Assembly: GCA_021819135.1 (NCBI GenBank)
Contig: JAKASE010000013.1
Location: forward strand, 1 to 60,783
Length of the DNA stretch: 60,783 bases
Reading direction: 5' to 3'
DNA from: Thermoplasmata archaeon
GTDB taxonomy: Archaea; Thermoplasmatota; Thermoplasmata; Lutacidiplasmatales; UBA184
Below are positions 1-60,783 of the stretch, piece after piece (within the stretch, counting starts at the first letter, position 1; each line of letters begins with the position of its first letter). The translations under genes and the position numbers were made by a program. The notes beneath the pieces were generated by a model. It was not told the DNA's origin. It saw nothing but the letters and a program-made list of their open reading frames with translations, and did not search any database.

Positions 1-1306
1 TGGGTCTCTCTCGCGGCGCGCGCGAGGTTGGAGAGCAGGAGGTCCTGGCAACGGCACGCGATCCACGGGCCCCGACGGGGCCCGGCGAGGAGCTCGCGAT
101 AGTATCCGTCGAGGTCGGACCCTCCCTCGGCCCGCACCCGGGGGATCGGGTCGGGCCGTCCGCCGTTCGCCCCGGCGATCGCGCCGGCGGCACGCCTCCC
201 GCTCTCGGGGGAGGCGCCCGCGACCGCGCCCGCGACCGTCCCCACGGCGTAGAGCCCGGGGATGCCGGTCCGTCCATCATCCTCCACGACCGGGTAGCTG
301 GCCGCGGTCTCGGCCCGCCAGATCCGGTCGGTCCCGGCGGAGGCGAGGAGCTCGGTCTCGGGCAGCCGCCGGTGCGCAAGGATGACCGCGTCGGCCCCGA
401 CGGAGAAGAGGGGGCCCGATCCTCGGGAACCGAGCCGAACGGCCCGTACCCGAGAGCGACCGGCCACGGCCCGCAGGAGCGTGCGGGGGTAGAGCGGGAT
501 CTCGAGGTCCGCCGCGATCCGCACGACCTCGGGCCGCACCTCCCCCACCGAGACGACCGCCGTGACCCGCTCCCCCCAGCGTTCGAGGACCTCCGCGGCC
601 CGACAAGTCCCGCCGACGACGACCGCCCGACGGAACCATCCCCGCCCCCCGAAGGCCGTGTGCGCGAGGACGGCCTCCCAGTCACGACGCCGGGCCGGTC
701 GTTCCCGCGGAACAGGAGCGATGCGTCGTACCCCCCGGTCGCGACGACGAGGGCGGAGGCCCGGACGAGCATCTCCCGGTTCCCTTCCGAGGTCCTCCCG
801 TGGAGGGCCCACGTCGGGCCCTCGGCGGAGGGGGAGACCGTGACGCGGCCGACCGTGACGCCCCGGAGTCGATCGGTCCCCTCGACCTCCGGCGCCTCCC
901 CGCCGCGATCGACGAGGAGCGGCCGGATCTCCCGCTCGGCGAGCCCCGCGGCGCAGGCCCGACCGCTCCGCCCGGCGCCCACGATCGCCACGGTCGCCGT
1001 GCGGACGATCGGCGGCGACGCGCCGTTTCCGACCGGGGTCACGTCGAGCGGAGGGACCCGGGCGCCGCGGACCCGCTCGACCCGGTCCCCTTCCGCCGGT
1101 CGGTGGACACACGAGGGGACCGCCGGGCCGCCGTTCACCCGCAGTCGGCAACCGGTGCACCGGCCGATGCCGCAGAAGGGGGCACGCGGTCGATGGAGGC
1201 GGGGCGACCGCTCGAGGACCGGCAGGCCCCATCGCGCGATCGCGGCGAGGAGCGACTCCCCCTCGCGGGCTTCGGCGATGCGTCCCTGGTATCGGAACCG
1301 GCGCAC
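1..1306 (-). pseudogene. FAD/2Fe-2S oxidoreductase (sarcosine oxidase alpha / HcnA-B-like), frameshifted and cut by the window edge
   Basis: Translated by hand on the minus strand. A GTG start at 1306 follows a GGAGG ribosome site. The N-terminus is a plant-type 2Fe-2S ferredoxin domain with Cys45, Cys50, Cys53 and Cys66 (motif HRPRAPFCGIGRCTGC), then an FAD Rossmann motif (AIVGAGRSGRACAAGLAE) and the ATGGYD strand. This order is that of the sarcosine oxidase alpha subunit / cyanide synthase HcnA-B / proline dehydrogenase alpha families. Near 678-690 the matching reading frame moves by one base: upstream it reads FRGNDRPGVV, downstream DWEAVLAHTAFGG and then a second Rossmann strand (RRAVVVGGTCRAAEVLE) and a GLYAVGTVAG motif. 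Neither frame alone carries the whole protein. The lesion is either a real mutation or an assembly error. The C-terminus lies beyond base 1. The amine or amino-acid substrate cannot be told. Confidence 0.72.
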
Positions 1307-1417
1307 CCGACCTCCGCCCCTTCGGAGAGACCGGCGACCCCGGAGGGATACATACGGTGGCCTGACGGCCTCGGTAGCTCGAGTAGTCCGGCCGGAACTC
1401 CGGCGTCGCACCTCATG

Positions 1418-1425
1418 CTATATAG
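1418..1425. promoter_or_regulatory. TATA box between divergent genes
   Basis: The palindromic octamer CTATATAG stands 30-37 bases ahead of the ATG at 1455. This spacing would give an almost leaderless transcript of the AbrB-PhoU gene. Because it reads the same on both strands it could also serve the minus-strand oxidoreductase whose start is at 1306. Confidence 0.6.
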
Positions 1426-1454
1426 ACAATAGTGGGTCGGGCGACCTACCGTTC

Positions 1455-2549
1455 ATGCGGACCAGTGGAGGATTCCACGGACGTCGGATCCAGAAGACCG
1501 GCGGCTCGACCTACATCATCTCCCTCCCGAAGAACTGGGTGATGGCCCGGGGTCTCCGACCGGGGGACACGCTGCTCTTCACGCCCCGGGCCGACGGTTC
1601 CCTCACCGTCTTCGCCGAGTCCGCCGGAGGGCCGAGCACGGAGCGCCGGGTCGTGTCGGTGTCGAACGAGATGGACCAGGAGCACCTGTTCCGCCGGCTG
1701 ATCGCCGAGTACATCGCGGGCTATCCGCTCCTCGAGATCCGCACGGCGGGCCGCATGAGCGCCCGGACGCGCGAGGTGATCCGGAGCTTCGCGCAGCGCA
1801 TGATCGGGCCCGAGATCCTCGAGGAGACCGCGGAGTCGGTGATCCTCCAGGACGTCGTCGGCGCGAACCCGCTCCCGATCCCCTCGATCATCCGTCGCGA
1901 GCACCAGATGGTCCGCGCGATGCAGACCGACGCGATGACGGCCTTCCGCCAGCGCGACCCGTCGATCGCACGGGACGTCGTCGAGCGCGACTGGGAGGTC
2001 GACCGTCTCCACTGGTTCCTCGAAAAGCAGGTCACGAGCGCGCTGCGCGACGCGCGGATCCTCGCGACGCTCGAGCTCACGTTGCCCGAGTGCGCGACGT
2101 ACCTGCTCTCGTCGCGCGTGCTCGAGCGGATCGCCGACCACGCGGTCCGCATCGCCGAGACGGTGGCGATCCTGGGGAAGGAGGAGACCCCCGCCCGCCT
2201 CGCGGCCGAGCTCGACCGGATGGCGCTCGCCGCGACGAGCGCTCTCAGCGACGCCCTCGAATGCCTCGACAGCCGTGACATCGCGAAGGCGAACCAGGTG
2301 ATCGACGCGGCGGAGGAGGTGACCCGGTCGCGCTCGCATGTGCTCGCGGAGATCGGGGCCCGGCGCGGGCGGCTCGCGATCGGCCTCGCCTACGTCCTCG
2401 AGAGCCTCGAGCGGAGCGCGTTCTACGCGAGCGATCTCGCCGAGATCGCGATCAACCGGGCGGTCGAGTCGCCCCGGGACGACCCCGCGGTCGAGCCGGC
2501 ACCCTCGGCCCGCGCCGGCCGGGTCGCCGCTCAGTCCCCCGGCGCGTAG
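1455..2549 (+). CDS. AbrB-domain PhoU-like phosphate regulator
   Basis: The product has 364 residues. Residues 1-45 form a SpoVT/AbrB swapped-hairpin DNA-binding domain (RIQKTGGSTYIISLPKNW, then GLRPGD). The rest is helical with two PhoU-like repeats, including the segment RVLERIADHAVRIAETV that matches the E/D-rich PhoU helix. Archaeal proteins of this build are annotated as phosphate uptake regulators. I placed the start at the ATG at 1455 because the AbrB domain begins there and a TATA box lies 30 bases upstream; the open frame extends farther upstream only as the antisense of the neighbouring oxidoreductase. Its 3' end overlaps the converging phosphate-type permease by 19 bases, which supports a shared role in phosphate control. 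A second protein of the same architecture lies at 55918-57051. Confidence 0.85.
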   Translation: MRTSGGFHGRRIQKTGGSTYIISLPKNWVMARGLRPGDTLLFTPRADGSLTVFAESAGGPSTERRVVSVSNEMDQEHLFRRLIAEYIAGYPLLEIRTAGRMSARTREVIRSFAQRMIGPEILEETAESVILQDVVGANPLPIPSIIRREHQMVRAMQTDAMTAFRQRDPSIARDVVERDWEVDRLHWFLEKQVTSALRDARILATLELTLPECATYLLSSRVLERIADHAVRIAETVAILGKEETPARLAAELDRMALAATSALSDALECLDSRDIAKANQVIDAAEEVTRSRSHVLAEIGARRGRLAIGLAYVLESLERSAFYASDLAEIAINRAVESPRDDPAVEPAPSARAGRVAAQSPGA

Positions 2550-4633
2550 CGGACCTCGAGGTCCTGGAAGACGTCGGTGACGTCCTCGCACCGGTCGGTG
2601 ATGACCTCAAGCCGCTCGTAGAAGTCCTTCCACTTCAGGATCTCGATCGGGTCCTTCCCGGTGAACAGCGTCTCGAGGAGGTCGCGCAGGAGGTCGTCCG
2701 CCTCGTTCTCGAGGCGGTTCACTTCGACGATGGCGCGGTTCAGGTTCGCGGGGGTCCCCCGGTAGAGCTCGTCGAGGGCGAGGATGCCGTCCGAGACCTG
2801 CTCGACCGAGGCGACGACGATGTCGGCGAACCGGACGATCTCGGGGCGCGGCCGCTCGAGGCGGTAGGTACGGACTCGGGCGGCGACCGCCTCGATCCCG
2901 TCGATCACATCGTCCAGCGCGGTCGCGAGGCGCCCGACCTCGGCGCGCACCTCGGAGGAGAGGCGACGGTTGTTGAGCTCGACGAAGATCCGGTGCACCT
3001 CCTCGTCGGCGGCATGCTCGATCGCGCGGATCCGGGCGACCTGGGCCTCGGCCTCGGTCGCGGGGTTCCCGAGCAGCTCGCGCAGGGCGAGCGCGGCCTG
3101 CTGAGCCGTCAGGGAGAGCGACCGGAGGTACGTCGAGAACCGGCGCACGAGGACCGCGAGCTCGTCCTCCCCTGAGACGTCCTCGAGCGAGCGGCGGGAG
3201 GTCTCGGGGAGGATCGCGAGCGTGACGAGGAATCCGAGGAACGAGACCGCGGCGAGCAGGCCGAAGAACCACGGGATCCCGTAGGTCTGGTAGAGGGTCG
3301 CGAAGGTGAACACGGCGATGACCGCGCCGACCTTGCCGCTCGCGGCGGCGATCCCGTGGCCGGTCGTGCGGAACGTCGTCGGGAAGACCTCGCTCGGGTA
3401 GACGAACGTCGTCGTGTTCGGCCCGAAGTTCGCGAAGAGGAACGTGAGGCCGTAGATCGCGAGGAACGCCGGGAGGACGTCGACGAGCGAGTTCCAGGCG
3501 AGGGAGAGGATGAGGAACGCCGCCGCCATGACGCCGAACCCGAGGTACTGGAGGACCCGGCGACCGATGCGGTCGATGAAGCCGACGGCGAGCCAGTAGC
3601 CCGGGACGCTCGCGAAGAGCGCGATCAGCACGTTCCCGACCGCGAGCCGTCGGACCTCTTCGAGGGGACCGAACGACGCCGCGCTCGCGAAGCCGATCTC
3701 CTTGAGGATCAGGGGGTTGAAGATGTTCGTGGAATAGAACGCGATGTCCACGAGGAACCAGGCGGTCGCGGTCCCGACCAAGAGGAGGCCGTAGGAGCGG
3801 AGGACCTGGCGGAACGGGATCCCCCAGGTCGGGCCCGCCCCGGTCGGGGCGACGCGCGAGCCCGTGATCGAGCCGACGGTCCGGGCCGCCGCCCCGAGCC
3901 GTCCGCGGGCGATGTCGAAGCGCGGGGTCTCGGGCATCCGAATGCGGAAGTAGATTGTGAGCAGCGCCGGGAGCGCGCCGAACCCGAGGATGAGCCGCCA
4001 GGCGATGTCGAGGTTCGGGATCGCGTAGACCACGCCGAGGCTCGCCCCGGCACCGACCAGGAGCCCGAACCCCTGCATCGCGAAGACGGAGGCGATGAGC
4101 CGCCCCCGGCTCTGCACGTTCGAGTACTCGCTCATGATCGTCGCGCTGAGCGGGTAGTCGCCGCCCACCCCGACCCCGAGCACGAACCGCCAGAGGATCA
4201 GGACCGAGACTGTGGAGAGCCCGGCGAGGGGAACGCTGAGGGCGCTCCCGACCGAGCCGATCGCCATGACGGAGAGCGTGACCCCGTAGACCTTGCGCCG
4301 GCCGAGGCGGTCGCCGAGCCAACCGAAGAGGACCTGACCGACCGCCGCCCCCATCAGGGCCGCCGATCCGAGCAGGGCCAGCTCGGTCGTCCCGACCTGT
4401 CCGCCGGGCGATAGGGCGACCAGGATCGGGATGACGAGCGAGATGACGAACAGGTCGTAGGCGTCGGTGAAGAACCCCATCCCGGCGACGACGATCGTCC
4501 GGAAGTGGAACCGCTGGACGCGCGCCGAGTCGAGCGCGCTCAGGATCTTCCGCGTGTCGGAAGGGAGCCCCGGCCGGTCGGACTCGGGGGGAACGGGGGC
4601 CGGAGCCACGGCCCGGTCGAACCGGCCGACCAT
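2531..4633 (-). CDS. MFS phosphate-type permease fused to a C-terminal DUF47 (PhoU-like) domain
   Basis: From the ATG at 4633 the protein has 700 residues. The first part is a 12-helix major facilitator of the phosphate:H+ symporter (PHS/Pho84) type; the first helix carries the hallmark GMGFFTDAYDLFVISLV, and DRLGRRKVYG follows helix 2. After the last helix (about residue 465) comes a soluble helical domain of about 210 residues ending in KDFYERLEVITDRCEDVTDV, which matches DUF47/PhoU-divergent proteins. DUF47 proteins are usually separate and encoded beside Pit transporters, so covalent linkage to an MFS permease is unusual. The frame stays open upstream (ATGs at 4741 and near 4830), so a longer hydrophilic N-terminus cannot be excluded. 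It converges on and overlaps the AbrB-PhoU gene. Sugar or organic-anion transport is the alternative to phosphate. Confidence 0.85.
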   Translation of the reverse strand: MVGRFDRAVAPAPVPPESDRPGLPSDTRKILSALDSARVQRFHFRTIVVAGMGFFTDAYDLFVISLVIPILVALSPGGQVGTTELALLGSAALMGAAVGQVLFGWLGDRLGRRKVYGVTLSVMAIGSVGSALSVPLAGLSTVSVLILWRFVLGVGVGGDYPLSATIMSEYSNVQSRGRLIASVFAMQGFGLLVGAGASLGVVYAIPNLDIAWRLILGFGALPALLTIYFRIRMPETPRFDIARGRLGAAARTVGSITGSRVAPTGAGPTWGIPFRQVLRSYGLLLVGTATAWFLVDIAFYSTNIFNPLILKEIGFASAASFGPLEEVRRLAVGNVLIALFASVPGYWLAVGFIDRIGRRVLQYLGFGVMAAAFLILSLAWNSLVDVLPAFLAIYGLTFLFANFGPNTTTFVYPSEVFPTTFRTTGHGIAAASGKVGAVIAVFTFATLYQTYGIPWFFGLLAAVSFLGFLVTLAILPETSRRSLEDVSGEDELAVLVRRFSTYLRSLSLTAQQAALALRELLGNPATEAEAQVARIRAIEHAADEEVHRIFVELNNRRLSSEVRAEVGRLATALDDVIDGIEAVAARVRTYRLERPRPEIVRFADIVVASVEQVSDGILALDELYRGTPANLNRAIVEVNRLENEADDLLRDLLETLFTGKDPIEILKWKDFYERLEVITDRCEDVTDVFQDLEVRYAPGD

Positions 4634-4856
4634 TTCAGCCCAACCCTCCCATCCCGAAACCGCTCCCCGGGCGGTCCCCGGGGGCGAAGGGTACCCCCTC
4701 CGGCCAGAATCGGAGGACACGGGCCCTCCCTCGCCGACCATGCGGAGGTGCCGGTCGAGGTCTGCCTCGGACGCGACGGGCTTTCCGACTCCTGGCCCGT
4801 GACCTCGGCCACTCGGGGTGGGCGTCATATCACCATTAGGTTTCGGCCCCGGACCC

Positions 4857-5333
4857 ATGGGGGAGTCCTCTCTCGGTGGGAATCGGGGGGCTCCGGCCGC
4901 CCGCACGGGCGTCCGTCCCGGGGTCGCGGCCCAGACCCCGGTCGCGGTCCGGGTCGAGGCCCTGCTGCGGGAGGGTCGTGTCGCGGACGCGATCCTGCTC
5001 GCATACCGGAGCGCCGAGGAGGACGTCCAGAAGGCGTTCGGCCTACGGCTGCCGAAGGAGTGGACGCATCGCGAGTTCCTCCTCCAGTACCTGCGGCCCG
5101 ACATGGGGCTCGTCGCCGAGATCCTGCCGCAGCTCTACGCGATGTTCGAGCCGGTGCGCTACGGGCGGAGGGGGGACCGGCCGGCTCCCCCGAACCTGGT
5201 CGAGATCGTCCGTGCGTTGTATGAGGACACGCCCCTCCGCGTGATCCGGGTCCCGGCCTTGGGCGGACCGCCGACCGCCGGGCCTCTCCGGTCAGGGGTC
5301 GCCACGCCGGGCGTCCGTCCACCGGGGCGATGA
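4857..5333 (+). CDS. DUF4129-like protein, first gene of a MoxR-DUF58 operon
   Basis: The product has about 158 residues from the ATG at 4857. The core (ILLAYRSAEEDVQKAFGL, then KEWTHREFLL and a terminal FEPVRYGRR) resembles the soluble C-terminal DUF4129 domain, in which a helical AYR segment is followed by a TPREF box and an ARYG box. DUF4129 proteins commonly sit beside MoxR ATPases and DUF58 proteins, as here. No membrane segment is present, whereas full-size relatives carry several, so this is a minimal version. The stop codon is four bases ahead of the next start. The family call rests on weak motif similarity together with context. Confidence 0.55.
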   Translation: MGESSLGGNRGAPAARTGVRPGVAAQTPVAVRVEALLREGRVADAILLAYRSAEEDVQKAFGLRLPKEWTHREFLLQYLRPDMGLVAEILPQLYAMFEPVRYGRRGDRPAPPNLVEIVRALYEDTPLRVIRVPALGGPPTAGPLRSGVATPGVRPPGR

Positions 5334-5337
5334 CCCG

Positions 5338-5844
5338 ATGCCCGTCGCGCTCCTCTCGGACCCGACGTTCGACCTGCCGTTGGTGCTCACCGGCGCGACG
5401 ACGGCGGTCCTGGTGTGGTGGAGCCTTCGGCGCGCGGCGCCGCTCCCGTCCCTCACCCCGACCCCGCTCGCCCCTCCGTGGGGCTATCGCCCCGAGTCGT
5501 TCGCCTTCGCCTCCCTCGAAGCCGGACGGTACCACCGGACCGTGTTCGCCCTGTGGCATCGGCTCGCCGCGGTCGCCCGGGAGCGGTTCCGCGTGCGCAT
5601 CGATCAACCGGCGGATCTCAGGGACCTTGCGTTCGCCGACGCGCTCCCGGAACCCCTGACCCCTCGCCGGCTCGTGCGGAGCCTGACCCGGGCGTACGCG
5701 TCGACGCGGCGCGCCGAGCAGCCGGACTGGCTCGCGGAACGGTGGGACTGGGTGCGCCGGTACCGGGACCGGCGGGCCTCTCAGGACTTCTCCCGCGTGG
5801 TGGCAGAGCTCGAGGTGGCGCTCCCGGCGCTCGAGGGGCGATGA
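5338..5844 (+). CDS. Small membrane-anchored protein of the MoxR-DUF58 operon
   Basis: The product has 168 residues. An N-terminal hydrophobic stretch (about residues 13-30, PLVLTGATTAVLVWWSL) suggests one membrane anchor or signal anchor, followed by a soluble, Arg-rich helical domain with conserved-looking tryptophans (DWLAERWDWVRRYRDRR). I do not recognise the family. Its stop overlaps the MoxR start in an ATGA, so the two are very likely translationally coupled. By position it corresponds to the small accessory membrane proteins often found in these clusters. Confidence 0.6.
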   Translation: MPVALLSDPTFDLPLVLTGATTAVLVWWSLRRAAPLPSLTPTPLAPPWGYRPESFAFASLEAGRYHRTVFALWHRLAAVARERFRVRIDQPADLRDLAFADALPEPLTPRRLVRSLTRAYASTRRAEQPDWLAERWDWVRRYRDRRASQDFSRVVAELEVALPALEGR

Positions 5845-6869
5845 GGTCGGCCGCGGGCGCCGGGGGCGGTCCCGCGACGATCCCGAGCACGCCCGTACCG
5901 TCCCCGACCGAAGGGGCCGCGCTCCTCGAACGCGTGACGGAGGCCATCGGCGGAGCGATCGTCGGATACCGGGACGTGATCCGGGCCCTGACGATCGCGC
6001 TGGTCGCGGAGGGGCATGTGCTCCTGGAAGGGGTCCCCGGGCTCGCGAAGACCCAGCTCGTCCGGGCCTTCTCGCAGACGATGGCCCTCACGTTCCGGCG
6101 CATCCAGTTCACGCCGGACATGCTGCCGTCGGACATCCTCGGGGCGACGATCCTCGACCCCCGGGACCAGACGTTCGGGTTCCGGCCCGGCCCGATCTTC
6201 GCGCACGTGATCCTGGCCGACGAGATCAACCGGGCCCCGCCGAAGGTCCAGTCGGCGCTCCTCGAGGCGATGCAGGAGCGTCAGGTGACGATCGACGGGG
6301 TGAGCCACCCGTTGCCGCGACCGTTCGTCGTGATCGCCACCCAGAACCCGATCGAGCACGAGGGGACCTACCCGTTGCCCGAGGCGGAGCTCGACCGTTT
6401 CCTCTTCCGCTGGATCATGGACTACCCGTCGGTCGAGGAGGAGGTGTCGATCCTGAAGACCCGCGGTCGGCTCGCCGACGTCCCGTCGGTCGCGTCGGTC
6501 CTCTCCCCCGCCGATATCGAGCGCCTGAAGACGCTGCGCGGCGAGGTGTTCGTGGCGGACGATCTCTACCGGTACCTCGCCGACGTGGCGCGGCGGACCC
6601 GCAGCGACCCTCGGCTTCTGGTGGGGGCATCGCCCCGCGCGAGCGTGCATTTCCTCGCGGCCGTCACCGCGTCCGCGATGCTGGACGGCCGCGCCTACGT
6701 GATCCCCGACGACGTCCGGGCGCTCGCCTTCCCGGTCTTCAACCACCGGGTGATCGTCCGACCCGAAGCGCAGAGCCCCTCGTTCGGGACCGGCGAGGCC
6801 GCCGGGCCCGTCCCGTTCCTGCGACGCATCCTGCGGGAGAACCTCGACACCGTGGCCGTGCCGCGGTGA
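5841..6869 (+). CDS. MoxR-type AAA+ ATPase
   Basis: The product has 342 residues. Walker A is GVPGLAKT at 64-71, Walker B with the sensor reads VILADEINRAPP around 123-134, and the ATQNPIEHEGTYPLPEAELD stretch is the strongly conserved MoxR box. MoxR proteins are chaperone-like ATPases that mature or activate partner proteins carrying von Willebrand-A-like domains, here presumably the DUF58 protein encoded next. The ATG at 5841 overlaps the preceding stop; the open frame upstream of it is out-of-frame noise within the previous gene. Expected to be cytoplasmic and associated with the membrane partners of the operon. Confidence 0.92.
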   Translation: MRSAAGAGGGPATIPSTPVPSPTEGAALLERVTEAIGGAIVGYRDVIRALTIALVAEGHVLLEGVPGLAKTQLVRAFSQTMALTFRRIQFTPDMLPSDILGATILDPRDQTFGFRPGPIFAHVILADEINRAPPKVQSALLEAMQERQVTIDGVSHPLPRPFVVIATQNPIEHEGTYPLPEAELDRFLFRWIMDYPSVEEEVSILKTRGRLADVPSVASVLSPADIERLKTLRGEVFVADDLYRYLADVARRTRSDPRLLVGASPRASVHFLAAVTASAMLDGRAYVIPDDVRALAFPVFNHRVIVRPEAQSPSFGTGEAAGPVPFLRRILRENLDTVAVPR

Positions 6870-6884
6870 CCGGGGAGGGCCACG

Positions 6885-8219
6885 ATGGCGCCCACCGATT
6901 CCCGGATCGCGCTCTCCGTCCGGGGGGAGAGCGCCCTCGCGGGATCGCTCGGGGTCCTCCTGCTCGCGTTCTTCGCGGCGAACGTCCTCATCTACGCGCT
7001 CGGGATCTTCCTCCTCGGGCTGGTCCTCGCCGAGCTCCTCCTCTTCGCGGTCGCGACGCGCGGGTTCGGACCGGCGGCGTTCACCGCCGAGCGGGTGGAG
7101 TGCAGCGCGCTCCTGCCGGTGGGGGGGACCGGATTCGCTTCGGTACACCTCTCCTCCCGCCTCCCCGGCGACTTCTACGTGGACGTCTTCGACACCCATC
7201 CCGAGCCGCTCGAGCCGGTCGCGGGATCGGCCCGCCTCACGACCTTCTGGTCGTCGGGCGAGCCGCTCTGGCTCGCCTACGCGGTCACCCCGCGCGCCCG
7301 GGGGCGCTTTGCGCTCGGCCCGACCGTCCTCGTCGCGCACGATACCCTCGGCTTCGCGTTCCGATCCGTGGCGCTGCCGACCCCGTGGCCGGTGGAGGCG
7401 ATCTCCCGCCCCGCCGCGATCGGCGTCGACGAGCCTCCCCGCCTCCCGAGCCGCGTGCTCGGCCAGACATCGCTCTCCGCCCGCGGGGCCGGAACGGACT
7501 TCCGGGACCTGCGCGACCACGAGCCGGGCGACGAGCTGCGGCACGTCGCGTGGACGCGATCGGGCCAGGGTCGGATCCTCGTGCGGGAGTATGACCGGGA
7601 AAGCCAGCAGGACCTCCTCGTGATCCTCGACGTCGGCCGGGACCTCGGGATGGGGGTCGGGTACCGCGATGCCCTCGAGCGGGCCGTGGAGGCCGCCGGA
7701 GATGTGCTGCGTCGCTCCTTCGACGCGGGGGGACGCGCCGGCATCGCCCTGTTCCATCGCACGGTCACCGCGTTCGAGGCTCCCGGCCAGGGCGGGGGCC
7801 ACGAGTTCCGGGTCCTCCGGACCCTGGCGGCGGCGGAGATCGTCCCCGAACCGTCGGCGCTCGAGACGGTGCTCAGCTACCTCGTCCCCCGCCTCCACCG
7901 GCCGACCTCGCTCCTCATCTTCTCGGCCCTCGGCGGGTCGCCGGAGAAGTTCGCCGCGATCTGCGGTACCCTTCAGCACCAGGGACACCGGCTCTACGTG
8001 CTCGCCCCCGACGTCCGGGCGATGTACCCCCGTCTCGACCGGCCGTCCGCCCAGACCGCCTTCACCCTCCTTGTCGGACCCGAGATCCGTCGCGCCCGTC
8101 GCGCGGCCGAGACCCTCGTGGGGGCCGGCGCACGCGTCGGCTGGTTCGGCCGCGAGGGCGCCGTGAGCGCCGTGAACCGGCTCTACGGAGAGGGGCTCCC
8201 GCGCCCCGAGGGTTCATGA
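6885..8219 (+). CDS. DUF58 family protein
   Basis: The product has 444 residues. Two hydrophobic segments near residues 17-55 anchor it in the membrane, followed by a beta-rich region and the DUF58 signature (FRDLRDHEPGDELRHVAW, ending LVREYDRES) near residues 205-240. The C-terminal part has a VWA-like fold, starting QDLLVILDVGRDLG, whose DxGxD differs from the canonical MIDAS DxSxS. DUF58 proteins are the regular partners of MoxR. An ATGA overlap links it to the next gene and only 15 bases separate it from moxR. The pathway served by such operons in archaea is not established. Confidence 0.88.
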   Translation: MAPTDSRIALSVRGESALAGSLGVLLLAFFAANVLIYALGIFLLGLVLAELLLFAVATRGFGPAAFTAERVECSALLPVGGTGFASVHLSSRLPGDFYVDVFDTHPEPLEPVAGSARLTTFWSSGEPLWLAYAVTPRARGRFALGPTVLVAHDTLGFAFRSVALPTPWPVEAISRPAAIGVDEPPRLPSRVLGQTSLSARGAGTDFRDLRDHEPGDELRHVAWTRSGQGRILVREYDRESQQDLLVILDVGRDLGMGVGYRDALERAVEAAGDVLRRSFDAGGRAGIALFHRTVTAFEAPGQGGGHEFRVLRTLAAAEIVPEPSALETVLSYLVPRLHRPTSLLIFSALGGSPEKFAAICGTLQHQGHRLYVLAPDVRAMYPRLDRPSAQTAFTLLVGPEIRRARRAAETLVGAGARVGWFGREGAVSAVNRLYGEGLPRPEGS

Positions 8220-9208
8220 TCGAGCGCCGGCCGGCCCTCGTCCTCCTGGCCCTGCCGTTCGTGTACGTGGCGGGGGCGCTCCTCACCGTGTTCCCGCTCA
8301 CCGCCGTGGCCGTGCCCCTCGCCTTCGCGGTCACGCTCCTGGCCGCCCTCCTCGCCGGGGCGCGCGACCCGGCCGCGCGCGCGGGAGGGACCTGGACGTT
8401 CCTCGGGCTCCTGGTCCTGACGGGCGTCGGGCTCTTCGATCCCGGTCTCGCCGGAGGGGCCAGTGCCGACGTCGCGGCCGGGGTGCTCCTCGGACTGCCG
8501 GCGATCGCGGTGTCGCTGGCGGCCCGCCCCCGATGGATCCTCGGCGCACGCCTCCTCCTCTACGGGTGGGCCGTCGTGTGGGGCCTCCTCCTCCTCGCGG
8601 CGGCGAGCGCGCTCTCCGCCGGTCCGACCGCCGTCACGGGGTCGACGTTCGTTTCGTCGTTCGCGACCACCGCGGGGAACCAGGCGCTCGGCCTGCTCGG
8701 TCTCCTCGACGGCTCGGGCTACACCCTCCTGCCGCTCCATGCCCTGACCGACCCGGCCTACGCCGCCCTCGTGGGCGTCTCGGGGCTCGGGCTGCTCCTG
8801 CTGATCGTTCCCCCGCAGTCCGGCGACGGTCGGCCCCTCCCCGTCGCCACCCCGAGCGCCGCGCACCGCGGCCCGGCCCCCGACCCCGCCGCTCTGGCCG
8901 GCCTGTCCGAGGCGCAGCGGGCGACGTTCCGGGAACGGACCGAAGGGACGCCGCCCCTCACGACCTGGCCGCCCGGTCTCATCGCGGTCCTCGCGAGCGC
9001 CACGGCGACAGCGACGTTCGCGTTCGCGGCGTACGTCCGACCGTACGGGGCGCTCCTCGGGGCGGTCGTGGGCGCCCTCGTTGTCGCGGCGTTCCTCATG
9101 CTGGTCGTCGAGGTGCCCGGGGTGCTCGAGCGACGCGGGAAGCGTCCCCAGGCGGCCGGCTCCGAGCCGCCCACCCTATCGGAGATCCCGGCCGACACCC
9201 CGCGCTGA
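8216..9208 (+). CDS. Polytopic membrane protein closing the MoxR operon
   Basis: The product has 330 residues. I count roughly eight to nine hydrophobic segments (for example LVLLALPFVYVAGALLTVF at the start, and PGLIAVLASATATATFAFAA near the end), with a proline- and alanine-rich cytoplasmic-looking loop around residues 205-250 and a charged tail. No family is recognised. The start overlaps the DUF58 stop (ATGA), so it belongs to the same transcript. Its last 33 bases overlap the converging surface-protein gene. Confidence 0.7.
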   Translation: MIERRPALVLLALPFVYVAGALLTVFPLTAVAVPLAFAVTLLAALLAGARDPAARAGGTWTFLGLLVLTGVGLFDPGLAGGASADVAAGVLLGLPAIAVSLAARPRWILGARLLLYGWAVVWGLLLLAAASALSAGPTAVTGSTFVSSFATTAGNQALGLLGLLDGSGYTLLPLHALTDPAYAALVGVSGLGLLLLIVPPQSGDGRPLPVATPSAAHRGPAPDPAALAGLSEAQRATFRERTEGTPPLTTWPPGLIAVLASATATATFAFAAYVRPYGALLGAVVGALVVAAFLMLVVEVPGVLERRGKRPQAAGSEPPTLSEIPADTPR

Positions 9209-12010
9209 CGCCGGGCCGGGGGGTGGCCGGGCTCGCGTCGCCGCTCCGGGACGATCGTCGGCGGCCGGCGGCTCGGAGGGGGGACGACCGGTACGCCGGG
9301 TCGTCCGGCGCCGATCGGGGGGGTTCCGCAGGATGGTGAGGTAGACGAGCGCCCCGACGAGACCGACGACCGGGAGCGCGAGGAGCACGCCCAGGGTGCT
9401 CACGTCGGTGGGGAGGAGACGGAGCCGAAGGACCGAGACGGGGGGGAGCGGCGTCAGCTCGAGGACCAGAGGACCGAGGCGCTGGCCGTAGCCGATCAAG
9501 AGCAGGGTGTCGTTGGTCTCGTAGCCCGGGGCCGAGCCGTTGAGGTAGAGGACCGACGCCGGGAGGCCGGTGAAGTTCGCCCAGCCGCCGGTCTCGTTCG
9601 GGACGACGAGCCCCGCGGCGAACGACAGGCCGTCGCTCAGGTTCACGTTCGTGTAGTTGAGCGTCACCCGCGCGTCGTTGAGCGCGGGGTGTCCGGCCAC
9701 GCTCGAAACGACCTGCACGTCGAGGCTCGACAGCGGCTGGGGCGTCAGGTCGACCGACTCCCGGACCGACGCGCCGATGCCGGCGAACAGGATCGGGGCC
9801 GACGCGTTCTCGAGAAAGCCGTTCGCGCTCACCACGAAGGAGAAGTTTCCGGGCGGGGCGGAGAACGAGGCGGTCCCGCCCGCTCCCGTCACGAGCGTGG
9901 TCCGGAACGGCCCGGTCGGGAGCGGCAAGACGCTCGCGACGACGACCTTCGCGTTCCGGATCAGAAGGTTCACGGAGGACGAGGTCACGCCGACCACCGT
10001 CACGCGCACGGTGGGGAACGGCCGGGCGTTCAGGGTGAGGCCGACGTGGACGAGTCCGGTGTAGTTCAGGGTGACCGTCGCCGAAGCCGGGTAGAACCCG
10101 TAGACGTAGGCCCCCACCGACACGGGGCCGAGCTCCGGGACCGAGCCCGTGAACTGTCCGAGGGCGTCGGTGGCGCCGATCGTGCCACCGTCGAGCGTGA
10201 TATTGACCGCCTCGAGCGGGACGGTCGGACCGGTCGGGAGCACTCCCTTGACGTCCACGGAGAGCTGGGCGAGCGCGATGAGGGTGATGTTCACCCGCGT
10301 CGTGAGTCCCGGAGGGAAGTCGACGGTGGTGCGGTTCGAGTGGAACTGGGCGATGCTCGCCGATATGACCCCGACCGCCGAGGGGACGCCGCGGAACTCC
10401 GCGAACCCCGTACTGTTCGTCCGCTCGGGGGATCCCACGACGGGCCGTCCGTCCTCGGAGACGTTCACCGACGCGAGGGCGATCGCGGTCCCGGCCCCAT
10501 TGACCACGCTCACCACGACCGTGGCGGGGGCGAGCGGGGTGAGGTTGAGCCAGGCGACCCCGTCCTCTCCGGGCACGAGGGTGACCGTGGAGTTCGCCGG
10601 GGCGAAGCCGGGCGTCGTCGTGTTGAGGACCGTCCGCATCGGGAGGAGCCCGTCGACCGTGACCGCCCCCGAGGCGTTCGTGGGAGGGAGGGCCACGCCG
10701 TTCGCGTACGCGGTGGCCTTGGCGATCCCCGAGTGCGAGGTGGCGTTCGTCACCGAGACCGTGAGGTTCGACACGGCGGAGAACCGCCAGGTATCGCCGA
10801 GGACCGAGGGCCCGTCCGACCCGCCGGCCACGAGCACGCTCTCGTTGTCCGGGACCGAAAGGTAGGCGGCCGCGGCCCCGTCCCGGGACGATGGGGGGGT
10901 CACGTTCTCTAGACGGGTCCAGCTCGACGCGACCGGGTCGAAGACGTAGGTGTCGTTGAAGACCGCGGTGCCGTTGTCGCCTCCGAAGACGACGACCAGG
11001 CCGCGGGCTCCGTCCCCGCTCACGACCGCATCCATCCGGGGCGCGGGCGATCCGCCCGAGGTCGTCAGCACGGACCAGGTCGAGGTACCCGGAGAGAAGG
11101 CCCAGACGTTCGACGAGCAGGGGTAGCACCCGCCGAAGAGCAGGAACCGGTCCGCCGTCGCGTCCCACACGAGCGAGGCCCCGAACATGGGTCCCGGGGA
11201 CCCGGACGGAGGCACCGGGACCGGGCTCCACGTGTCCGTGCTCAGGTTGAGCGTCCACGTGTCGCGGAAGAGGAGCTCGCCCGAACCGCTCGCGTTCGGT
11301 TCCCGACCTCCGTAGAGCAGCGCGATCCCGGGACCCACGGCGAACGCCGGGTCCTCCCGCGCCGGGGGTCGCACCGTCTGGGAGACGTTGGCCCACAGCC
11401 CCGAGGAGAACGAGAACGTCCACGTGTCGTTCGCGACCTGTCCGATCGTGGCATTGGTGAGACCCCCGAACAGGATCGCGCTACCCGCCGAGCTCCCGAA
11501 GGCGAAATCGCTCCGAGGGCCGGGAGCGGGCGTCGAGGGGTCCGGCGTCCATTGGTCGAGGCTCTGATTGTAGATCAGCGTACGGTTCGTGGTCACGAGC
11601 CCGGCCCCGCTCTCGCCGCCGAACAGCACCGCTTCGCCGGGCGTCGGGGAGGGCGCCAAGCCCGCCCCCGCGCGTGCGCCGGGCAGCGTCGCAGGCGAGA
11701 GCCGCTGCCAGGCAAAGCCCCGGGCGAGCGAGTAGCCCCCGGTCGATCCCGCCGCCAGAGCGAGCCCCGGTCTGTCGGAAGCGGAGCCGGGGCGCGCGGG
11801 AGCCGACCCCGCGGACGGAGCTCCGGGCCTGGTGACGGGGGATCCGCCGAGGGGCACCAAGAGGAGGACGCCCACCGAGAGGGCGAGAAGGAGCGGCACG
11901 AGGTCCCGACCCGCCTTCGTGCGGCCACGCGTTCGGAGGCCCGGGGGCTCGGACGGAGAGCGTCGGCGGCGTCCGGCCTCGCGTCCTCCCACCGGTCGCG
12001 GGATGACCAT
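9176..12010 (-). CDS. Large kelch-repeat surface protein with Ig/carboxypeptidase-regulatory-like domains
   Basis: From the ATG at 12010 the protein has 944 residues. A hydrophobic segment at about residues 36-56 (DLVPLLLALSVGVLLLVPLG) acts as a signal or anchor. Six or so kelch/galactose-oxidase-type repeats follow, each with a GG doublet and a WxP strand (EAVLFGGESG, SAILFGGLTN, IALLYGGREPN, RFLLFGGCYPC, VVVFGGDNGT, VLVAGGSDGP). The second half is a chain of beta-sandwich domains of carboxypeptidase-regulatory or invasin-like type, rich in N-x-S/T sequons. Near the end lies a membrane helix (TLGVLLALPVVGLVGALVYL) and a basic cytoplasmic tail. This is the plan of an anchored, probably glycosylated cell-surface protein. 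Ligand unknown. The open frame upstream of 12010 is antisense noise of the neighbouring dehydrogenase. Confidence 0.85.
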   Translation of the reverse strand: MVIPRPVGGREAGRRRRSPSEPPGLRTRGRTKAGRDLVPLLLALSVGVLLLVPLGGSPVTRPGAPSAGSAPARPGSASDRPGLALAAGSTGGYSLARGFAWQRLSPATLPGARAGAGLAPSPTPGEAVLFGGESGAGLVTTNRTLIYNQSLDQWTPDPSTPAPGPRSDFAFGSSAGSAILFGGLTNATIGQVANDTWTFSFSSGLWANVSQTVRPPAREDPAFAVGPGIALLYGGREPNASGSGELLFRDTWTLNLSTDTWSPVPVPPSGSPGPMFGASLVWDATADRFLLFGGCYPCSSNVWAFSPGTSTWSVLTTSGGSPAPRMDAVVSGDGARGLVVVFGGDNGTAVFNDTYVFDPVASSWTRLENVTPPSSRDGAAAAYLSVPDNESVLVAGGSDGPSVLGDTWRFSAVSNLTVSVTNATSHSGIAKATAYANGVALPPTNASGAVTVDGLLPMRTVLNTTTPGFAPANSTVTLVPGEDGVAWLNLTPLAPATVVVSVVNGAGTAIALASVNVSEDGRPVVGSPERTNSTGFAEFRGVPSAVGVISASIAQFHSNRTTVDFPPGLTTRVNITLIALAQLSVDVKGVLPTGPTVPLEAVNITLDGGTIGATDALGQFTGSVPELGPVSVGAYVYGFYPASATVTLNYTGLVHVGLTLNARPFPTVRVTVVGVTSSSVNLLIRNAKVVVASVLPLPTGPFRTTLVTGAGGTASFSAPPGNFSFVVSANGFLENASAPILFAGIGASVRESVDLTPQPLSSLDVQVVSSVAGHPALNDARVTLNYTNVNLSDGLSFAAGLVVPNETGGWANFTGLPASVLYLNGSAPGYETNDTLLLIGYGQRLGPLVLELTPLPPVSVLRLRLLPTDVSTLGVLLALPVVGLVGALVYLTILRNPPDRRRTTRRTGRPPSEPPAADDRPGAATRARPPPGPASARGVGRDLR

Positions 12011-12078
12011 CGGGCGAACCCTCCCCGGAGAAAGGCCGCGAGCCTTGAAGTCGGATTCGGTCCGGCGCCCGGATCGGA

Positions 12079-13254
12079 TCACAGGGGGGGCCGGGCCGCT
12101 CCGGAGCTCGGGGCCGGGCCGCGGATGGTGCGCTCCAGGAGCGCGGCGAGCTCCCCGGCCGAGGGCACGCGCGGGTTCGCAAGGACCGCCGGTGAGCGGA
12201 GCGCGTTCGCGACGATCGCGTCGCGCGCCGCGTCGACCCGGTCCCGATCGACCCCGGCCGCCTCGAGGTGGGCCGGGACCCGGACGGACTCGAAGAGCCG
12301 GGCGAGGCGCCCCGCGAACGGGAGGCGGTAGGTCTCCTCGGTCCGGGCGACGGCCCCGCCGAGGGTCTCGAGCCGGTCGCGCGCCGCCGGCCGGTCGAAC
12401 TCGAGGACCGGCCCGAGGAGGATCCCCAGCAGTCGGCCGTAGGCGAGGCCGGTCGCGGGGACCAGGGCCCGGGCCAGGGAGTGCGCGATCCCCCGCTGTG
12501 CGTTCGAGGCGGCGAGGCCGGCCGAGGTCGCCGCGTACTGGAGCGAGGCCCGGGCGTCCGGGTCGTCGCTCCACCGTATCGCGTGCGGCAGCCGCTCGAG
12601 CACGGTCGTGATCGCGTCGATCGCGAGCGCGTCCGAGAACGGGTTCGCCCACGCCGAGAGGTACGCCTCGATCGCCTGCGCGGCGGTCTCGAGCGCGCCG
12701 TCGATGACGAGCGGAGGGGGAAGGGACGCGACGAACCCGGGGTCGATGAGCGCCCACTCCGGAGCCAGCGATCGATGGGCGACCTCGAAGGGGGCTCCGT
12801 CCGGGCCCGTGAGGTCGACGGTGGCGCTCGCCTCGGCGCCGCTCCCGCCCGTGGTCGGGAGCGCCGCGAGCCGGACGGTGGGAGGGTCGGGAAGGTCGAG
12901 CATGGGGGTGACCGATTCGATACGGAGATCCGGGAGAACGGCGAGGAAGCGCGCCGCCTTCGCGGCGTCGATCGACCGGCCCCCGCCGATCACGACGAGC
13001 CAGTCCGGGACCGAGCGGGCGGCCCGCGCGGCGAGCTCGGCGATCCGGTCGACCCGGTCCGGCTCCGGTCCCAGGGTCACGACCTCGACCGACGTGTCGC
13101 TCTTCGCGAGCTCCTCCACCACCCGCCGCGTGCCCTCATGACGGGAGACCGCCGGGTCGACGGCGACGAGCGCCCGCCGGGCCCCGAGACCGCTCAGCTG
13201 CTCGATCGCCCCGACGCCCCAGGCGATCCGGGGCGCGGTGAAGTACCCGGTCAT
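12079..13254 (-). CDS. Iron-containing alcohol dehydrogenase family protein with altered metal site
   Basis: The product has 391 residues. The nucleotide-binding loop is VVIGGGRSIDAAKAA (residues 87-101), followed by LPTTGGSGAEASATV (132-146), both typical of type III Fe-ADH. The metal-binding helix, normally DALTHAIEAY, reads LETAAQAIEAY, so the usual Asp and His are Glu189 and Gln193. His258 (GIAHSLA) is kept, but the last ligand, normally in PHG, is Tyr272. The protein may use metal differently or have lost redox activity. It lies 28 bases downstream of a Fur-like zinc protein on the same strand and probably shares its transcript. Glycerol-1-phosphate dehydrogenase is unlikely because its signature is absent. 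Confidence 0.82.
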   Translation of the reverse strand: MTGYFTAPRIAWGVGAIEQLSGLGARRALVAVDPAVSRHEGTRRVVEELAKSDTSVEVVTLGPEPDRVDRIAELAARAARSVPDWLVVIGGGRSIDAAKAARFLAVLPDLRIESVTPMLDLPDPPTVRLAALPTTGGSGAEASATVDLTGPDGAPFEVAHRSLAPEWALIDPGFVASLPPPLVIDGALETAAQAIEAYLSAWANPFSDALAIDAITTVLERLPHAIRWSDDPDARASLQYAATSAGLAASNAQRGIAHSLARALVPATGLAYGRLLGILLGPVLEFDRPAARDRLETLGGAVARTEETYRLPFAGRLARLFESVRVPAHLEAAGVDRDRVDAARDAIVANALRSPAVLANPRVPSAGELAALLERTIRGPAPSSGAARPPL

Positions 13255-13282
13255 CGGGAAAGGGGTCCGCGTCCGAGCGCGG

Positions 13283-13579
13283 TCACGCCCGCCGCCCTTC
13301 GCGGCACCGTTGGCAGGCCCCGGTCAGCGAGAAGGAGATGCCGTCCACCGACCAGCCGTCCGGGTGATGCGAGGACATCTCGGTCAGGAGGTGACGGTCG
13401 AGCTCGGTGAGGGCGACCCGCTGGATCCGGCCACAGACCCGGCAGACGACGTGCGCGTGGGGGTCCTCGAGCAGGTCGACCCGCACGGCCGGCGCGGCCG
13501 ACACCCGGATGACCTGGGTGGGGGTCGACCGCCGGCGCGAGGGGGCGGGCTGCCGACCGCGGCCGGGGGTTCGGGCCAT
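13283..13579 (-). CDS. Fur family C-terminal zinc/dimerisation domain protein, lacking a winged helix
   Basis: The product has 98 residues. Residues 35-98 match the C-terminal half of Fur: DPHAHVVCRVCGRIQRV with a CxxC, a short helix, then FSLTGACQRCREG with the second CxxC. The residues before it are a basic, Ser/Pro-rich stretch and cannot form the winged-helix domain that precedes this region in normal Fur (about 130-150 residues). A TATA box 23-29 bases ahead of the ATG makes the short form look real rather than a missed upstream exon or frameshift. It likely precedes the iron-ADH gene in one transcript. It could be a zinc or iron sensor without its own DNA-binding part. Confidence 0.72.
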   Translation of the reverse strand: MARTPGRGRQPAPSRRRSTPTQVIRVSAAPAVRVDLLEDPHAHVVCRVCGRIQRVALTELDRHLLTEMSSHHPDGWSVDGISFSLTGACQRCREGRRA

Positions 13580-13601
13580 CGTGGGTCCGACCGTCCCCCC
13601 G

Positions 13602-13608
13602 CTATTTA
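13602..13608 (-). promoter_or_regulatory. TATA box of the Fur-like gene
   Basis: On the minus strand it reads TAAATAG, 23-29 bases before the ATG at 13579, preceded by a CCTCC run. The spacing predicts a leaderless or near-leaderless mRNA and helps fix the short start. Confidence 0.55.
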
Positions 13609-13764
13609 GGAGGTCGGACCGAGCGGCGCAGCCTCGGGGTCGTCGAGGAGCGTCAGGAGCCCGTGGACCACCCCTTCCTTCCCGCTCGGGAACCGGTGGT
13701 TCTGGTCGAACACCGGGCCGAAGAGCAAGAGGGGACGGGCGGGGATCGCACCCTCGCGGTACAC
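13606..13764 (-). CDS. Possible small protein (52 aa)
   Basis: A GTG at 13764 is preceded by CGGAGG at a spacing of eight bases and opens a frame of 52 codons (start YREGAIPARPLLLFGPV, end EAAPLGPTS) that stops inside the TATA box of the Fur-like gene. It has no recognisable domain and is too short to judge from composition. The good ribosome site and its fit into an otherwise empty 220-base gap are the only support. Confidence 0.35.
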   Translation of the reverse strand: MYREGAIPARPLLLFGPVFDQNHRFPSGKEGVVHGLLTLLDDPEAAPLGPTS

Positions 13765-13800
13765 GGGAGGTCCTCCGAGGAGCCGGGATGCGGAGGCCGA

Positions 13801-14385
13801 TCAGCGCGGGGAGACGCCGACGTTCGTGAGCAGCCGGCGGTGGTCTTTCGGTCCCACCCAGTCCACCTTCAGGTACTCCCGCAGGAACGCGTCGCTCGCG
13901 CGGAGCCGCCGGGCCTCCTCGACCACGAACCGATACGCCTCCACTTCCGTGGGGCGATCCACGTAGGCATACGCCTCATCCCAGAGGGACCGACCGTCCC
14001 ACCGCTGCACCACGTGACAGAGCTCGTGCAGGACGTCCAGGTAGAGCACGAGCGCCGGGCTCTGCCGCAGGTGGTAGCGCCCCACGACGATGCAGTCGCC
14101 GCGGCTCGTCACGGGCCGCCAGCGGGAATCCGCGTTCGCCGGAACCCCGTGGGGGGCCACGTACATCCATTCCCCCTTCCGGGGAAGGACCCGTACCCAC
14201 GTCTTCTCCGCCAGGCGCTGGCGGGCCGCGGGCGGACAGGGGTATCGCTCGAACGGTGGGGTTCGATCCAACCCCGGGAAGACGGTCAGGAGCCGGTACC
14301 GGCCGGCGGCCACCTTCCGGGCGATCTGGACGGCCTCCGGGGGCTGGGGGATCGGTCCGGGCCGCGACACCATGTCGCCCGTCAT
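13801..14385 (-). CDS. HExxH zinc metallopeptidase-like protein
   Basis: From the ATG at 14385 the protein has 194 residues. It carries HELCH at 120-124 (LDVLHELCHVVQRWDG) followed about 25 residues later by PTEVEAYRF, which supplies a Glu at the position of a gluzincin third ligand. This is the arrangement of small putative metalloproteases of the ImmA/IrrE or SprT-like kind, but no DNA-binding or zinc-ribbon part is present. No signal peptide is seen, so it is expected in the cytoplasm. The frame remains open upstream only as antisense of the OB-fold gene. It stands alone, divergent from that gene. Confidence 0.6.
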   Translation of the reverse strand: MTGDMVSRPGPIPQPPEAVQIARKVAAGRYRLLTVFPGLDRTPPFERYPCPPAARQRLAEKTWVRVLPRKGEWMYVAPHGVPANADSRWRPVTSRGDCIVVGRYHLRQSPALVLYLDVLHELCHVVQRWDGRSLWDEAYAYVDRPTEVEAYRFVVEEARRLRASDAFLREYLKVDWVGPKDHRRLLTNVGVSPR

Positions 14386-14638
14386 GCACGACCGGTTGCT
14401 TTCAACCCTTCGCCGCAGGCCTGCGCGCACGGGAAGCCGTCCGCCGGACGACGGTCGGTCAGGAAACTCACGTCCCGCCCTGGGCGCGAGCGACCCCGTG
14501 AACGAGCCGGTGGTACGGACAGTGCGAGCCGCGGCCCGCTTCCGGGCCCCCCCGGCAAGGCCGTTTCGTACGTCCGATTGCCACGCACCCCGGCCGCGGC
14601 CGTTCAGGCCATATGGGGCGAGCCTCTCCCGTTCTTCC

Positions 14639-14971
14639 GTGACCGAGGGCAAGCCGCCCGCGACGTACATCTCGGACCTCCGCCCGTCCCGCGTCGCGAC
14701 CGTGGAAGGGCAGGTCGTCGCGCTCGAACCGGTGCGCGAGGTCGCGGTCCGGGACGGGGCGATGAAGAAGGTCCGGAACGGTACGCTGCGGGACGCGACC
14801 GGCGAGATCTCCCTGGCCCTCTGGGGGTCCGAGGTCGACCTCGTGCACGCGGGCGACCGGATCCGGATCATCGAGGGTTGGGTCTCCGACCACCGGGGAC
14901 GCCCGCAGATCTCCCTCGGACGGACCGGACGGATCGAGACGCTCTCCGCTTCGTCCGGCCCGCCGGCGTGA
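14639..14971 (+). CDS. RPA-like OB-fold nucleic-acid-binding protein
   Basis: The product has 110 residues from the GTG at 14639, with a TATA-like CCATATGG about 25-30 bases upstream. Nearly all of it is one OB fold: ISDLRPSRVATVEGQVVAL, then RNGTLRDATGEISLALWG, then DRIRIIEGWVSDHRGRPQIS. The VRNGTLRDATGEI...LWG pattern is that of archaeal single-stranded-DNA-binding proteins and RPA-associated proteins. At this size it has a single OB domain and no zinc finger, so it may be an accessory RPA partner rather than the main SSB. Confidence 0.75.
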   Translation: MTEGKPPATYISDLRPSRVATVEGQVVALEPVREVAVRDGAMKKVRNGTLRDATGEISLALWGSEVDLVHAGDRIRIIEGWVSDHRGRPQISLGRTGRIETLSASSGPPA

Positions 14972-15055
14972 GGGTCCGCGGCCGACGGCGGCGCCGTCGT
15001 CCCCGTCACGAATCTCATACGGTGCGGACCCATGGACCCCTCGAGGGAGGGCCGC

Positions 15056-15466
15056 ATGCCGTCGATCGCACTGCGCGTGATCGGGGTGATCCGTTCGGAG
15101 ATCAAGACGCGGGCCGAAGCGCCCCGGTTCTACACCGAGGGGGCGCCGGATGCCCGGCTCGAGGTCCGCCCGGCCTACCGTCGTGCACTCCAACGGGTCC
15201 GTGCAGGGGACGAGCTGATCGTGATCACCTGGCTCCATCGGGCACGGCGGGACGTGCTCCGGGTCCACCCCGAGGACGACATGACCCGTCCGCTGACCGG
15301 GGTCTTCCTGACCCGCTCCCCGGACCGTCCGAACCCGCTCGGCCTACACCGCTGCACGGTCCGGGCCGTCACCCGGACCGGGCTACGGATCGGTCCGATC
15401 GAGGCGATCGACGGCACCCCGGTCGTCGACGTCAAGACCGTCGTGTCCGACGCCGACGACTCCTGA
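15056..15466 (+). CDS. trmO: tRNA (N6-threonylcarbamoyladenosine37-N6)-methyltransferase TrmO
   Basis: The product has 136 residues. The signature TGVFLTRSPDRPNPLGLH followed by GPIEAIDGTPVVDVKTV is that of the UPF0066/TsaA family, whose characterised member TrmO methylates t6A37 in tRNA-Thr. The chosen start at 15056 has GAGGGAGG a few bases upstream; the in-frame ATG at 15032 lies too close to the TATA-like CTCATAC. Length is typical for the single-domain archaeal form, without the extra C-terminal domain of bacterial TrmO. Cytoplasmic. Confidence 0.88.
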   Translation: MPSIALRVIGVIRSEIKTRAEAPRFYTEGAPDARLEVRPAYRRALQRVRAGDELIVITWLHRARRDVLRVHPEDDMTRPLTGVFLTRSPDRPNPLGLHRCTVRAVTRTGLRIGPIEAIDGTPVVDVKTVVSDADDS

Positions 15467-15537
15467 TCGGATCGGTCCGTTGAACCGAAGGCCCCCCCGC
15501 ACAGCTCTTGGGGCTCGGGGATTCCGGAGGGCCGACC

Positions 15538-16068
15538 ATGATCGCGTTCCAGGACTACTACCCGGACGAGCTCGCCCACTGTTTCGGATGCGGGCGGCTC
15601 AACGAACACGGCCACCAGCTGAAGAGCTTCTGGGACGGGGAGGAGACCGTCGCCCGATTCATCCCGAAGCCGTACCACACCGCGATCCCGGGCTACGTCA
15701 ACGGCGGGGTGCTGGCCTCCCTCGTCGATTGCCACGGCACCGGCACGGCCGCGGCCGCGGCGTACCGGGCCGAGCACCGCGACCTGGGGACGCTCCCCCC
15801 GCACCGATTCGTCACGGCGGCCCTCCGGGTCGACTACCTCCGCCCGACACCCCTCGGTCCCGAGCTCGTGATCCGGGGACGGGTGACGTCGCTCCAGGGG
15901 CGGAAGGTGACCGTCGCGGCGACGATCCAGGCGGGGGAGGAGGTCACGGTCCGAGGCGAGGTGGTGTGCGTGGAGATGCCCGACTCGATGCGACCGGGCG
16001 CCCCGTCCCTTCCCGTCCCGGCCCCTCCGGATTCCCCGGCCGCGCTCTCCCGCCGAAGCGCGCCGTAG
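15538..16068 (+). CDS. PaaI-type hotdog thioesterase
   Basis: The product has 176 residues; the ATG at 15538 follows GGAGG at eight bases. The N-terminal CFGCGRLNEHGHQL and the helix turn GYVNGGVLASLVDCHGTGTA (His, Gly-Gly and Asp on the hotdog helix) are those of PaaI/YigI-type acyl-CoA thioesterases. A beta strand DYLRPTPLG follows as usual. The acyl group is not predictable. The two cysteines of CFGC are typical of this subgroup. A Pro/Ala-rich tail of about 25 residues ends the protein. Confidence 0.85.
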   Translation: MIAFQDYYPDELAHCFGCGRLNEHGHQLKSFWDGEETVARFIPKPYHTAIPGYVNGGVLASLVDCHGTGTAAAAAYRAEHRDLGTLPPHRFVTAALRVDYLRPTPLGPELVIRGRVTSLQGRKVTVAATIQAGEEVTVRGEVVCVEMPDSMRPGAPSLPVPAPPDSPAALSRRSAP

Positions 16069-16168
16069 GGGACCTCGACCGCACTCCCCGGGGGGATGGG
16101 GGCGCGGAGGGCCAGCCCGTGCCCCGGTGGGGCCGGCACAAGGTATCAAATAGCCCGCCCCGCGAGAT

Positions 16169-16612
16169 GTGAACTCCGTGGCGCTGTCCGTCGTGGTCTA
16201 TCTGGCGATCTCGCTCCTCATACCTCCCGTACTGCTCGCCACGGCGGCGATCCTCGGCGTGATCGCCTACCGGCGGGGCACTCTCCGTCGTTCGCTCGCC
16301 TACCTCGTGCTCTCCCGATCCCGCCGGAGTCGGTTCATGCTCATCGCCCTGGCCGGGTTCGCGTTCTTCGTGCCGGCGGGGATCCTCGCGTTCCTCGGGA
16401 TGTCGGGCCAGATGCCCCTCGTGATCGCGAGCGAGTGGAGTGCCGTCACCCGATTGATCGGGGCGGCCGCCCTGTTCTCCGCCGCGGTGGTGGCCACCCG
16501 CGACGTGCCGGTGAACGCGATGGAGCGGCCGGAAGTGGAGGCGTTCCGCGCGGAGGTCTTGAGCTTCGGGCTGGCCGAGGGGCTCGATGCGCCCCTCGAC
16601 CTCGGGGAATAA
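16169..16612 (+). CDS. Small membrane protein of unknown function
   Basis: The product has 147 residues from a GTG at 16169, about 20 bases after a TATA-like ATCAAATAG. Three or four hydrophobic segments are visible: residues 4-30, 56-77 and 90-108. The C-terminal 35 residues are acidic and soluble. I recognise no family. It stands between the thioesterase and an amidotransferase gene without overlap. Confidence 0.6.
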   Translation: MNSVALSVVVYLAISLLIPPVLLATAAILGVIAYRRGTLRRSLAYLVLSRSRRSRFMLIALAGFAFFVPAGILAFLGMSGQMPLVIASEWSAVTRLIGAAALFSAAVVATRDVPVNAMERPEVEAFRAEVLSFGLAEGLDAPLDLGE

Positions 16613-16748
16613 TAGTCCTCAGGTACCGCCGACGGGGACCGGACCGGGCCGCTCGGGCCGTGGGACGGAGCAGGACACCGGGATCGCACCGCGAGGACCC
16701 ACGCCGCGCGTCGGAGAAGCGCTATCCGCCGCTCGCGATTGCGACCCT

Positions 16749-17450
16749 ATGCCCGCTCCCGTGCGGCTCGCGATCGTCGGAGACCGTGACCCCCGGTACG
16801 TGACCCATGTCGGTACGGAGGCGGCGTTCCTTCACGCCGCTCGGGCGCTCGGTCTCGACCTTCGCGTGGACTGGGTCCCCACCTCGCGCCTCGAGAGCTC
16901 GGCCGCCTCCTCGCTCCGGGCGTATCGGGGGATCCTCATCGCCCCGGGGAGTCCCTATCGGAGCACCGAAGGGGCGCTCCGTGCCATCCGTTGGGCCCGG
17001 GAGGAGGATGTCCCGATCCTCGGGACCTGCGGGGGGTTCCAGCACATGGTGATCGAGTTCGCCCGGAACGTGCTGGGGGTCGCCGACGCGGAGCACGCCG
17101 AGGAGCACCCGACCGCCGGGCCCCTCTACGTCACGCCTCTCGCCTGCTCCCTCGTCGGGATGACCGAGCGGGTCATCCTGCGGGACGGCACGCGCGCCTT
17201 CCGGATCTACGGCCGGAGCGAGTCCGACGAGCAGTTCCACTGCCGATTCGGCCTCAACCCGGAGCACCGGAGCGAGATCGAGGAGGGCGGGCTCCGCACG
17301 TCCGGGGTCGACCGGACCGGGGAGGTCCGCGTGATGGAGCTTCCCCGCCATCGGTTCTTCCTGGGGACGCTCTTCGTCCCCCAGGTCTCCTCCCTCCCGG
17401 ATCGCCCGCACCCCCTGATCCTCGCCCTGGTGGGCGCGGCGGCAGAGTAG
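16749..17450 (+). CDS. Class I glutamine amidotransferase-like protein (CTP synthase C-terminal-related)
   Basis: The product has 233 residues. GILIAPGSPYRSTEGAL and the nucleophile elbow LGTCGGFQHMVIEFARNV (Cys94) match the CTP synthase C-terminal-related family. In ordinary class I amidotransferases the triad is completed by a His and Glu in a FHPE motif near the end; here the equivalent stretch is FFLGTLFVPQVSS, so both appear replaced. The Cys may still work alone, or glutaminase activity may be lost. No synthase domain is attached and no obvious partner lies nearby. Confidence 0.8.
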   Translation: MPAPVRLAIVGDRDPRYVTHVGTEAAFLHAARALGLDLRVDWVPTSRLESSAASSLRAYRGILIAPGSPYRSTEGALRAIRWAREEDVPILGTCGGFQHMVIEFARNVLGVADAEHAEEHPTAGPLYVTPLACSLVGMTERVILRDGTRAFRIYGRSESDEQFHCRFGLNPEHRSEIEEGGLRTSGVDRTGEVRVMELPRHRFFLGTLFVPQVSSLPDRPHPLILALVGAAAE

Positions 17451-17683
17451 GTCCGTCCGATCGCCGGCGACGCCTCCGCTCGGGGGCACCCGAGCGCGCG
17501 ATCCTGTGAGGTCCCGCCGAACGCGGACGACCCGATCGGTCGCCTCGCAGCCGAGGGACCGGTCGGCCCCGGGGGGAGACGAGGCTCGTCACCCCGCGGT
17601 CGGAGGCGCGCGCCCACCCCGAGGCTCGCGCCGCCGTCTCCCCTCATATCGCACGGGTGGATGGGGGAGCGAGTCTCAGGGCC

Positions 17684-18649
17684 ATGCGGGTAGTCACGTA
17701 TGACGAACTCACGCCGGAGATGGAGACGGATCGCGCGCTGATCCATCTCTCTGCCTTCGGAGGGGTGTACCCTTCGCGAACGGTGGACATCGAGCGGAGA
17801 CAACTGAACACTCTTGCCGACTATGTCGGAGTGTTCGCGGTCGAGGGCGGACACGTCCTGGGACAGGTGTTCGTCCAGCGCATCCCCTACGCCTTCCGCG
17901 ACCTCCGGGGGACCCTCAGCGGCATCGCGGCCGTGGGCACCCGACCCGACCAGGGCAGGACCGGGATCGCCCGCCGGCTGCTGACCGAGGTGCATCGCCG
18001 AGAACGGGAGGCGGGGATGGAGTTCGCCGCGCTCTGGACGAACCGTTCCTGGGGAGCGCACGCGTTGTACGAGCAGCTCGGCTACCGGGACGTCTACGCC
18101 TCTCCCTGGGTAGTGCGCCTATCCGGGAAGCCGTCGGGGCGGAGGGGGCAGGCCCCGGGGATCCGGCCGGGACGATCGAGCGATATTCCCGAGATCGATG
18201 ATCTTCACGATCGACGGTACGCGGGACGGTACGGCTATTGCCGCAGGCCCCGCGGCGTCGGACAGGTCCTGGTACGTCTGGGGTACCTCCATCCAAGCCA
18301 GAACCTGCTCGTGGCCCGTCGGGGTCGGGAGCTGGTCGGCTATGCGCACATCGACCCGAACCCGTGGCGTGTCATCTGTGGGGAACTGGTGGGCGGCTCG
18401 GCCGCGGTTCGGCAGGCCCTGGTACACGAAGTGAACCGTGTGGCCGGCGAACGGCGGGCGGTATTCCAGCACACGCTGCTTTCCGAATCGCCGGAGATCT
18501 TCCGGGGCCGGGGGTACGCTTCCGTTCCCACCGGGTGGTATGGAATGATGGGCCTCGACCTCGCTCGGGAGTGGACGACTCGGGAAGCGATCGATCGGTT
18601 CGCGACCGCCGATCCCCGGTTCGTCTGCCTCGCCGGGGACCGGTTCTAA
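17684..18649 (+). CDS. GNAT acetyltransferase with two acetyltransferase-like halves (Eis-like)
   Basis: The product has 321 residues. The first half contains a complete GNAT acetyl-CoA loop: IAAVGTRPDQGRTGIARRLL, followed by ALWTNRSWGAHALYEQLGY. The second half repeats the general beta-alpha pattern without a clean acetyl-CoA loop and ends with an IFRGRGYASV strand, as in tandem or Eis-type enzymes. A CTCATATC element stands about 30 bases ahead of the ATG. The substrate is unknown. The 233 bases before it hold nothing I can identify. Confidence 0.82.
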   Translation: MRVVTYDELTPEMETDRALIHLSAFGGVYPSRTVDIERRQLNTLADYVGVFAVEGGHVLGQVFVQRIPYAFRDLRGTLSGIAAVGTRPDQGRTGIARRLLTEVHRREREAGMEFAALWTNRSWGAHALYEQLGYRDVYASPWVVRLSGKPSGRRGQAPGIRPGRSSDIPEIDDLHDRRYAGRYGYCRRPRGVGQVLVRLGYLHPSQNLLVARRGRELVGYAHIDPNPWRVICGELVGGSAAVRQALVHEVNRVAGERRAVFQHTLLSESPEIFRGRGYASVPTGWYGMMGLDLAREWTTREAIDRFATADPRFVCLAGDRF

Positions 18650-18731
18650 GAAAGCGACCATCGCCCGCTCCATCGTGGCGTGCGGCGCGCCGGAACCCCT
18701 CTCGGCCCGGCTCCTTCGAAGAGAGGGGGTG

Positions 18732-19433
18732 TCAGGGCTCGGGGGACGGCTCGACGGGAGCGGTCGGGTCCGCGTCCCGGCCCCGGGCGGAAGGTCGCTC
18801 ATCCTTCGGGAGGAAGGTGAAGAGCCGAATCCCGGGCTCGAACCGGCGAGGAGCGCCCACGAAGCGGTTCGCTCCGACCGACGCGGTGGTCCCCGGAATG
18901 GTGTCGAAGGAGAGCTCCTCGAACTCCGCCTCCCGGAACCACCGGCGGATATCGGGCGTCAGGTCGGGCGCCCACCTCCCCCGGGTCCAGATCACGGTAC
19001 CTCCGGCCGCACAGAGTTCGGGGAGATGATGGACGGTGTTCCCCACGTCCGCGTCGCGGATGTTCCCGAAGACCCCCGCCAACAGCACGATGTCCGACGG
19101 GACCGCCCCCGCTAGGGAACGGGCGACGGAAGCATCGTCCTGGACGACCTGGATCCCTTCGAGACCCAGCCGAGAGAATCCCTTCCGGGCCGAGGCCGCC
19201 AGATCGGGGTCGAGCTCCAGGAGGCGGGCGCGCACGTCCCGTCTTCGGGGGTGGTCCTGGAGCACGCCCCGAAGATCTCTCGCGTCTCCGGCGCAAAGGC
19301 TCACCACGCGGATCGGACCCGGGGACGCCCGGTCGAGCGCTTCCCGTAGCCGGGCCTGCACCACCGCGAGGCGTCCGGCCTGGTTCGTGCTCCCCTCGTA
19401 CCCCCGGTGCCACTCCACCCATTCACCGGACAT
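18732..19433 (-). CDS. SAM-dependent class I methyltransferase
   Basis: The product has 233 residues. Motif I is IRVVSLCAGDARDLRGVL, and the acidic end of beta-2 reads RARLLELDPDLAASA; IQVVQDDASVA gives the adenine-binding Asp, and DIVLLAGVFGNI is motif IV. The CAGDxRD variant occurs in an uncharacterised family of prokaryotic methyltransferases. The C-terminal 30 residues are low-complexity and charged. The gene faces the GNAT gene and ends 82 bases from it. Substrate unknown. Confidence 0.82.
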   Translation of the reverse strand: MSGEWVEWHRGYEGSTNQAGRLAVVQARLREALDRASPGPIRVVSLCAGDARDLRGVLQDHPRRRDVRARLLELDPDLAASARKGFSRLGLEGIQVVQDDASVARSLAGAVPSDIVLLAGVFGNIRDADVGNTVHHLPELCAAGGTVIWTRGRWAPDLTPDIRRWFREAEFEELSFDTIPGTTASVGANRFVGAPRRFEPGIRLFTFLPKDERPSARGRDADPTAPVEPSPEP

Positions 19434-19527
19434 GATGGCCGCCCGTTCCGAATGGACCGACCACTATGGCTCCTTGCCTCAAAGTGGGGCCGGTCACGGC
19501 CGGGGGCGGGTGGGAGCTCGGGGGAGG

Positions 19528-19612
19528 TGCGGGGAGAGGGATTTGAACCCACGAACCCCTACGGGACCAGACCCTGAATCTGGCGCCTTTGGCCAAGCTT
19601 GGCAATCCCCGC
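19528..19612 (-). tRNA. tRNA-Leu (anticodon CAG)
   Basis: On the minus strand the 7-bp acceptor stem GCGGGGA pairs with TCCCCGC, the discriminator is A, the T-arm loop is GTTCAAATC, and the anticodon stem CCAGA/TCTGG encloses loop TTCAGGG with anticodon CAG. A long variable arm (CCCGTAGGGG) gives the type II shape expected for leucine. No intron and no encoded CCA. The stem-loop features were found by reading; an A at the discriminator agrees with leucine identity. Confidence 0.93.
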
Positions 19613-19674
19613 GCGGCGGGGGCGAGCGAGGTCGGCTTTAAATGCGTTCGCTCGGCCGCGTGCGGCGCCCGCCC

Positions 19675-20496
19675 CTACGCGGTCGTGGGGGCGTTCTTCG
19701 CCTTCGGCGTTCCCTTCTCCCGGGAAAGGATGTCGAGCGCCTCGCGGACCGTCGCCTTGTCGTGCACGATCGCGCGGAGCGCCTTCAGCATCGCGACCGG
19801 GTGCTCCGACTGCCAGATGTTGCGGCCCATGTCGATCCCGTGCGCTCCCTCGTCGATCGCGTTCCGGGCGAGCTCGAGCGCGGCCCGGTCGCTGTCGAGC
19901 TTCGGACCCCCCGCCACCACGAGCGGGACCGGACAGCCTTCGACGACCTGGCCGAAGTCCTCGCAGTAGTAGGTCTTGACGAGGTGGGCCCCCAGTTCGG
20001 CCGAGACGCGGCAGGCGAGCGAGAGGTACCGCGCGTCGCGCTTCGCGAGCTCCTTGCCGACCGCCGTGATCGCCATCACGGGGACGCCGTACTGCTCGCC
20101 CCGGTCGACGAGCTCGGCCAGGTGGACGAGCGACTCGTGCTCGTGGGGAGCTCCCACGAAGACGCTCATCGCGACCGCGCTCACGTTGAGGCGGACGGCG
20201 TCCTCGATCGAGGTCGTGAGCGCTTCGTCGGAGAGGTCCTCCTTGAGGATCGTCGCTCCGCCGGACACGCGGAGCACGATCGGCGTCGTGAGGGTCGGAT
20301 CGACCGCGTGGCGCAGGATCCCCCGCGTGAGGGCCAGCGCGTCGGCGTGCGGCGCGAGCGGAGCGATCGTTGCCCGCGCGTTCTCGAGGTGGCGCGTCGG
20401 GCCCATGAAGTAGCCGTGGTCGACGGCGAGCATCACCGTGTTGCCGCTCGCCGGGGAGAACATGCGGTGGATCCGGTTCTGAAGACCCCAGTCCAT
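19675..20496 (-). CDS. LsrF / DhnA-family class I aldolase-like thiolase
   Basis: From the ATG at 20496 the protein has 273 residues. The start MDWGLQNRIHRMFSP, then VMLAVDHGYFMGPT, TRGILRHAV, and the end DMGRNIWQSEHPVAM match LsrF, the 3-hydroxy-5-phosphonooxypentane-2,4-dione thiolase, through the whole length. The Schiff-base lysine is Lys174 in HLVKTYYCED. The family also includes archaeal class I fructose-bisphosphate aldolase and the ADH synthase of aromatic biosynthesis, so the reaction is uncertain; the DWG start favours the LsrF branch. No other lsr gene is in the window. It lies 70 bases downstream of an Lrp regulator on the same strand. Confidence 0.82.
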   Translation of the reverse strand: MDWGLQNRIHRMFSPASGNTVMLAVDHGYFMGPTRHLENARATIAPLAPHADALALTRGILRHAVDPTLTTPIVLRVSGGATILKEDLSDEALTTSIEDAVRLNVSAVAMSVFVGAPHEHESLVHLAELVDRGEQYGVPVMAITAVGKELAKRDARYLSLACRVSAELGAHLVKTYYCEDFGQVVEGCPVPLVVAGGPKLDSDRAALELARNAIDEGAHGIDMGRNIWQSEHPVAMLKALRAIVHDKATVREALDILSREKGTPKAKNAPTTA

Positions 20497-20566
20497 GGAA
20501 CGCCTCGGCCCCGTCAGGGGTCGGTGAGGCACTTAGAGCTTGCCCCGAGGGCGGCCGCGAGGAGGG

Positions 20567-21058
20567 TCACGCGCCCGGTTCCCGGGCCGCTGACCGGAGC
20601 GAGATCGGCACCCGCCGGTCCTCCTTCATCCGGTTCAGGACGACCTGGGTGTTCGTCCGCTCGACGTGCGGGTCCTGGAGCGCCTGCTTGATGAACCGGT
20701 CGAGGTCGCGCCGGTCCCGGAACCGCCCGATGAGGAGGGCGTCGTTCTCCCCCGTCACGTCGTAGATCGCGTAGGCGCGCGGGTCCCGCCCGAGCCGCTC
20801 CTCGACCTCGCGCAGACGGCCCTTGGAGATCCGGATCCCGATCGCCGCCCAGAGGTCCCAGCCGAGCTGCTCGTCGTCCAGCACCGGGATGTAGCCCCGG
20901 ATCACGCCCTGGGCCTCCATCCGGGCGATCCGCGAGCTCACGGTCGTCGGCGAGACCTTGAGCCGGTGGGCGAGCTCGCGGTGGCTCCGCCGGGCGTCCG
21001 AGTTGAGCTCCTCGAGGATCGACCGGTCGAGATCGTCCAGAGTGGACGTTCGCCGCAT
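20567..21058 (-). CDS. Lrp/AsnC family transcriptional regulator
   Basis: The product has 163 residues. The N-terminal helix-turn-helix begins LDDLDRSILEELNSDARR and its recognition helix is VSPTTVSSRIARMEAQGVI. The C-terminal RAM/ligand domain includes YDVTGENDALLIGRFRDR. It is divergent from glnA, and a perfect 16-base palindrome lies between them, so it is a good candidate to control both itself and glutamine synthetase in response to an amino acid. The start at 21058 is the first ATG of the frame. Confidence 0.9.
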   Translation of the reverse strand: MRRTSTLDDLDRSILEELNSDARRSHRELAHRLKVSPTTVSSRIARMEAQGVIRGYIPVLDDEQLGWDLWAAIGIRISKGRLREVEERLGRDPRAYAIYDVTGENDALLIGRFRDRRDLDRFIKQALQDPHVERTNTQVVLNRMKEDRRVPISLRSAAREPGA

Positions 21059-21103
21059 GAACCTTCAACCGGTCGGTCGGAGTTAAGGTTGCCTGCAAAG
21101 AGT

Positions 21104-21119
21104 GTGGACATATGTCCAC
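21104..21119. promoter_or_regulatory. Perfect 16-bp palindrome, likely operator, between lrp and glnA
   Basis: The sequence GTGGACATATGTCCAC is its own reverse complement. It contains the TATA-like centre ACATATGT and sits 46 bases before lrp and 60 bases before glnA. Lrp-family proteins bind such dyads, and placement over the TATA element would give repression. The dyad itself is seen directly; which protein binds it is inferred. Confidence 0.65.
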
Positions 21120-21178
21120 TTCTCCCGTACGAGCGTTGATGTAGCCCGAACGGCTCGTCGACCGCGAGGCGGGGTCGG

Positions 21179-22654
21179 TTGGCAGGGAAATCGGCGGGGA
21201 AGGGGTCGGTCCGCAAGGAGGCGGACGGCGCGGCGATCGTCCAGAAGCTCGAGCACGACAAGATCCGCTGGGTCCAGCTGTTCTACACGGACCTCTTCGG
21301 CGGGTTCAACCTGGTATCGATCCCCCGGGAGGGGCTCGAGGCGGAGATGTTCCGCTCCGGGGTGCCGAAGCTCGACGGCTCGTCGGTCCGGGGATTCCGG
21401 GAGATCTTCGACTCCGACATGGTCCTCGTGCCGGACCCGGCCACGCTCGCGTCGGTCCCGTGGAACCCGGACTCCGGCGGGACGGTACGGTTCATCTGTG
21501 ACGTGCGGATCGGCGGAACGACCGAGCCGTACGCCCACGACCCGCGGGCGGTGGCCCACAAGACCGAGCAGGTCCTCGCCGATGCGGGCTACGATCACTC
21601 CTACTGGGGTCCCGAGATCGAATTCTTCGTCTTCGACTCGGTCGAGCTCGTGCCGTCGGCCGGAGGGGTGCGCGACGCGTGGGCCGGCGCGGGCTATCTC
21701 GTGAACCACGCCGAGGCCCCCTGGCAGCCCGGCCCGTTGCAGCCGATGGTGCGCTTCAAGGAAGGGTACCACCGCAGTCCGCCCCACGACTCCCTGGTCG
21801 CCCTCCGGGACGAGATGTGCAACATCCTCACCGACGACTTCCACCTGACGATGGACGCGCACCACCACGAGGTCGCGACGGCGAGCCAGTCGGAGATCAA
21901 CCTCCACTTCGACGACCTCGTGCCGATGGCCGACCATGTCCAGGACCTGCGGTACGTCATCCGCAACGTCGCGGCGCGGCACGGCAAGGTCGGGTGCCTG
22001 ATGCCGAAGCCCGTCTACGGCGACAACGGGATCGGGATGCACACGAACCAGTCGCTCTGGTCGAAAGGCGAGGCGAAGTTCTTCGATGCGTCCGACAAGT
22101 ACGCGGAGGTCAGCCAGACGTGCCGGTACTACATCGGCGGGCTCCTCGAGCACGCCCGCGCGCTCTGCGCGATCACGAACCCGATCACGAACTCCTATCG
22201 CCGGCTCGTTCCCGGCTACGAGGCACCGGTCTTCATCGCCTGGAGCAAGGCGAACCGGTCGGCGAACGTCCGGATCCCGTTCTATCACCGGGGCCGTCCG
22301 GAGGCGAAGCGGATCGAGTATCGGACGCCCGACTCGGCGGCGAACATCTACCTGACCGAAGCGGCCCTCGCGCTCGCCGGGCTCGACGGGATCCGGCGCA
22401 AGATCGAACCCCCGCCCCCGGTCGACGAGAACATCTACAAGCTCTCGCCCGCGAGGCGCCGCGAGCTCAAGGTCCGCGAGCTCCCCGGATCCCTCGGGGA
22501 GGCCCTCGACTGCCTCGGGTCCGACCGCGACTTCCTCAAGCCCGCGTTCCCGAGCTCGCTCCTCGACACCTACGTGGAGCTCAAGCGGGAGGAGCAGCTC
22601 GAGCTGAACCTGCGGCCCCACCCGTACGAGTTCTATCGGTACCTCGACGTCTAG
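21179..22654 (+). CDS. glnA: Glutamine synthetase type I
   Basis: The product has 491 residues. GS motifs are present in order: DGSSVRGF (beta-grasp domain), GPEIEFFVFD, HHHEVATASQSEINLHFDDL (metal-binding Glu), NPITNSYRRLVPGYEAP (ATP loop) and RSANVRIP. The C-terminus ends HPYEFYRYLDV. Length fits the archaeal form. No adenylylation Tyr motif was recognised. The start is a TTG at 21179 following GAGGCGGGG; no ATG or GTG fits before the beta-grasp domain. It assimilates ammonium into glutamine in the cytoplasm, and would recapture ammonium released by the amine catabolic island downstream. Confidence 0.93.
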   Translation: MAGKSAGKGSVRKEADGAAIVQKLEHDKIRWVQLFYTDLFGGFNLVSIPREGLEAEMFRSGVPKLDGSSVRGFREIFDSDMVLVPDPATLASVPWNPDSGGTVRFICDVRIGGTTEPYAHDPRAVAHKTEQVLADAGYDHSYWGPEIEFFVFDSVELVPSAGGVRDAWAGAGYLVNHAEAPWQPGPLQPMVRFKEGYHRSPPHDSLVALRDEMCNILTDDFHLTMDAHHHEVATASQSEINLHFDDLVPMADHVQDLRYVIRNVAARHGKVGCLMPKPVYGDNGIGMHTNQSLWSKGEAKFFDASDKYAEVSQTCRYYIGGLLEHARALCAITNPITNSYRRLVPGYEAPVFIAWSKANRSANVRIPFYHRGRPEAKRIEYRTPDSAANIYLTEAALALAGLDGIRRKIEPPPPVDENIYKLSPARRRELKVRELPGSLGEALDCLGSDRDFLKPAFPSSLLDTYVELKREEQLELNLRPHPYEFYRYLDV

Positions 22655-22716
22655 CGCCGAAACCGGAGCGACGGCCGAACCCTTTCAAGCGTCCGGGCGT
22701 CCGGTACCCCGGGCCG

Positions 22717-24276
22717 ATGACCGACGCCCACGTCTTCGCGAACGGGCGGGTGTTCACGGGATTGCGGTTCGCGGAGGCCCTCCTCCTCGAGGGGGATCGG
22801 GTCTCGACGGTCGGGAGCCGGGACGCCGTGCTCCGGGAGACGCCGACCGGCGCCGAGGTCCACGACCTCGCGGGGGGGCTCCTGATCCCCGGGCTCATCG
22901 ACGCCCATCTTCACCTCGCCGATGTCACGCGGGACCGGGAGTCGTTCGACGCCCGGCGCGCCCCGTCGTGGGACGCGCTCGTCGAGCAGCTCCGCGACTG
23001 GTCGGCCGCACACCCCTCGGGCGCCCTCGTGGGCGGCGGCTGGGAAGCGGAGCAGTTCCGGGAAGGTCGGTCCCCCGACCGCGCTACGCTCGACCGTGCG
23101 GTCGCCGACCGCCCGGTGGTCCTCTATCACACGAGCGGGCACGCCGCGGCCGTCAACTCCGTGGCGCTCTCGACGGCCGGGATCGGGCGGGCGACGCCCG
23201 ATCCCCCGAACGGCCGCGTCGACCGGGCGTCGGACGGTTCCCCGACCGGGCTCCTCTACGAGGCGGCCGTCCGACCGGTGGCGGCGGTGGTCGCCGCGGC
23301 GTTCCCGCCCGACCCGGTGTCGATACATCGCATGCTTCACGAGATGGCCTCCCTCGGCCTCACCACCGTCGCGACCATGAACGCGAGCCGGGCCGAGATC
23401 TCGGTCGTCCGAGAGCTCGCGGGAGGACCGGGGCTCCCCGTGCGCGTGCGTGCCTACCTCCGTCTCGCCGATCTCGACGGCCTCGGTCCGGAGGATCTCG
23501 ACCGGCTCCGGCCGGACGGCTGGTTCGCGCTCCGGGGCGTCAAGGCGTTCACCGATGGGGCGTTCGGCCCGCGGACCGCCTGGCTGACCGAACCGTACGC
23601 CGACGCTCCCGCGGAGTCCGGGGTCCCGGCGACCTCGCCGGAGGGGCTCGTGGACGCCCTGGGCCGGGCGATCGCGCTGGACCTCGCTCCGGCGGTCCAC
23701 GCGATCGGGGACCGGGCGGTCGGGTTCGCCCTCCGGGTGTTCGAGGGGCTCCCCGGCCCCGCGACCGCCCCGTCCCGGATCGAGCATGCCGCCCTCACGC
23801 CCCCCGACGTCCTGGCGGCGCTCGACCGCTCCCGTCCCGCCCTGGTCGTCCAGCCGGGCTTTGTCTGGAGCGACCACTGGCTCGCCGCCCGGCTCGGCCG
23901 CGGGAGGGCGCGGTGGGCGTACGCCTTTCGGACGCTCCGCGATCGTGGGGTCCTCCTCGCCGGATCGAGCGACGCGCCGTACGACTCCCTCGACCCCTGG
24001 CGCGGGCTGCGCGCATGCCTCGATCGCCGGGACCCCCGCGGACGGTCGGGGAACCCCGAGACGGGCGAGGCCCTGCCGGCGGAAGAGGCGCTGGTCCTCT
24101 ACACCCGGCACGGCGGGGCCGTCCTCGGGGAGAGCGACCTCGGGAACCTCGAACCGGGGGCCCGCGCCGACCTCGTCTGGACCGCCGCGAAGGACCCGCT
24201 TTCCGCGATCCGCGCCGGCCATGCGGCCCTGCGGGAGACCTGGGTCGGGGGCCGTCCCGTCTTCCGCCGGGCGTAG
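22717..24276 (+). CDS. YtcJ-like amidohydrolase
   Basis: The product has 519 residues. Metal-site motifs of the amidohydrolase superfamily: LIPGLIDAHLHL near residue 58, VKAFTDGAFGPRTAWL (YtcJ box, usually DGSLGSRT), HAIGDRAVGFAL, RIEHAAL and AGSSDAPYDSLDPWRG with the catalytic Asp. YtcJ relatives hydrolyse amides or cyclic ureas, but natural substrates are mostly unknown. It starts 62 bases after glnA on the same strand and may be co-transcribed. The start at 22717 is where similarity to the beta-sandwich begins; the open frame before it is glnA noise. Confidence 0.85.
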   Translation: MTDAHVFANGRVFTGLRFAEALLLEGDRVSTVGSRDAVLRETPTGAEVHDLAGGLLIPGLIDAHLHLADVTRDRESFDARRAPSWDALVEQLRDWSAAHPSGALVGGGWEAEQFREGRSPDRATLDRAVADRPVVLYHTSGHAAAVNSVALSTAGIGRATPDPPNGRVDRASDGSPTGLLYEAAVRPVAAVVAAAFPPDPVSIHRMLHEMASLGLTTVATMNASRAEISVVRELAGGPGLPVRVRAYLRLADLDGLGPEDLDRLRPDGWFALRGVKAFTDGAFGPRTAWLTEPYADAPAESGVPATSPEGLVDALGRAIALDLAPAVHAIGDRAVGFALRVFEGLPGPATAPSRIEHAALTPPDVLAALDRSRPALVVQPGFVWSDHWLAARLGRGRARWAYAFRTLRDRGVLLAGSSDAPYDSLDPWRGLRACLDRRDPRGRSGNPETGEALPAEEALVLYTRHGGAVLGESDLGNLEPGARADLVWTAAKDPLSAIRAGHAALRETWVGGRPVFRRA

Positions 24277-24324
24277 CCGGATCGAAGAGCAAACGGTCTA
24301 ACCCCCTCTCGTACTCGGGCCGCG

Positions 24325-24957
24325 ATGGCCGCCGCGCCCGAGGTCCCCCCGCTCACGGAGTTCTCTCCCACCATGCGGGTCGACGTCCTAATCTCGGACT
24401 GGAAGGCCGCCCTCGCCCCCGAGCTTCCCGAGGAGGAACGCGAGCGTCTCCTCTACGAACAGGCGTGGGAGTCGTACCGGGCGGGCGACTACGGGTTCGG
24501 CCTCTGGTGCTGGCACGAATGCGACCGCTTGACCAACAACCTGAACGGGAACATCCGCGAGGTGACCCGCGTCCTCGGCCCCGGGCATTACTTCGGCTTC
24601 TCCCACCGCAAGGTCGTCGCGCTCGCCGTCCCGATCGAGCGGATCTACCGGCCCCGCAAGGGCGACATGAGCACGCCCCGGACCGATGCGTTCGTCCTCC
24701 CGCACTACCAGGTCCTCTGCGTCTACCTCGCCCATGCCGAGTCCGGCGACGCGAAGGCGAGGGCGCTCCTCGAGATCGCCCTCGGCGAGCTCGAGGACCG
24801 CCGGAGGGCGGATCCGTTCCTGCGGCACTTCGAGACGTTCCGGGACCTCTATGCACGCACTTCGGCGGCGGGACCGCGCCCTACCCCCCCGGCCGCGCCG
24901 GCCCCTCCCGCCCCGGAGGGGTCCGCCCCGGCGGGTAGACGTCGGGCGAAGGAATAG
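24325..24957 (+). CDS. Unknown conserved-looking protein with Trp/His/Cys cluster
   Basis: The product has 210 residues and no family that I recognise. Residues 25-180 look like a compact alpha-rich domain with a striking GFGLWCWHECDRLTNNLNG segment and a later VLPHYQVLCVYLAHAESGDA helix. The last 30 residues are Pro/Ala-rich and probably disordered. No membrane segment. It follows the YtcJ-like gene by 48 bases and precedes the dehydrogenase gene, which has its own TATA box. Confidence 0.6.
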   Translation: MAAAPEVPPLTEFSPTMRVDVLISDWKAALAPELPEEERERLLYEQAWESYRAGDYGFGLWCWHECDRLTNNLNGNIREVTRVLGPGHYFGFSHRKVVALAVPIERIYRPRKGDMSTPRTDAFVLPHYQVLCVYLAHAESGDAKARALLEIALGELEDRRRADPFLRHFETFRDLYARTSAAGPRPTPPAAPAPPAPEGSAPAGRRRAKE

Positions 24958-24982
24958 GAAATCCGGTCCCCGGCCGAAGGCG

Positions 24983-24990
24983 TCTATAAG
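24983..24990 (+). promoter_or_regulatory. TATA box of the lysine-6-dehydrogenase-like gene
   Basis: TCTATAAG lies 27-34 bases ahead of a GTG at 25017 and 36-43 ahead of the ATG at 25026. It marks the start of a new transcription unit after the unknown gene. Confidence 0.55.
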
Positions 24991-25025
24991 GGTCATCGCT
25001 CGCAATCCCCCCGAGGGTGGCGGGA

Positions 25026-26216
25026 ATGCGGGCGGTGGTGCTGGGAGGAGGCGGGCTGACGGGTCGATGCTCGGTGCGAGACCTCGCGACCGGAGGGGTC
25101 TTCGACTCGGTCGTCGCGGCGGACATCGACCGAGGGCTCGCGGTCGCGGCGGCCAAGGCCGCCGGCTCGAAGGCACGCCCGGTGACGATCGACGTGAGCG
25201 ACCGCGCCGCGGTCGTGAAGCTCCTCCGCGGGGCGGACGTGGTCGTGAACGCGGTCCAGTACGCGTTCAACCTGGACGTCATGCGCGCGGCGCTCGCCGC
25301 CCGGGTGCCGTATCTTGACTTCGGCGGGCTGTTCCACATGACCCGTCGCCAGCTCGCGCTCGACGCGCGGTTCAAGGCGGCCTCGCTGATCGCGATCCCG
25401 GGCATGGGCCAGGTCCCGGGCGTATCGAACGTCCTCGCCATGCAGGCGACCCAGGACCTCGACCGGGTCGACTCGTTGGTGATCCGCGACGGCTGGCGCG
25501 ATCTCACCGTCGGCGCGCCCGACATCTCGTTCACCTGGTCCCCGAGCACGTTCCTCGACGAGATGATCCTCCCGGCGATGGTCTTCGACGGGGGGAAGTA
25601 CGTGGAGGAGCCCCCGATGAGCGGGGCGGAGGATTTCGATTTCGAGGCCCCGGTCGGGCGGACCCGGGTCTACCGCACGCTGCATTCCGAACCGGCGACG
25701 CTCCCGGAGAGCCTTCGCGCGAAGGGCCTGCGACACTGCGAGTGGAAGGAGGGCGGGCCGGGGATCGAGGTCCTTCGGACGATGTCGCTGCTCGGTCTCG
25801 GGTCCCAGAAGCCGCTGCGGGCGAAGGGGGTCACCGTGCGTCCCCGCGACTTCACCCTCGCGTTGCTGAGGCGCGAGAAGCTCCTCGGTGCCCCGGAAGG
25901 GATCACGGTCAACGACTGGGAGATCTGCGACATCGAGGTGACGGGGACCCGGTCCGGACGGCCGGAGGTCCGGCATGCCATCGCCCGGTTCCCTCCCCGG
26001 CCGGACTGGCACCTGACCGCGACGGAGTACGCCGTCGGGATCGCCGGGGCGATCGGGGCCGAGCTGATCGTGGAAGGGGCGGTCACCGAACGGGGGGTCG
26101 TGCCGCCCGAGCGGTGCATACCGGCCGACCGGCTCCGGGCGAAACTGAAGGCCCGGGGGGTCGAGACCGCGATCGTCCCGCGCGAATCCCCGCTGCCCTC
26201 GTTCGCTCCGCGCTGA
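25026..26216 (+). CDS. Saccharopine-dehydrogenase-family oxidoreductase, lysine 6-dehydrogenase-like
   Basis: The product has 396 residues from the ATG at 25026 (399 if the in-frame GTG at 25017 is used). It opens with a Rossmann motif MRAVVLGGGGLTGRCSVRDL, then ADVVVNAVQYAFN and LDFGGLFH. The C-terminal VTVRPRDFTLALL and GVVPPERCIPADRL match lysine 6-dehydrogenase, which oxidises the epsilon-amino group of lysine to allysine with NAD+. Carboxynorspermidine synthase and saccharopine reductase are related alternatives. It stands at the head of the island of aminotransferases and aldehyde dehydrogenases, which fits a lysine or diamine role. Confidence 0.75.
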   Translation: MRAVVLGGGGLTGRCSVRDLATGGVFDSVVAADIDRGLAVAAAKAAGSKARPVTIDVSDRAAVVKLLRGADVVVNAVQYAFNLDVMRAALAARVPYLDFGGLFHMTRRQLALDARFKAASLIAIPGMGQVPGVSNVLAMQATQDLDRVDSLVIRDGWRDLTVGAPDISFTWSPSTFLDEMILPAMVFDGGKYVEEPPMSGAEDFDFEAPVGRTRVYRTLHSEPATLPESLRAKGLRHCEWKEGGPGIEVLRTMSLLGLGSQKPLRAKGVTVRPRDFTLALLRREKLLGAPEGITVNDWEICDIEVTGTRSGRPEVRHAIARFPPRPDWHLTATEYAVGIAGAIGAELIVEGAVTERGVVPPERCIPADRLRAKLKARGVETAIVPRESPLPSFAPR

Positions 26217-26367
26217 AAACGAGGTTCGGAAGGCCCGGACGATAGGTTTTCGCAGGTTGGGGCATGGATTTAGAGATGAATCCACGCTTCAACATACCGG
26301 AAGTGATCGCTATGAAATGGATACCGGTGGCCCCAACTTCTGTTACGATACGTTCTCGTGCTTAGCC

Positions 26368-26379
26368 AATTATATATAG
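26368..26379 (+). promoter_or_regulatory. Strong TATA box of an aminotransferase gene
   Basis: AATTATATATAG is the most AT-rich element of the region and stands 40-51 bases before the ATG at 26419. The 202-base gap containing it (26217-26418) is clearly less GC-rich than its surroundings and holds no gene that I can support. Confidence 0.65.
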
Positions 26380-26418
26380 CCTCCCCGAGGTCCCAACCCG
26401 CACCGAGATGAGTTCTCT

Positions 26419-28089
26419 ATGGCGGAGATCGAACCCGCCTCCACGCCCCCCGTCCCCCACCGGGAACGGGACGATCCCTCCCTGAGCCCCCGGGCCGAAC
26501 CGACTCGGACCTCGCCGAACGTCCTGGACGCGGCCGTCCCCACGCCGGCGGTCCCGACCCCGACCGCTCCCGGCGACGTCCCGAAGGAGCCGAAGCCGGT
26601 AAAGGAGTCCGGCGAGCCGAAGGGAGCGAGCGAGCCGAAGGAGGCCAAGGAACCGAAGAAGGAGGAGGCGAAGGCCCCCCCGAAGGAGGTCGCCCCGGTC
26701 GCTCCAGCCGAGAGCGAGGCTCCGGCCCTCCCGGTATCGGTCCAGCGGCTCGTGCCGAAGCTGAAGAAGAGCGCGAAGCTGTTCGAGGAGGGGAAGAAGC
26801 GGATCCCGAACTCGTCGAGCTCGCTCATCCGGGTCGCCTCCTACGACCCGGTCCCTCCGTTCATCGCCCGCGCGAAGGGCTCCCACATCTGGGACGAGGA
26901 CGACAACGAGTACCTCGACTTCAACCTCGCCTACGGGGTCCTGATCAACGGGCATGCGCCGTCGGAGCAGGTCCGCGCGGTCCAGGAGGCCGCGCAGTTC
27001 GGCCTCCACTTCGCGAGCCCGACCGCGCTCGAGATCGACGTGGCCAGGATGTTCCAGAAGCTCGTCCCGAGCGCCGAGCGGGTGGCGTTCTGCTCGAACG
27101 GATCGGACGCGACGATGAACGCGATCCGGATCGCGCGCGCGGTCACGGGGAAGGATGCGATCCTGAAGTTCGAGGGACACTACCACGGCCAGCACGACCT
27201 CGCGCTGATCAGCGCCGAGGCGCCGCCGATCGTCGCCGGGCTCGACGAGTATCCGCGACCGCTCCCGAACTCCGCCGGGATCCCGCCGGGGGTCACCGAC
27301 TACGTGATGGTCGCTCCGTACAACTCGGTGACCGCCTTCGAGCGGATGGTCCGGCGCTACCGCAACCGGCTCTCGTCGGTGATCCTCGAGCCGGTGATGG
27401 CGAACTCGGGCGTGATCCCGCCGGAGCCGGGGTATCTGAAGCGGCTGGTCGATATCGCGCACGAGAACGAGATGCTCGTCATCTTCGACGAGGTCTTCAC
27501 CGGGTTCCGCGTCGCGCCCGGGGGCGCCCAGCAGCTCTTCGGCGTGGAGCCCGATCTATCCTGCTGGGCGAAGGCGCTCGGGGGCGGGGTCCCCGTCTCC
27601 GCGGTGTCGGGCAAGGCCGAGTACATGGACATGATCGCCCCGGGCCGGATCAGCTTCGGCGGGACGTACTTCGCGAACAACCTCTCCATGGCCGGGACGC
27701 TCGCGAACCTGAAGATGCTCTCCCGCGGCGGTGAGGACCTCTACGCCCGGTTCGGGCGCTTCACCGAGAGGCTCGCGAAGGGGATCGAGGAGGCGGCGCG
27801 CGACGCGAAGATCTCGGTCCTCGTCCAGTGGGTCAACGGCATGCTCCAGTTCTTCTTCACCCGCCGGAAGAAGGTCGCGAACTACCGGGAGTCGCTCCAG
27901 ATCGACTGGGACCTCTTCCTGCGCCACTCCCAGCTCCTGCTCGACAGGGGGATCTACATCCACCCCGACAACTACGAGCGGATCACGCTCTCGAGCGCGC
28001 ACACCGAGCGGGATATCGACAGGTTCGTCAGCGTCGTTGGCGAGACGTTCAAGGAGCTCCGAACGCTCCCGCGCGACTACCTTCCCTAG
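26419..28089 (+). CDS. Class III aminotransferase (glutamate-1-semialdehyde-aminomutase-like) with a low-complexity N-terminal extension
   Basis: The product has 556 residues, about 110 more than the family norm. The extra length is an N-terminal stretch (residues 1-110) rich in Pro, Lys, Glu and Ala, probably disordered. The enzyme core has the class III marks: FCSNGSDATMNAIRIAR (PLP phosphate contact), FEGHYHGQHD, VIFDEVFTGFRVAPGG and the PLP lysine in CWAKALGGGVP. A substrate-side GGTYFANNL turn is also present. HemL itself is unlikely because of the extension and the catabolic setting. Likely role: transamination of an amine or omega-amino acid. It precedes the peptide ABC operon. Confidence 0.85.
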   Translation: MAEIEPASTPPVPHRERDDPSLSPRAEPTRTSPNVLDAAVPTPAVPTPTAPGDVPKEPKPVKESGEPKGASEPKEAKEPKKEEAKAPPKEVAPVAPAESEAPALPVSVQRLVPKLKKSAKLFEEGKKRIPNSSSSLIRVASYDPVPPFIARAKGSHIWDEDDNEYLDFNLAYGVLINGHAPSEQVRAVQEAAQFGLHFASPTALEIDVARMFQKLVPSAERVAFCSNGSDATMNAIRIARAVTGKDAILKFEGHYHGQHDLALISAEAPPIVAGLDEYPRPLPNSAGIPPGVTDYVMVAPYNSVTAFERMVRRYRNRLSSVILEPVMANSGVIPPEPGYLKRLVDIAHENEMLVIFDEVFTGFRVAPGGAQQLFGVEPDLSCWAKALGGGVPVSAVSGKAEYMDMIAPGRISFGGTYFANNLSMAGTLANLKMLSRGGEDLYARFGRFTERLAKGIEEAARDAKISVLVQWVNGMLQFFFTRRKKVANYRESLQIDWDLFLRHSQLLLDRGIYIHPDNYERITLSSAHTERDIDRFVSVVGETFKELRTLPRDYLP

Positions 28090-28246
28090 CGACCTCCCGC
28101 CGCTTTCACGGGCCATCCGCCGCTCGAGTTCCGCGGTACCCAATCTTCGAGGCCCCCCGAGAGCCTTTTTACGGGGAGGGGTTCAGGTCCGTTCTATGCT
28201 CTCCTCACTGGGGCCACCCCCTGTGGAGTGAAGGGGTGGTTGGCCA

Positions 28247-29275
28247 TTGGGCCGGAGCGCGACCGATCTCCTTTGGTTCATCGGGAAACGGCTGCTGCTC
28301 CTCATACCGCTGATCATCGGGGTCAATGCCCTCGCCTTCATCCTGATCCGGATCGCCTACCCGAACCCGTCAAGCCTCTGCATCATCTGGCTGGGGGGAC
28401 ACGCCCGGGGCTCGGCCATCCTGGCCTGCGAGAACGCCTTCGGGCTGAATCAGCCGATCGTCACGCAGTACTTCCTCTACCTCGAGCAATTTCTGCGGGG
28501 AGACTGGGGGACCTCCCCGAACGGCATCCCGGTCCTCACCTCGATCGCCCAGTACTTCCCCGCCACCCTCGAACTGGTGATCGCCGCGGTGGTGTTCATC
28601 GTCGTGGTCGGCATCCCGCTCGGCGTCATCGCCGCGCAGTCGAACGGGCGGTGGATGGACCACCTCGTCCGGATACTCTACCTCGGGGGCTGGGCGACCC
28701 CGACGTACGTCGGCGCGATCATCGCGGCGTTCATCGTCGCCCCGTACCTCGGGTTGCCGAACACCGGGCAATACTCCCATCCTCCCCCCTTCGCCCAGCC
28801 GACCCATTTCTCCGTGATCGATGCGCTTCTGGCCGGTAACCTTCCGTACACCGCGGACGCGCTGACCCATCTGTTCCTCCCGGCGGTGACCTTAGGACTG
28901 CTGAACCTGGGGATCATCACCCGGATGACACGGGCCTCGATGCTGGAGGTCCTGCCGCTCGACTACGTGAAGTCGGCCCGGATGAAGGGCCTCAGCGAGT
29001 TCTTCGTGATGTACAAACATGCGCTGCGCACCGCGCTCGTCACGACGATCACGGTCCTGGGCCTCCTGATCGCGGGTCTCTTGAGCGGCGCGGTGGTCGT
29101 CGAGTACATCTTCGGCTGGCAGGGTGCCGGCGAGTTCGCCTACGACTCGATCTCGACCGCCAACATTCCCGGGACCGTCGGTTGCGTGATGGTCTTCGCG
29201 ATCGGGGCCGTCGTGGCGAACCTGATCGCCGACATCCTCTACGGGTTCCTCGATCCCAAAGTGGAGTGGAGGTAG
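28247..29275 (+). CDS. Oligopeptide/dipeptide ABC transporter permease, DppB/OppB type
   Basis: The product has 342 residues from a TTG at 28247 (no ATG or GTG fits ahead of the first helix). Helix 1 is RLLLLIPLIIGVNALAFILI; the EAA loop is MLEVLPLDYVKSARMKGLS, the coupling helix that contacts the ATPase. About six membrane segments. First gene of a four-gene import operon; a CTTTTTAC element lies near 28163. Together with the two ATPases and the binding protein it would import peptides, or, given the context, possibly amines or amino-acid derivatives. Confidence 0.88.
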   Translation: MGRSATDLLWFIGKRLLLLIPLIIGVNALAFILIRIAYPNPSSLCIIWLGGHARGSAILACENAFGLNQPIVTQYFLYLEQFLRGDWGTSPNGIPVLTSIAQYFPATLELVIAAVVFIVVVGIPLGVIAAQSNGRWMDHLVRILYLGGWATPTYVGAIIAAFIVAPYLGLPNTGQYSHPPPFAQPTHFSVIDALLAGNLPYTADALTHLFLPAVTLGLLNLGIITRMTRASMLEVLPLDYVKSARMKGLSEFFVMYKHALRTALVTTITVLGLLIAGLLSGAVVVEYIFGWQGAGEFAYDSISTANIPGTVGCVMVFAIGAVVANLIADILYGFLDPKVEWR

Positions 29276-29278
29276 GTC

Positions 29279-30415
29279 GTGGCCGAGATCGCGGCGACTC
29301 CCGGCCCGCCAAGGGAACCGGCTCTTCCGGCGCTCCCACCGGGGGAGAGTACCGCGCCCTCACGGCGCCGCCGGGCCCGAAAGGGCCCCGGCAGGAGGCC
29401 CGCCAGCGGCCCCGGTACGTTGCCCCGCCGGCTCGGCCGGGGCTTCCTCATGGTCATCCGCACGCTACGGACGAACCCGCTCTCGCTCGCGGGGTTTGTG
29501 ATCGTCGTGATCCTCGTGATCGCGGCGGTCGTGATCTGGTTCGACCCCGGGATCCTTCCGTATGCGCCGCTCTCCGCCGACTACAGTGCGGGCGGCCAGG
29601 GCCCCAGCTGGGCCCACCCCTGCGGCACCGACACCCTGGGCCGCGACATCTGCGTCAATGTGGCGGCGGCGCTCCCGACCGATCTCGCGATCGGCGTGAT
29701 GATCGCCGGGGCCTCGCTGCTCTTCGGCGGCACCCTCGGGGTCGTCGCGGGCTACTACAACCGGCCCCGGAGCCTCGGCGAGGTGAGCTCGACGGTGATC
29801 CTCCGGGTGACCGACCTCTTCCTCGCCTTCCCCGCGCTCCTCCTTGCGCTCGCGTTCGTGGTGGCCCTCGGTCACGGCCTGTATCAGGTCGTGCTCGCGG
29901 TCTTCCTCACGTGGTGGCCGTATTACGTCCGTCTCGCCCGCGGGGAAGTGCTCACGGTCAAGAACCAGCTCTACATCTCGGCCGCCCGCGCGGCCGGGGT
30001 CCCCGAACGGCGGATCGTGGTCCGCCACGTCCTCCGCAACATCCTCGAGCCCCTGTTGGTGTACTTCACCCTCGATGTCGGCACGGTCATCGTGACCTTC
30101 TCGACCGTCGCGTTCGTCACCGGCGCCCTGCCGTACCCCTTCGCCAGCACGATCGAGTGGGGGGCGATGATCTCCTTCTACGAGCCGCTCGTGACGACCC
30201 AGCCGTGGACCATCCTGTTCCCGTCGCTCGCCATCCTGGTCACGGTGCTCGCGTTCAGCCTTCTCGGCGACGGATTGCGGGACATCCTCGATCCCCGGAG
30301 CCGACGCGTGATCGTCCAGGCGGCGGTCGTGTCCCGGGTCGGGATGGGAGGGCTCACGCCCCTTTCGAACCCGGACGAGGACGCAGAGATGTCGGTCGAG
30401 GAGAGCCCCTCATGA
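29279..30415 (+). CDS. Oligopeptide/dipeptide ABC transporter permease, DppC/OppC type
   Basis: The product has 378 residues from a GTG at 29279, three bases after the DppB stop. A Pro/Arg-rich cytoplasmic head of about 60 residues precedes the first helix (LAGFVIVVILVIAAVVIWF). GTDTLGRDI is the DppC extracellular motif, and LTVKNQLYISAARAAGVPE is the EAA coupling loop. Six membrane segments. The C-terminal 40 residues form an acidic tail. Its stop overlaps the next start (ATGA). Confidence 0.9.
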   Translation: MAEIAATPGPPREPALPALPPGESTAPSRRRRARKGPGRRPASGPGTLPRRLGRGFLMVIRTLRTNPLSLAGFVIVVILVIAAVVIWFDPGILPYAPLSADYSAGGQGPSWAHPCGTDTLGRDICVNVAAALPTDLAIGVMIAGASLLFGGTLGVVAGYYNRPRSLGEVSSTVILRVTDLFLAFPALLLALAFVVALGHGLYQVVLAVFLTWWPYYVRLARGEVLTVKNQLYISAARAAGVPERRIVVRHVLRNILEPLLVYFTLDVGTVIVTFSTVAFVTGALPYPFASTIEWGAMISFYEPLVTTQPWTILFPSLAILVTVLAFSLLGDGLRDILDPRSRRVIVQAAVVSRVGMGGLTPLSNPDEDAEMSVEESPS

Positions 30416-31557
30416 CCCCCGAACCGGTGCTCTCGATCGCCAACTTGAGCGTCGATTACGTGGCCGCGGCCGGGACGTTCCATGCGCTCATCGAGGTCTC
30501 GCTCGATATCCCGCCCGGCCGCGTGGTCGGGATCGTGGGAGAGACCGGCTGTGGCAAGAGCACCCTCGGGCACGCCATCCCGCGGATCCTGCCGATCCCC
30601 CCGGCCCGTATCGTCTCGGGGAAGGTGGTCTTCCGCGGGATCGACATCACGGCGTTGCCCGCCTGGAAGCTTCCGACGGTCCGCGGCACCGGTATCGGGA
30701 TGATCTTCCAGGAGCCGCTCAACTCCCTCAATCCGGCGTTCCGGATCTACGACCAGGTCGCCGAGGCGATCCGCATTAGACGCCTGCGGGAGAAGGGCCA
30801 AGGGTTGCGGAAAGCGGAGGGCGCCCCCTACGACTACTCGACGACCGGCAAGTCGATCCCCGCCTCGCCGCTCTCCCGGCCGTTCCTGCCCGGGGGTACC
30901 GCGGCCGAACGTCTCCAGACGCGATCGGTCGAGGACCCGTCGTTACGGAAGGCGGTCCTCGAGGCGCTGTCGCTCGTCCGCATCAACGACCCCGAGACGA
31001 TCCTCCGCCTCTACCCCCACGAGCTTTCGGGAGGGATGCGCCAGCGGGTCATGATCGCCCAGGCGCTCTCCGAGCGTCCCTCGCTGCTCATCGCCGACGA
31101 GCCGACGAGCGCCCTAGACGTGACCATCCAGGCCCAGGTGCTCACGCTGATGAAGGAGCTGATCGACGAGATCCAGACCTCTATCCTGTTCATCAGCCAC
31201 GACCTGGGCGTCATCGCCGAGATCGCCGACGACATCGGCGTGATGTACGCGGGGCGGCTCGTCGAGTTCGGACCGGTCGGGGAGGTCTTCGAACAGCCTC
31301 GGCACCCCTATACCCGGTCCCTCCTTCGCGCGGCACCGGACCGCTCGAAGCAGGAGGGGCCGCTCGAGTCGATTCCGGGCTCGGTTCCCAGCCTCGCGAA
31401 GCTCCCCTCCGGATGCGCCTTCCACCCCCGCTGCGCCCTCGCCACCAAGGAGTGCGCCGTGTCCCCGGGGCCGGTTCTCCGGCCGGTGACGGGTGCCGGG
31501 GGCGCCTCCGGGGCCCACCGGAGCGCGTGCTGGCACGCCGAGGAGGTCGTGTCGTGA
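30412..31557 (+). CDS. Oligopeptide ABC transporter ATPase, DppD/OppD type
   Basis: The product has 381 residues. Walker A GETGCGKS at 43-50, Q-loop around Gln100, signature LSGGM at 205-209, Walker B LLIADE at 225-230, switch His in FISHDLGVIA. The end carries the oligopeptide C-terminal domain with GCAFHPRCALATKEC, the cysteines of which bind a 4Fe-4S cluster in characterised relatives. Between the Q-loop and the signature there is an extra stretch of about 50 residues (124-176) that is not usual in this family. It overlaps both neighbours by four bases. Confidence 0.92.
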   Translation: MTPEPVLSIANLSVDYVAAAGTFHALIEVSLDIPPGRVVGIVGETGCGKSTLGHAIPRILPIPPARIVSGKVVFRGIDITALPAWKLPTVRGTGIGMIFQEPLNSLNPAFRIYDQVAEAIRIRRLREKGQGLRKAEGAPYDYSTTGKSIPASPLSRPFLPGGTAAERLQTRSVEDPSLRKAVLEALSLVRINDPETILRLYPHELSGGMRQRVMIAQALSERPSLLIADEPTSALDVTIQAQVLTLMKELIDEIQTSILFISHDLGVIAEIADDIGVMYAGRLVEFGPVGEVFEQPRHPYTRSLLRAAPDRSKQEGPLESIPGSVPSLAKLPSGCAFHPRCALATKECAVSPGPVLRPVTGAGGASGAHRSACWHAEEVVS

Positions 31558-32813
31558 CCGCGAAGGAGCCTCCGCCCCTTCTCGAGACCGAGAACCTCGA
31601 GAAGCGGTTTCCCCTGACCCGGAGCTTTCGCGATTGGGTGGGGAGACACCCGGCCCGCGGGATCCACGCCGTCGACGGAGTATCGCTTTCCGTCGGCGCG
31701 GGCGAGACGCTCGCCCTGATCGGGGAGAGCGGCTCCGGCAAGACCACGTACGGCTGGCTCGTGGCCCGCCTTCACGACCCGACCGGGGGGAAGCTCCGCT
31801 TCGAGGGCGTCGACATCACCGACCTCAAGGGACTTGCCCTCCGCCGGTGGCGGCAGAACATCCAGATCGTCTTCCAGGACCCCGTCGGGTCGCTCGACCC
31901 GCGCCTCAAGGTCTGGCAGATCGTCGGCGAGCCGCTCCGGGCGAAGAACGTGACGGCGCGGGGGTACGTCCGATCCGAGCGCAAGCGTCTGCGCGAGGAG
32001 CATGCCCGGGCGGTTCGGCGGGTGGAACGGGAGAATCGGGATGCCGCCGCGAAGGCGCGGGGGAAGGGGGAGGTCCCTCCGGCCCCGAAACCCATGCCGC
32101 TGCCCCCCGCGCTCCCGGAGGTCCCCCCTCCACTGCGGCTCTCCGACGTTCGACGGAAGGTCGAAGAGGTGTTGCCGAAGGTCGGCCTGCCGACCGACTG
32201 CCTCTATCAGTACCCCCACGAGTTCTCCGGAGGCGGCCGCCAGCGGCTCTCGCTGGCCCGGGCGCTCATCGTCGACCCCAAGCTCATCATCCTGGACGAG
32301 CCGACGAGCGCGCTCGACGTCGCGGTGCAGGCCCAGGTCCTCAATCGCCTCGTGGAGCTCCAGCGCGAGCGGGGGCTGAGCTACCTACTGATCACCCACA
32401 ACGTCGCAGCCGTGCGCTTCCTCGCCGACCGCGTCGCGGTCCTCTACCTCGGCCAGTTGATCGAGCTCGGACCGGCCCGGGAGGTCCTGCACACCCCGGT
32501 CCATCCGTACACGAAAGCGCTGCTCGCGGCGGTCCCGGTCCCCGATGTCCGGCGACGGCACGCCCGGTACCGGATCCAAGGGGAGGTTCCGACGCTCATC
32601 GACCCGAAGCCGGGCTGTCGGTTCGCGCCCCGCTGTCCGTTCGTGGCCGACCGGTGCCGTATCGAGGACCCCACCCTGCGAGCCGTGCCCGGCTACCCCG
32701 GTCGACGGGTGGCCTGCCACCGGGCCGAAGAGGTCGGTTCCGTCGCACCGGAGGAGTTCCTGTCGACGGCCCCAAGCCCGTCCGCATCGACGGGGGCTCC
32801 GGCCGCGAGGTGA
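31554..32813 (+). CDS. Oligopeptide ABC transporter ATPase, DppF/OppF type
   Basis: The product has 419 residues from a GTG at 31554 that overlaps the DppD stop. Walker A GESGSGKT at 57-64, Q-loop Gln108, signature FSGGGRQ at 224-230, Walker B LIILDE at 244-249, switch His in LLITHNVAAV. The C-terminal GCRFAPRCPFVADRC holds the cluster-type cysteines. A charged and proline-rich insert of about 65 residues (133-197) separates the Q-loop from the signature, as in its partner but with different sequence. A Ser/Pro/Ala tail ends the protein. Confidence 0.92.
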   Translation: MTAKEPPPLLETENLEKRFPLTRSFRDWVGRHPARGIHAVDGVSLSVGAGETLALIGESGSGKTTYGWLVARLHDPTGGKLRFEGVDITDLKGLALRRWRQNIQIVFQDPVGSLDPRLKVWQIVGEPLRAKNVTARGYVRSERKRLREEHARAVRRVERENRDAAAKARGKGEVPPAPKPMPLPPALPEVPPPLRLSDVRRKVEEVLPKVGLPTDCLYQYPHEFSGGGRQRLSLARALIVDPKLIILDEPTSALDVAVQAQVLNRLVELQRERGLSYLLITHNVAAVRFLADRVAVLYLGQLIELGPAREVLHTPVHPYTKALLAAVPVPDVRRRHARYRIQGEVPTLIDPKPGCRFAPRCPFVADRCRIEDPTLRAVPGYPGRRVACHRAEEVGSVAPEEFLSTAPSPSASTGAPAAR

Positions 32814-32896
32814 GCCCCGGCGGGCGACCGCCGGGGGATCCGCGGCCCCTCGTGGCGTTCGTTCCTGTGGGATGGTCGGTGTGGTCGATCTCCCGA

Positions 32897-34807
32897 CTAG
32901 CTCGCCCACTGCGTGTTGAAGAAGTAGGCGAACGGCTCCGCGCTCGCCATCGGGTTCTGGATGATCCCGTGGAGGTAGATGCTGTAGACCGAGACGGCGG
33001 TCGGAACGATCATCCAGGCATCCGTGTAGTTGTAGTACATCGCATTCGTGATGTTGATGTAGTACTGCTTCAGCTGCGCCGGATTGTTCGACGCCGCGGC
33101 CGCGTAGGTCCAGTTGTCCACATTGCTGTTCGTGTAGCCGGACATGCACAGGTTCGCGCTGCCACCGCTGTAGGCATCGTTCTGCGTCCAGTCGTCCGGA
33201 GAGATGTAGTCCGAGGTGTAGAACTCCTGGCCAATATAGAACGGACCGTTGTTCAGGGTCGTCGTGGTCGTGCAGACCCCGTTCGATACGAGCTGCTCCC
33301 CATACAGCTGTGCCAGCGAGATGGGGGTCGGCGTGATTGTGATCCCGATGGCCTTGAGGCCGCTTTGGATGATGGAGGCGGAATTCGCCCAATCGATTCC
33401 CGTGTCCTGAACGGCATATTTGAAGTTCAGGCCCGCGCAGGCATTATTGGCGCACGGGGACTGGGCGATCAGCTGCTGGGCCAAGCTCGGGTTGTACGAG
33501 TACGGCGTCAGGTTCCCGGGATTATAGTACGGGTAGTCGGGCGGTACGGGTCCCACCCACGAGCTCCCGTATCCGCCGAAGGCGCTGTTGATGATCGCCG
33601 AGTAGTTGATCGCGTGGACGATCGCGTCCCGGACCGTGAGGTTGCTGAACGGGAAGACGTTCTGATTCATGAAGACCCACCACGAACCGCTCGTCGCACC
33701 GTAGACGGGTGGCATCAGCTGGACGGCGAGGCAGGGATTGCCCTTCAGCTGGTTGATGTCCGAGGGACCGGAATAGGCGAACGAAGCGCTGGCCGCCACG
33801 CCGGTCTTGAGATCACTGATCACCCCGGTCTGAGTGGCGGAGAAGACCACGTCGACCGTGGTGTTCGCGGGCGGGAGGTTGTTGTTCCAAGGCTCGGCCT
33901 TGGCGGCTGCCACGCCCCAATAGGACGGAGAGGGCGTGAGGATGTAGCCCCCGCCGGCGATGGGAGAGTAGTGCGAGATCGTGTACTGCCCGGTGCCGAC
34001 CGCATTGAGGTTGAGGTAGTCGTTCTGCCCTCCCGGCACCACGCCCCCGTTCGCCTGGACGATCGCGGGGTCGACGGCGTAGGAGTTCGGCGCGGAGATC
34101 GACGCCAGCACGTAGGTGTAATTGGACGCCAGATACCCGTACCCGAGATTGAGCTGGATGGTGGAGGGGTTGATGACCTGGAACGACTGCATGGGGAGCT
34201 CCATGTCCGCGATCGCGGTCGGGCCGGGGTTGAAGAAGTTCGTCGTGTTCAGGAAGTTCGCGAGCGTCGTGTTCGCCGCGTCGACGTACGTGATGTTCGA
34301 GTAGTACGTCAGCGGCGTAGAGTTGCTGAAGTTCGTCGAGTAGAAGTTCTGCTCGAGAATGAACTGCGGCCCCTGGTTCATCAGCAGACTTCGGTAGAAG
34401 CTGAACCACTGCACGTAGGCGTTGTACGGGTCCCCGTTGGAGAACGTCACGCCAGGGCGGAGATGGAAGAGCCAAGAGGTGTAGCCGGTCGCCGGGTTGT
34501 AGAAGCTCGTGAAGTTACTGTACGCGAGCACTCCGGAGAAGTTGGTGTAGCTCGAGCCGTTGTAGTTCACGAGCCCTTGGTAGACCTGCTGGGCGGCGGC
34601 CCAGCCCGGGGTCGAGAAGGTCGTGTCCGGGTCGAGGTGGTACGGGATCTCCGGCTGGTCTACGGTGATCGGATTAGTCGACTTCAGGGGAGTCGAACAC
34701 GTCGTTGACGAGCTCGAATGGGTCTGGTTGAGGTAGATCCCGACCCCCGCGACGACGATCACCACGACCACGACGATGGCGATGACATTTCTCCACTTCG
34801 GATCCAT
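32897..34807 (-). CDS. ABC transporter substrate-binding protein, family 5 (oligopeptide type), membrane-anchored
   Basis: The product has 636 residues from the ATG at 34807. Residues 5-25 (WRNVIAIVVVVVIVVAGVGI) are a single N-terminal anchor without a lipobox, followed by a Ser/Thr spacer and the SBP_bac_5 fold; LFHLRPGVTFSNGDPYNA is its hallmark. Many N-x-S/T sequons and a bias to Asn, Ser, Thr and Tyr suit an exported glycoprotein. It converges on the dppF gene with an 83-base gap rather than lying in the operon, and has its own TATA element. It should capture the ligand outside the membrane for the DppBCDF machine. Confidence 0.9.
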   Translation of the reverse strand: MDPKWRNVIAIVVVVVIVVAGVGIYLNQTHSSSSTTCSTPLKSTNPITVDQPEIPYHLDPDTTFSTPGWAAAQQVYQGLVNYNGSSYTNFSGVLAYSNFTSFYNPATGYTSWLFHLRPGVTFSNGDPYNAYVQWFSFYRSLLMNQGPQFILEQNFYSTNFSNSTPLTYYSNITYVDAANTTLANFLNTTNFFNPGPTAIADMELPMQSFQVINPSTIQLNLGYGYLASNYTYVLASISAPNSYAVDPAIVQANGGVVPGGQNDYLNLNAVGTGQYTISHYSPIAGGGYILTPSPSYWGVAAAKAEPWNNNLPPANTTVDVVFSATQTGVISDLKTGVAASASFAYSGPSDINQLKGNPCLAVQLMPPVYGATSGSWWVFMNQNVFPFSNLTVRDAIVHAINYSAIINSAFGGYGSSWVGPVPPDYPYYNPGNLTPYSYNPSLAQQLIAQSPCANNACAGLNFKYAVQDTGIDWANSASIIQSGLKAIGITITPTPISLAQLYGEQLVSNGVCTTTTTLNNGPFYIGQEFYTSDYISPDDWTQNDAYSGGSANLCMSGYTNSNVDNWTYAAAASNNPAQLKQYYINITNAMYYNYTDAWMIVPTAVSVYSIYLHGIIQNPMASAEPFAYFFNTQWAS

Positions 34808-34847
34808 GAACAACTCCGAGGGCGGGGCGGTCAAGAACGTACTCCTT

Positions 34848-34854
34848 GATAAAT
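34848..34854 (-). promoter_or_regulatory. TATA box of the substrate-binding protein gene
   Basis: On the minus strand it reads ATTTATC, 41-47 bases before the ATG at 34807 and only 14 bases before the upstream in-frame ATG at 34834. This spacing favours the inner start. The 135-base gap to the divergent aldehyde dehydrogenase gene is AT-rich around it. Confidence 0.5.
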
Positions 34855-34942
34855 CTCACGAAAAGGCTATGATATTGCCAAACGGGCGCTCCCCGCGCCA
34901 GTCTCTTGAACGTCGGCGGGCTCCCGGCTCTGGAGATTCTCC

Positions 34943-36436
34943 ATGGACCACACGATGCTGATCGGAGGAGAGTGGGTCGCCGCGGAGAGCGGGGCGACGA
35001 TGGCGGTCGTGAGCCCTTTCGACCGTTCGTCCCTCGGGACCGTTCCGAAATCGGCCCGCGAGGACGCGCGGAAGGCGATCGACGCGGCACGGGAGGCGTT
35101 CGACAAGGGCCCGTGGCCGCGTCTTCCCCCGAGGGGCCGCGCCGAGGTCTTCCTGAAGGCCGCCCAGATCCTCCAGGAGCGGCTCGGGTCGGTCGCCGAG
35201 CTCGAGAGCCGCAACCAGGGCAAGACGATCAAGCAGGCGGCGGACGCCGACCTGCCGTTCACCATCGACAACCTCAACTTCTACGCCGGCGCCGGCCGGA
35301 CCCTGGAGGCGAAGAACCCGGGCGAGTTCACCGGGGACGGGACGACGATCTTCCGGCGGGAACCGGTCGGCGTGGTCGGTTCGGTCACGCCCTGGAACTA
35401 TCCGATCATGATGGCGGTCTGGAAGGTCGCCCCCGCGCTCATCGTGGGCAACACGGTGGTCCTGAAGCCGGCGAGCAACACCCCGCTCACCTCGCTCGAG
35501 CTCGGGCGCGTGTTCCAGGACGCCGGGCTCCCGAAGGGAGCTCTCAATGTCCTCACCGGGCCGGGCGCCGAGGTGGGGGACGAGCTCTGCCGGAACCCGA
35601 AGGTCGACATGGTCTCGCTCACCGGCGACACCGCGACGGGCCGGAAGATCATGGAGGCCGCGAGCGGGACCGTGAAGCGGGTCCAGCTCGAGCTCGGCGG
35701 GAAGGCGCCGTTCGTGGTCTTCGAGGACGCCGACCTCGCGGCGGCCGTCGAGGGGGCGATCGTCGGGGGGTTCGTGAACGGTGGCCAGGACTGCACGGCC
35801 GCGACGCGCCTGATCGTGCACCAGAGCCTCCGCGCGAAGTTCGTCCAGCACCTGCTGAAGCGCGTGAAGGAGATCCGGCTCGGCGACCCGCTCTCGCGAT
35901 CGACCGACCTCGGTCCCCTGGTCAGCCTGAACCAGCAGAAGTCGGTGCTCGAGTTCGTGGACAAGGGAAAGAGCGAGGGAGCCAAGCTCCTGGTCGGGGG
36001 CACCGATGCCCACACCCGGTATCCGAAGGGCGCGTTCGTCGTCCCGACGGTCTTCGACGCGGTCGCGCCCGACATGACGATCGCCCAGCGGGAGATCTTC
36101 GGCCCGGTCCTCGACGTCCTGGAGTTCTCGACGTTCGATGAGGCGATCGCGATCGCGAACGGGGTCGACTACGGGCTCGCCGGCAGTGTCTGGACCGAGG
36201 ACGTTCGGACCGCGCTCAAGGCCGCGAACGCCCTGCGCTTCGGCGACGTCTGGGTGAACGACCACCTGCCGCTGGGCTCCGAGACCCCCCACGGGGGATT
36301 CAAGCAGTCCGGGTTCGGCAAGGACCTCGGCACCGACTCGCTCAACGACTACACGGTGGTCAAGAACATCTACATCGACCTGACCGGGCAGGCGCGCAAA
36401 GGCTGGCACTACACGGTCTACGGCGACCCGGCCTAG
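34943..36436 (+). CDS. Aldehyde dehydrogenase, gamma-aminobutyraldehyde/betaine-aldehyde type
   Basis: The product has 497 residues. ALDH motifs in order: VGSVTPWNYPIMMAVWK, catalytic Glu in QLELGGKAPF, catalytic Cys in NGGQDCTAATR, and EIFGPVLDVLEF. The NGGQDCTAA and HGGFKQSGFGKD segments are closest to gamma-aminobutyraldehyde dehydrogenase (PatD), the enzyme that turns 4-aminobutanal from putrescine into GABA. Betaine-aldehyde or related amino-aldehydes are alternatives. It is followed 13 bases later by a second ALDH, so the two form an operon. Confidence 0.85.
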   Translation: MDHTMLIGGEWVAAESGATMAVVSPFDRSSLGTVPKSAREDARKAIDAAREAFDKGPWPRLPPRGRAEVFLKAAQILQERLGSVAELESRNQGKTIKQAADADLPFTIDNLNFYAGAGRTLEAKNPGEFTGDGTTIFRREPVGVVGSVTPWNYPIMMAVWKVAPALIVGNTVVLKPASNTPLTSLELGRVFQDAGLPKGALNVLTGPGAEVGDELCRNPKVDMVSLTGDTATGRKIMEAASGTVKRVQLELGGKAPFVVFEDADLAAAVEGAIVGGFVNGGQDCTAATRLIVHQSLRAKFVQHLLKRVKEIRLGDPLSRSTDLGPLVSLNQQKSVLEFVDKGKSEGAKLLVGGTDAHTRYPKGAFVVPTVFDAVAPDMTIAQREIFGPVLDVLEFSTFDEAIAIANGVDYGLAGSVWTEDVRTALKAANALRFGDVWVNDHLPLGSETPHGGFKQSGFGKDLGTDSLNDYTVVKNIYIDLTGQARKGWHYTVYGDPA

Positions 36437-36449
36437 CCCGGAGGGCTCC

Positions 36450-37931
36450 GTGATCGACGGCATCCCGTCCGGCGGGCGAGGGTCGCTCTTCATCAACGGG
36501 AGCTGGCGCGCCCCCGCGAGCGGGGAGTACCGGCGGGTCGTCGACCCGTCGACAGGCCAGGCCCTGGGGGAGGCGCCCGTCGCCACCTCCGATGAGGCGC
36601 GGGCCGCGGTCGACGCGGCGGCGGCCGTCGAGGACCGCTGGGCGACCGTTCCCGGCCACGAACGCGCCCGTCTCTTGCGGGCGCTCGCCGACCGTCTGGT
36701 CGCCGACCACGCGGTGATGTCCCGGCTGATCGCCTCCGAGGTGGGCAAGCCGATCGTCGACGCGCGGGTCGAGGTCGATCGGGCGATCGGGGTCTACCGG
36801 CTCGCGGCCGAGGAGATCCGTCAGCTCGTCGGGGAGAGCTTCCCGGCGGACGCCTACGAACGGCCCGCCGGCAACGAGAGCCGCTTCCTCTTCACCGTCC
36901 GCGACCCGATCGGCGTCGTCGTCGCCATCGGCCCGTTCAACTTCCCGCTGAACCTCCTCTCCCACAAGATCGCCCCGGCGCTCGCGGCGGGGAACCCGGT
37001 CGTCGCGAAGCCGACCAGTGCGGCGCCCTTCACCGCGCTCCGCCTCGCCGAGCACTTCGCCGCGGTCGGACTTCCGGCGGGGGTCCTCAACGTCGTGATC
37101 GGACCCGGCGGCTCGGTCGGGAACACGCTCGTCGAGCATCCCCGCACCCGGCTCGTTACGTTCACCGGCTCGACGGATGTGGGCAAGGGGATCGCGGAAC
37201 GGGCGGGGCGTGGGGCGAAGCGGGTGATCCTCGAGATGGGCGGGATGGACCCGTTCATCGTGCTCGACGATGCGCCGCTCGACGTGGTCGTCCCCGCCGC
37301 CGCGCGGGGGGTCTTCTCGTACTCCGGCCAGGTCTGCACGGCGTCGAAGCGACTGCTCGTGGAGGAGTCGATCGCCGACCGGTTCGCGCACGCGCTCGCC
37401 GAGCGGGCGCGATCGCTCCGGGTCGGTCCCGCCCTCGACGAGACGACGGAGGTCGGCCCGCTGATCGACCCGGCGGCCGTCGAGCGCATGGAGGCGCTGG
37501 TCGCCGACGCTCGGTCCCGGTCGGCCGATGTCCTTGCGGGCGGGACCCGCCCGACCGGCGCGGGCGCCGGGAGCTTCTACGCCCCGACGGTCCTCGACCA
37601 CGTCTCCGAGGAGGCCCGGGTGGCGCACGACGAGCCGTTCGGTCCGATCGCCCCGATCCTCCGGTTCCGGACGATGGACGACGCCGTCCGCATCGCGAAC
37701 GGGACCCCCTTCGGGCTGCAGGCGACAGTCTACACCCGCGACCTCGCCCGGGGGTTCCGCCTGGCGAAGCGGATCCGGGCGGGCGGGGTGCATCTCAACG
37801 ACCCCACGACCCTCCGCTGGGACGCGCTCCCGTTCGGCGGCGTCAAGGAGAGCGGCCTCGGCCGCGAGGGACTGCGCTACGCGATGCAGGAGATGACTGA
37901 GGTCAAGCTGATCTCGGTGAACTTCGGGTAG
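36450..37931 (+). CDS. Aldehyde dehydrogenase, succinate-semialdehyde/lactaldehyde type
   Basis: The product has 493 residues from a GTG at 36450 preceded by GGAGGG. It has the cofactor-site IGPFNFPLNLLSHKIAP, catalytic Glu in LEMGGMDPF and catalytic Cys in SGQVCTASKR. The branch with EMGG and SGQVCTA includes glyceraldehyde-3-phosphate (non-phosphorylating), lactaldehyde and succinate-semialdehyde dehydrogenases. Following an aminobutyraldehyde-type enzyme and near GABA-type aminotransferases, succinate-semialdehyde is a sensible guess, but residue-level proof is lacking. Confidence 0.85.
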   Translation: MIDGIPSGGRGSLFINGSWRAPASGEYRRVVDPSTGQALGEAPVATSDEARAAVDAAAAVEDRWATVPGHERARLLRALADRLVADHAVMSRLIASEVGKPIVDARVEVDRAIGVYRLAAEEIRQLVGESFPADAYERPAGNESRFLFTVRDPIGVVVAIGPFNFPLNLLSHKIAPALAAGNPVVAKPTSAAPFTALRLAEHFAAVGLPAGVLNVVIGPGGSVGNTLVEHPRTRLVTFTGSTDVGKGIAERAGRGAKRVILEMGGMDPFIVLDDAPLDVVVPAAARGVFSYSGQVCTASKRLLVEESIADRFAHALAERARSLRVGPALDETTEVGPLIDPAAVERMEALVADARSRSADVLAGGTRPTGAGAGSFYAPTVLDHVSEEARVAHDEPFGPIAPILRFRTMDDAVRIANGTPFGLQATVYTRDLARGFRLAKRIRAGGVHLNDPTTLRWDALPFGGVKESGLGREGLRYAMQEMTEVKLISVNFG

Positions 37932-38207
37932 AGTCCCGTCCCGGAACGCACTTCGGGATCGGCCACCCATCCCCCCGGAGCCGGTGCGGCTCGAGCGGGG
38001 GCGCGGTGGTCCGTGCCCTGTCGACGAAGACCCAGGAACCCTCAGTGCCGCTCGGTTCCATGAGCCGGCACCGGCGCCCGAAGCCGCGGCCGGTCCATGG
38101 ACCCTCCGGCCTCCCTAGAGTCTCTCCCAGAGAGGGGGTGGATGGCGGGCGACGAATGCGGTCGGCAGCCCCGTAAGCGTATCAAGTCCGAGGGTCTGGA
38201 CTCGGAA

Positions 38208-38984
38208 GTGCCCTACTGCAACCAGTGCGGGGTCCCCGTCCCGACCCCCGCGAAGTTCTGTCAGAGCTGCGGGGCCCCGATCGGGTCCGGGGCCGCGCTC
38301 TCGGCGGGCACCGGGCCGCCGCCACCCCCGGCGACTGAGCCGGCACGACCGGCATTCTCCTTCCCGAGCACGATGGACCTTCGCCCGATCCCGCCACCGC
38401 CCGACCTCCCGTTCCATCCGCAGACCGACGAGGTGATCTATCGAGAGATCGTCCCTCACCCGCGGCTCCGGTGGCGACTCGCCCTCGGGGGTATCCTCAG
38501 TTCTCTGGTGATCCTCATCTTCCTCATCCCATTCACCGTTTCCTTCTTTCTGACCGGGGTGTCGCTCGGCGCCACGCTGTACATCCTGGTCTTCTTGCTC
38601 GTCATCTTCCTGATCATCATCGTCGCGAGCGTGGTCTACGCGCAGCTGGCCTACCGCAAGTTCCGCTACTGGGTGACCAACCACCGAACGGTAGGCCGAC
38701 GCGGGGTCATCGGGTACTCGATCGATTCGATCCCTCTCGAGACGATCTCCGACGTGGTCGTCCAGCGAAGCATCGCCGACCGCATCCTCGGCCTGAGCTC
38801 GATATGGGTGCAGCCGTTCGGCGGCGCGACGGCCGGGGGGTACGGAGCGGCCCAGTACCGGTTCGGGGCCATCTCCGGTTCGAACAGCTTCCTCGGGATG
38901 CTCCCCGCGGACGCGACGAACGTCCAGCAGATGATCTTCCATCTTCGGGACCTGCGGCGCCGCGAGACGGGGCGCCTGATCTGA
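38208..38984 (+). CDS. Zinc-ribbon protein with bacterial-PH-like membrane domain
   Basis: The product has 258 residues from a GTG at 38208. It opens with a zinc ribbon (YCNQCGVPVPTPAKFCQSCG, two CxxC knuckles), a Pro-rich linker, two membrane helices near residues 100-145, and a C-terminal PH-like domain of the bPH_2/YdbT kind (KFRYWVTNHRTVGRRGVIG, then IPLETISDVVVQRSIADRIL). Such proteins are common in archaea with unknown roles at the membrane. The frame is open from 38097, but the zinc ribbon begins just after the GTG and a TATA-like GTATCAAG lies about 30 bases upstream. The gap from 37932 shows nothing else. Confidence 0.75.
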   Translation: MPYCNQCGVPVPTPAKFCQSCGAPIGSGAALSAGTGPPPPPATEPARPAFSFPSTMDLRPIPPPPDLPFHPQTDEVIYREIVPHPRLRWRLALGGILSSLVILIFLIPFTVSFFLTGVSLGATLYILVFLLVIFLIIIVASVVYAQLAYRKFRYWVTNHRTVGRRGVIGYSIDSIPLETISDVVVQRSIADRILGLSSIWVQPFGGATAGGYGAAQYRFGAISGSNSFLGMLPADATNVQQMIFHLRDLRRRETGRLI

Positions 38985-39167
38985 TCGCGCTCCGCCGATC
39001 GGCGAGAGGCCGGAGCCGGGAGGTCCGTCCTACCGGGCCCGAGCACCGCGTCCGCGCGGGGAACCCTCGCCACCGGCCTCTCGGGAGCGTACGGACTCGC
39101 GGACCGTGCCGAGGTCGACCGGAGGGAAGAGCGGGTCACGCATGCGCAAGGCGCGGGCGCCGGAAGG

Positions 39168-40694
39168 CTAACGCTCCTCGCGCGGCGCCGACGGCTTCTC
39201 CGCGGGAAGATGCGGCGCGGGGATTGGGGGCACCCCCGGCGTGGGGATGGTGTGATCGGGGGGACGGTGAGGTTCGCCGGGCCGTCCGGGGTAGGGGGCC
39301 GATGGTCCACCGGCGCGGGGAGTCTCCGGGAGGGCCTCGAGACTGTCAAGCGCCTCCTCGAACGCGGTGAGCCCCCTCTCGAGGAGCTCGTCCTCGATGA
39401 CGAGCGGCGACATGAACCGGAGCGTCTGGTCCCACGCCCCGCACGTGTGCATGAGGACCCCGCGAGCGAGGAGGGCGGAGCGCATCGCCTTCGCGCGGTC
39501 GCCCCACGGCGGTCGGCCCTTCCGGTCCCGCACGAACTCGACGCCGATCATGAACCCGCGTCCGCGCACGCTGCCGATCGTCGGTTGGCGTTCCGCGATC
39601 GCGCGGAACCGCTCGAGGAGCTTCGGACCCCGATGGCGGGTGCGTTCGAGGAGGTCGCCCTCCCGGAGCAGACGCAGGCTCTCCGCGCCGGCCGCGAGCG
39701 CGAGCGGGTTCGCACGGTACGTCCCGAGGTGGAACCCCCGCGGGAGCTCGCGGACGAGGTCCCCGCGGTAGGCGACGACCGAGAGCGGAAGCCCTCCCCC
39801 GATCGACTTCGCCATGCAGACGATGTCCGGCGTCACGTTCGCGTGCTCGACGGCCCACATCCGGCCGGTCCGCCCCATGCCGGTCTGGACCTCGTCGGCG
39901 ATCAGGAGGATCCCGTGCCGGTCGCAGAACTCCCGCAGGGCAGGCAGGAAGTCGTCGGGCGGGACCACATAGCCCCCCTCACCGAGGATCGGCTCGACCA
40001 GGACCGCCGAGACCGAGTCGACGCCGGAGTAGGGGTCGTTCACGAGGTGCTCGAGGTAGGCGATCGTACCGGCCGCCCCCTCGTCAGCCCCGAGGACCGG
40101 GCGGTACGGGTCGGGATATGGGACCCGGATCACGGGCCCCGAGGGGAAGGAGCTCGTCGCATGGTAGCGCCGCCCGCTCGTGAGGTGGACCGCTCCCCCG
40201 TGCACGCCGTGGTAGGCGCCCGAGAAGGCGACGGTCCCGCGCTTTCCCTGCGCGAAGTCCGCGAGGCTCACCGCGGTCTCGATCGCATCGCCGCCGGTGA
40301 CGGTGAAGAAGATCCGGGCGTGGTTCCTGAGCGTCCCCGGGAGCGACTCCTCGAGCTCCTTGAGGAAGCGGGCCCGGACCTCCGTGGGGAGTTCGAGCGC
40401 GTGCCAGATCGCGCGCGACTGCTCCTCGACCGCCGCCACGATCCGAGGGTGGCGGTGACCGAAGTTGAGGACGCAGATCCCGGCGACCCAGTCGATGTAC
40501 CGGTTCCCGTCGACGTCCTCGATCGTCGAACCTTGGGCCGCCTTCGGGGCGATCGGGAAGTAGTGGGGATAGGCGATGGCGTCGGTCTCCCACCGGGCCT
40601 GGTCCTGCAGCAGCGCCTGGGTCCGGGGTCCGGGCGGCGGGTGCAGGATCCGCGGCGCATCCGGGAAGCTCAGCCAGTCCTCAGGACGGGTCAT
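39168..40694 (-). CDS. Class III aminotransferase, 4-aminobutyrate/acetylornithine-like
   Basis: The product has 508 residues from the ATG at 40694, about 30 bases after a TATA-like CATATCAC. Class III marks: FFTVTGGDAIETAVSLADF, FSGAYHGVHGG, LLIADEVQTGMGRTGRMW and the PLP lysine in VCMAKSIGGGLPLS. A Pro-rich tail of about 45 residues is extra. The DEVQTGMGRTG stretch is typical of GABA and 5-aminovalerate aminotransferases. With the two aldehyde dehydrogenases just upstream it would form a putrescine-GABA-succinate route, or the corresponding cadaverine-aminovalerate route from lysine. Confidence 0.88.
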   Translation of the reverse strand: MTRPEDWLSFPDAPRILHPPPGPRTQALLQDQARWETDAIAYPHYFPIAPKAAQGSTIEDVDGNRYIDWVAGICVLNFGHRHPRIVAAVEEQSRAIWHALELPTEVRARFLKELEESLPGTLRNHARIFFTVTGGDAIETAVSLADFAQGKRGTVAFSGAYHGVHGGAVHLTSGRRYHATSSFPSGPVIRVPYPDPYRPVLGADEGAAGTIAYLEHLVNDPYSGVDSVSAVLVEPILGEGGYVVPPDDFLPALREFCDRHGILLIADEVQTGMGRTGRMWAVEHANVTPDIVCMAKSIGGGLPLSVVAYRGDLVRELPRGFHLGTYRANPLALAAGAESLRLLREGDLLERTRHRGPKLLERFRAIAERQPTIGSVRGRGFMIGVEFVRDRKGRPPWGDRAKAMRSALLARGVLMHTCGAWDQTLRFMSPLVIEDELLERGLTAFEEALDSLEALPETPRAGGPSAPYPGRPGEPHRPPDHTIPTPGVPPIPAPHLPAEKPSAPREER

Positions 40695-40793
40695 AGGGGC
40701 CGACCGCCAACCAGCCCCCAGCGTGATATGAGCTCTGGGCACCGCGGGACCGATTCGGGCCCGCGTAGACCCTCGGCCCCGCCCCTGACGGGG

Positions 40794-41222
40794 CTAGTTC
40801 CGGTCGCGATGCTCCCCACCGGGATGTCGTCGGCCCGCCTTCCGGAGCTCCCCCCGGAGGAACAGGAAGAGCCACTCGACCTCGAAGACGCCGGGCGTGA
40901 GGAGCTCGAGCGCGTAGACCCACGGCACCCGGACGGTGGGGAGCCGGTCCATCCCTGTCCAGATCGCCTTCGAGATCCGGTGACGCCCGTCGAGCGCGAC
41001 CTGGTACCAACCCCGCCCGGCGATGATGACGGGGAACGAGACGTCGGCCCGGTCGAGGAAGTCCGGGAAGAGCCGCAGGGCGAGGGCGATCATCCGCGTG
41101 GAGAGCTCGGGGAGCTCGGGGAGCGGGGTGTCGACGACCGGCACCGAACGGCGGCGAAGGTACCGTACCGCGAGGAACACCCCCGCCCGTCGGTGCCACT
41201 GGTAGCCCGAGGAGTCGACCAT
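40794..41222 (-). CDS. ParB/Srx-like protein of unknown function
   Basis: The product has 142 residues from the ATG at 41222. The segment WYQVALDGRHRISKAIWTG resembles the ParB/sulfiredoxin active-site strand (DGxHR), with the rest unlike full ParB proteins. No DNA-binding part is seen. An open frame extends farther upstream but is Arg/Gly-rich antisense noise of the adjacent amidohydrolase gene. Function not known; a nucleotide-binding or small regulatory role is only a guess. Confidence 0.5.
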   Translation of the reverse strand: MVDSSGYQWHRRAGVFLAVRYLRRRSVPVVDTPLPELPELSTRMIALALRLFPDFLDRADVSFPVIIAGRGWYQVALDGRHRISKAIWTGMDRLPTVRVPWVYALELLTPGVFEVEWLFLFLRGELRKAGRRHPGGEHRDRN

Positions 41223-41364
41223 CCGGGAGTCCAATGCTCCGAGGCGACCGAAGAACCCTGCGTCCGGGGTCCGTTCCCCGGGGACGGCCGGGCCGCCGCG
41301 GGAAGAACCGGCCCCGCACAGAAAGTGACTTGGAGGGGGGCCGCGTCCCCGCCCCGATCCCGGC

Positions 41365-42255
41365 GTGCCCGCGAAGAAGGAACCCGTGAGCCGCAGACGC
41401 CCGCCCCGGGTCGACGTCCATCTCCACCTGAGCCGGTGGTGGCGGGACATCCGCCGCACCGGTTACCGCCGCGACCTCGACTACTCGGTCCGCGGGCTGC
41501 TCGCCGAGATGGACCGGAACGCGATCGGGGAGGGGATCGTGATCCAGCTGTTCGAGGCCCCGACGGTGACGGAGGGGCTCGAGGAGGGGCGCCGTACCGC
41601 CGCGGAAGGCCACGGTCGGCTGCATCCGGTCACGACGGTCGACCCGACCCGGGAGGAATCCGAGGTCCGGGAGGCGATCGAGGCGTGGGACGCCGCGCCG
41701 GAGCTGGTCGGCGTCAAGCTGTATCCGGGGTACCAGGCGTTCTATCCGCACGACCGGCGCCTCGATCCGGTCTACGAGTGGGCGCACCGGCGGCGCGTGC
41801 CGGTGATGATCCATCAGGGGGACACCCTGGATGGGATCGGGCTCGTGAAGTACGCCCGCCCCCTCGAGGTGGACGAGGTCGCGGGCCGCTTCCGTGACGT
41901 CCGCTTCGTCCTCTGCCATCTCGGCAACCCCTGGGTGAACGAGGCGGCGGAGCTCGTCTGGAAGAACGAGAACGTGTACGCCGACACCTCGGGGCTCCTC
42001 TCGCACCCCTCCGCACCGTACTTCGACCGGATGGTGCGCCAGGCGCGCGAGGTGGTCTACGCCGCGCTCGTCACCATCGGACGGCCCGACCGGATCCTGT
42101 ACGGGTCGGACTGGCCGCTCGAGGAGCTCTCGGTCGCGGTGAGCGTCGTGGACGCGCTCGACCTCCCCGAGGCCGACCGGGACGCGATCCTCGGAGGGAA
42201 CGCGGCCCGGCTCTTCGGTCTGTCGAACCGGGCCCGGCGCCCCGCTCGGTCATAA
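41365..42255 (+). CDS. Amidohydrolase_2-family TIM-barrel hydrolase/decarboxylase
   Basis: The product has 296 residues from a GTG at 41365 (an alternative GTG lies at 41386). PRVDVHLHL gives the first two metal-binding His, GVKLYPGYQAFYPHDRRLDP the loop of strand 4, MIHQGD and LCHLGNPW the later His, and ILYGSDWPLEEL the catalytic Asp. This is the PF04909 branch, which includes hydrolases and nonoxidative decarboxylases of amino-acid-like and aromatic acids. It sits between the aminotransferase genes of the catabolic island and precedes one by 66 bases. Substrate unknown. Confidence 0.82.
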   Translation: MPAKKEPVSRRRPPRVDVHLHLSRWWRDIRRTGYRRDLDYSVRGLLAEMDRNAIGEGIVIQLFEAPTVTEGLEEGRRTAAEGHGRLHPVTTVDPTREESEVREAIEAWDAAPELVGVKLYPGYQAFYPHDRRLDPVYEWAHRRRVPVMIHQGDTLDGIGLVKYARPLEVDEVAGRFRDVRFVLCHLGNPWVNEAAELVWKNENVYADTSGLLSHPSAPYFDRMVRQAREVVYAALVTIGRPDRILYGSDWPLEELSVAVSVVDALDLPEADRDAILGGNAARLFGLSNRARRPARS

Positions 42256-42321
42256 ACGGGGACCGTCTCGGTCCTCGACGAACGCGGGGGCCCCCGCCCC
42301 GGCGGGACACCGAGGGAACCG

Positions 42322-43659
42322 ATGGACGGAGAGGAGATCCGGAAGATCGTCCGCGAGACGAACTACGTCACGTGGCGGCGTCAGGGGGGCTGGGACCCTC
42401 TCGTGATCACGCGGGCGGAGGGGTCCCGGTTCTGGGACAGCGCGGGGAAGGAGTACCTCGATTTCTCCTCCCAGCTGGTCGCGACCAATCTCGGCCACGG
42501 GAACGCCCGGGTCGCCGAGGCGATTGCCGAGCAGGCCCGGTCACTGGCCTACGCGGCCCCCGGCTTTGCCACCGAGGCGCGCGCCCGGCTGAGCCAGGAG
42601 CTCCTCGCGCTCCTCCCGAAGGGGCTCGACCGGTTCTTCTTCAGCACGTCGGGTACGGAGGCGAACGAGGCGGCCTTGAAGATCGCCCGGGCGTCGACCG
42701 GCCGGCAGAAGATCCTCGCCCGGTACCGGTCGTACCACGGCGCCACCGCGGCGTCGATCTCGGTCACCGGCGAGATCCGCCGGCGGGCGATCGAGCCGCT
42801 CCAGAAGGTCCCCGGTACGGTCTTCGCGCCCGACTGCTACTGCTACCGCTGCCCGTTCGGGCTCACGTACCCGGCCTGCGGGGTCGCGTGCGCGGAGTAC
42901 GTCGACTACCAGCTCTCCCGCGAGGGCGACGTCGCGGCGATGATCGTCGAACCGGTCGTCGGGACGAACGGCGTCCTCGTGCCGGTGCCGGAGTACCTCC
43001 CCCGGATCCGCGCGATCACGAAGAGGCACGACGTGCTCCTGATCGCCGACGAGGTGATGAGCGGCTGGGGACGCGTCGGCGAGTGGTTCGCGGTGAACCA
43101 CTGGAACGTCGTCCCGGACCTGCTCACGACGGCGAAGGGGATCACCGGGGCCCAGATGCCGCTCGGCCTGACCGCGACCTCGTCCGCCGTCCATGCGAAG
43201 TTCCAGGACACGTACTTCCCCCACGGGCACACCTACGAGGCCCACCCGATCACCCTCGCCCCGGGCGTCGCGGCGATCGAGGAGTACCGGCGCCTCGGCC
43301 TGATCGAGAAGTCCCGGAGGGACGGCGAGTACCTCCTCGCGCGCCTCCGCGAGATCGCTCCGAAGCACCGGTCGGTGGGCGAGGTCCGGGGCCTCGGTCT
43401 CTTCGCGGCGGTCGAGCTGGTCAAGGACCGGACGACGAAGGAGCCGTTCAACTCCGAGGAGGACAAGAGGGCGGGACGCCCGCTCGTCGTCGATCAGGTG
43501 ACGGGCGCGATGATGAAGGAAGGGGTGTTCTGCATCGGGTGGGTATCGCACCTCGTCCTCGCGCCGCCCCTCATCGTGACCCGAGCGGAGATCGACCACG
43601 GGATCGAGGTCCTCGACCGGGCCCTCGCGCTGGCCGACCAACATGCGACCGGTGGCTGA
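42322..43659 (+). CDS. Class III aminotransferase, taurine/beta-alanine:pyruvate-like
   Basis: The product has 445 residues. FFSTSGTEANEAALKIAR is the phosphate-binding loop, RYRSYHGATAASISVTG the cofactor-stacking segment, LLIADEVMSGWGRVGEW the Asp that contacts the pyridine, and LTTAKGITGAQMPLG the PLP lysine. The cysteine-rich CYCYRCPFGLTYPAC insert is shared with taurine:pyruvate and related omega-amino-acid aminotransferases. With the methylmalonate-semialdehyde-type dehydrogenase nearby, beta-alanine to malonate semialdehyde to acetyl-CoA is a consistent route. It overlaps the MFS gene by 17 bases. Confidence 0.88.
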   Translation: MDGEEIRKIVRETNYVTWRRQGGWDPLVITRAEGSRFWDSAGKEYLDFSSQLVATNLGHGNARVAEAIAEQARSLAYAAPGFATEARARLSQELLALLPKGLDRFFFSTSGTEANEAALKIARASTGRQKILARYRSYHGATAASISVTGEIRRRAIEPLQKVPGTVFAPDCYCYRCPFGLTYPACGVACAEYVDYQLSREGDVAAMIVEPVVGTNGVLVPVPEYLPRIRAITKRHDVLLIADEVMSGWGRVGEWFAVNHWNVVPDLLTTAKGITGAQMPLGLTATSSAVHAKFQDTYFPHGHTYEAHPITLAPGVAAIEEYRRLGLIEKSRRDGEYLLARLREIAPKHRSVGEVRGLGLFAAVELVKDRTTKEPFNSEEDKRAGRPLVVDQVTGAMMKEGVFCIGWVSHLVLAPPLIVTRAEIDHGIEVLDRALALADQHATGG

Positions 43660-44908
43660 GGGCGCGTCCGTCCCTCCGGCGGCGCCGTCCCGGCCTTCCC
43701 GGCCGTTCTCCTTCGGCCGGCTCTTCGGCGGCACGTGGCTCGCCTTCGCGAACTACTCGGTGCTGATCGCGGTCCTCCCGATCGCCGAGCTCACCGAGGG
43801 CGGCGGCCCGGTCCTCGCGACCCTCATCATCGGGGCGCCGCTCCTGGCCCAGACCCTCGCCTCCTGGGGCTGGGGGTGGCTCGCGGACCGCACCCGCACG
43901 CGGCGGGGCCCCCTCGTGGTCGCCATGCTCCTCCAGGCCCCTCTGTTCTTCTCGTTCCCGCTCCTGAACGCTCCCGAGCTCTTCGCCGTGCGCGTCGCGC
44001 AGGCCACCCTCTTCGGCGCGATCGTCCTCGCGACGACCCAGGCGACCGAGGACCCTTCGGTCTCCTCCGCCGCGCGGCTCGGCCACCTCCAGTTCGCGCA
44101 GAGCGGCGGGATGCTCTCCGGGGTGGTCCTCGCCTTCCCGCTGCTCGTCGTCTCGGGCTTCTCGCTCTCCTCGACCGCCGGCTGGGAGCTGGGGGCGCTG
44201 CTCGGCGGACTAACGATCGTCGCGTCGGGGGTCTTCGCGCTCGCCGGAGACCTACCGCCCCCACCGGTCTCCGCCCACCGGGAGCCGTTCCGACCCCGGT
44301 CGCACCCGGGCCTCTTCCGCCTCGCCGGTGCGACCGCCGCGGTCTCCACGTTCCGCTACGTCCCCGTGACGGCCATCCCGGTCTACCTCGCGAGCGAGCT
44401 CGGCGGCCACGGCTTCTTCGGCCTCCCCATGAACCCCACCGCCCAGCTGGCGGTCTGGCTCGCCGCGACGTCGGCGCTCAACCTCTACGCCGCCCCGATC
44501 TCCGGGCGGTTCGCCGAGGAGGCGACCACCCGGCGGTGGGCCCTCGTCGGCTTCTCGTTCGTCTATGCCGCGATATGGCTCGCGCTCGTCGTCTCGCCGA
44601 CGTACCCGGTGGTGTTCGCGGTCTGGGTCCTGCCCGTCAGTGTCTTCGTCACGGTGGGGAGCGTCCGCGAGGCGGCCGGCCTGAGCCGACCGCACGAGCG
44701 GGGCCGGGCCGTGGGACTCCTCACCGCGGCGTTCAACCTGGGCGGCCTCACCGGAGGGGCGCTCGCGGGCGCGCTGCTCGCCGAGGGCTCGCCCTTCACG
44801 CAGGCGTTCCTGGTCGCCGCGCTCGGCAGCTTTGCCTCGGCGTTCCTGTTCCTGCCGAAGTTCCTGCGCCTGCCCCCGCCGGTCGAGAGCGCTAGAACCA
44901 GCGAGTGA
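43643..44908 (+). CDS. MFS transporter
   Basis: The product has 421 residues. Twelve hydrophobic segments are apparent, with the loop 2-3 motif WGWGWLADRTRTRRGPLV (the GxLaDrxGrr signature in variant form). The last loops are short. The subfamily cannot be told. Its ATG lies inside the end of the aminotransferase gene, so the two are coupled and the carrier may import the substrate or export a product of that enzyme. It converges on the MMSDH gene with a 17-base overlap. Confidence 0.85.
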   Translation: MRPVAEGASVPPAAPSRPSRPFSFGRLFGGTWLAFANYSVLIAVLPIAELTEGGGPVLATLIIGAPLLAQTLASWGWGWLADRTRTRRGPLVVAMLLQAPLFFSFPLLNAPELFAVRVAQATLFGAIVLATTQATEDPSVSSAARLGHLQFAQSGGMLSGVVLAFPLLVVSGFSLSSTAGWELGALLGGLTIVASGVFALAGDLPPPPVSAHREPFRPRSHPGLFRLAGATAAVSTFRYVPVTAIPVYLASELGGHGFFGLPMNPTAQLAVWLAATSALNLYAAPISGRFAEEATTRRWALVGFSFVYAAIWLALVVSPTYPVVFAVWVLPVSVFVTVGSVREAAGLSRPHERGRAVGLLTAAFNLGGLTGGALAGALLAEGSPFTQAFLVAALGSFASAFLFLPKFLRLPPPVESARTSE

Positions 44909-46340
44909 TGACGACCTTCTTCCGGGTGTAGAACTCGATCGCGTCCCGCCCCGTGGCGTGCAGGTCGCCGTAGAACGAGCCCTTCCATCCGACGAACGGG
45001 AAGTACGCGGCGGGGGCCGGGACCCCGATGTTGACCCCGAGCATACCGGCCTCGATCCGGTGGACGAACTCCCGGGCCGCCTTCCCGTCCCGGGTGAAGA
45101 TCGCGGAGGCGTTGCCGAAGCGTGAGCGGTTCGCGACCTCGATCGCCTCGGCGAGGGACCCGGCCCGGATCACGCCGAGCACCGGTCCGAAGATCTCCTC
45201 CTGCGCGATCGACATCTCGGGCCGTACGTGGTCGAAGAGGACCGGGGCGACGTAGTAGCCGCCTCCTCCGGCGGGGGCCGGCCCGCGGGCGACGACCTTC
45301 GCGCCGAGCTTCTCCCCTTCGGCGATCCAGCGGAGGACCCGCTCCTGGTGGTCGGCGCGGATCACCGGTCCGACCTCGGTCGCCGGGTCGGAGGCGACCC
45401 CGGTCGTGAGCCGGGAGACCGCCTCGGCGAGGCGGGCGACGACGCGGTCGGCCCCCGGCTCGACCGCGACGACGAGGGCCCCGGCGAGACACCGCTCGCC
45501 GGCCTGGCCGAACGCGCTCGAGATGATCGCGGGGATCGACCGGTCGAGGTCGGCGTCCGGCAGCACGAGGATGTAGTTCTTCGCGCCCGCGAGCGCCTGG
45601 ACCCGCTTGCCGTGGGCCGTCCCGGTCGTGTAGATGTGGCGGGCGGTGGGGGCGGAGCCGACGAACGAGACCGCGTCCACGCCGGGGTGGGCGAGGATCG
45701 CGTCGACGGCGAGGGCATCGCCGTGGACGAGGTTGAACGTGCCGTGGGGGAAGCCGGAATCCGCGATCGCGCGGGCGATCCAGGCCGCCGAGAGCGGGAC
45801 CCGCTCCGAGGGCTTGAGGACGAACGTGTTCCCGCAGACGAGGGCGAGCGGGGCCATCCAGAGCGGGATCATCACGGGGAAGTTGAACGGGGTGATCCCC
45901 GCGACGACCCCCACCGGCTGACGGATCAGGGTCGTGTCGACCCCGCGCGAGACGTCCTCGAGGAACGACCCCTGGAGGGTCGACGGCGCGGAGGCCGCGA
46001 ACTCGACCGCCTCGATCCCCCGGCGCACCGAGCCGCGGGCCTCGTCGAGGGTCTTGCCGTTCTCTTGGACGACCAGACGGGCGAGCTCCTCCGCCCCGTC
46101 CTCGAGACGGTGGCGGAGCGCGAGCACGAGCCGGGCCCGCTCGGCCACCGGCACGTCCCGCCAGGCACCGAACGCAGCGCGGGCGGACCGGACCGCCCGG
46201 TCGACGTCCGCCGCCCCCGACCGCGGGACGCGCGCGATCGTCGTACCGCGCGAAGGGTCCGGCACCTCGATCTGCTCGGTCGCCCCGGATCGTACCCAGG
46301 CGCCGTCCACGAAGTTCTCGAGCGATTCCCCGACCGACAT
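44892..46340 (-). CDS. mmsA: CoA-acylating methylmalonate-semialdehyde dehydrogenase (MmsA/IolA type)
   Basis: The product has 482 residues from the ATG at 46340. AGITPFNFPVMIPLWMAPLA, then LKPSERVPLSA, and ALAGAKNYILVLPDAD in place of the usual ELGGK glutamate segment are diagnostic of MMSDH; the nucleophile is in FGQAGERCLAGALVV. The family converts methylmalonate semialdehyde or malonate semialdehyde plus CoA to propionyl- or acetyl-CoA with loss of CO2. In this island it would be the exit to central metabolism for beta-alanine- or valine-derived semialdehydes. It is divergent from the next aminotransferase. Confidence 0.92.
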   Translation of the reverse strand: MSVGESLENFVDGAWVRSGATEQIEVPDPSRGTTIARVPRSGAADVDRAVRSARAAFGAWRDVPVAERARLVLALRHRLEDGAEELARLVVQENGKTLDEARGSVRRGIEAVEFAASAPSTLQGSFLEDVSRGVDTTLIRQPVGVVAGITPFNFPVMIPLWMAPLALVCGNTFVLKPSERVPLSAAWIARAIADSGFPHGTFNLVHGDALAVDAILAHPGVDAVSFVGSAPTARHIYTTGTAHGKRVQALAGAKNYILVLPDADLDRSIPAIISSAFGQAGERCLAGALVVAVEPGADRVVARLAEAVSRLTTGVASDPATEVGPVIRADHQERVLRWIAEGEKLGAKVVARGPAPAGGGGYYVAPVLFDHVRPEMSIAQEEIFGPVLGVIRAGSLAEAIEVANRSRFGNASAIFTRDGKAAREFVHRIEAGMLGVNIGVPAPAAYFPFVGWKGSFYGDLHATGRDAIEFYTRKKVVITRWF

Positions 46341-46502
46341 GATGGTCAACCGCTGGCCCGCACGCGCGCCGGGTCTTGACGCTCGCGGGGGGACCGTGCC
46401 TTCGCCGAACGTGGGGGGGGACCGCGCCGGCTTTTGTAGGGGCCCCGGCTCGCGGCGGGGGCCGGGACCCTGCGGCCCCGGCGCCCTCGGAGGATTGGTA
46501 TC

Positions 46503-47870
46503 GTGGACCCCCGGTTCGAAGCCGCGTACGCCGAATACCGCCAGCGGACCCCCCGCTCCCAGGAACTCTGGGAGAGAGGAAGGAAGTGGAGCCCGCTCGG
46601 GGTCCACTCGAACTATCGCTTCCTCGACCCGTACCCGTTCTTCGTCAGTCGGGCGAAGGGCGTCAACCTCTGGGACGCCGATGGGAACGAGTTCCTCGAC
46701 TTCAACATGGGATTCGGCTCCCTCCAGAGCGGCCACGCGCACCCGAAGCTCGTCGAGGCGCTCGCGCGTCAGCTCGAGAACGGGAGCGTCTACGGCTACG
46801 AGTGGGAGCGCACGCCCGAGGTCGCCGAACGGATCTGCCGGCGCTACGACATGGCGAAGGTCCGGTTCAGCACCACCGGGCTCGAGGCGACCCACCACGC
46901 GACCCGGTTCGCTCGGGCCCACACGAAGAAGCGCTACATCCTGAAGTTCGAGGGGTCGTACCACGGCTCGCACGACACCCTCCTGGTCGGGGTCAAGCCC
47001 CGCCTGCAGGCCGCCGGTCCCCGGGACCATCCGAAGTCCGCCCCGGCCTCGCCGGGGATCCTCGAGGAGGTCAGCGAGCGGACGCTCGTCGCCCCGTTCA
47101 ACGACCTCGAGGCGACCCGGAAGATCGCCCGCGAGCACCGGGACGACCTCGCGGCGATCATCGCCGAACCGATCCCGATGAACATGGGGTTCATCCTCCC
47201 CGAGGACGGCTTCTTCCCCGGGCTCCGGGAGCTCGCGGACGAGCTCGGCGCGCTCCTCATCTACGACGAGATCAAGACCGGCGCGAAGTACCCCCACGGG
47301 GCGGCCGCCCGCGTCGGGGCGCGACCGGACCTCATCACCCTCGGGAAGTCGATCGCCTGCGGGGTCCCGATGTCGGCGATCGCCGCCGGCCCCGGCATCC
47401 TCGATGAGGTCGGCCCGAGGAAGGTGGCCCACGCCGGGACGTACAACTCGAACCCGCTCGCGATGGCGGCCTGCCTCGCCTCGCTCGACCACATCCTCAC
47501 CGACGAGGCCCTCGAACGGTCGGCCCGCCTCAACGCCCGGCTCGCCAAAGGCTACCTCGAGGTCCTCGACGACGCGGGGGTCACCGCCCACGTGTCGGCG
47601 GACGGTGTCTCGGGGACGGTCATCTTCTCCGACCACCCGGTCCGCAACTGGCGGGACTTCCTCACGGTCGACGGGGACCGCTCGATGCTCTACTACTACC
47701 TCTGTCTCAACCGGGGTCTGATCCCTTCCGGGACCGGACCGGACGAGCAGTGGACGATCTCGGTGCAGCACACGGAGGCCGACGTCGACCGTCATCTCGA
47801 GATCCTGGGAACGGTCGCCGAGCGCCTTGCGGGGACCCCGCAAGCGGGGGAGATCGAGGAGTCGGTCTAG
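46503..47870 (+). CDS. Class III aminotransferase, glutamate-1-semialdehyde-aminomutase-like
   Basis: The product has 455 residues from a GTG at 46503 preceded by GGAGG. Core marks: FSTTGLEATHHATRFARA (the usual SGTEA loop is TGLEA), FEGSYHGSHDTLL, LLIYDEIKTGAKYPHG and the PLP lysine in LITLGKSIACGVP. The final part includes AGTYNSNPLAMAA. GSA-like class III enzymes without the heme-pathway context often act on beta-amino or omega-amino acids. It is divergent from mmsA with 162 bases between, and its product may feed that enzyme. Confidence 0.88.
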   Translation: MDPRFEAAYAEYRQRTPRSQELWERGRKWSPLGVHSNYRFLDPYPFFVSRAKGVNLWDADGNEFLDFNMGFGSLQSGHAHPKLVEALARQLENGSVYGYEWERTPEVAERICRRYDMAKVRFSTTGLEATHHATRFARAHTKKRYILKFEGSYHGSHDTLLVGVKPRLQAAGPRDHPKSAPASPGILEEVSERTLVAPFNDLEATRKIAREHRDDLAAIIAEPIPMNMGFILPEDGFFPGLRELADELGALLIYDEIKTGAKYPHGAAARVGARPDLITLGKSIACGVPMSAIAAGPGILDEVGPRKVAHAGTYNSNPLAMAACLASLDHILTDEALERSARLNARLAKGYLEVLDDAGVTAHVSADGVSGTVIFSDHPVRNWRDFLTVDGDRSMLYYYLCLNRGLIPSGTGPDEQWTISVQHTEADVDRHLEILGTVAERLAGTPQAGEIEESV

Positions 47871-48028
47871 GACCCGACCCGAAGCGGTTGCCCCGGAGTA
47901 CCCAGGCCCGGTCAAGCGTTGTCCGTCGGCCCAGCAGCGGCTCAACCCTTTCAAGATTAGTTACTCAGAAATGGTTTACCCGGACGGATGACCGTTCCCG
48001 GTCCGTCCGGGTGCCGCGGGGTCCCCTC

Positions 48029-48277
48029 TCACGCGAGAGCGGGTTCGGAGATCGTGTCGGTATCCGGCTCCGACTCCTCGGGGGGACGCCGTGCCCTGAG
48101 GGCTCGGACCCAGGCCCGGAGACCGCTCCCCTTCGGGGAGTGCGGTCGCCGGGTCTGGACCCTGACCCAGGCCGGGTCCTCGCGCGGGAACTCGCAGGCC
48201 GCGAATTCCCTAACGCCAGGCCCCCCGAGGAGAGGGTCCGCAGCGCGGTCGGCTCGCACGATCTGAGCGGCCAGCAT
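48029..48277 (-). CDS. Small Arg-rich protein (82 aa) with a strong promoter
   Basis: The ATG at 48277 follows GAGGAGGGA at four to five bases, and a clean TATA box is 47-54 bases upstream. The product begins MLAAQIVRADRAADPLL, has one Cys (FAACEFP), a Trp pair region and an acidic end; no domain is recognised. Longer overlapping frames on both strands exist, but only this one combines a ribosome site with the promoter. A start at 48309 in another frame would lie upstream of the expected transcript start. Confidence 0.5.
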   Translation of the reverse strand: MLAAQIVRADRAADPLLGGPGVREFAACEFPREDPAWVRVQTRRPHSPKGSGLRAWVRALRARRPPEESEPDTDTISEPALA

Positions 48278-48323
48278 GTTCTCCCTCCTCGGTCATGGTA
48301 ACCACTCATTCAGCGCGGGCGGG

Positions 48324-48331
48324 CTATTTAA
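48324..48331 (-). promoter_or_regulatory. TATA box of the small Arg-rich gene
   Basis: On the minus strand it reads TTAAATAG in an otherwise GC-rich stretch; initiation about 25 bases downstream would place the transcript start near 48300 and leave a short leader that contains the GAGGAGGGA ribosome site. Confidence 0.6.
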
Positions 48332-48528
48332 CCGAGCCGTGGCGTCGGAACCCCCTCCGGGATCGTGAGTTTCCACTGGAAATGGGGGGGTTCGGTGGGT
48401 CCATCGACCGTGCTACACCATAGCACGAGCCCGATCGTGCCCGCGCGGAGCGGTGAGCGGATTCGAGCCAACGCGGGGACCCGGGCCACGGGATAATACG
48501 GGTACCGGGGTGTCCCGGCCCAAGGCCC

Positions 48529-49014
48529 ATGCCCGCGATACCTCCGCTGCCGCCCCCCCATACGCGGATCGGGGTAGGGGGAGTGCTCGTCCGGGAGCAC
48601 CGGGTGCTCGTCAACCGGGCCGTCTATCGGTCCCGGTTCACGATCCCCAGCGGGTACGTGGAAGCCGGAGAGACCCTGGAGCGGGCGGTCGTTCGCGAGT
48701 TCGAGGAGGAGACGGGGGTGACGACCCGGGTGGGACGGCTGGTCCTGACCCGCCACAAGGTGGTCCGACCCGAGGAGAGCGACGTCTACTTCGCCTTCGC
48801 GGTCGATCATCTCGCCGGTGAGCCAGCCGCGCGTCCGCCCGAGATCGCCGAGGTCCGGGAGGTTCCGCTCGAGGAAGCGATCCGGGCGCCGTGGATCTCC
48901 GAGCTCTCTCGCCTCACGATCGACCTCGCCACGGGCGAGGGCCGTGGCTGGAAGCGTTCGCCCTGGAAGGGGGGAGAGGCCCCCGGCCTCTCGACGGAGG
49001 CGTACACTCCGTAA
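48529..49014 (+). CDS. NUDIX hydrolase
   Basis: The product has 161 residues. The Nudix box is complete at residues 42-63: G(x5)E(x7)REFEEETG, within GYVEAGETLERAVVREFEEE. The fold has the usual strand VGGVLVREHRVLVNRA before it. No extra domain allows a substrate to be named; ADP-ribose- or nucleotide-type pyrophosphatase activity is possible. The gene stands alone. Its 3' end is 70 bases from the converging MFS gene. Confidence 0.88.
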   Translation: MPAIPPLPPPHTRIGVGGVLVREHRVLVNRAVYRSRFTIPSGYVEAGETLERAVVREFEEETGVTTRVGRLVLTRHKVVRPEESDVYFAFAVDHLAGEPAARPPEIAEVREVPLEEAIRAPWISELSRLTIDLATGEGRGWKRSPWKGGEAPGLSTEAYTP

Positions 49015-49084
49015 GCCCAACGGCGCGAATACGCAACCCTATCCCCGCTCGCGGGGACCGCCGACCGGCCGAACCCAACCGCCG

Positions 49085-50341
49085 TCACCGGGACAGCTCG
49101 GGGGGCGACCTCTCGTCCACCGTCGCGATCCGCTCGCCGTGCCACCCGAAGAACCGGGAATAGAGGTAGGCGTTCACCGCGAGGGCGAACGCGTAGCCCA
49201 GGAACGGGACCGCGACGGCGACGTCCTCGAGCGCGAAGCCCCCGAGCGCGGTGGCGGCACTGGCGGCCCCGACCCGCGCCGCCTGGTTCGTTCCCGCACC
49301 TTCCGACCGGTCGGAATGCGGAAGGTGGCCCATGAGCGCCGACTGCTGGGCCGGTAGCGCCGCGACCCGGAAGGCGGGAAGGGCGATGTACATGCCGACC
49401 GCAGGGACGAGCGGGACGAACGGCATCAGCGCGGCCAGCCCTGCGGCCACGCCCCGGGTGCCGACGATGGCGATGACCCACCCCCACCGAGCCTCAAGGG
49501 CCGGGGCGGCGAGCACGGCGAACGTGCCGAGCAGGCTGCTCGCGGTCGTGAAGATCGACATCTCGGGCCGGGCGATGCCGAAGAAGATCACGAAGAACGG
49601 GATCAGGAACGGGGTCAACAGGCCCTGAGAGAACCCGTTCAGCACTCCGGTCGCGGCGAACCGCCGGATGACGCCCCGGCTGCTCGCCGACGGGAGCCGC
49701 CCGCGCGAGACCGATCGCACCGGGACCGCGAACGCGATGACGAACGATCCGGCGCTCAGCCCGAACGCCATCGCGAATACCTGGTCGAGGTCGCCGAACC
49801 CTGCGAGCAGGGCGCCGATCGCGGCGGAGATTCCGGCCGTGAAGGTGAATCCGCTGAACCAGCGCGTGCGGGTCGATGCGGTCGTGAGGTCGCTCAGGAT
49901 CGCCGACTGCAGCGGCATTTCGACCCCGCCCACGCCGCCGCTCGCGAGGGAGCCGGTCGCGCTGAACCCCCCGAGGACGCTCGCGAGGGCTGCGAGCGGG
50001 AGGCTCTCCGGAAGGAGGAGCAGGAGACAGGCCACTGGGAGCAGCACGAGGCTCACCAGGTACGCACGGCGCTTCGCCGTCCGGCTTCCGAACCGGCCGA
50101 ACGAGTACGCGAGCACGGCCGTGGAGAGGGCCCCGCCGGCGTAGATCGCCCCCAGGCGGAATGCCCCGGACCCCAGGTCCTGAAGGACGAGGTACGGGAA
50201 CCCGATCGTGACGAGCCCCGCCGCGAGCCCCCGGAGGATCCGGGTCGCGAGCAGCAACCAGGTGCCCCGCCCTGCCGCCTCCGGTCCGATCCAGACCGGT
50301 CGATCCCATGCCCCGTCCGTCGATCCGATCCCGGTCGTCAA
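49085..50341 (-). CDS. MFS transporter, drug/ion efflux-like
   Basis: The product has 418 residues with about twelve hydrophobic segments and the loop RFGSRTAKRRAYLVS after helix 2. It lies downstream of an HxlR regulator on the same strand and near an ArsC-like gene, an arrangement that suits an efflux pump under local control. The substrate is not predictable from sequence. A long overlapping frame starting upstream in another phase is noise. Confidence 0.82.
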   Translation of the reverse strand: MTTGIGSTDGAWDRPVWIGPEAAGRGTWLLLATRILRGLAAGLVTIGFPYLVLQDLGSGAFRLGAIYAGGALSTAVLAYSFGRFGSRTAKRRAYLVSLVLLPVACLLLLLPESLPLAALASVLGGFSATGSLASGGVGGVEMPLQSAILSDLTTASTRTRWFSGFTFTAGISAAIGALLAGFGDLDQVFAMAFGLSAGSFVIAFAVPVRSVSRGRLPSASSRGVIRRFAATGVLNGFSQGLLTPFLIPFFVIFFGIARPEMSIFTTASSLLGTFAVLAAPALEARWGWVIAIVGTRGVAAGLAALMPFVPLVPAVGMYIALPAFRVAALPAQQSALMGHLPHSDRSEGAGTNQAARVGAASAATALGGFALEDVAVAVPFLGYAFALAVNAYLYSRFFGWHGERIATVDERSPPELSR

Positions 50342-50497
50342 GGTCGATGCAGTGCCGGCCGACCTCGTAAGACCTTAGGCGGACCGGGGCGCTCCCGGAG
50401 CGGCGACCCATCCAAGTCGTTCGGTCCCCCGCCGATCGCCTCGGCTGCGGAACGGTCGCACGATCGGCCGCCACCCGTGCACGGGAGCGCGTGCCGG

Positions 50498-50821
50498 TCA
50501 GGCCGAGTCGCGCAGCCAGCTGGCGAGCGGGAGCAGCGACCGGTAGAGTGCCTGACCGGGCCCCGTGAGCAGATAGGCTCCCTTCGACCTCCGGTCGGTG
50601 CGCGGCGGGTTCCGGCGGACCAGCTGGTTCCGTTCGAGCGCCCGAAGCGTTGCGGTCAACGTCGCCGGGCTCACCCGCGGGAGGGCCCGCTGGATCGGAC
50701 CGAACCGAAGTTCCCCGTTCCGGCCGAGGAGGGTCACCACACACATCGCCCACTTCTTCCCGACCACGTCGATCACCCCGGCCGGCGGACAGGGGCACTC
50801 GAGAGGCTCGAAGGAGGGCAT
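50498..50821 (-). CDS. HxlR-family winged-helix regulator
   Basis: The product has 107 residues. ECPCPPAGVIDVVGKKWAM followed by LRFGPIQRALPRVSPATLTA is the HxlR pattern (Cys before helix 1, KW pair, F-x-x-L recognition region), and LTGPGQALYRSLLPLASW closes the dimer helix. Cys9 and Cys11 could sense redox or thiol-reactive metal species, as in some relatives. A TATA box 27-36 bases ahead of the ATG predicts a leaderless mRNA. It is divergent from an ArsC-like gene and precedes the MFS gene. Confidence 0.88.
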   Translation of the reverse strand: MPSFEPLECPCPPAGVIDVVGKKWAMCVVTLLGRNGELRFGPIQRALPRVSPATLTATLRALERNQLVRRNPPRTDRRSKGAYLLTGPGQALYRSLLPLASWLRDSA

Positions 50822-50847
50822 GTTGCTTCGCCCGTACGTAGTGGCCG

Positions 50848-50857
50848 CTTATATTCG
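50848..50857. promoter_or_regulatory. TATA box region between HxlR and ArsC-like genes
   Basis: CTTATATTCG (minus: CGAATATAAG) fits the HxlR gene at 27-36 bases. It may also be the upstream element of the plus-strand ArsC-like gene, which starts at 50936. The shared space of 114 bases would let one regulator act on both. Confidence 0.55.
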
Positions 50858-50935
50858 CTTCACACTCTGAAGTAAGCTTGGAACTCCTCGGCGTGCGCTG
50901 CCGAGTGGCAGCCCCGAGGTCGGTGGACCGACGTC

Positions 50936-51379
50936 ATGGCCGAGCGGAAGGTGCTCTTCGTCTGCGTAGAGAACGCGGCGCGTTCGTTGATGGCCGAGTC
51001 TTTGTTCAACCAGCATCCGCCCACCGGGTGGACGGCGACGTCGGCCGGCACCCGGCCCGCGCCGACTCCCCACGGCCGGACCGAACCGATGCTCCGCGAG
51101 ATCGGCGTCCCCCTCCCCGCGCATCCCCCCCAGCTCCTGACGGAGGCGCTCATGGACGAAGCGTCGACCGTGATCACCATGGGGTGTCTTGATGACGCGA
51201 GCTGCCCGGCGCGACTGAAGACGATGGAGATCCGGGACTGGGCACTGGCGGATCCGGCGAGCCTGGATGACGCGGGCTTCCGCCAGGTCCGCGACGATAT
51301 TCGCCGTCGCGTGGAGGGTCTGCGGCGCGAACTGATCCTCAACGATCGCCGGCGCGCCCAACTCGGTCCGAACCGCTGA
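50936..51379 (+). CDS. ArsC-type (low-molecular-weight phosphatase fold) arsenate reductase-like protein
   Basis: The product has 147 residues. The P-loop is FVCVENAARSLMAES with nucleophile Cys10 and Arg16; the distal redox pair is MGCLDDASCPARL (Cys84, Cys90), followed by RDWALADPAS with the general-acid Asp. These three cysteines are the set used by thioredoxin-coupled arsenate reductases. In well-studied ArsC the loop reads CTGNSCRS, so the CVENAARS variant marks a different branch. It is divergent from the HxlR regulator and MFS carrier; an arsenic or thiol-stress role is inferred. Confidence 0.82.
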   Translation: MAERKVLFVCVENAARSLMAESLFNQHPPTGWTATSAGTRPAPTPHGRTEPMLREIGVPLPAHPPQLLTEALMDEASTVITMGCLDDASCPARLKTMEIRDWALADPASLDDAGFRQVRDDIRRRVEGLRRELILNDRRRAQLGPNR

Positions 51380-52027
51380 GCCCGACGCGAATTACCCAGG
51401 CGGCTGTCCCACCGTGGCGTCGGGGGGTGACGAGAGGATCGGCTCTGGATTCGGCCCCGAGGTTCCCCGCTCTGGGGGAATGCTTCCGGCGGGATTCGAG
51501 CGAAGGTTGGTTCACAACCTGCGCAAATCGAACCCCGACGCTCCCTCTATTAATGGGAACTCGATGACGCGAGGAAACCGAGTCAGGGGTGGACGAGTGT
51601 TGGTCGAGGGGCCAAGAGTTCGGCGTCCGACGCCGCCGGATCTGTCTCGACCGCCACTGTGAGTGCCTACCCAAGAGAACGCGACAAGTGAAGTCGAGCC
51701 GTCCGAACCCGTAAGGGAAGCTCGACCCGCGGTTGTTCTCTTAGAGTACCTGTCCCCCCTCGGTTGCGAGCCCGGAGGGAGCCCTCCGTCTGCCCAAAGC
51801 CCCTCCGACCGGGAGACCGGTCGGCCGACCGAGGTAGTCCTGCTCGGATGTCTGAGCGATTCCTCCGGTCATCTGGATCGAGATTCGTCACCCCGACGAG
51901 TGTCCAAACCGAGGACGGGGAGGACGCGGTGTCTCTCCGTGCGATCCGGACCAGTTCCTTACCCTCCTTGGGGAACCCAGACCGTCGCATTGAATCCCCC
52001 CGCGCTAGAGGACACCGAGGGACGACC
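51380..52027. other. 648-base gap without a supported gene
   Basis: Short frames on both strands are present, but none has a ribosome site, recognisable motif or consistent composition. A TATA-like CTATTAATGG near 51546 could belong to a leader or small RNA. G+C is lower than in the first 50 kb. Confidence 0.4.
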
Positions 52028-52717
52028 ATGGATAATGCCGAACTGAAGAGCCTGAAGACCCACCGAGTCGACACTCGTTCTCGATCCGGGCCGGGGACAC
52101 TTCTCGAGGCCCAGATCGCGCTGACGAAGATCCCGGAAGGGGAGGTGCTCGAGGCAATCTCCTCCGAGGAAGAGACGAAGTTTGACATGCGCCTCTGGGC
52201 CTGGCGCACCGGGCAGGAATTCCTCGGTGTGGTGCCGGCTGACGGATTCGATCGGATCTTCGTGCGACGTCACAAGATCGCGCCGCCGGTCTCGAGGGAC
52301 CTTCGAGAGGTGTTCCGCGACGAGGTGGTCCGGCGAGACCGTATCGTTTCCATCCTCAGAGTCACACCAATGACCCTTCCCGAACTCGCCAGTTCTCTCG
52401 GGGAGCCTGTCTATGATGTGAGCCTGTGGGTCTGGGGGATGCAGCGCTTCGGCCTTGTGCGCGCCCTGCCGAAGAAGCGGGAGGAGGACTACTATCAGTA
52501 CGCCGTGACGGAGAAGGCCCTCATCCCGAGGGAGGAAGGGATCGTTCGCGGAACGGCCGAACCACGATCCGAGGGCGTGCTCGTTGCTCCGCCCTCCAGC
52601 CCAGAGAGTCCGGCGCTGACGACCTTGCCGCCCTCGCCGGCGAACTTGGACCTCTCCGTGGGTACCGGCGCGCGTTCCCGACGAGCCCGCGCAGGTCCGA
52701 CGGCACGTACCGGGTGA
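52028..52717 (+). CDS. TusA/SirA-like domain without its cysteine, fused to a winged helix
   Basis: The product has 229 residues. Residues 10-82 follow TusA throughout: HRVDTRSRSGPGTLLEAQIA, GEVLEAISSEEETKFDMRLW, TGQEFLGVVPADGFDRIFVR. In TusA the third to fourth positions after DTRG are CPxP, the Cys carrying the persulfide; here they are Gly21-Pro22. Residues 95-170 are a winged-helix-like domain (RDRIVSILRVTPMTLPELAS, then VSLWVWGMQRFGLVRAL). The last 50 residues are low complexity. I infer a regulator or adaptor that keeps the TusA fold for partner contact without sulfur transfer. It precedes the HdrA-like gene by 184 bases. Confidence 0.72.
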   Translation: MDNAELKSLKTHRVDTRSRSGPGTLLEAQIALTKIPEGEVLEAISSEEETKFDMRLWAWRTGQEFLGVVPADGFDRIFVRRHKIAPPVSRDLREVFRDEVVRRDRIVSILRVTPMTLPELASSLGEPVYDVSLWVWGMQRFGLVRALPKKREEDYYQYAVTEKALIPREEGIVRGTAEPRSEGVLVAPPSSPESPALTTLPPSPANLDLSVGTGARSRRARAGPTARTG

Positions 52718-52901
52718 GTCGGGATATGAACCGAGCGTCGACGCCCGCGGTTCGTGCGACGCAGGACGGTGCATCGCACCGGGTCGGGAACCGTAGATCG
52801 CGCGGGACGGAGTGAGGTCAACGGGTCTTTAGCCCCTCTTCTTCCTGCCTCGTTTCCCATAGACGGTTCGGAGGTTCTCGCCGTCCCCCGGCCAGAGCTG
52901 T

Positions 52902-55685
52902 GTGGTGATGTCGGCCGCTTCGGAGCCGTCCCAGTACGACGTTCTCGTCGTCGGGGGAGGGATTGGGGGGATCGAAGCAGCCCTGAACCTGGGCGATATG
53001 GGCTTTCGGGTCCTTCTCGTCGAGAAGGAGCCGAGCATCGGCGGGAGGATGATTCTCCTCAGCAAGGTCTTCCCGACCCTCGACTGCGCGAGCTGCATCT
53101 CCACCCCGAAAATGGCGGCGGTGGCGAACCATCCGAACGTTCGGACTCTCGTGACATCGGAAGTACGCCGCATCTCACCTGAGAACGGACTCGGCTTCTC
53201 GGTGGAACTGACCCAGAATCCGACGTTCATCGACGCCGCCGCGTGCACCGGGTGCGAGCTTTGCGAGGCGGCCTGTCCCGTGAACCTTCCCGATGAGTTC
53301 AACTACGACCTCTCCCCGCGGCATGTCGCCCATATCGCCTTCCCCCAGGCGGTCCCGAAGAAGGCCGTAATCTCCCGGCGAGGGACGTCCCCCTGCTCGT
53401 TCACCTGCCCCGCGGGCGTCAAGCCGCACGGATACATCGCCCTCGTGCGGGCCGGACTCTATGACGAGGCGTTCCGTCAGCATCTCGAAGATGCCCCGCT
53501 TCCGGGGGTCTTGAGCCGAGCCTGCTACGCGACCTGTGAGGAGGAGTGCTCCCGCGCCGAACTGGAGGGACCGGTCCCCATCCGGGGGATCAAACGGTTC
53601 CTCGTCGACCGCTACTACGCGTCCCATCCCGAGCCCGAGTACGGCCCCTCGCCGGTTCGCACGGGCTACAGGGTCGCCGTCGTCGGCTCCGGTCCGGCCG
53701 GCCTCACGGCCGCCTACTATCTAGCGAGGGCGGGGCATGACGTCACGATCTTCGAGGCCGACACGAAGCCCGGCGGGATGCTCCGATATGGGATCCCGTC
53801 CTACCGGCTGCCGGAGGGTGTGCTCGACCGCGACCTGAAGAACATCGCCGCGCTCGGGACAGAACTGCGCACCGGGGTTCGGGTCCGATCGCTGGTCGAA
53901 CTCCGCACCGGCGGATTCGACGCCATATTCCTCAGCGCGGGAGCGGTCGGTGGGCGGCGTCTCGGTTCCCCGGGCGACGATCTGGTCGGCGTTTTCGATT
54001 CCCTCGACTTCCTCCGCCGGATAAAGGACGGATCGGCCCCGGATCTCATGGGTCAAAGCGTCGTCGTGGTCGGGGGAGGGAACGTGGCGATCGACTGCGC
54101 ACGCAGCGCTGTCCGACTCCGCGCGAAGGAGGTTCACCTGGTGTATCGGCGTTCCCGCGAGGAGATGCCGGCCCACGCAGGAGAGGTCCGGGAGGCAGAA
54201 GTCGAGGGCGTGCAGCTTCACGACCGCTGGCTCGTCGACCGGGTCGTGGGTGCGGACGGAAAGGCGACGGCGATCGATCTTGCGGGGGCGCTCTCGGAGG
54301 GCGGCAAGGGTCGCGGCCATCGGCTGCGGCGCGACGAAACGCGCCGTCTCACCCTTCGCAGCGACGCGATCATCTCCGCGATCGGGCTCAATCCGGGCTC
54401 ATCCCAGTTCGCCTCCGAGGTCGAGTGCCGGCCTGACCAGACCGTCACGGTTGACCCGGAAACGATGCAGACCACGTTGCCGTACGTCTTCGCCGGCGGC
54501 GACGTGGTGCTCGGGCCGAGCTCGATCGCCGAGGCGATGGGCCAGGGGAGGCGCGCCGCGTTCTACCTCGATCGATACGTGCGGGGGCTCCCGCCGGGGC
54601 GGGCGGATTTTGACGCTCCGCTTCCCAAGGTCGAACGCTCGCTGGTCGTCCAGGAGAGCGTCGGAAAGGTCAGCAAGCGCCCCGCGATCTCGGGTCGAAC
54701 GCGGCCGCTCGAGGAGCGCGTCGCTTCTTTCGACGAGTACGAGCTCACGATGAGCAAGGACGAGGCCCGAGCGAGCGCGGACCGCTGTCTCGACTGCGCG
54801 TACTGCTCGGAGTGCCGACAGTGCGTCGCGGCGTGCCCGGCCGACGCGATACACCTCGACATGCGCGCCCGGCCCGAGATCGTCCGAGTGCGGGCGGTCG
54901 CGCTCGCGACGGGATTCCACCTGTTTGACGCTCGGAAGCGCCCGACTCTCGGTTTCGGCCGTTTCCCGAACGTGATCACCGGAGCGCAGGTCGACCGCAT
55001 TCTTGCTCCGACCCGTCCGTACAACGCCGTTGTCCGTCCCTCGGACGGCAAGGTCCCTTCGAACGTGGCCTTCGTCCTGTGCGTCGGGTCGCGGGACGAA
55101 CAAGCGGGAAATCGGCTCTGCTCGCGCGTCTGCTGCATGTACTCGATCAAACAGGCCCATCTCCTGATGGGATCCCTTCTCTACGCGGAAGCGACGATCT
55201 ACTACATCGACATCCGCGCCTTCGGCAAGGGCTACGAGGAGTTCTATCAGCTGACGAAGGGGATGGGGGTCCATTTCGTGAAGGGTCGGGTTGCCCGAGT
55301 GGAAGAGACCGACCACAACGACCTCCTGGTCCACTTCGAGGACATCGAGGGCGGTGGCGGCCATCGGGTAGCGCGCCACGACCTGGTCGTTCTCGCGACC
55401 GGACTTCTGCCGAACGTCGACGCCTTCGCCCTCTTCCCGGAAGGAATGCGTCCGAAAGGCACCGCGTCGTACTTCGAGGAGCCGGACGAGGCGCTCGAAC
55501 CGGGAAAGACCTCGCTCTCGGGCGTGTTCGCCGTCGGTGCCGCGACAGCGGTCCGGGACATTCCCGACACGATTGTCCATGCCCAGGCCGCCTCGGCCCA
55601 GATCGCCGCATTTCTCCGCAAAGCCCATGCCGTGCCCGGGGGTGCGAGCGCTCGGGTTCGCACCGCGCAGGAGGCGAAATCGTGA
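52902..55685 (+). CDS. HdrA-like flavoprotein with an internal GltD/NfnB-type module
   Basis: The product has 927 residues (GTG at 52902; ATG at 52908 also possible). First FAD site VVGGGIGGIEAALNLGDMG (17-35), CxxC at Cys62 and Cys65 in the HdrA stretch LDCASCISTPKMAAV, and ferredoxin cysteines 115, 118, 121, 125. Then a GltD-like section: Cys165, 169, 208, 212, 216 for Fe-S clusters, a second Rossmann site VVGSGPAGLTAAYYL (260-274), and an NAD(P) site VVVVGGGNVAIDCA (387-400). HdrA resumes with a 4Fe-4S set (Cys629-645) and LCVGSRDE, LCSRVCCMYS. Such chimeras can split electrons between pyridine nucleotide, ferredoxin and disulfide partners. No HdrB or HdrC is in the window. Confidence 0.88.
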   Translation: MVMSAASEPSQYDVLVVGGGIGGIEAALNLGDMGFRVLLVEKEPSIGGRMILLSKVFPTLDCASCISTPKMAAVANHPNVRTLVTSEVRRISPENGLGFSVELTQNPTFIDAAACTGCELCEAACPVNLPDEFNYDLSPRHVAHIAFPQAVPKKAVISRRGTSPCSFTCPAGVKPHGYIALVRAGLYDEAFRQHLEDAPLPGVLSRACYATCEEECSRAELEGPVPIRGIKRFLVDRYYASHPEPEYGPSPVRTGYRVAVVGSGPAGLTAAYYLARAGHDVTIFEADTKPGGMLRYGIPSYRLPEGVLDRDLKNIAALGTELRTGVRVRSLVELRTGGFDAIFLSAGAVGGRRLGSPGDDLVGVFDSLDFLRRIKDGSAPDLMGQSVVVVGGGNVAIDCARSAVRLRAKEVHLVYRRSREEMPAHAGEVREAEVEGVQLHDRWLVDRVVGADGKATAIDLAGALSEGGKGRGHRLRRDETRRLTLRSDAIISAIGLNPGSSQFASEVECRPDQTVTVDPETMQTTLPYVFAGGDVVLGPSSIAEAMGQGRRAAFYLDRYVRGLPPGRADFDAPLPKVERSLVVQESVGKVSKRPAISGRTRPLEERVASFDEYELTMSKDEARASADRCLDCAYCSECRQCVAACPADAIHLDMRARPEIVRVRAVALATGFHLFDARKRPTLGFGRFPNVITGAQVDRILAPTRPYNAVVRPSDGKVPSNVAFVLCVGSRDEQAGNRLCSRVCCMYSIKQAHLLMGSLLYAEATIYYIDIRAFGKGYEEFYQLTKGMGVHFVKGRVARVEETDHNDLLVHFEDIEGGGGHRVARHDLVVLATGLLPNVDAFALFPEGMRPKGTASYFEEPDEALEPGKTSLSGVFAVGAATAVRDIPDTIVHAQAASAQIAAFLRKAHAVPGGASARVRTAQEAKS

Positions 55686-55917
55686 CGGACCGGTGGGGCA
55701 GGTCAGGGGCCGCTCCCTCCGGCTCCAGGCCGGTGGACCGGTGGTGGGGTCGCTGGGACGACCAACCCCGGTCCCCTTCTTCGGGGCCGCGGGCGGAATC
55801 CGGCGCCCGGTCCCGGCGAAACAAGCCCGGTCGGGGTCCACGAGCGACCCCCGGTGGCGTCGCTTCGTACAGTGCGAGCAAGGTCGACGGAGCCACGCAA
55901 GAGCCGTGCTCGGAGGT

Positions 55918-57051
55918 ATGACACGAACCATGATCGAATCAAAGGAAGGCGGGAACGCCTCGATGGTCCGCTCCCATCGGGTGCAACGGACCGGGCGTTC
56001 CTCGCTGGCGGTCACGTTGCCGAAGTCGTGGACGAAGGCGTTGAACATCCATGTCGGGGACCCCGTGGCGCTGCGACAACGGGGCGACGGCACTCTCGAA
56101 CTCAACTTCTCCGGACCTCGGGAAGGGGACGAGGCGTCGACTCGACGGGTCGTGGTCGATGCGACGGGAGCGCGGACCGGCACCATCGGTCGGCTTCTGG
56201 TGGGAGCGTACGTCAGCGGCCAGGACCGGATCGTTGTGACGAATCTCTCCCCGGAAGCCCGGAGAGACATGTCCGAGATCGATCGGGTGGTGAAGCACCT
56301 GGTAGGCACGAGCCTCGTCAGTGACTCGGTCGACCAACTCGAGTACGAGGTCTACGTCGACCCATCGAAGTACCAGCACCTCACCCTGCACAATCGACTC
56401 TCGCAAATGCTGCACATGGAGGTCGACCTTCTGCGCCGATTCCTTGATGCCAGGGACGCGCGGCTCCTCGCCCAGCTGAGACCTATTGAGGACGAGGTCG
56501 ACCGGTTCTACTACCTCATCGTTCGCCAAGTGCATCTCGCCTCCAACGACTACCGCCTCGCCCGGCTGAGCGGCATGGCGAACCACGACTTTCAGCTCGG
56601 ATGCCGCCTTGTCGCGAAGATGCTGGAGGTCTTCGGGGATCTCCTCTCTGAGATCGGAACCGACCTCGAGACCGGGTGGTCGTCGATCCACCCACCGCCC
56701 CCGGAGATCCGGACCGGGTTATCCGGCATGCTCGGTCGGCTCGGGCAGCTCCTAGACTCCACCACGACCAACCTGACCGAGATGCGGGCGGGAGCGGCGG
56801 ATGAAACCCTCGGAGAGATCCGGAACGCTGAGGAGGAGTTCGCCGCGTTGCGCGATCGGCTCTCCAAGAGCGCCCGGGAGAAGGAGACCACGCATCTCGT
56901 GAACTGTGTGACCCTTCGTATCCTGATGAGCGTCTCGATGCTGCGAGTCATCAACGAGACGTGCATCAACCGGTCGGTCGCGCCGGAGAGCGTGGCCAAC
57001 GGCGGCTTCCAGCCCGTGAGCGCGAGCGCTTCCATGCCGCCGGCGCCTTGA
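55918..57051 (+). CDS. AbrB-domain PhoU-like regulator (second copy)
   Basis: The product has 377 residues from the ATG at 55918, directly after GGAGGT; the open frame upstream is out-of-frame with the preceding gene and unrelated. Residues 17-60 are an AbrB domain (HRVQRTGRSSLAVTLPKSW, then NIHVGDPVAL). The remainder is helical, with paired PhoU-like repeats that include FYYLIVRQVHLASNDYRLA. It resembles the copy at 1455-2549 in plan but shares little sequence outside AbrB. Standing between HdrA and DsrE homologues with no phosphate transporter near, it may regulate this locus rather than phosphate uptake. Confidence 0.82.
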   Translation: MTRTMIESKEGGNASMVRSHRVQRTGRSSLAVTLPKSWTKALNIHVGDPVALRQRGDGTLELNFSGPREGDEASTRRVVVDATGARTGTIGRLLVGAYVSGQDRIVVTNLSPEARRDMSEIDRVVKHLVGTSLVSDSVDQLEYEVYVDPSKYQHLTLHNRLSQMLHMEVDLLRRFLDARDARLLAQLRPIEDEVDRFYYLIVRQVHLASNDYRLARLSGMANHDFQLGCRLVAKMLEVFGDLLSEIGTDLETGWSSIHPPPPEIRTGLSGMLGRLGQLLDSTTTNLTEMRAGAADETLGEIRNAEEEFAALRDRLSKSAREKETTHLVNCVTLRILMSVSMLRVINETCINRSVAPESVANGGFQPVSASASMPPAP

Positions 57052-57465
57052 CCGTCGGCTGTACGCGGCCAGGGACCCTCGCGCAACGCGGGTCTCCCGC
57101 CCGGGACAGGCCGGTCGAACGTCCTCCGAACCGGGTCGGCAGACTCGGCATCGTCCGCCCGGACCCCTCCCGAGAGGGATGCCACGGTTGCCGCCCGTGA
57201 CTCGAAATGGGTGGTAAACCGGGGTACGGAGGGTCAGAATCATCCGACTCTGACGACTCATGGCATGCCCGGTAGTGACGACCCGAACCCTCTCTCCGAA
57301 GACGGTGCGTGAGGGCGACAGCCGGGCCCGGTTCTTCTCGCGGCCCGCGGGGCCGTTCGAATCGTTCACGCCCAGGCTGCCCTATCAACTCGTATCGTCC
57401 TCTGCGCCTTCTCTCCTTGCCGACTAACGAACGCTGGCAAGACTCGCTTCCCGCCGAGGATTACG
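57052..57465. other. 414-base gap without a supported gene
   Basis: No frame here has a start signal, motif or credible composition. The stretch contains CTAACGAACG about 45 bases before the DsrE-like gene, which might be its promoter. Confidence 0.35.
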
Positions 57466-57929
57466 ATGTCTGGGGCGATCGCTGTCGAGTCGCGTGAGTC
57501 CGCCATAGCCGACCTATCCGAGCAGACGCCGGAGCCGCAGGGCGTATCGATGTTCGTGTTTTCCGGCGATCTCGACTCGGCGCTCGCCGCGTTCATCATC
57601 GCGAACGGGGCCGCGGCGATGGACCTGCCGGTGACGATGTTCTTCCCGTTCTGGGCTCCAACGTGCTACGCAAGGAAGGACCCGTCGCCGTCCAGAAGCC
57701 GAAGACCACGAAGGAGAAGATGTTCGGCGGGATGATGCCGCGCGGCCCGGGCGATCTCAAGATCTCTCAGATGGACTTGGCCGGGCTCGGCACCCGCATG
57801 ATCAAGTCCGAGATGACCGGAAAACACGTGATGGACCTCCCCCGCCTGATCGAGACGGCCCGGGGGCAGGGAGTTCACATCATCGCCGGCATGATGTCGA
57901 TGGACCTGATGGGGATCCACGGAGAGTAG
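57466..57929 (+). pseudogene. DsrE-family sulfurtransferase homologue with frameshift and early stop
   Basis: From the ATG at 57466 the first frame runs to FSGDLDSALAAFIIANGAAA and VTMFFPFW, then similarity jumps to another frame: NVLRKEGPVAVQ, KEKMFGGMMPRGPGDLKIS, and MMSMDLMGIHGE. In the DsrE3A-like family these join as FFxFWGxNVLRK, so one base is missing in the GGG at 57653-57655. The TAG at 57927 falls where relatives read a Glu, and downstream LLDGSTMAG resembles the missing tail before similarity fades. The conserved Cys in the ACxMSMDxMGI box is Gly (IIAGMMSMDLMG). Either a decaying gene or, for the frameshift, a sequence error. Confidence 0.75.
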
Positions 57930-58573
57930 CTCCTCGATGGCTCGACTATGGCGGGGTCGGAAACTCTGTCGACTCCGCGGACAAGAGCCGCTCGCCGCGG
58001 TTCATCTGAACCTACGTCCCACGCTTTCCCCGCCTCAGGACCGGGAATCGCACTTCCCGGTGCCGGGGGTACTGCCAGAGTTCTCGTCCTTATCCTTCGC
58101 CGTGCGCCCGGCGAATGGGTATCGGTCGGCATCTCCGATCTCCTCGGGCGAGAATACAGGAGGCAAAGGGCGAGGGACGTCTTCTACTGTTCGGCGACGT
58201 TCTGCTCCACTCCAGAGGTCGCGAGCCACCCCAATCTCGCCGGCTTTCATGGGCCTGACATTGTTCAGACCATCTCCCGCGGTCTTGACGAGCCACAGGA
58301 GGTCGAGGTGCCTGAGCCCGGTTTCGGCCGAGGGTCGTTCGTCGTTGTATAGGGAACAAAGATGCCGACGAAGGGGAAGTAGAGGCACAAGGCCCCGGCT
58401 TTCTCAATCCCTGCCGGACCAGTCGCTACGGAGCTTCCCCACTATCCGGGGTAGCGCACTACAATCTCACTCCTCTCCCGGCGCGAAGGCGTCGTCAGGA
58501 GAGCCGGGGCGGACCGGAGCCACGGTTTCTTTCATAGGCTCGGTGGTCTCGCATGCCGAGCGATTCGACGCCG
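57930..58573. other. 644-base gap without a supported gene
   Basis: Several open frames cross it on both strands, including one on the plus strand that continues the DsrE-like frame past its stop to 58352. None shows a domain or ribosome site. The first 40 bases look like the decayed end of the DsrE-like gene. Confidence 0.4.
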
Positions 58574-58942
58574 CTACCACCAGAGGTTCCGCATCCGGGA
58601 GAGACTCTCGGTCCACTCGTCGTGAAATCCTTCGTAGTTCTTCAGGGCCGAATGACCTTTGGGAGTCAGTGCGTAGGGTCTAGGCGCCTTCTCACCGCCC
58701 GGCCGATCGCCGGTCCCGGTCTCGGTGATGTACCCTCGCTCCTCCAGCCAAGCAAGCGTGGGGTACATGGAAGCCGGGGTCGGGCGCCAAGACCCGCCAG
58801 TGCGTTCGAAGATTTGCTCCATGATCACGTACCCGTGCATCGGTCGTTCCGCTAGCAAGCGGAGAATGAGGGGTTTGAGAATCCCCTGAGGCAGGAAGTT
58901 GATTCGGAACGGCCCGCAATCGCAGTGGTGACCGTGATGCAC
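58574..58942 (-). CDS. PadR-family regulator with a His/Cys N-terminus
   Basis: The product has 122 residues. LPQGILKPLILRLLAERPMHGYVIMEQIFE is PadR helix 1 to 3 (quoted parts: LLAERPMHGYVIMEQI), and WRPTPASMYPTLAWLEERGY is the recognition helix and wing. It opens MHHGHHCDCGPF, a probable metal-binding head of four His and two Cys. It lies 58 bases downstream of a small Gly/Cys/His coiled-coil gene on the same strand, so the two are probably one operon under that gene's promoter. A metal-responsive role is inferred. Confidence 0.85.
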   Translation of the reverse strand: MHHGHHCDCGPFRINFLPQGILKPLILRLLAERPMHGYVIMEQIFERTGGSWRPTPASMYPTLAWLEERGYITETGTGDRPGGEKAPRPYALTPKGHSALKNYEGFHDEWTESLSRMRNLWW

Positions 58943-59000
58943 GTTCCTCCCTCCCTATCTGAAGGGCTGCTTCCACCTCGGTGGGAGCAGTCTCCGCCGA

Positions 59001-59219
59001 TCACTCACTTGACGACTTGCTTCGAAGGGACCCGATTCTCTTCTCGAGTCGCCGAATCTCCGCTTCGAGGTTCTCCTTGTACTCCTGAAGGTCCTCCACG
59101 ACATCCTCCGCCGTTCCGCGGACGGGGACGAATGGCCTCCCGTACCGGTAGTAGGAGCGATACCCGCCTTCGTACCCCCAGTCATGGCATCCGCAACCGT
59201 GCCCACACCCTCCGCACAT
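59001..59219 (-). CDS. Small Cys/His-rich coiled-coil protein (DUF5320-like)
   Basis: The product has 72 residues. The head MCGGCGHGCGCHDWGYEGGY has five Cys and two His, and the second half (DVVEDLQEYKENLEAEIRRL) is an amphipathic coiled coil. The build recalls DUF5320 proteins, which pair a Gly-rich metal-type head with a short coil and sit next to regulators or redox genes. A TATA box 23-30 bases upstream predicts a leaderless mRNA shared with the PadR gene. Confidence 0.72.
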   Translation of the reverse strand: MCGGCGHGCGCHDWGYEGGYRSYYRYGRPFVPVRGTAEDVVEDLQEYKENLEAEIRRLEKRIGSLRSKSSSE

Positions 59220-59241
59220 GGTGCCCGCACCTCATATTGTG

Positions 59242-59249
59242 TACTATAT
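59242..59249 (-). promoter_or_regulatory. TATA box of the coiled-coil/PadR operon
   Basis: On the minus strand it reads ATATAGTA in an AT-rich run (59231-59262), 23-30 bases before the ATG at 59219. Confidence 0.6.
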
Positions 59250-59369
59250 CGGTCATTATATGTCCCACGGTCAAGCCGGCTTGACCCAATCGAGGGTCTG
59301 GCTCCCCCCCGGGGCTAGATTCCCGTCGGGAAAGCACCCGTAAGGCCGAGCACGAAGCGCTGATCGCGA

Positions 59370-59630
59370 TCAATAGTCTCGTGGAGGGATGCCACGCAGG
59401 GCCGCTCCGACCTTTCGACCGTACGCGGTCACACGGTAGACTCGATAGTTGGATGTGCCGAATGGGGCCACGAGACCCGCCCCCTTCAAGATTCTGAGGT
59501 GGTAAGAAAGGAGGGAGTCCTTCATCGGTTCGATCCGCTTCAGGAGACACGGGCAGAGTGGAAGTCGATCGATCGGGTGGATGCCGACGCTCAGCAATGA
59601 CGCTAAGCGAGAGTGACGGACCGAGAGCAA
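59370..59630 (-). CDS. Short ArsR-like winged-helix protein
   Basis: The product has 86 residues from a TTG at 59630 (an ATG at 59634 belongs to another frame). The middle reads MKDSLLSYHLRILKGAGLV, an ArsR/DUF-type recognition helix, followed by a wing (SNYRVYRVTAYGRKVGAA). LCPCLLK before it holds a CxC pair. Helix 1 is short, so the start region could be damaged by a frameshift. It is divergent from the membrane protein at 59679 and could control it. Confidence 0.6.
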   Translation of the reverse strand: MLSVRHSRLASLLSVGIHPIDRLPLCPCLLKRIEPMKDSLLSYHLRILKGAGLVAPFGTSNYRVYRVTAYGRKVGAALRGIPPRDY

Positions 59631-59648
59631 TCATAACGCCACTGTTCC

Positions 59649-59656
59649 ATTAATTG
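59649..59656. promoter_or_regulatory. TATA element shared by divergent genes
   Basis: ATTAATTG is 23-30 bases ahead of the ATG at 59679 on the plus strand; its reverse complement CAATTAAT lies 19-26 bases ahead of the ArsR-like start at 59630. Confidence 0.5.
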
Positions 59657-59678
59657 TGTTTGACTTGGAAAACGTCCT

Positions 59679-60307
59679 ATGAGCCCCGACGGCGCAGAAA
59701 CTCCCCCCCTCCCGCCGTTCGAAGAAGGTCGCTTTGACGTTTCTGAGATGGCAGCCGACTCCGATTCTGCCAACCGAAAGGTGGCATGGTTGGGACTTGG
59801 CGTGGCGATTGGGGGGCTGTCATTCTCGGTTTCTTTGCCGTCATATTCGTCTTAGCGGGGTACACGTATCCGGCGAGCTTCGTTGCGTACTCCGTAGCAT
59901 TCGGGTTCCTGATAGGATTGGGACTCTACGCCTACAGGTTCGCGCGCGTGCCCAGGAATCCCACGGCAATCGTGGTCGGACCGGACGGCGTAAGCTTCGA
60001 GTATCCTGGGTCGACCCCACGCGCTATAAGTTGGGATGAGCCTGGGAATCTTCTCTGGTTATTGGACCAGCGAACAAGAGTCTCTAACAGATTCGTGACG
60101 GGTAGCGACTTCGGCTGCAAGATCAAGGGAGGTCGCCGAGTTGTGGGCGGACTCGGATTCTCACCAATCTCGTCGGCCGCCTTCGACACGATTCTCGCAG
60201 AAGCTGCGGAGGTGGGGGCAAGCGTCGATTCCCATCCGCTCCGCCTCGGCCGTGGAGGGGTCGTGAAGGATGTTGTTGTCCACCGCGTATTCCGCGCACG
60301 AGAATGA
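59679..60307 (+). pseudogene. Membrane protein of unknown family, frameshifted in a G run
   Basis: The ATG at 59679 opens a frame (MSPDGAETPPLPPFEEGRF, later KVAWLGLGVAIGG) that ends soon after, while the hydrophobic sequence continues in the next frame (AVILGFFAVIFVLAGYTYP) to the stop at 60307. Adding one G to the GGGGGG at 59811-59816 joins them into one protein of about 209 residues with two membrane helices and a soluble beta-rich end (NPTAIVVGPDGVSFEYPGST, then HRVFRARE). No family recognised. A sequencing error in the run is as likely as a true mutation. Confidence 0.65.
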
Positions 60308-60676
60308 CCAAGGAGACTCATCACGGAGAGTTTCCAACCCGAAGACTTCCAGAAATCATCTCGTCCAAGCAGTCACGTTCGCGCAGGCGGAGCGGGACCT
60401 CGTGAATGTGATGTCGGAGTACCTGAGACGACACATGAATCACGAGGCGAAGCGATTGGAGCTGGACAACCTCCCGACGGTCCGCGTCGCTCGACTTCTT
60501 GCTCGTGATGAATTTGCGTAGAGCACGCTCGTGGAGTCAGTCCATCGCATTGTAGAAAGCGTCGCCTTGTCCATCGACTTTGGACCTTGGCAGGACTTAG
60601 ATCACTAGATCGAACCGGTTTCCGGGCACCTTCTCCGGTGACACTCTGCCCTTCTCCGTCCCATCTTTCGGGGGAC
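60308..60676. other. 369-base stretch with only a doubtful small frame
   Basis: A plus-strand frame ending at 60521 (last part MSEYLRRHMNHEAKRLELDN and VRVARLLARDEFA) has helical, charged composition but no clear start or ribosome site. It could be a remnant of a regulator. Otherwise nothing is seen. Confidence 0.3.
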
Positions 60677-60783
60677 TTAGGCAACAGGTAGGAGCTTCTC
60701 TGCTCCGAGAGGCTTCAGGATCGCCTCCTGTATCTCGGTGAGCCGGGTCGCCCATTCGCGGACCGATTTCCCGGCCCCAAACT
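60677..60783 (-). CDS. C-terminal end of an unidentified gene (window edge)
   Basis: The minus strand carries an open frame entering from the right edge and ending with TAA at 60677. The last 34 residues include SVREWATRLTEIQEAILKPL and end KLLPVA. Helical and charged. Too short to assign a family. Confidence 0.45.
   Translation of the reverse strand, partial: FGAGKSVREWATRLTEIQEAILKPLGAEKLLPVA

Follow-up and report, generated by a model that had tools for sequence, protein, structure and literature searches.

Sulfur carriers of the TusA type, such as Ta1170/Ta1414 of Thermoplasma (PDB 1pav) and TusA of E. coli (PDB 3lvj), share a characteristic fold and are defined by the cysteine of a CPxP motif. 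In the sHdr-LbpA systems of Hyphomicrobium denitrificans and others, TusA and DsrE-type carriers are found together with HdrA-, HdrB- and HdrC-type proteins, as described in extracts of PMC11582611 and PMC6067878. A further elaboration of the Hdr theme is HdrL of sulfate reducers, an HdrA with an extra NADH/FAD domain that is associated with MvhD in the description given in part of PMC12142623. Regulation of sulfur metabolism has been attributed to ArsR-type, winged-helix repressors including SoxR, which senses sulfane sulfur through a cysteine bridge according to a section of PMC11582611. Here, we describe a gene of a Thermoplasmata archaeon in which a TusA domain devoid of its cysteine is joined to a winged helix, together with the partial Hdr-like gene cluster in which it is found.

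The window, i.e., the whole stretch of 60,783 nucleotides that was analysed, is contig C31 of a metagenome-type genome (G000; 2.2 Mb in 47 contigs), and the features around the fusion are collected in Table 1, where the window's versions of cluster components are marked by a prime. The initial annotation had recognised in the 229-residue protein a TusA-like domain that had lost its persulfide cysteine and was followed by a winged helix, and these three elements were borne out. The Pfam TusA profile (PF01206) scores 34.5 bits on residues 13–80, exceeding its cut-off of 28.6, which disposes of the objection that TusA homology might be absent, and the TusA fold is still predicted for TusA' in the full-length structure model. 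The position of the CPxP cysteine is occupied by Gly21, encoded by GGG, where all six relatives whose codons were compared have TGC or TGT, and the second proline of the motif is changed as well. The cysteine is kept in all 22 other rows of the alignment of cluster TusA proteins (A2), in all ten TusA stretches from eight further loci and, as judged by eye, in the five other TusA domains of the same genome. Relatives thus do keep the residue, as the initial annotation had foreseen for the case of a sequencing error; a single wrong base is, however, ruled out, since the step from TGY to GGG takes two base changes and the protein departs from its relatives at nine otherwise invariant columns. Judged from its sequence, the fusion is a TusA homologue by descent that lacks the family's defining cysteine, and it is not classed here as a sulfur carrier.

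Table 1. Features of the fusion gene and of the partial cluster copy in the window
Feature	Coordinates	Strand	Remarks
TusA'-wH' fusion gene, 229 aa	52028..52717	+	ATG start; stop at 52715-52717; no internal stop
TusA' domain, residues 1-83	52028..52276	+	C21G and P24T; 9/27 columns invariant in 16 relatives changed
Winged-helix domain wH', residues 84-165	52277..52522	+	Relatives encode it as a gene of its own, flanked by hdrA2 and hdrC
C-terminal tail, residues 166-229	52523..52714	+	G+C flat over the codon positions; modelled with low confidence; probably past a lost stop
hdrA1', HdrA-like flavoprotein, 925 aa	52908..55685	+	Inserted glutamate-synthase-beta-like NAD(P)H module; 21/21 conserved Cys columns kept
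MazE/AbrB-PhoU domain protein	55930..57051	+	Homologue adjoins hdrB in the complete cluster (C40) of the same genome
dsrE2' remnant	57547..58006	+	79% identical to the C40 gene in nucleotides; frame broken at two places, plus a stop codon; Gly in place of the conserved Cys

TusA' and wH' are joined without a linker, the junction lying within a residue of both ends of the separate genes. The tail (residues 166–229) has G+C contents of 0.70/0.72/0.72 over the codon positions, a negative coding score and low confidence in the full-length model; it is probably a read-through into formerly non-coding DNA after loss of the wH stop. Given the flat G+C and the negative coding score, the conserved protein corresponds to about residues 1–165. 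Upstream of the fusion, a gene of the low-molecular-weight phosphatase/arsenate-reductase type (PF01451) is located at 50936–51379, followed by some 650 bases that contain no convincing gene. The region at 51.3–53.0 kb gave no match to a riboswitch or other known RNA.

The fold of the second domain became evident from structure. In the full-length model, wH' was folded with no relatives as input and is of low confidence, and a separate AlphaFold model of residues 84–165 was used in its place; this domain model has a mean pLDDT of 85.5 and the element order H-H-H-E-E, i.e., three helices and a two-stranded wing as in ArsR/MarR-type winged-helix proteins. SmtB, CzrA and ZitR are its best Foldseek matches (E 2.3e-4 and weaker). 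In the profile searches proposed by the initial annotation, the TusA match was significant; the winged-helix profiles remained weak, the best of them being Pfam HTH_5 (3 of 19 members, E 1.1e-5). The best PDB sequence match of wH has an E-value of 0.011, no NCBIfam model was found with the fusion and one standalone member as queries, and no named family was found for this small winged-helix protein. The putative recognition helix shows strong conservation and a hydrophobic character (consensus E-V-T-x-W-V-M-x-M-R-R-Y); its net charge is 0 to +2 across wH proteins and 0 in the window protein. Acquisition of wH' from an unrelated regulator is ruled out, since the domain matches the wH gene of the cluster itself (35–58% identity in the wH-type matches). 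Over the phylum, the wH profile hits 29 of 292 genomes at E<=0.001 and only seven at E<1e-20; the weaker matches look like ordinary HTH proteins. Standalone wH genes encode about 83 aa (L025:5386-5637, L060:9521-9769, L082:9989-10240 and others) and often overlap hdrA2 by a few bases.

In the relatives, the two halves of the fusion are separate genes of a cluster with the constant order dsrE2-tusA-mvhD-hdrA1-hdrA2-wH-hdrC-hdrB. When the proteins of all eight cluster genes, together with the neighbouring PhoU-type protein, were placed on 28 sources (the window and 27 loci), wH was present in 20 of the 27 loci, all of them archaeal and each time with wH between hdrA2 and hdrC. A tusA gene lies 4–5.4 kb from wH in 19 of these 20 loci, the remaining one being a contig fragment, and a DsrE2 match is found in 18. 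No wH match was obtained in seven loci, comprising three in which the cluster is present (L028, L065 and L076) and four in which it was not seen (L029, L030, L031 and L057); a separate search of 61 relatives gave a weak wH match at the expected place in L028. A scan of 84,980 species genomes yielded 22 loci, 13 of which were mapped; L084 and L064 represent one and the same stretch, leaving 12. In all 12, wH follows hdrA2, and hdrC comes next in 11, the sequence of L096 being masked there. Seven of the 12 are titled Dehalococcoidia, Chloroflexi, Deltaproteobacteria (three), Myxococcota or Caldisericia, and L096 belongs to the Thermoplasmata; four are titled just "bacterium", which is weak evidence, as this label is also borne by L084, which comes from the same genus as the window. 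The cluster is, thus, seen in Thermoplasmata and on contigs labelled Chloroflexota, Myxococcota and Caldisericota. The unnamed wH is a conserved Hdr-cluster component in archaea and on contigs labelled bacterial, and it is a more general lead than the fusion.

The fusion, by contrast with its separate halves, was found once. Among 61 relatives and 400 genomes of the class, only the window matched the whole protein; at E<=1e-6, matches occur in 25 of 103 family genomes, full-length in its own genome only (1/103 in the family, 1/400 in the class), and in other genomes, any single match covers just one of the halves. Searches of open-licence papers found neither a TusA-winged-helix protein nor a fusion of TusA with a helix-turn-helix in connection with persulfide, and a query combining TusA, heterodisulfide reductase and winged helix returned just a paper on a two-component system.

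The full eight-gene order is not found in the window, which holds the fused tusA'-wH', hdrA1' and the broken dsrE2'; a tblastn search at E<=1 of the stretch from 50 to 60.8 kb revealed no convincing remnants of mvhD, hdrA2, hdrC or hdrB, all matches being either cross-matches within hdrA1' or at chance level. A complete eight-gene cluster with a MazE/AbrB-PhoU gene alongside is present on contig C40 (L025) of the same genome, the two PhoU-type genes being 53% identical. At E<=1e-100, hdrA1 is matched in 17 of 103 family genomes, and two copies occur only in the genome of the window. The NAD(P)H/glutamate-synthase-beta module is inserted at about residues 160–620 of the HdrA-like protein (52908-55685; L025:7355-10144), and the cluster copies in L028, L065, L066, L073, L075 and L076 match HdrA1 only outside this segment. 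The cysteine columns retained by HdrA1' are Cys in 25 other rows (21/21), and in DsrE2', Gly takes the place of a Cys that is present in 16 of 16 other rows. With the carrier residues gone from both small carriers and the flavoprotein kept, the copy seems to have left the sulfur relay. The loss of the cysteine from the fusion is probably due to its location in this spare, partly broken cluster copy.

TusA' is the most altered of the components. It is changed at 9 of 27 otherwise invariant columns (A16T, G18S, C21G, P24T, K29Q, D47E, G49E, P55R and K60R), compared with 0–3 of 27–30 in the other rows; the corresponding figures are 3 of 16 for wH' (other rows, 0–2 of 16–18) and 22 of 361 for HdrA1' (other rows, 0–23 of 361–384). 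In Fisher tests, which ignore shared ancestry, TusA' differs from HdrA1' (p 7e-5), while wH' does not do so significantly (p 0.08). Relaxation confined to the active site of TusA' was not supported by the same kind of test, the active-site segment being changed at 5 of 11 columns against 4 of 16 elsewhere (p 0.41). The end branch of TusA' is 1.21, i.e., eight times the tree median of 0.15, that of wH' 1.29 (median 0.36) and that of HdrA1' 0.58 (median 0.25). Pairwise dN/dS values, with dS near saturation, are 0.21–0.26 for TusA' against its nearest clade, 0.30–0.70 for wH' and 0.23–0.34 for HdrA1'; most of them fall within the control-pair ranges, and they do not support neutral drift over the whole TusA' branch. 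For TusA' and its nearest clade, pN (0.28–0.31) is under half of pS (0.65–0.67); most pN/pS values are within the range of control pairs, the value of 0.80 for TusA' against L067 exceeding the control maximum of 0.67.

HdrA1' pairs with G022 at full support (100/100), whereas TusA' groups with G079/G154/G061 (six rows, 97/86) on a long branch of unsure placement, wH' has a poorly resolved position with G183 nearest, and dsrE2' is, among three genes compared, nearest to that of C40 in its own genome. As the trees disagree on origin, the partial copy around the fusion may, on this phylogenetic ground, be a mosaic. One alignment that combined full-length and single-domain rows (A3) was set aside because of a MAFFT misalignment in which TusA rows had been drawn into the wH region.

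The reading that we favour, with a probability of about 0.55, is that two components of a conserved Hdr-like sulfur/electron-transfer cluster, TusA and wH, have become one gene within a second, partial cluster copy, and that the product, if made, is a fast-evolving, non-catalytic partner. The copy would have abandoned the sulfur relay; in it, TusA' and DsrE2' are both deprived of the carrier cysteine, dsrE2' is broken, and hdrA1' is intact and constrained. TusA'-wH' would evolve fast under relaxed constraint; it might dock on HdrA1' or on the C40-encoded complex via its wH and TusA surfaces, passing no sulfur, and could, when docked, either serve as a spacer subunit or compete with the true TusA. 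Against this reading stands that dN/dS gives no proof of relaxation (0.21–0.26 for TusA'), that the parts have different nearest relatives, leaving a simple duplication of one cluster unproven, and that the fusion is known from a single genome, with docking being what we infer. A bolder version, which is speculative and rather unlikely, sees in wH a docking or gating subunit, not a transcription factor, that would hold TusA on a widespread NAD(P)H-linked Hdr-like complex; the fusion would then be a permanently docked, sulfur-dead plug by which the second complex, that of HdrA1', gives up sulfur relay and only transfers electrons.

The main rival to a non-catalytic partner is a plain decaying gene, i.e., a functionless side effect of the rearrangements that a duplicate undergoes as it dies out, on its way to being lost, which we consider unlikely but to be taken seriously. 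The broken neighbour dsrE2', the absence of four cluster genes from the copy, the lost wH stop with its non-coding-like tail and the altered invariant columns of TusA' fit well with it, as does a third-position G+C of 0.75–0.79 in the fusion and 0.82 in hdrA1', compared with 0.868–0.977 in hdrA1 of 16 archaeal relatives. However, the 165 codons of both domains are open with a coding-type codon-position G+C, the low pN relative to pS in TusA' implies selection over most of the branch, and hdrA1' is intact. A further rival is an artefact of assembly or sequencing, with a mis-joined contig or wrong bases: there is one metagenome-type genome in 47 contigs, the parts have different nearest relatives and dsrE2' has frame breaks. 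Such an artefact is, nevertheless, highly improbable in view of the two base changes behind the loss of the cysteine and the number of invariant columns altered (nine, not one), and considering that the genes flanking the fusion are long and open, with the 925 codons of hdrA1' uninterrupted between the fusion and dsrE2'.

The initial annotation had suggested a regulator, whose winged helix would bind DNA and whose dead TusA domain would putatively read sulfur-relay partners or a ligand. The fold is indeed ArsR/MarR-like, and ArsR-type repressors control sHdr systems; in the portion of PMC11582611 at hand, TusA is discussed, not demonstrated, as sulfur donor, and the loading of such repressors by TusA, which is left open there, is the nearest published idea. 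A purpose-built regulator is, however, improbable and finds no support in the locus. The wH is a component of TusA's own Hdr-like cluster, placed beside hdrC and not divergently, the fusion was found once, and the adjacent dsrE2' is broken and without its cysteine. The conserved, hydrophobic recognition helix of low charge is unlike one tuned to varying operators, and there is no strong dyad upstream, with only four short palindromes at 51.37–52.93 kb. As the protein contains no cysteine at all, sensing of sulfane sulfur by a SoxR-type cysteine bridge is precluded.

Further sulfur-related genes were noted in the genome. On C26, a GcvH/LbpA-like lipoyl domain (PF01597, residues 23–135) is fused to a TusA domain (residues 166–229; L030:137-874) that keeps a cysteine and lacks the CPxP prolines. 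A TusA-like protein of 97 aa on C16 (L031:1201-1494) scores 24.4 bits, just below the cut-off of 28.6, and has Cys-Ala-Gly-Val in place of CPxP. On C12, a run of lipoate-ligase-like, DsrE-like, GcvH/LbpA-like, HdrB-like and HdrC-like genes (L029:13125-16809) gives this Thermoplasmata genome a separate cluster that resembles an sHdr-LbpA system.

If the fused protein works, it would be a use of the TusA scaffold without sulfur chemistry and a natural pointer to a TusA-wH contact in an Hdr-like complex; if the gene is merely decaying, it would be a clean case of a sulfur relay lost from a duplicated locus with the flavoprotein kept.

In comparison with the known TusA carriers, the fusion has the same fold and a match to the family profile, and the cluster TusA rows match 1pav at E 9.7e-22 and 3lvj at E 3.8e-6; unlike these carriers, it has lost the CPxP cysteine and the second proline, has a winged helix attached and cannot bear a persulfide at the family's cysteine. 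In contrast to the sHdr-LbpA systems, the cluster described here includes MvhD, two HdrA-like proteins, one of them with an NAD(P)H module, and wH. HdrL, likened by its description in part of PMC12142623, shares with hdrA1 the second NAD(P)H/FAD module and the association with MvhD, but accompanies, in that account, formate dehydrogenase and not TusA, wH and DsrE2. The ArsR-type sulfane-sulfur repressors SoxR and sHdrR, finally, have in common with wH the winged-helix fold and a setting in sulfur metabolism; those repressors, however, act through two conserved cysteines, as stated in the section of PMC11582611 consulted, and the fusion has neither, while wH is encoded within a structural gene run.
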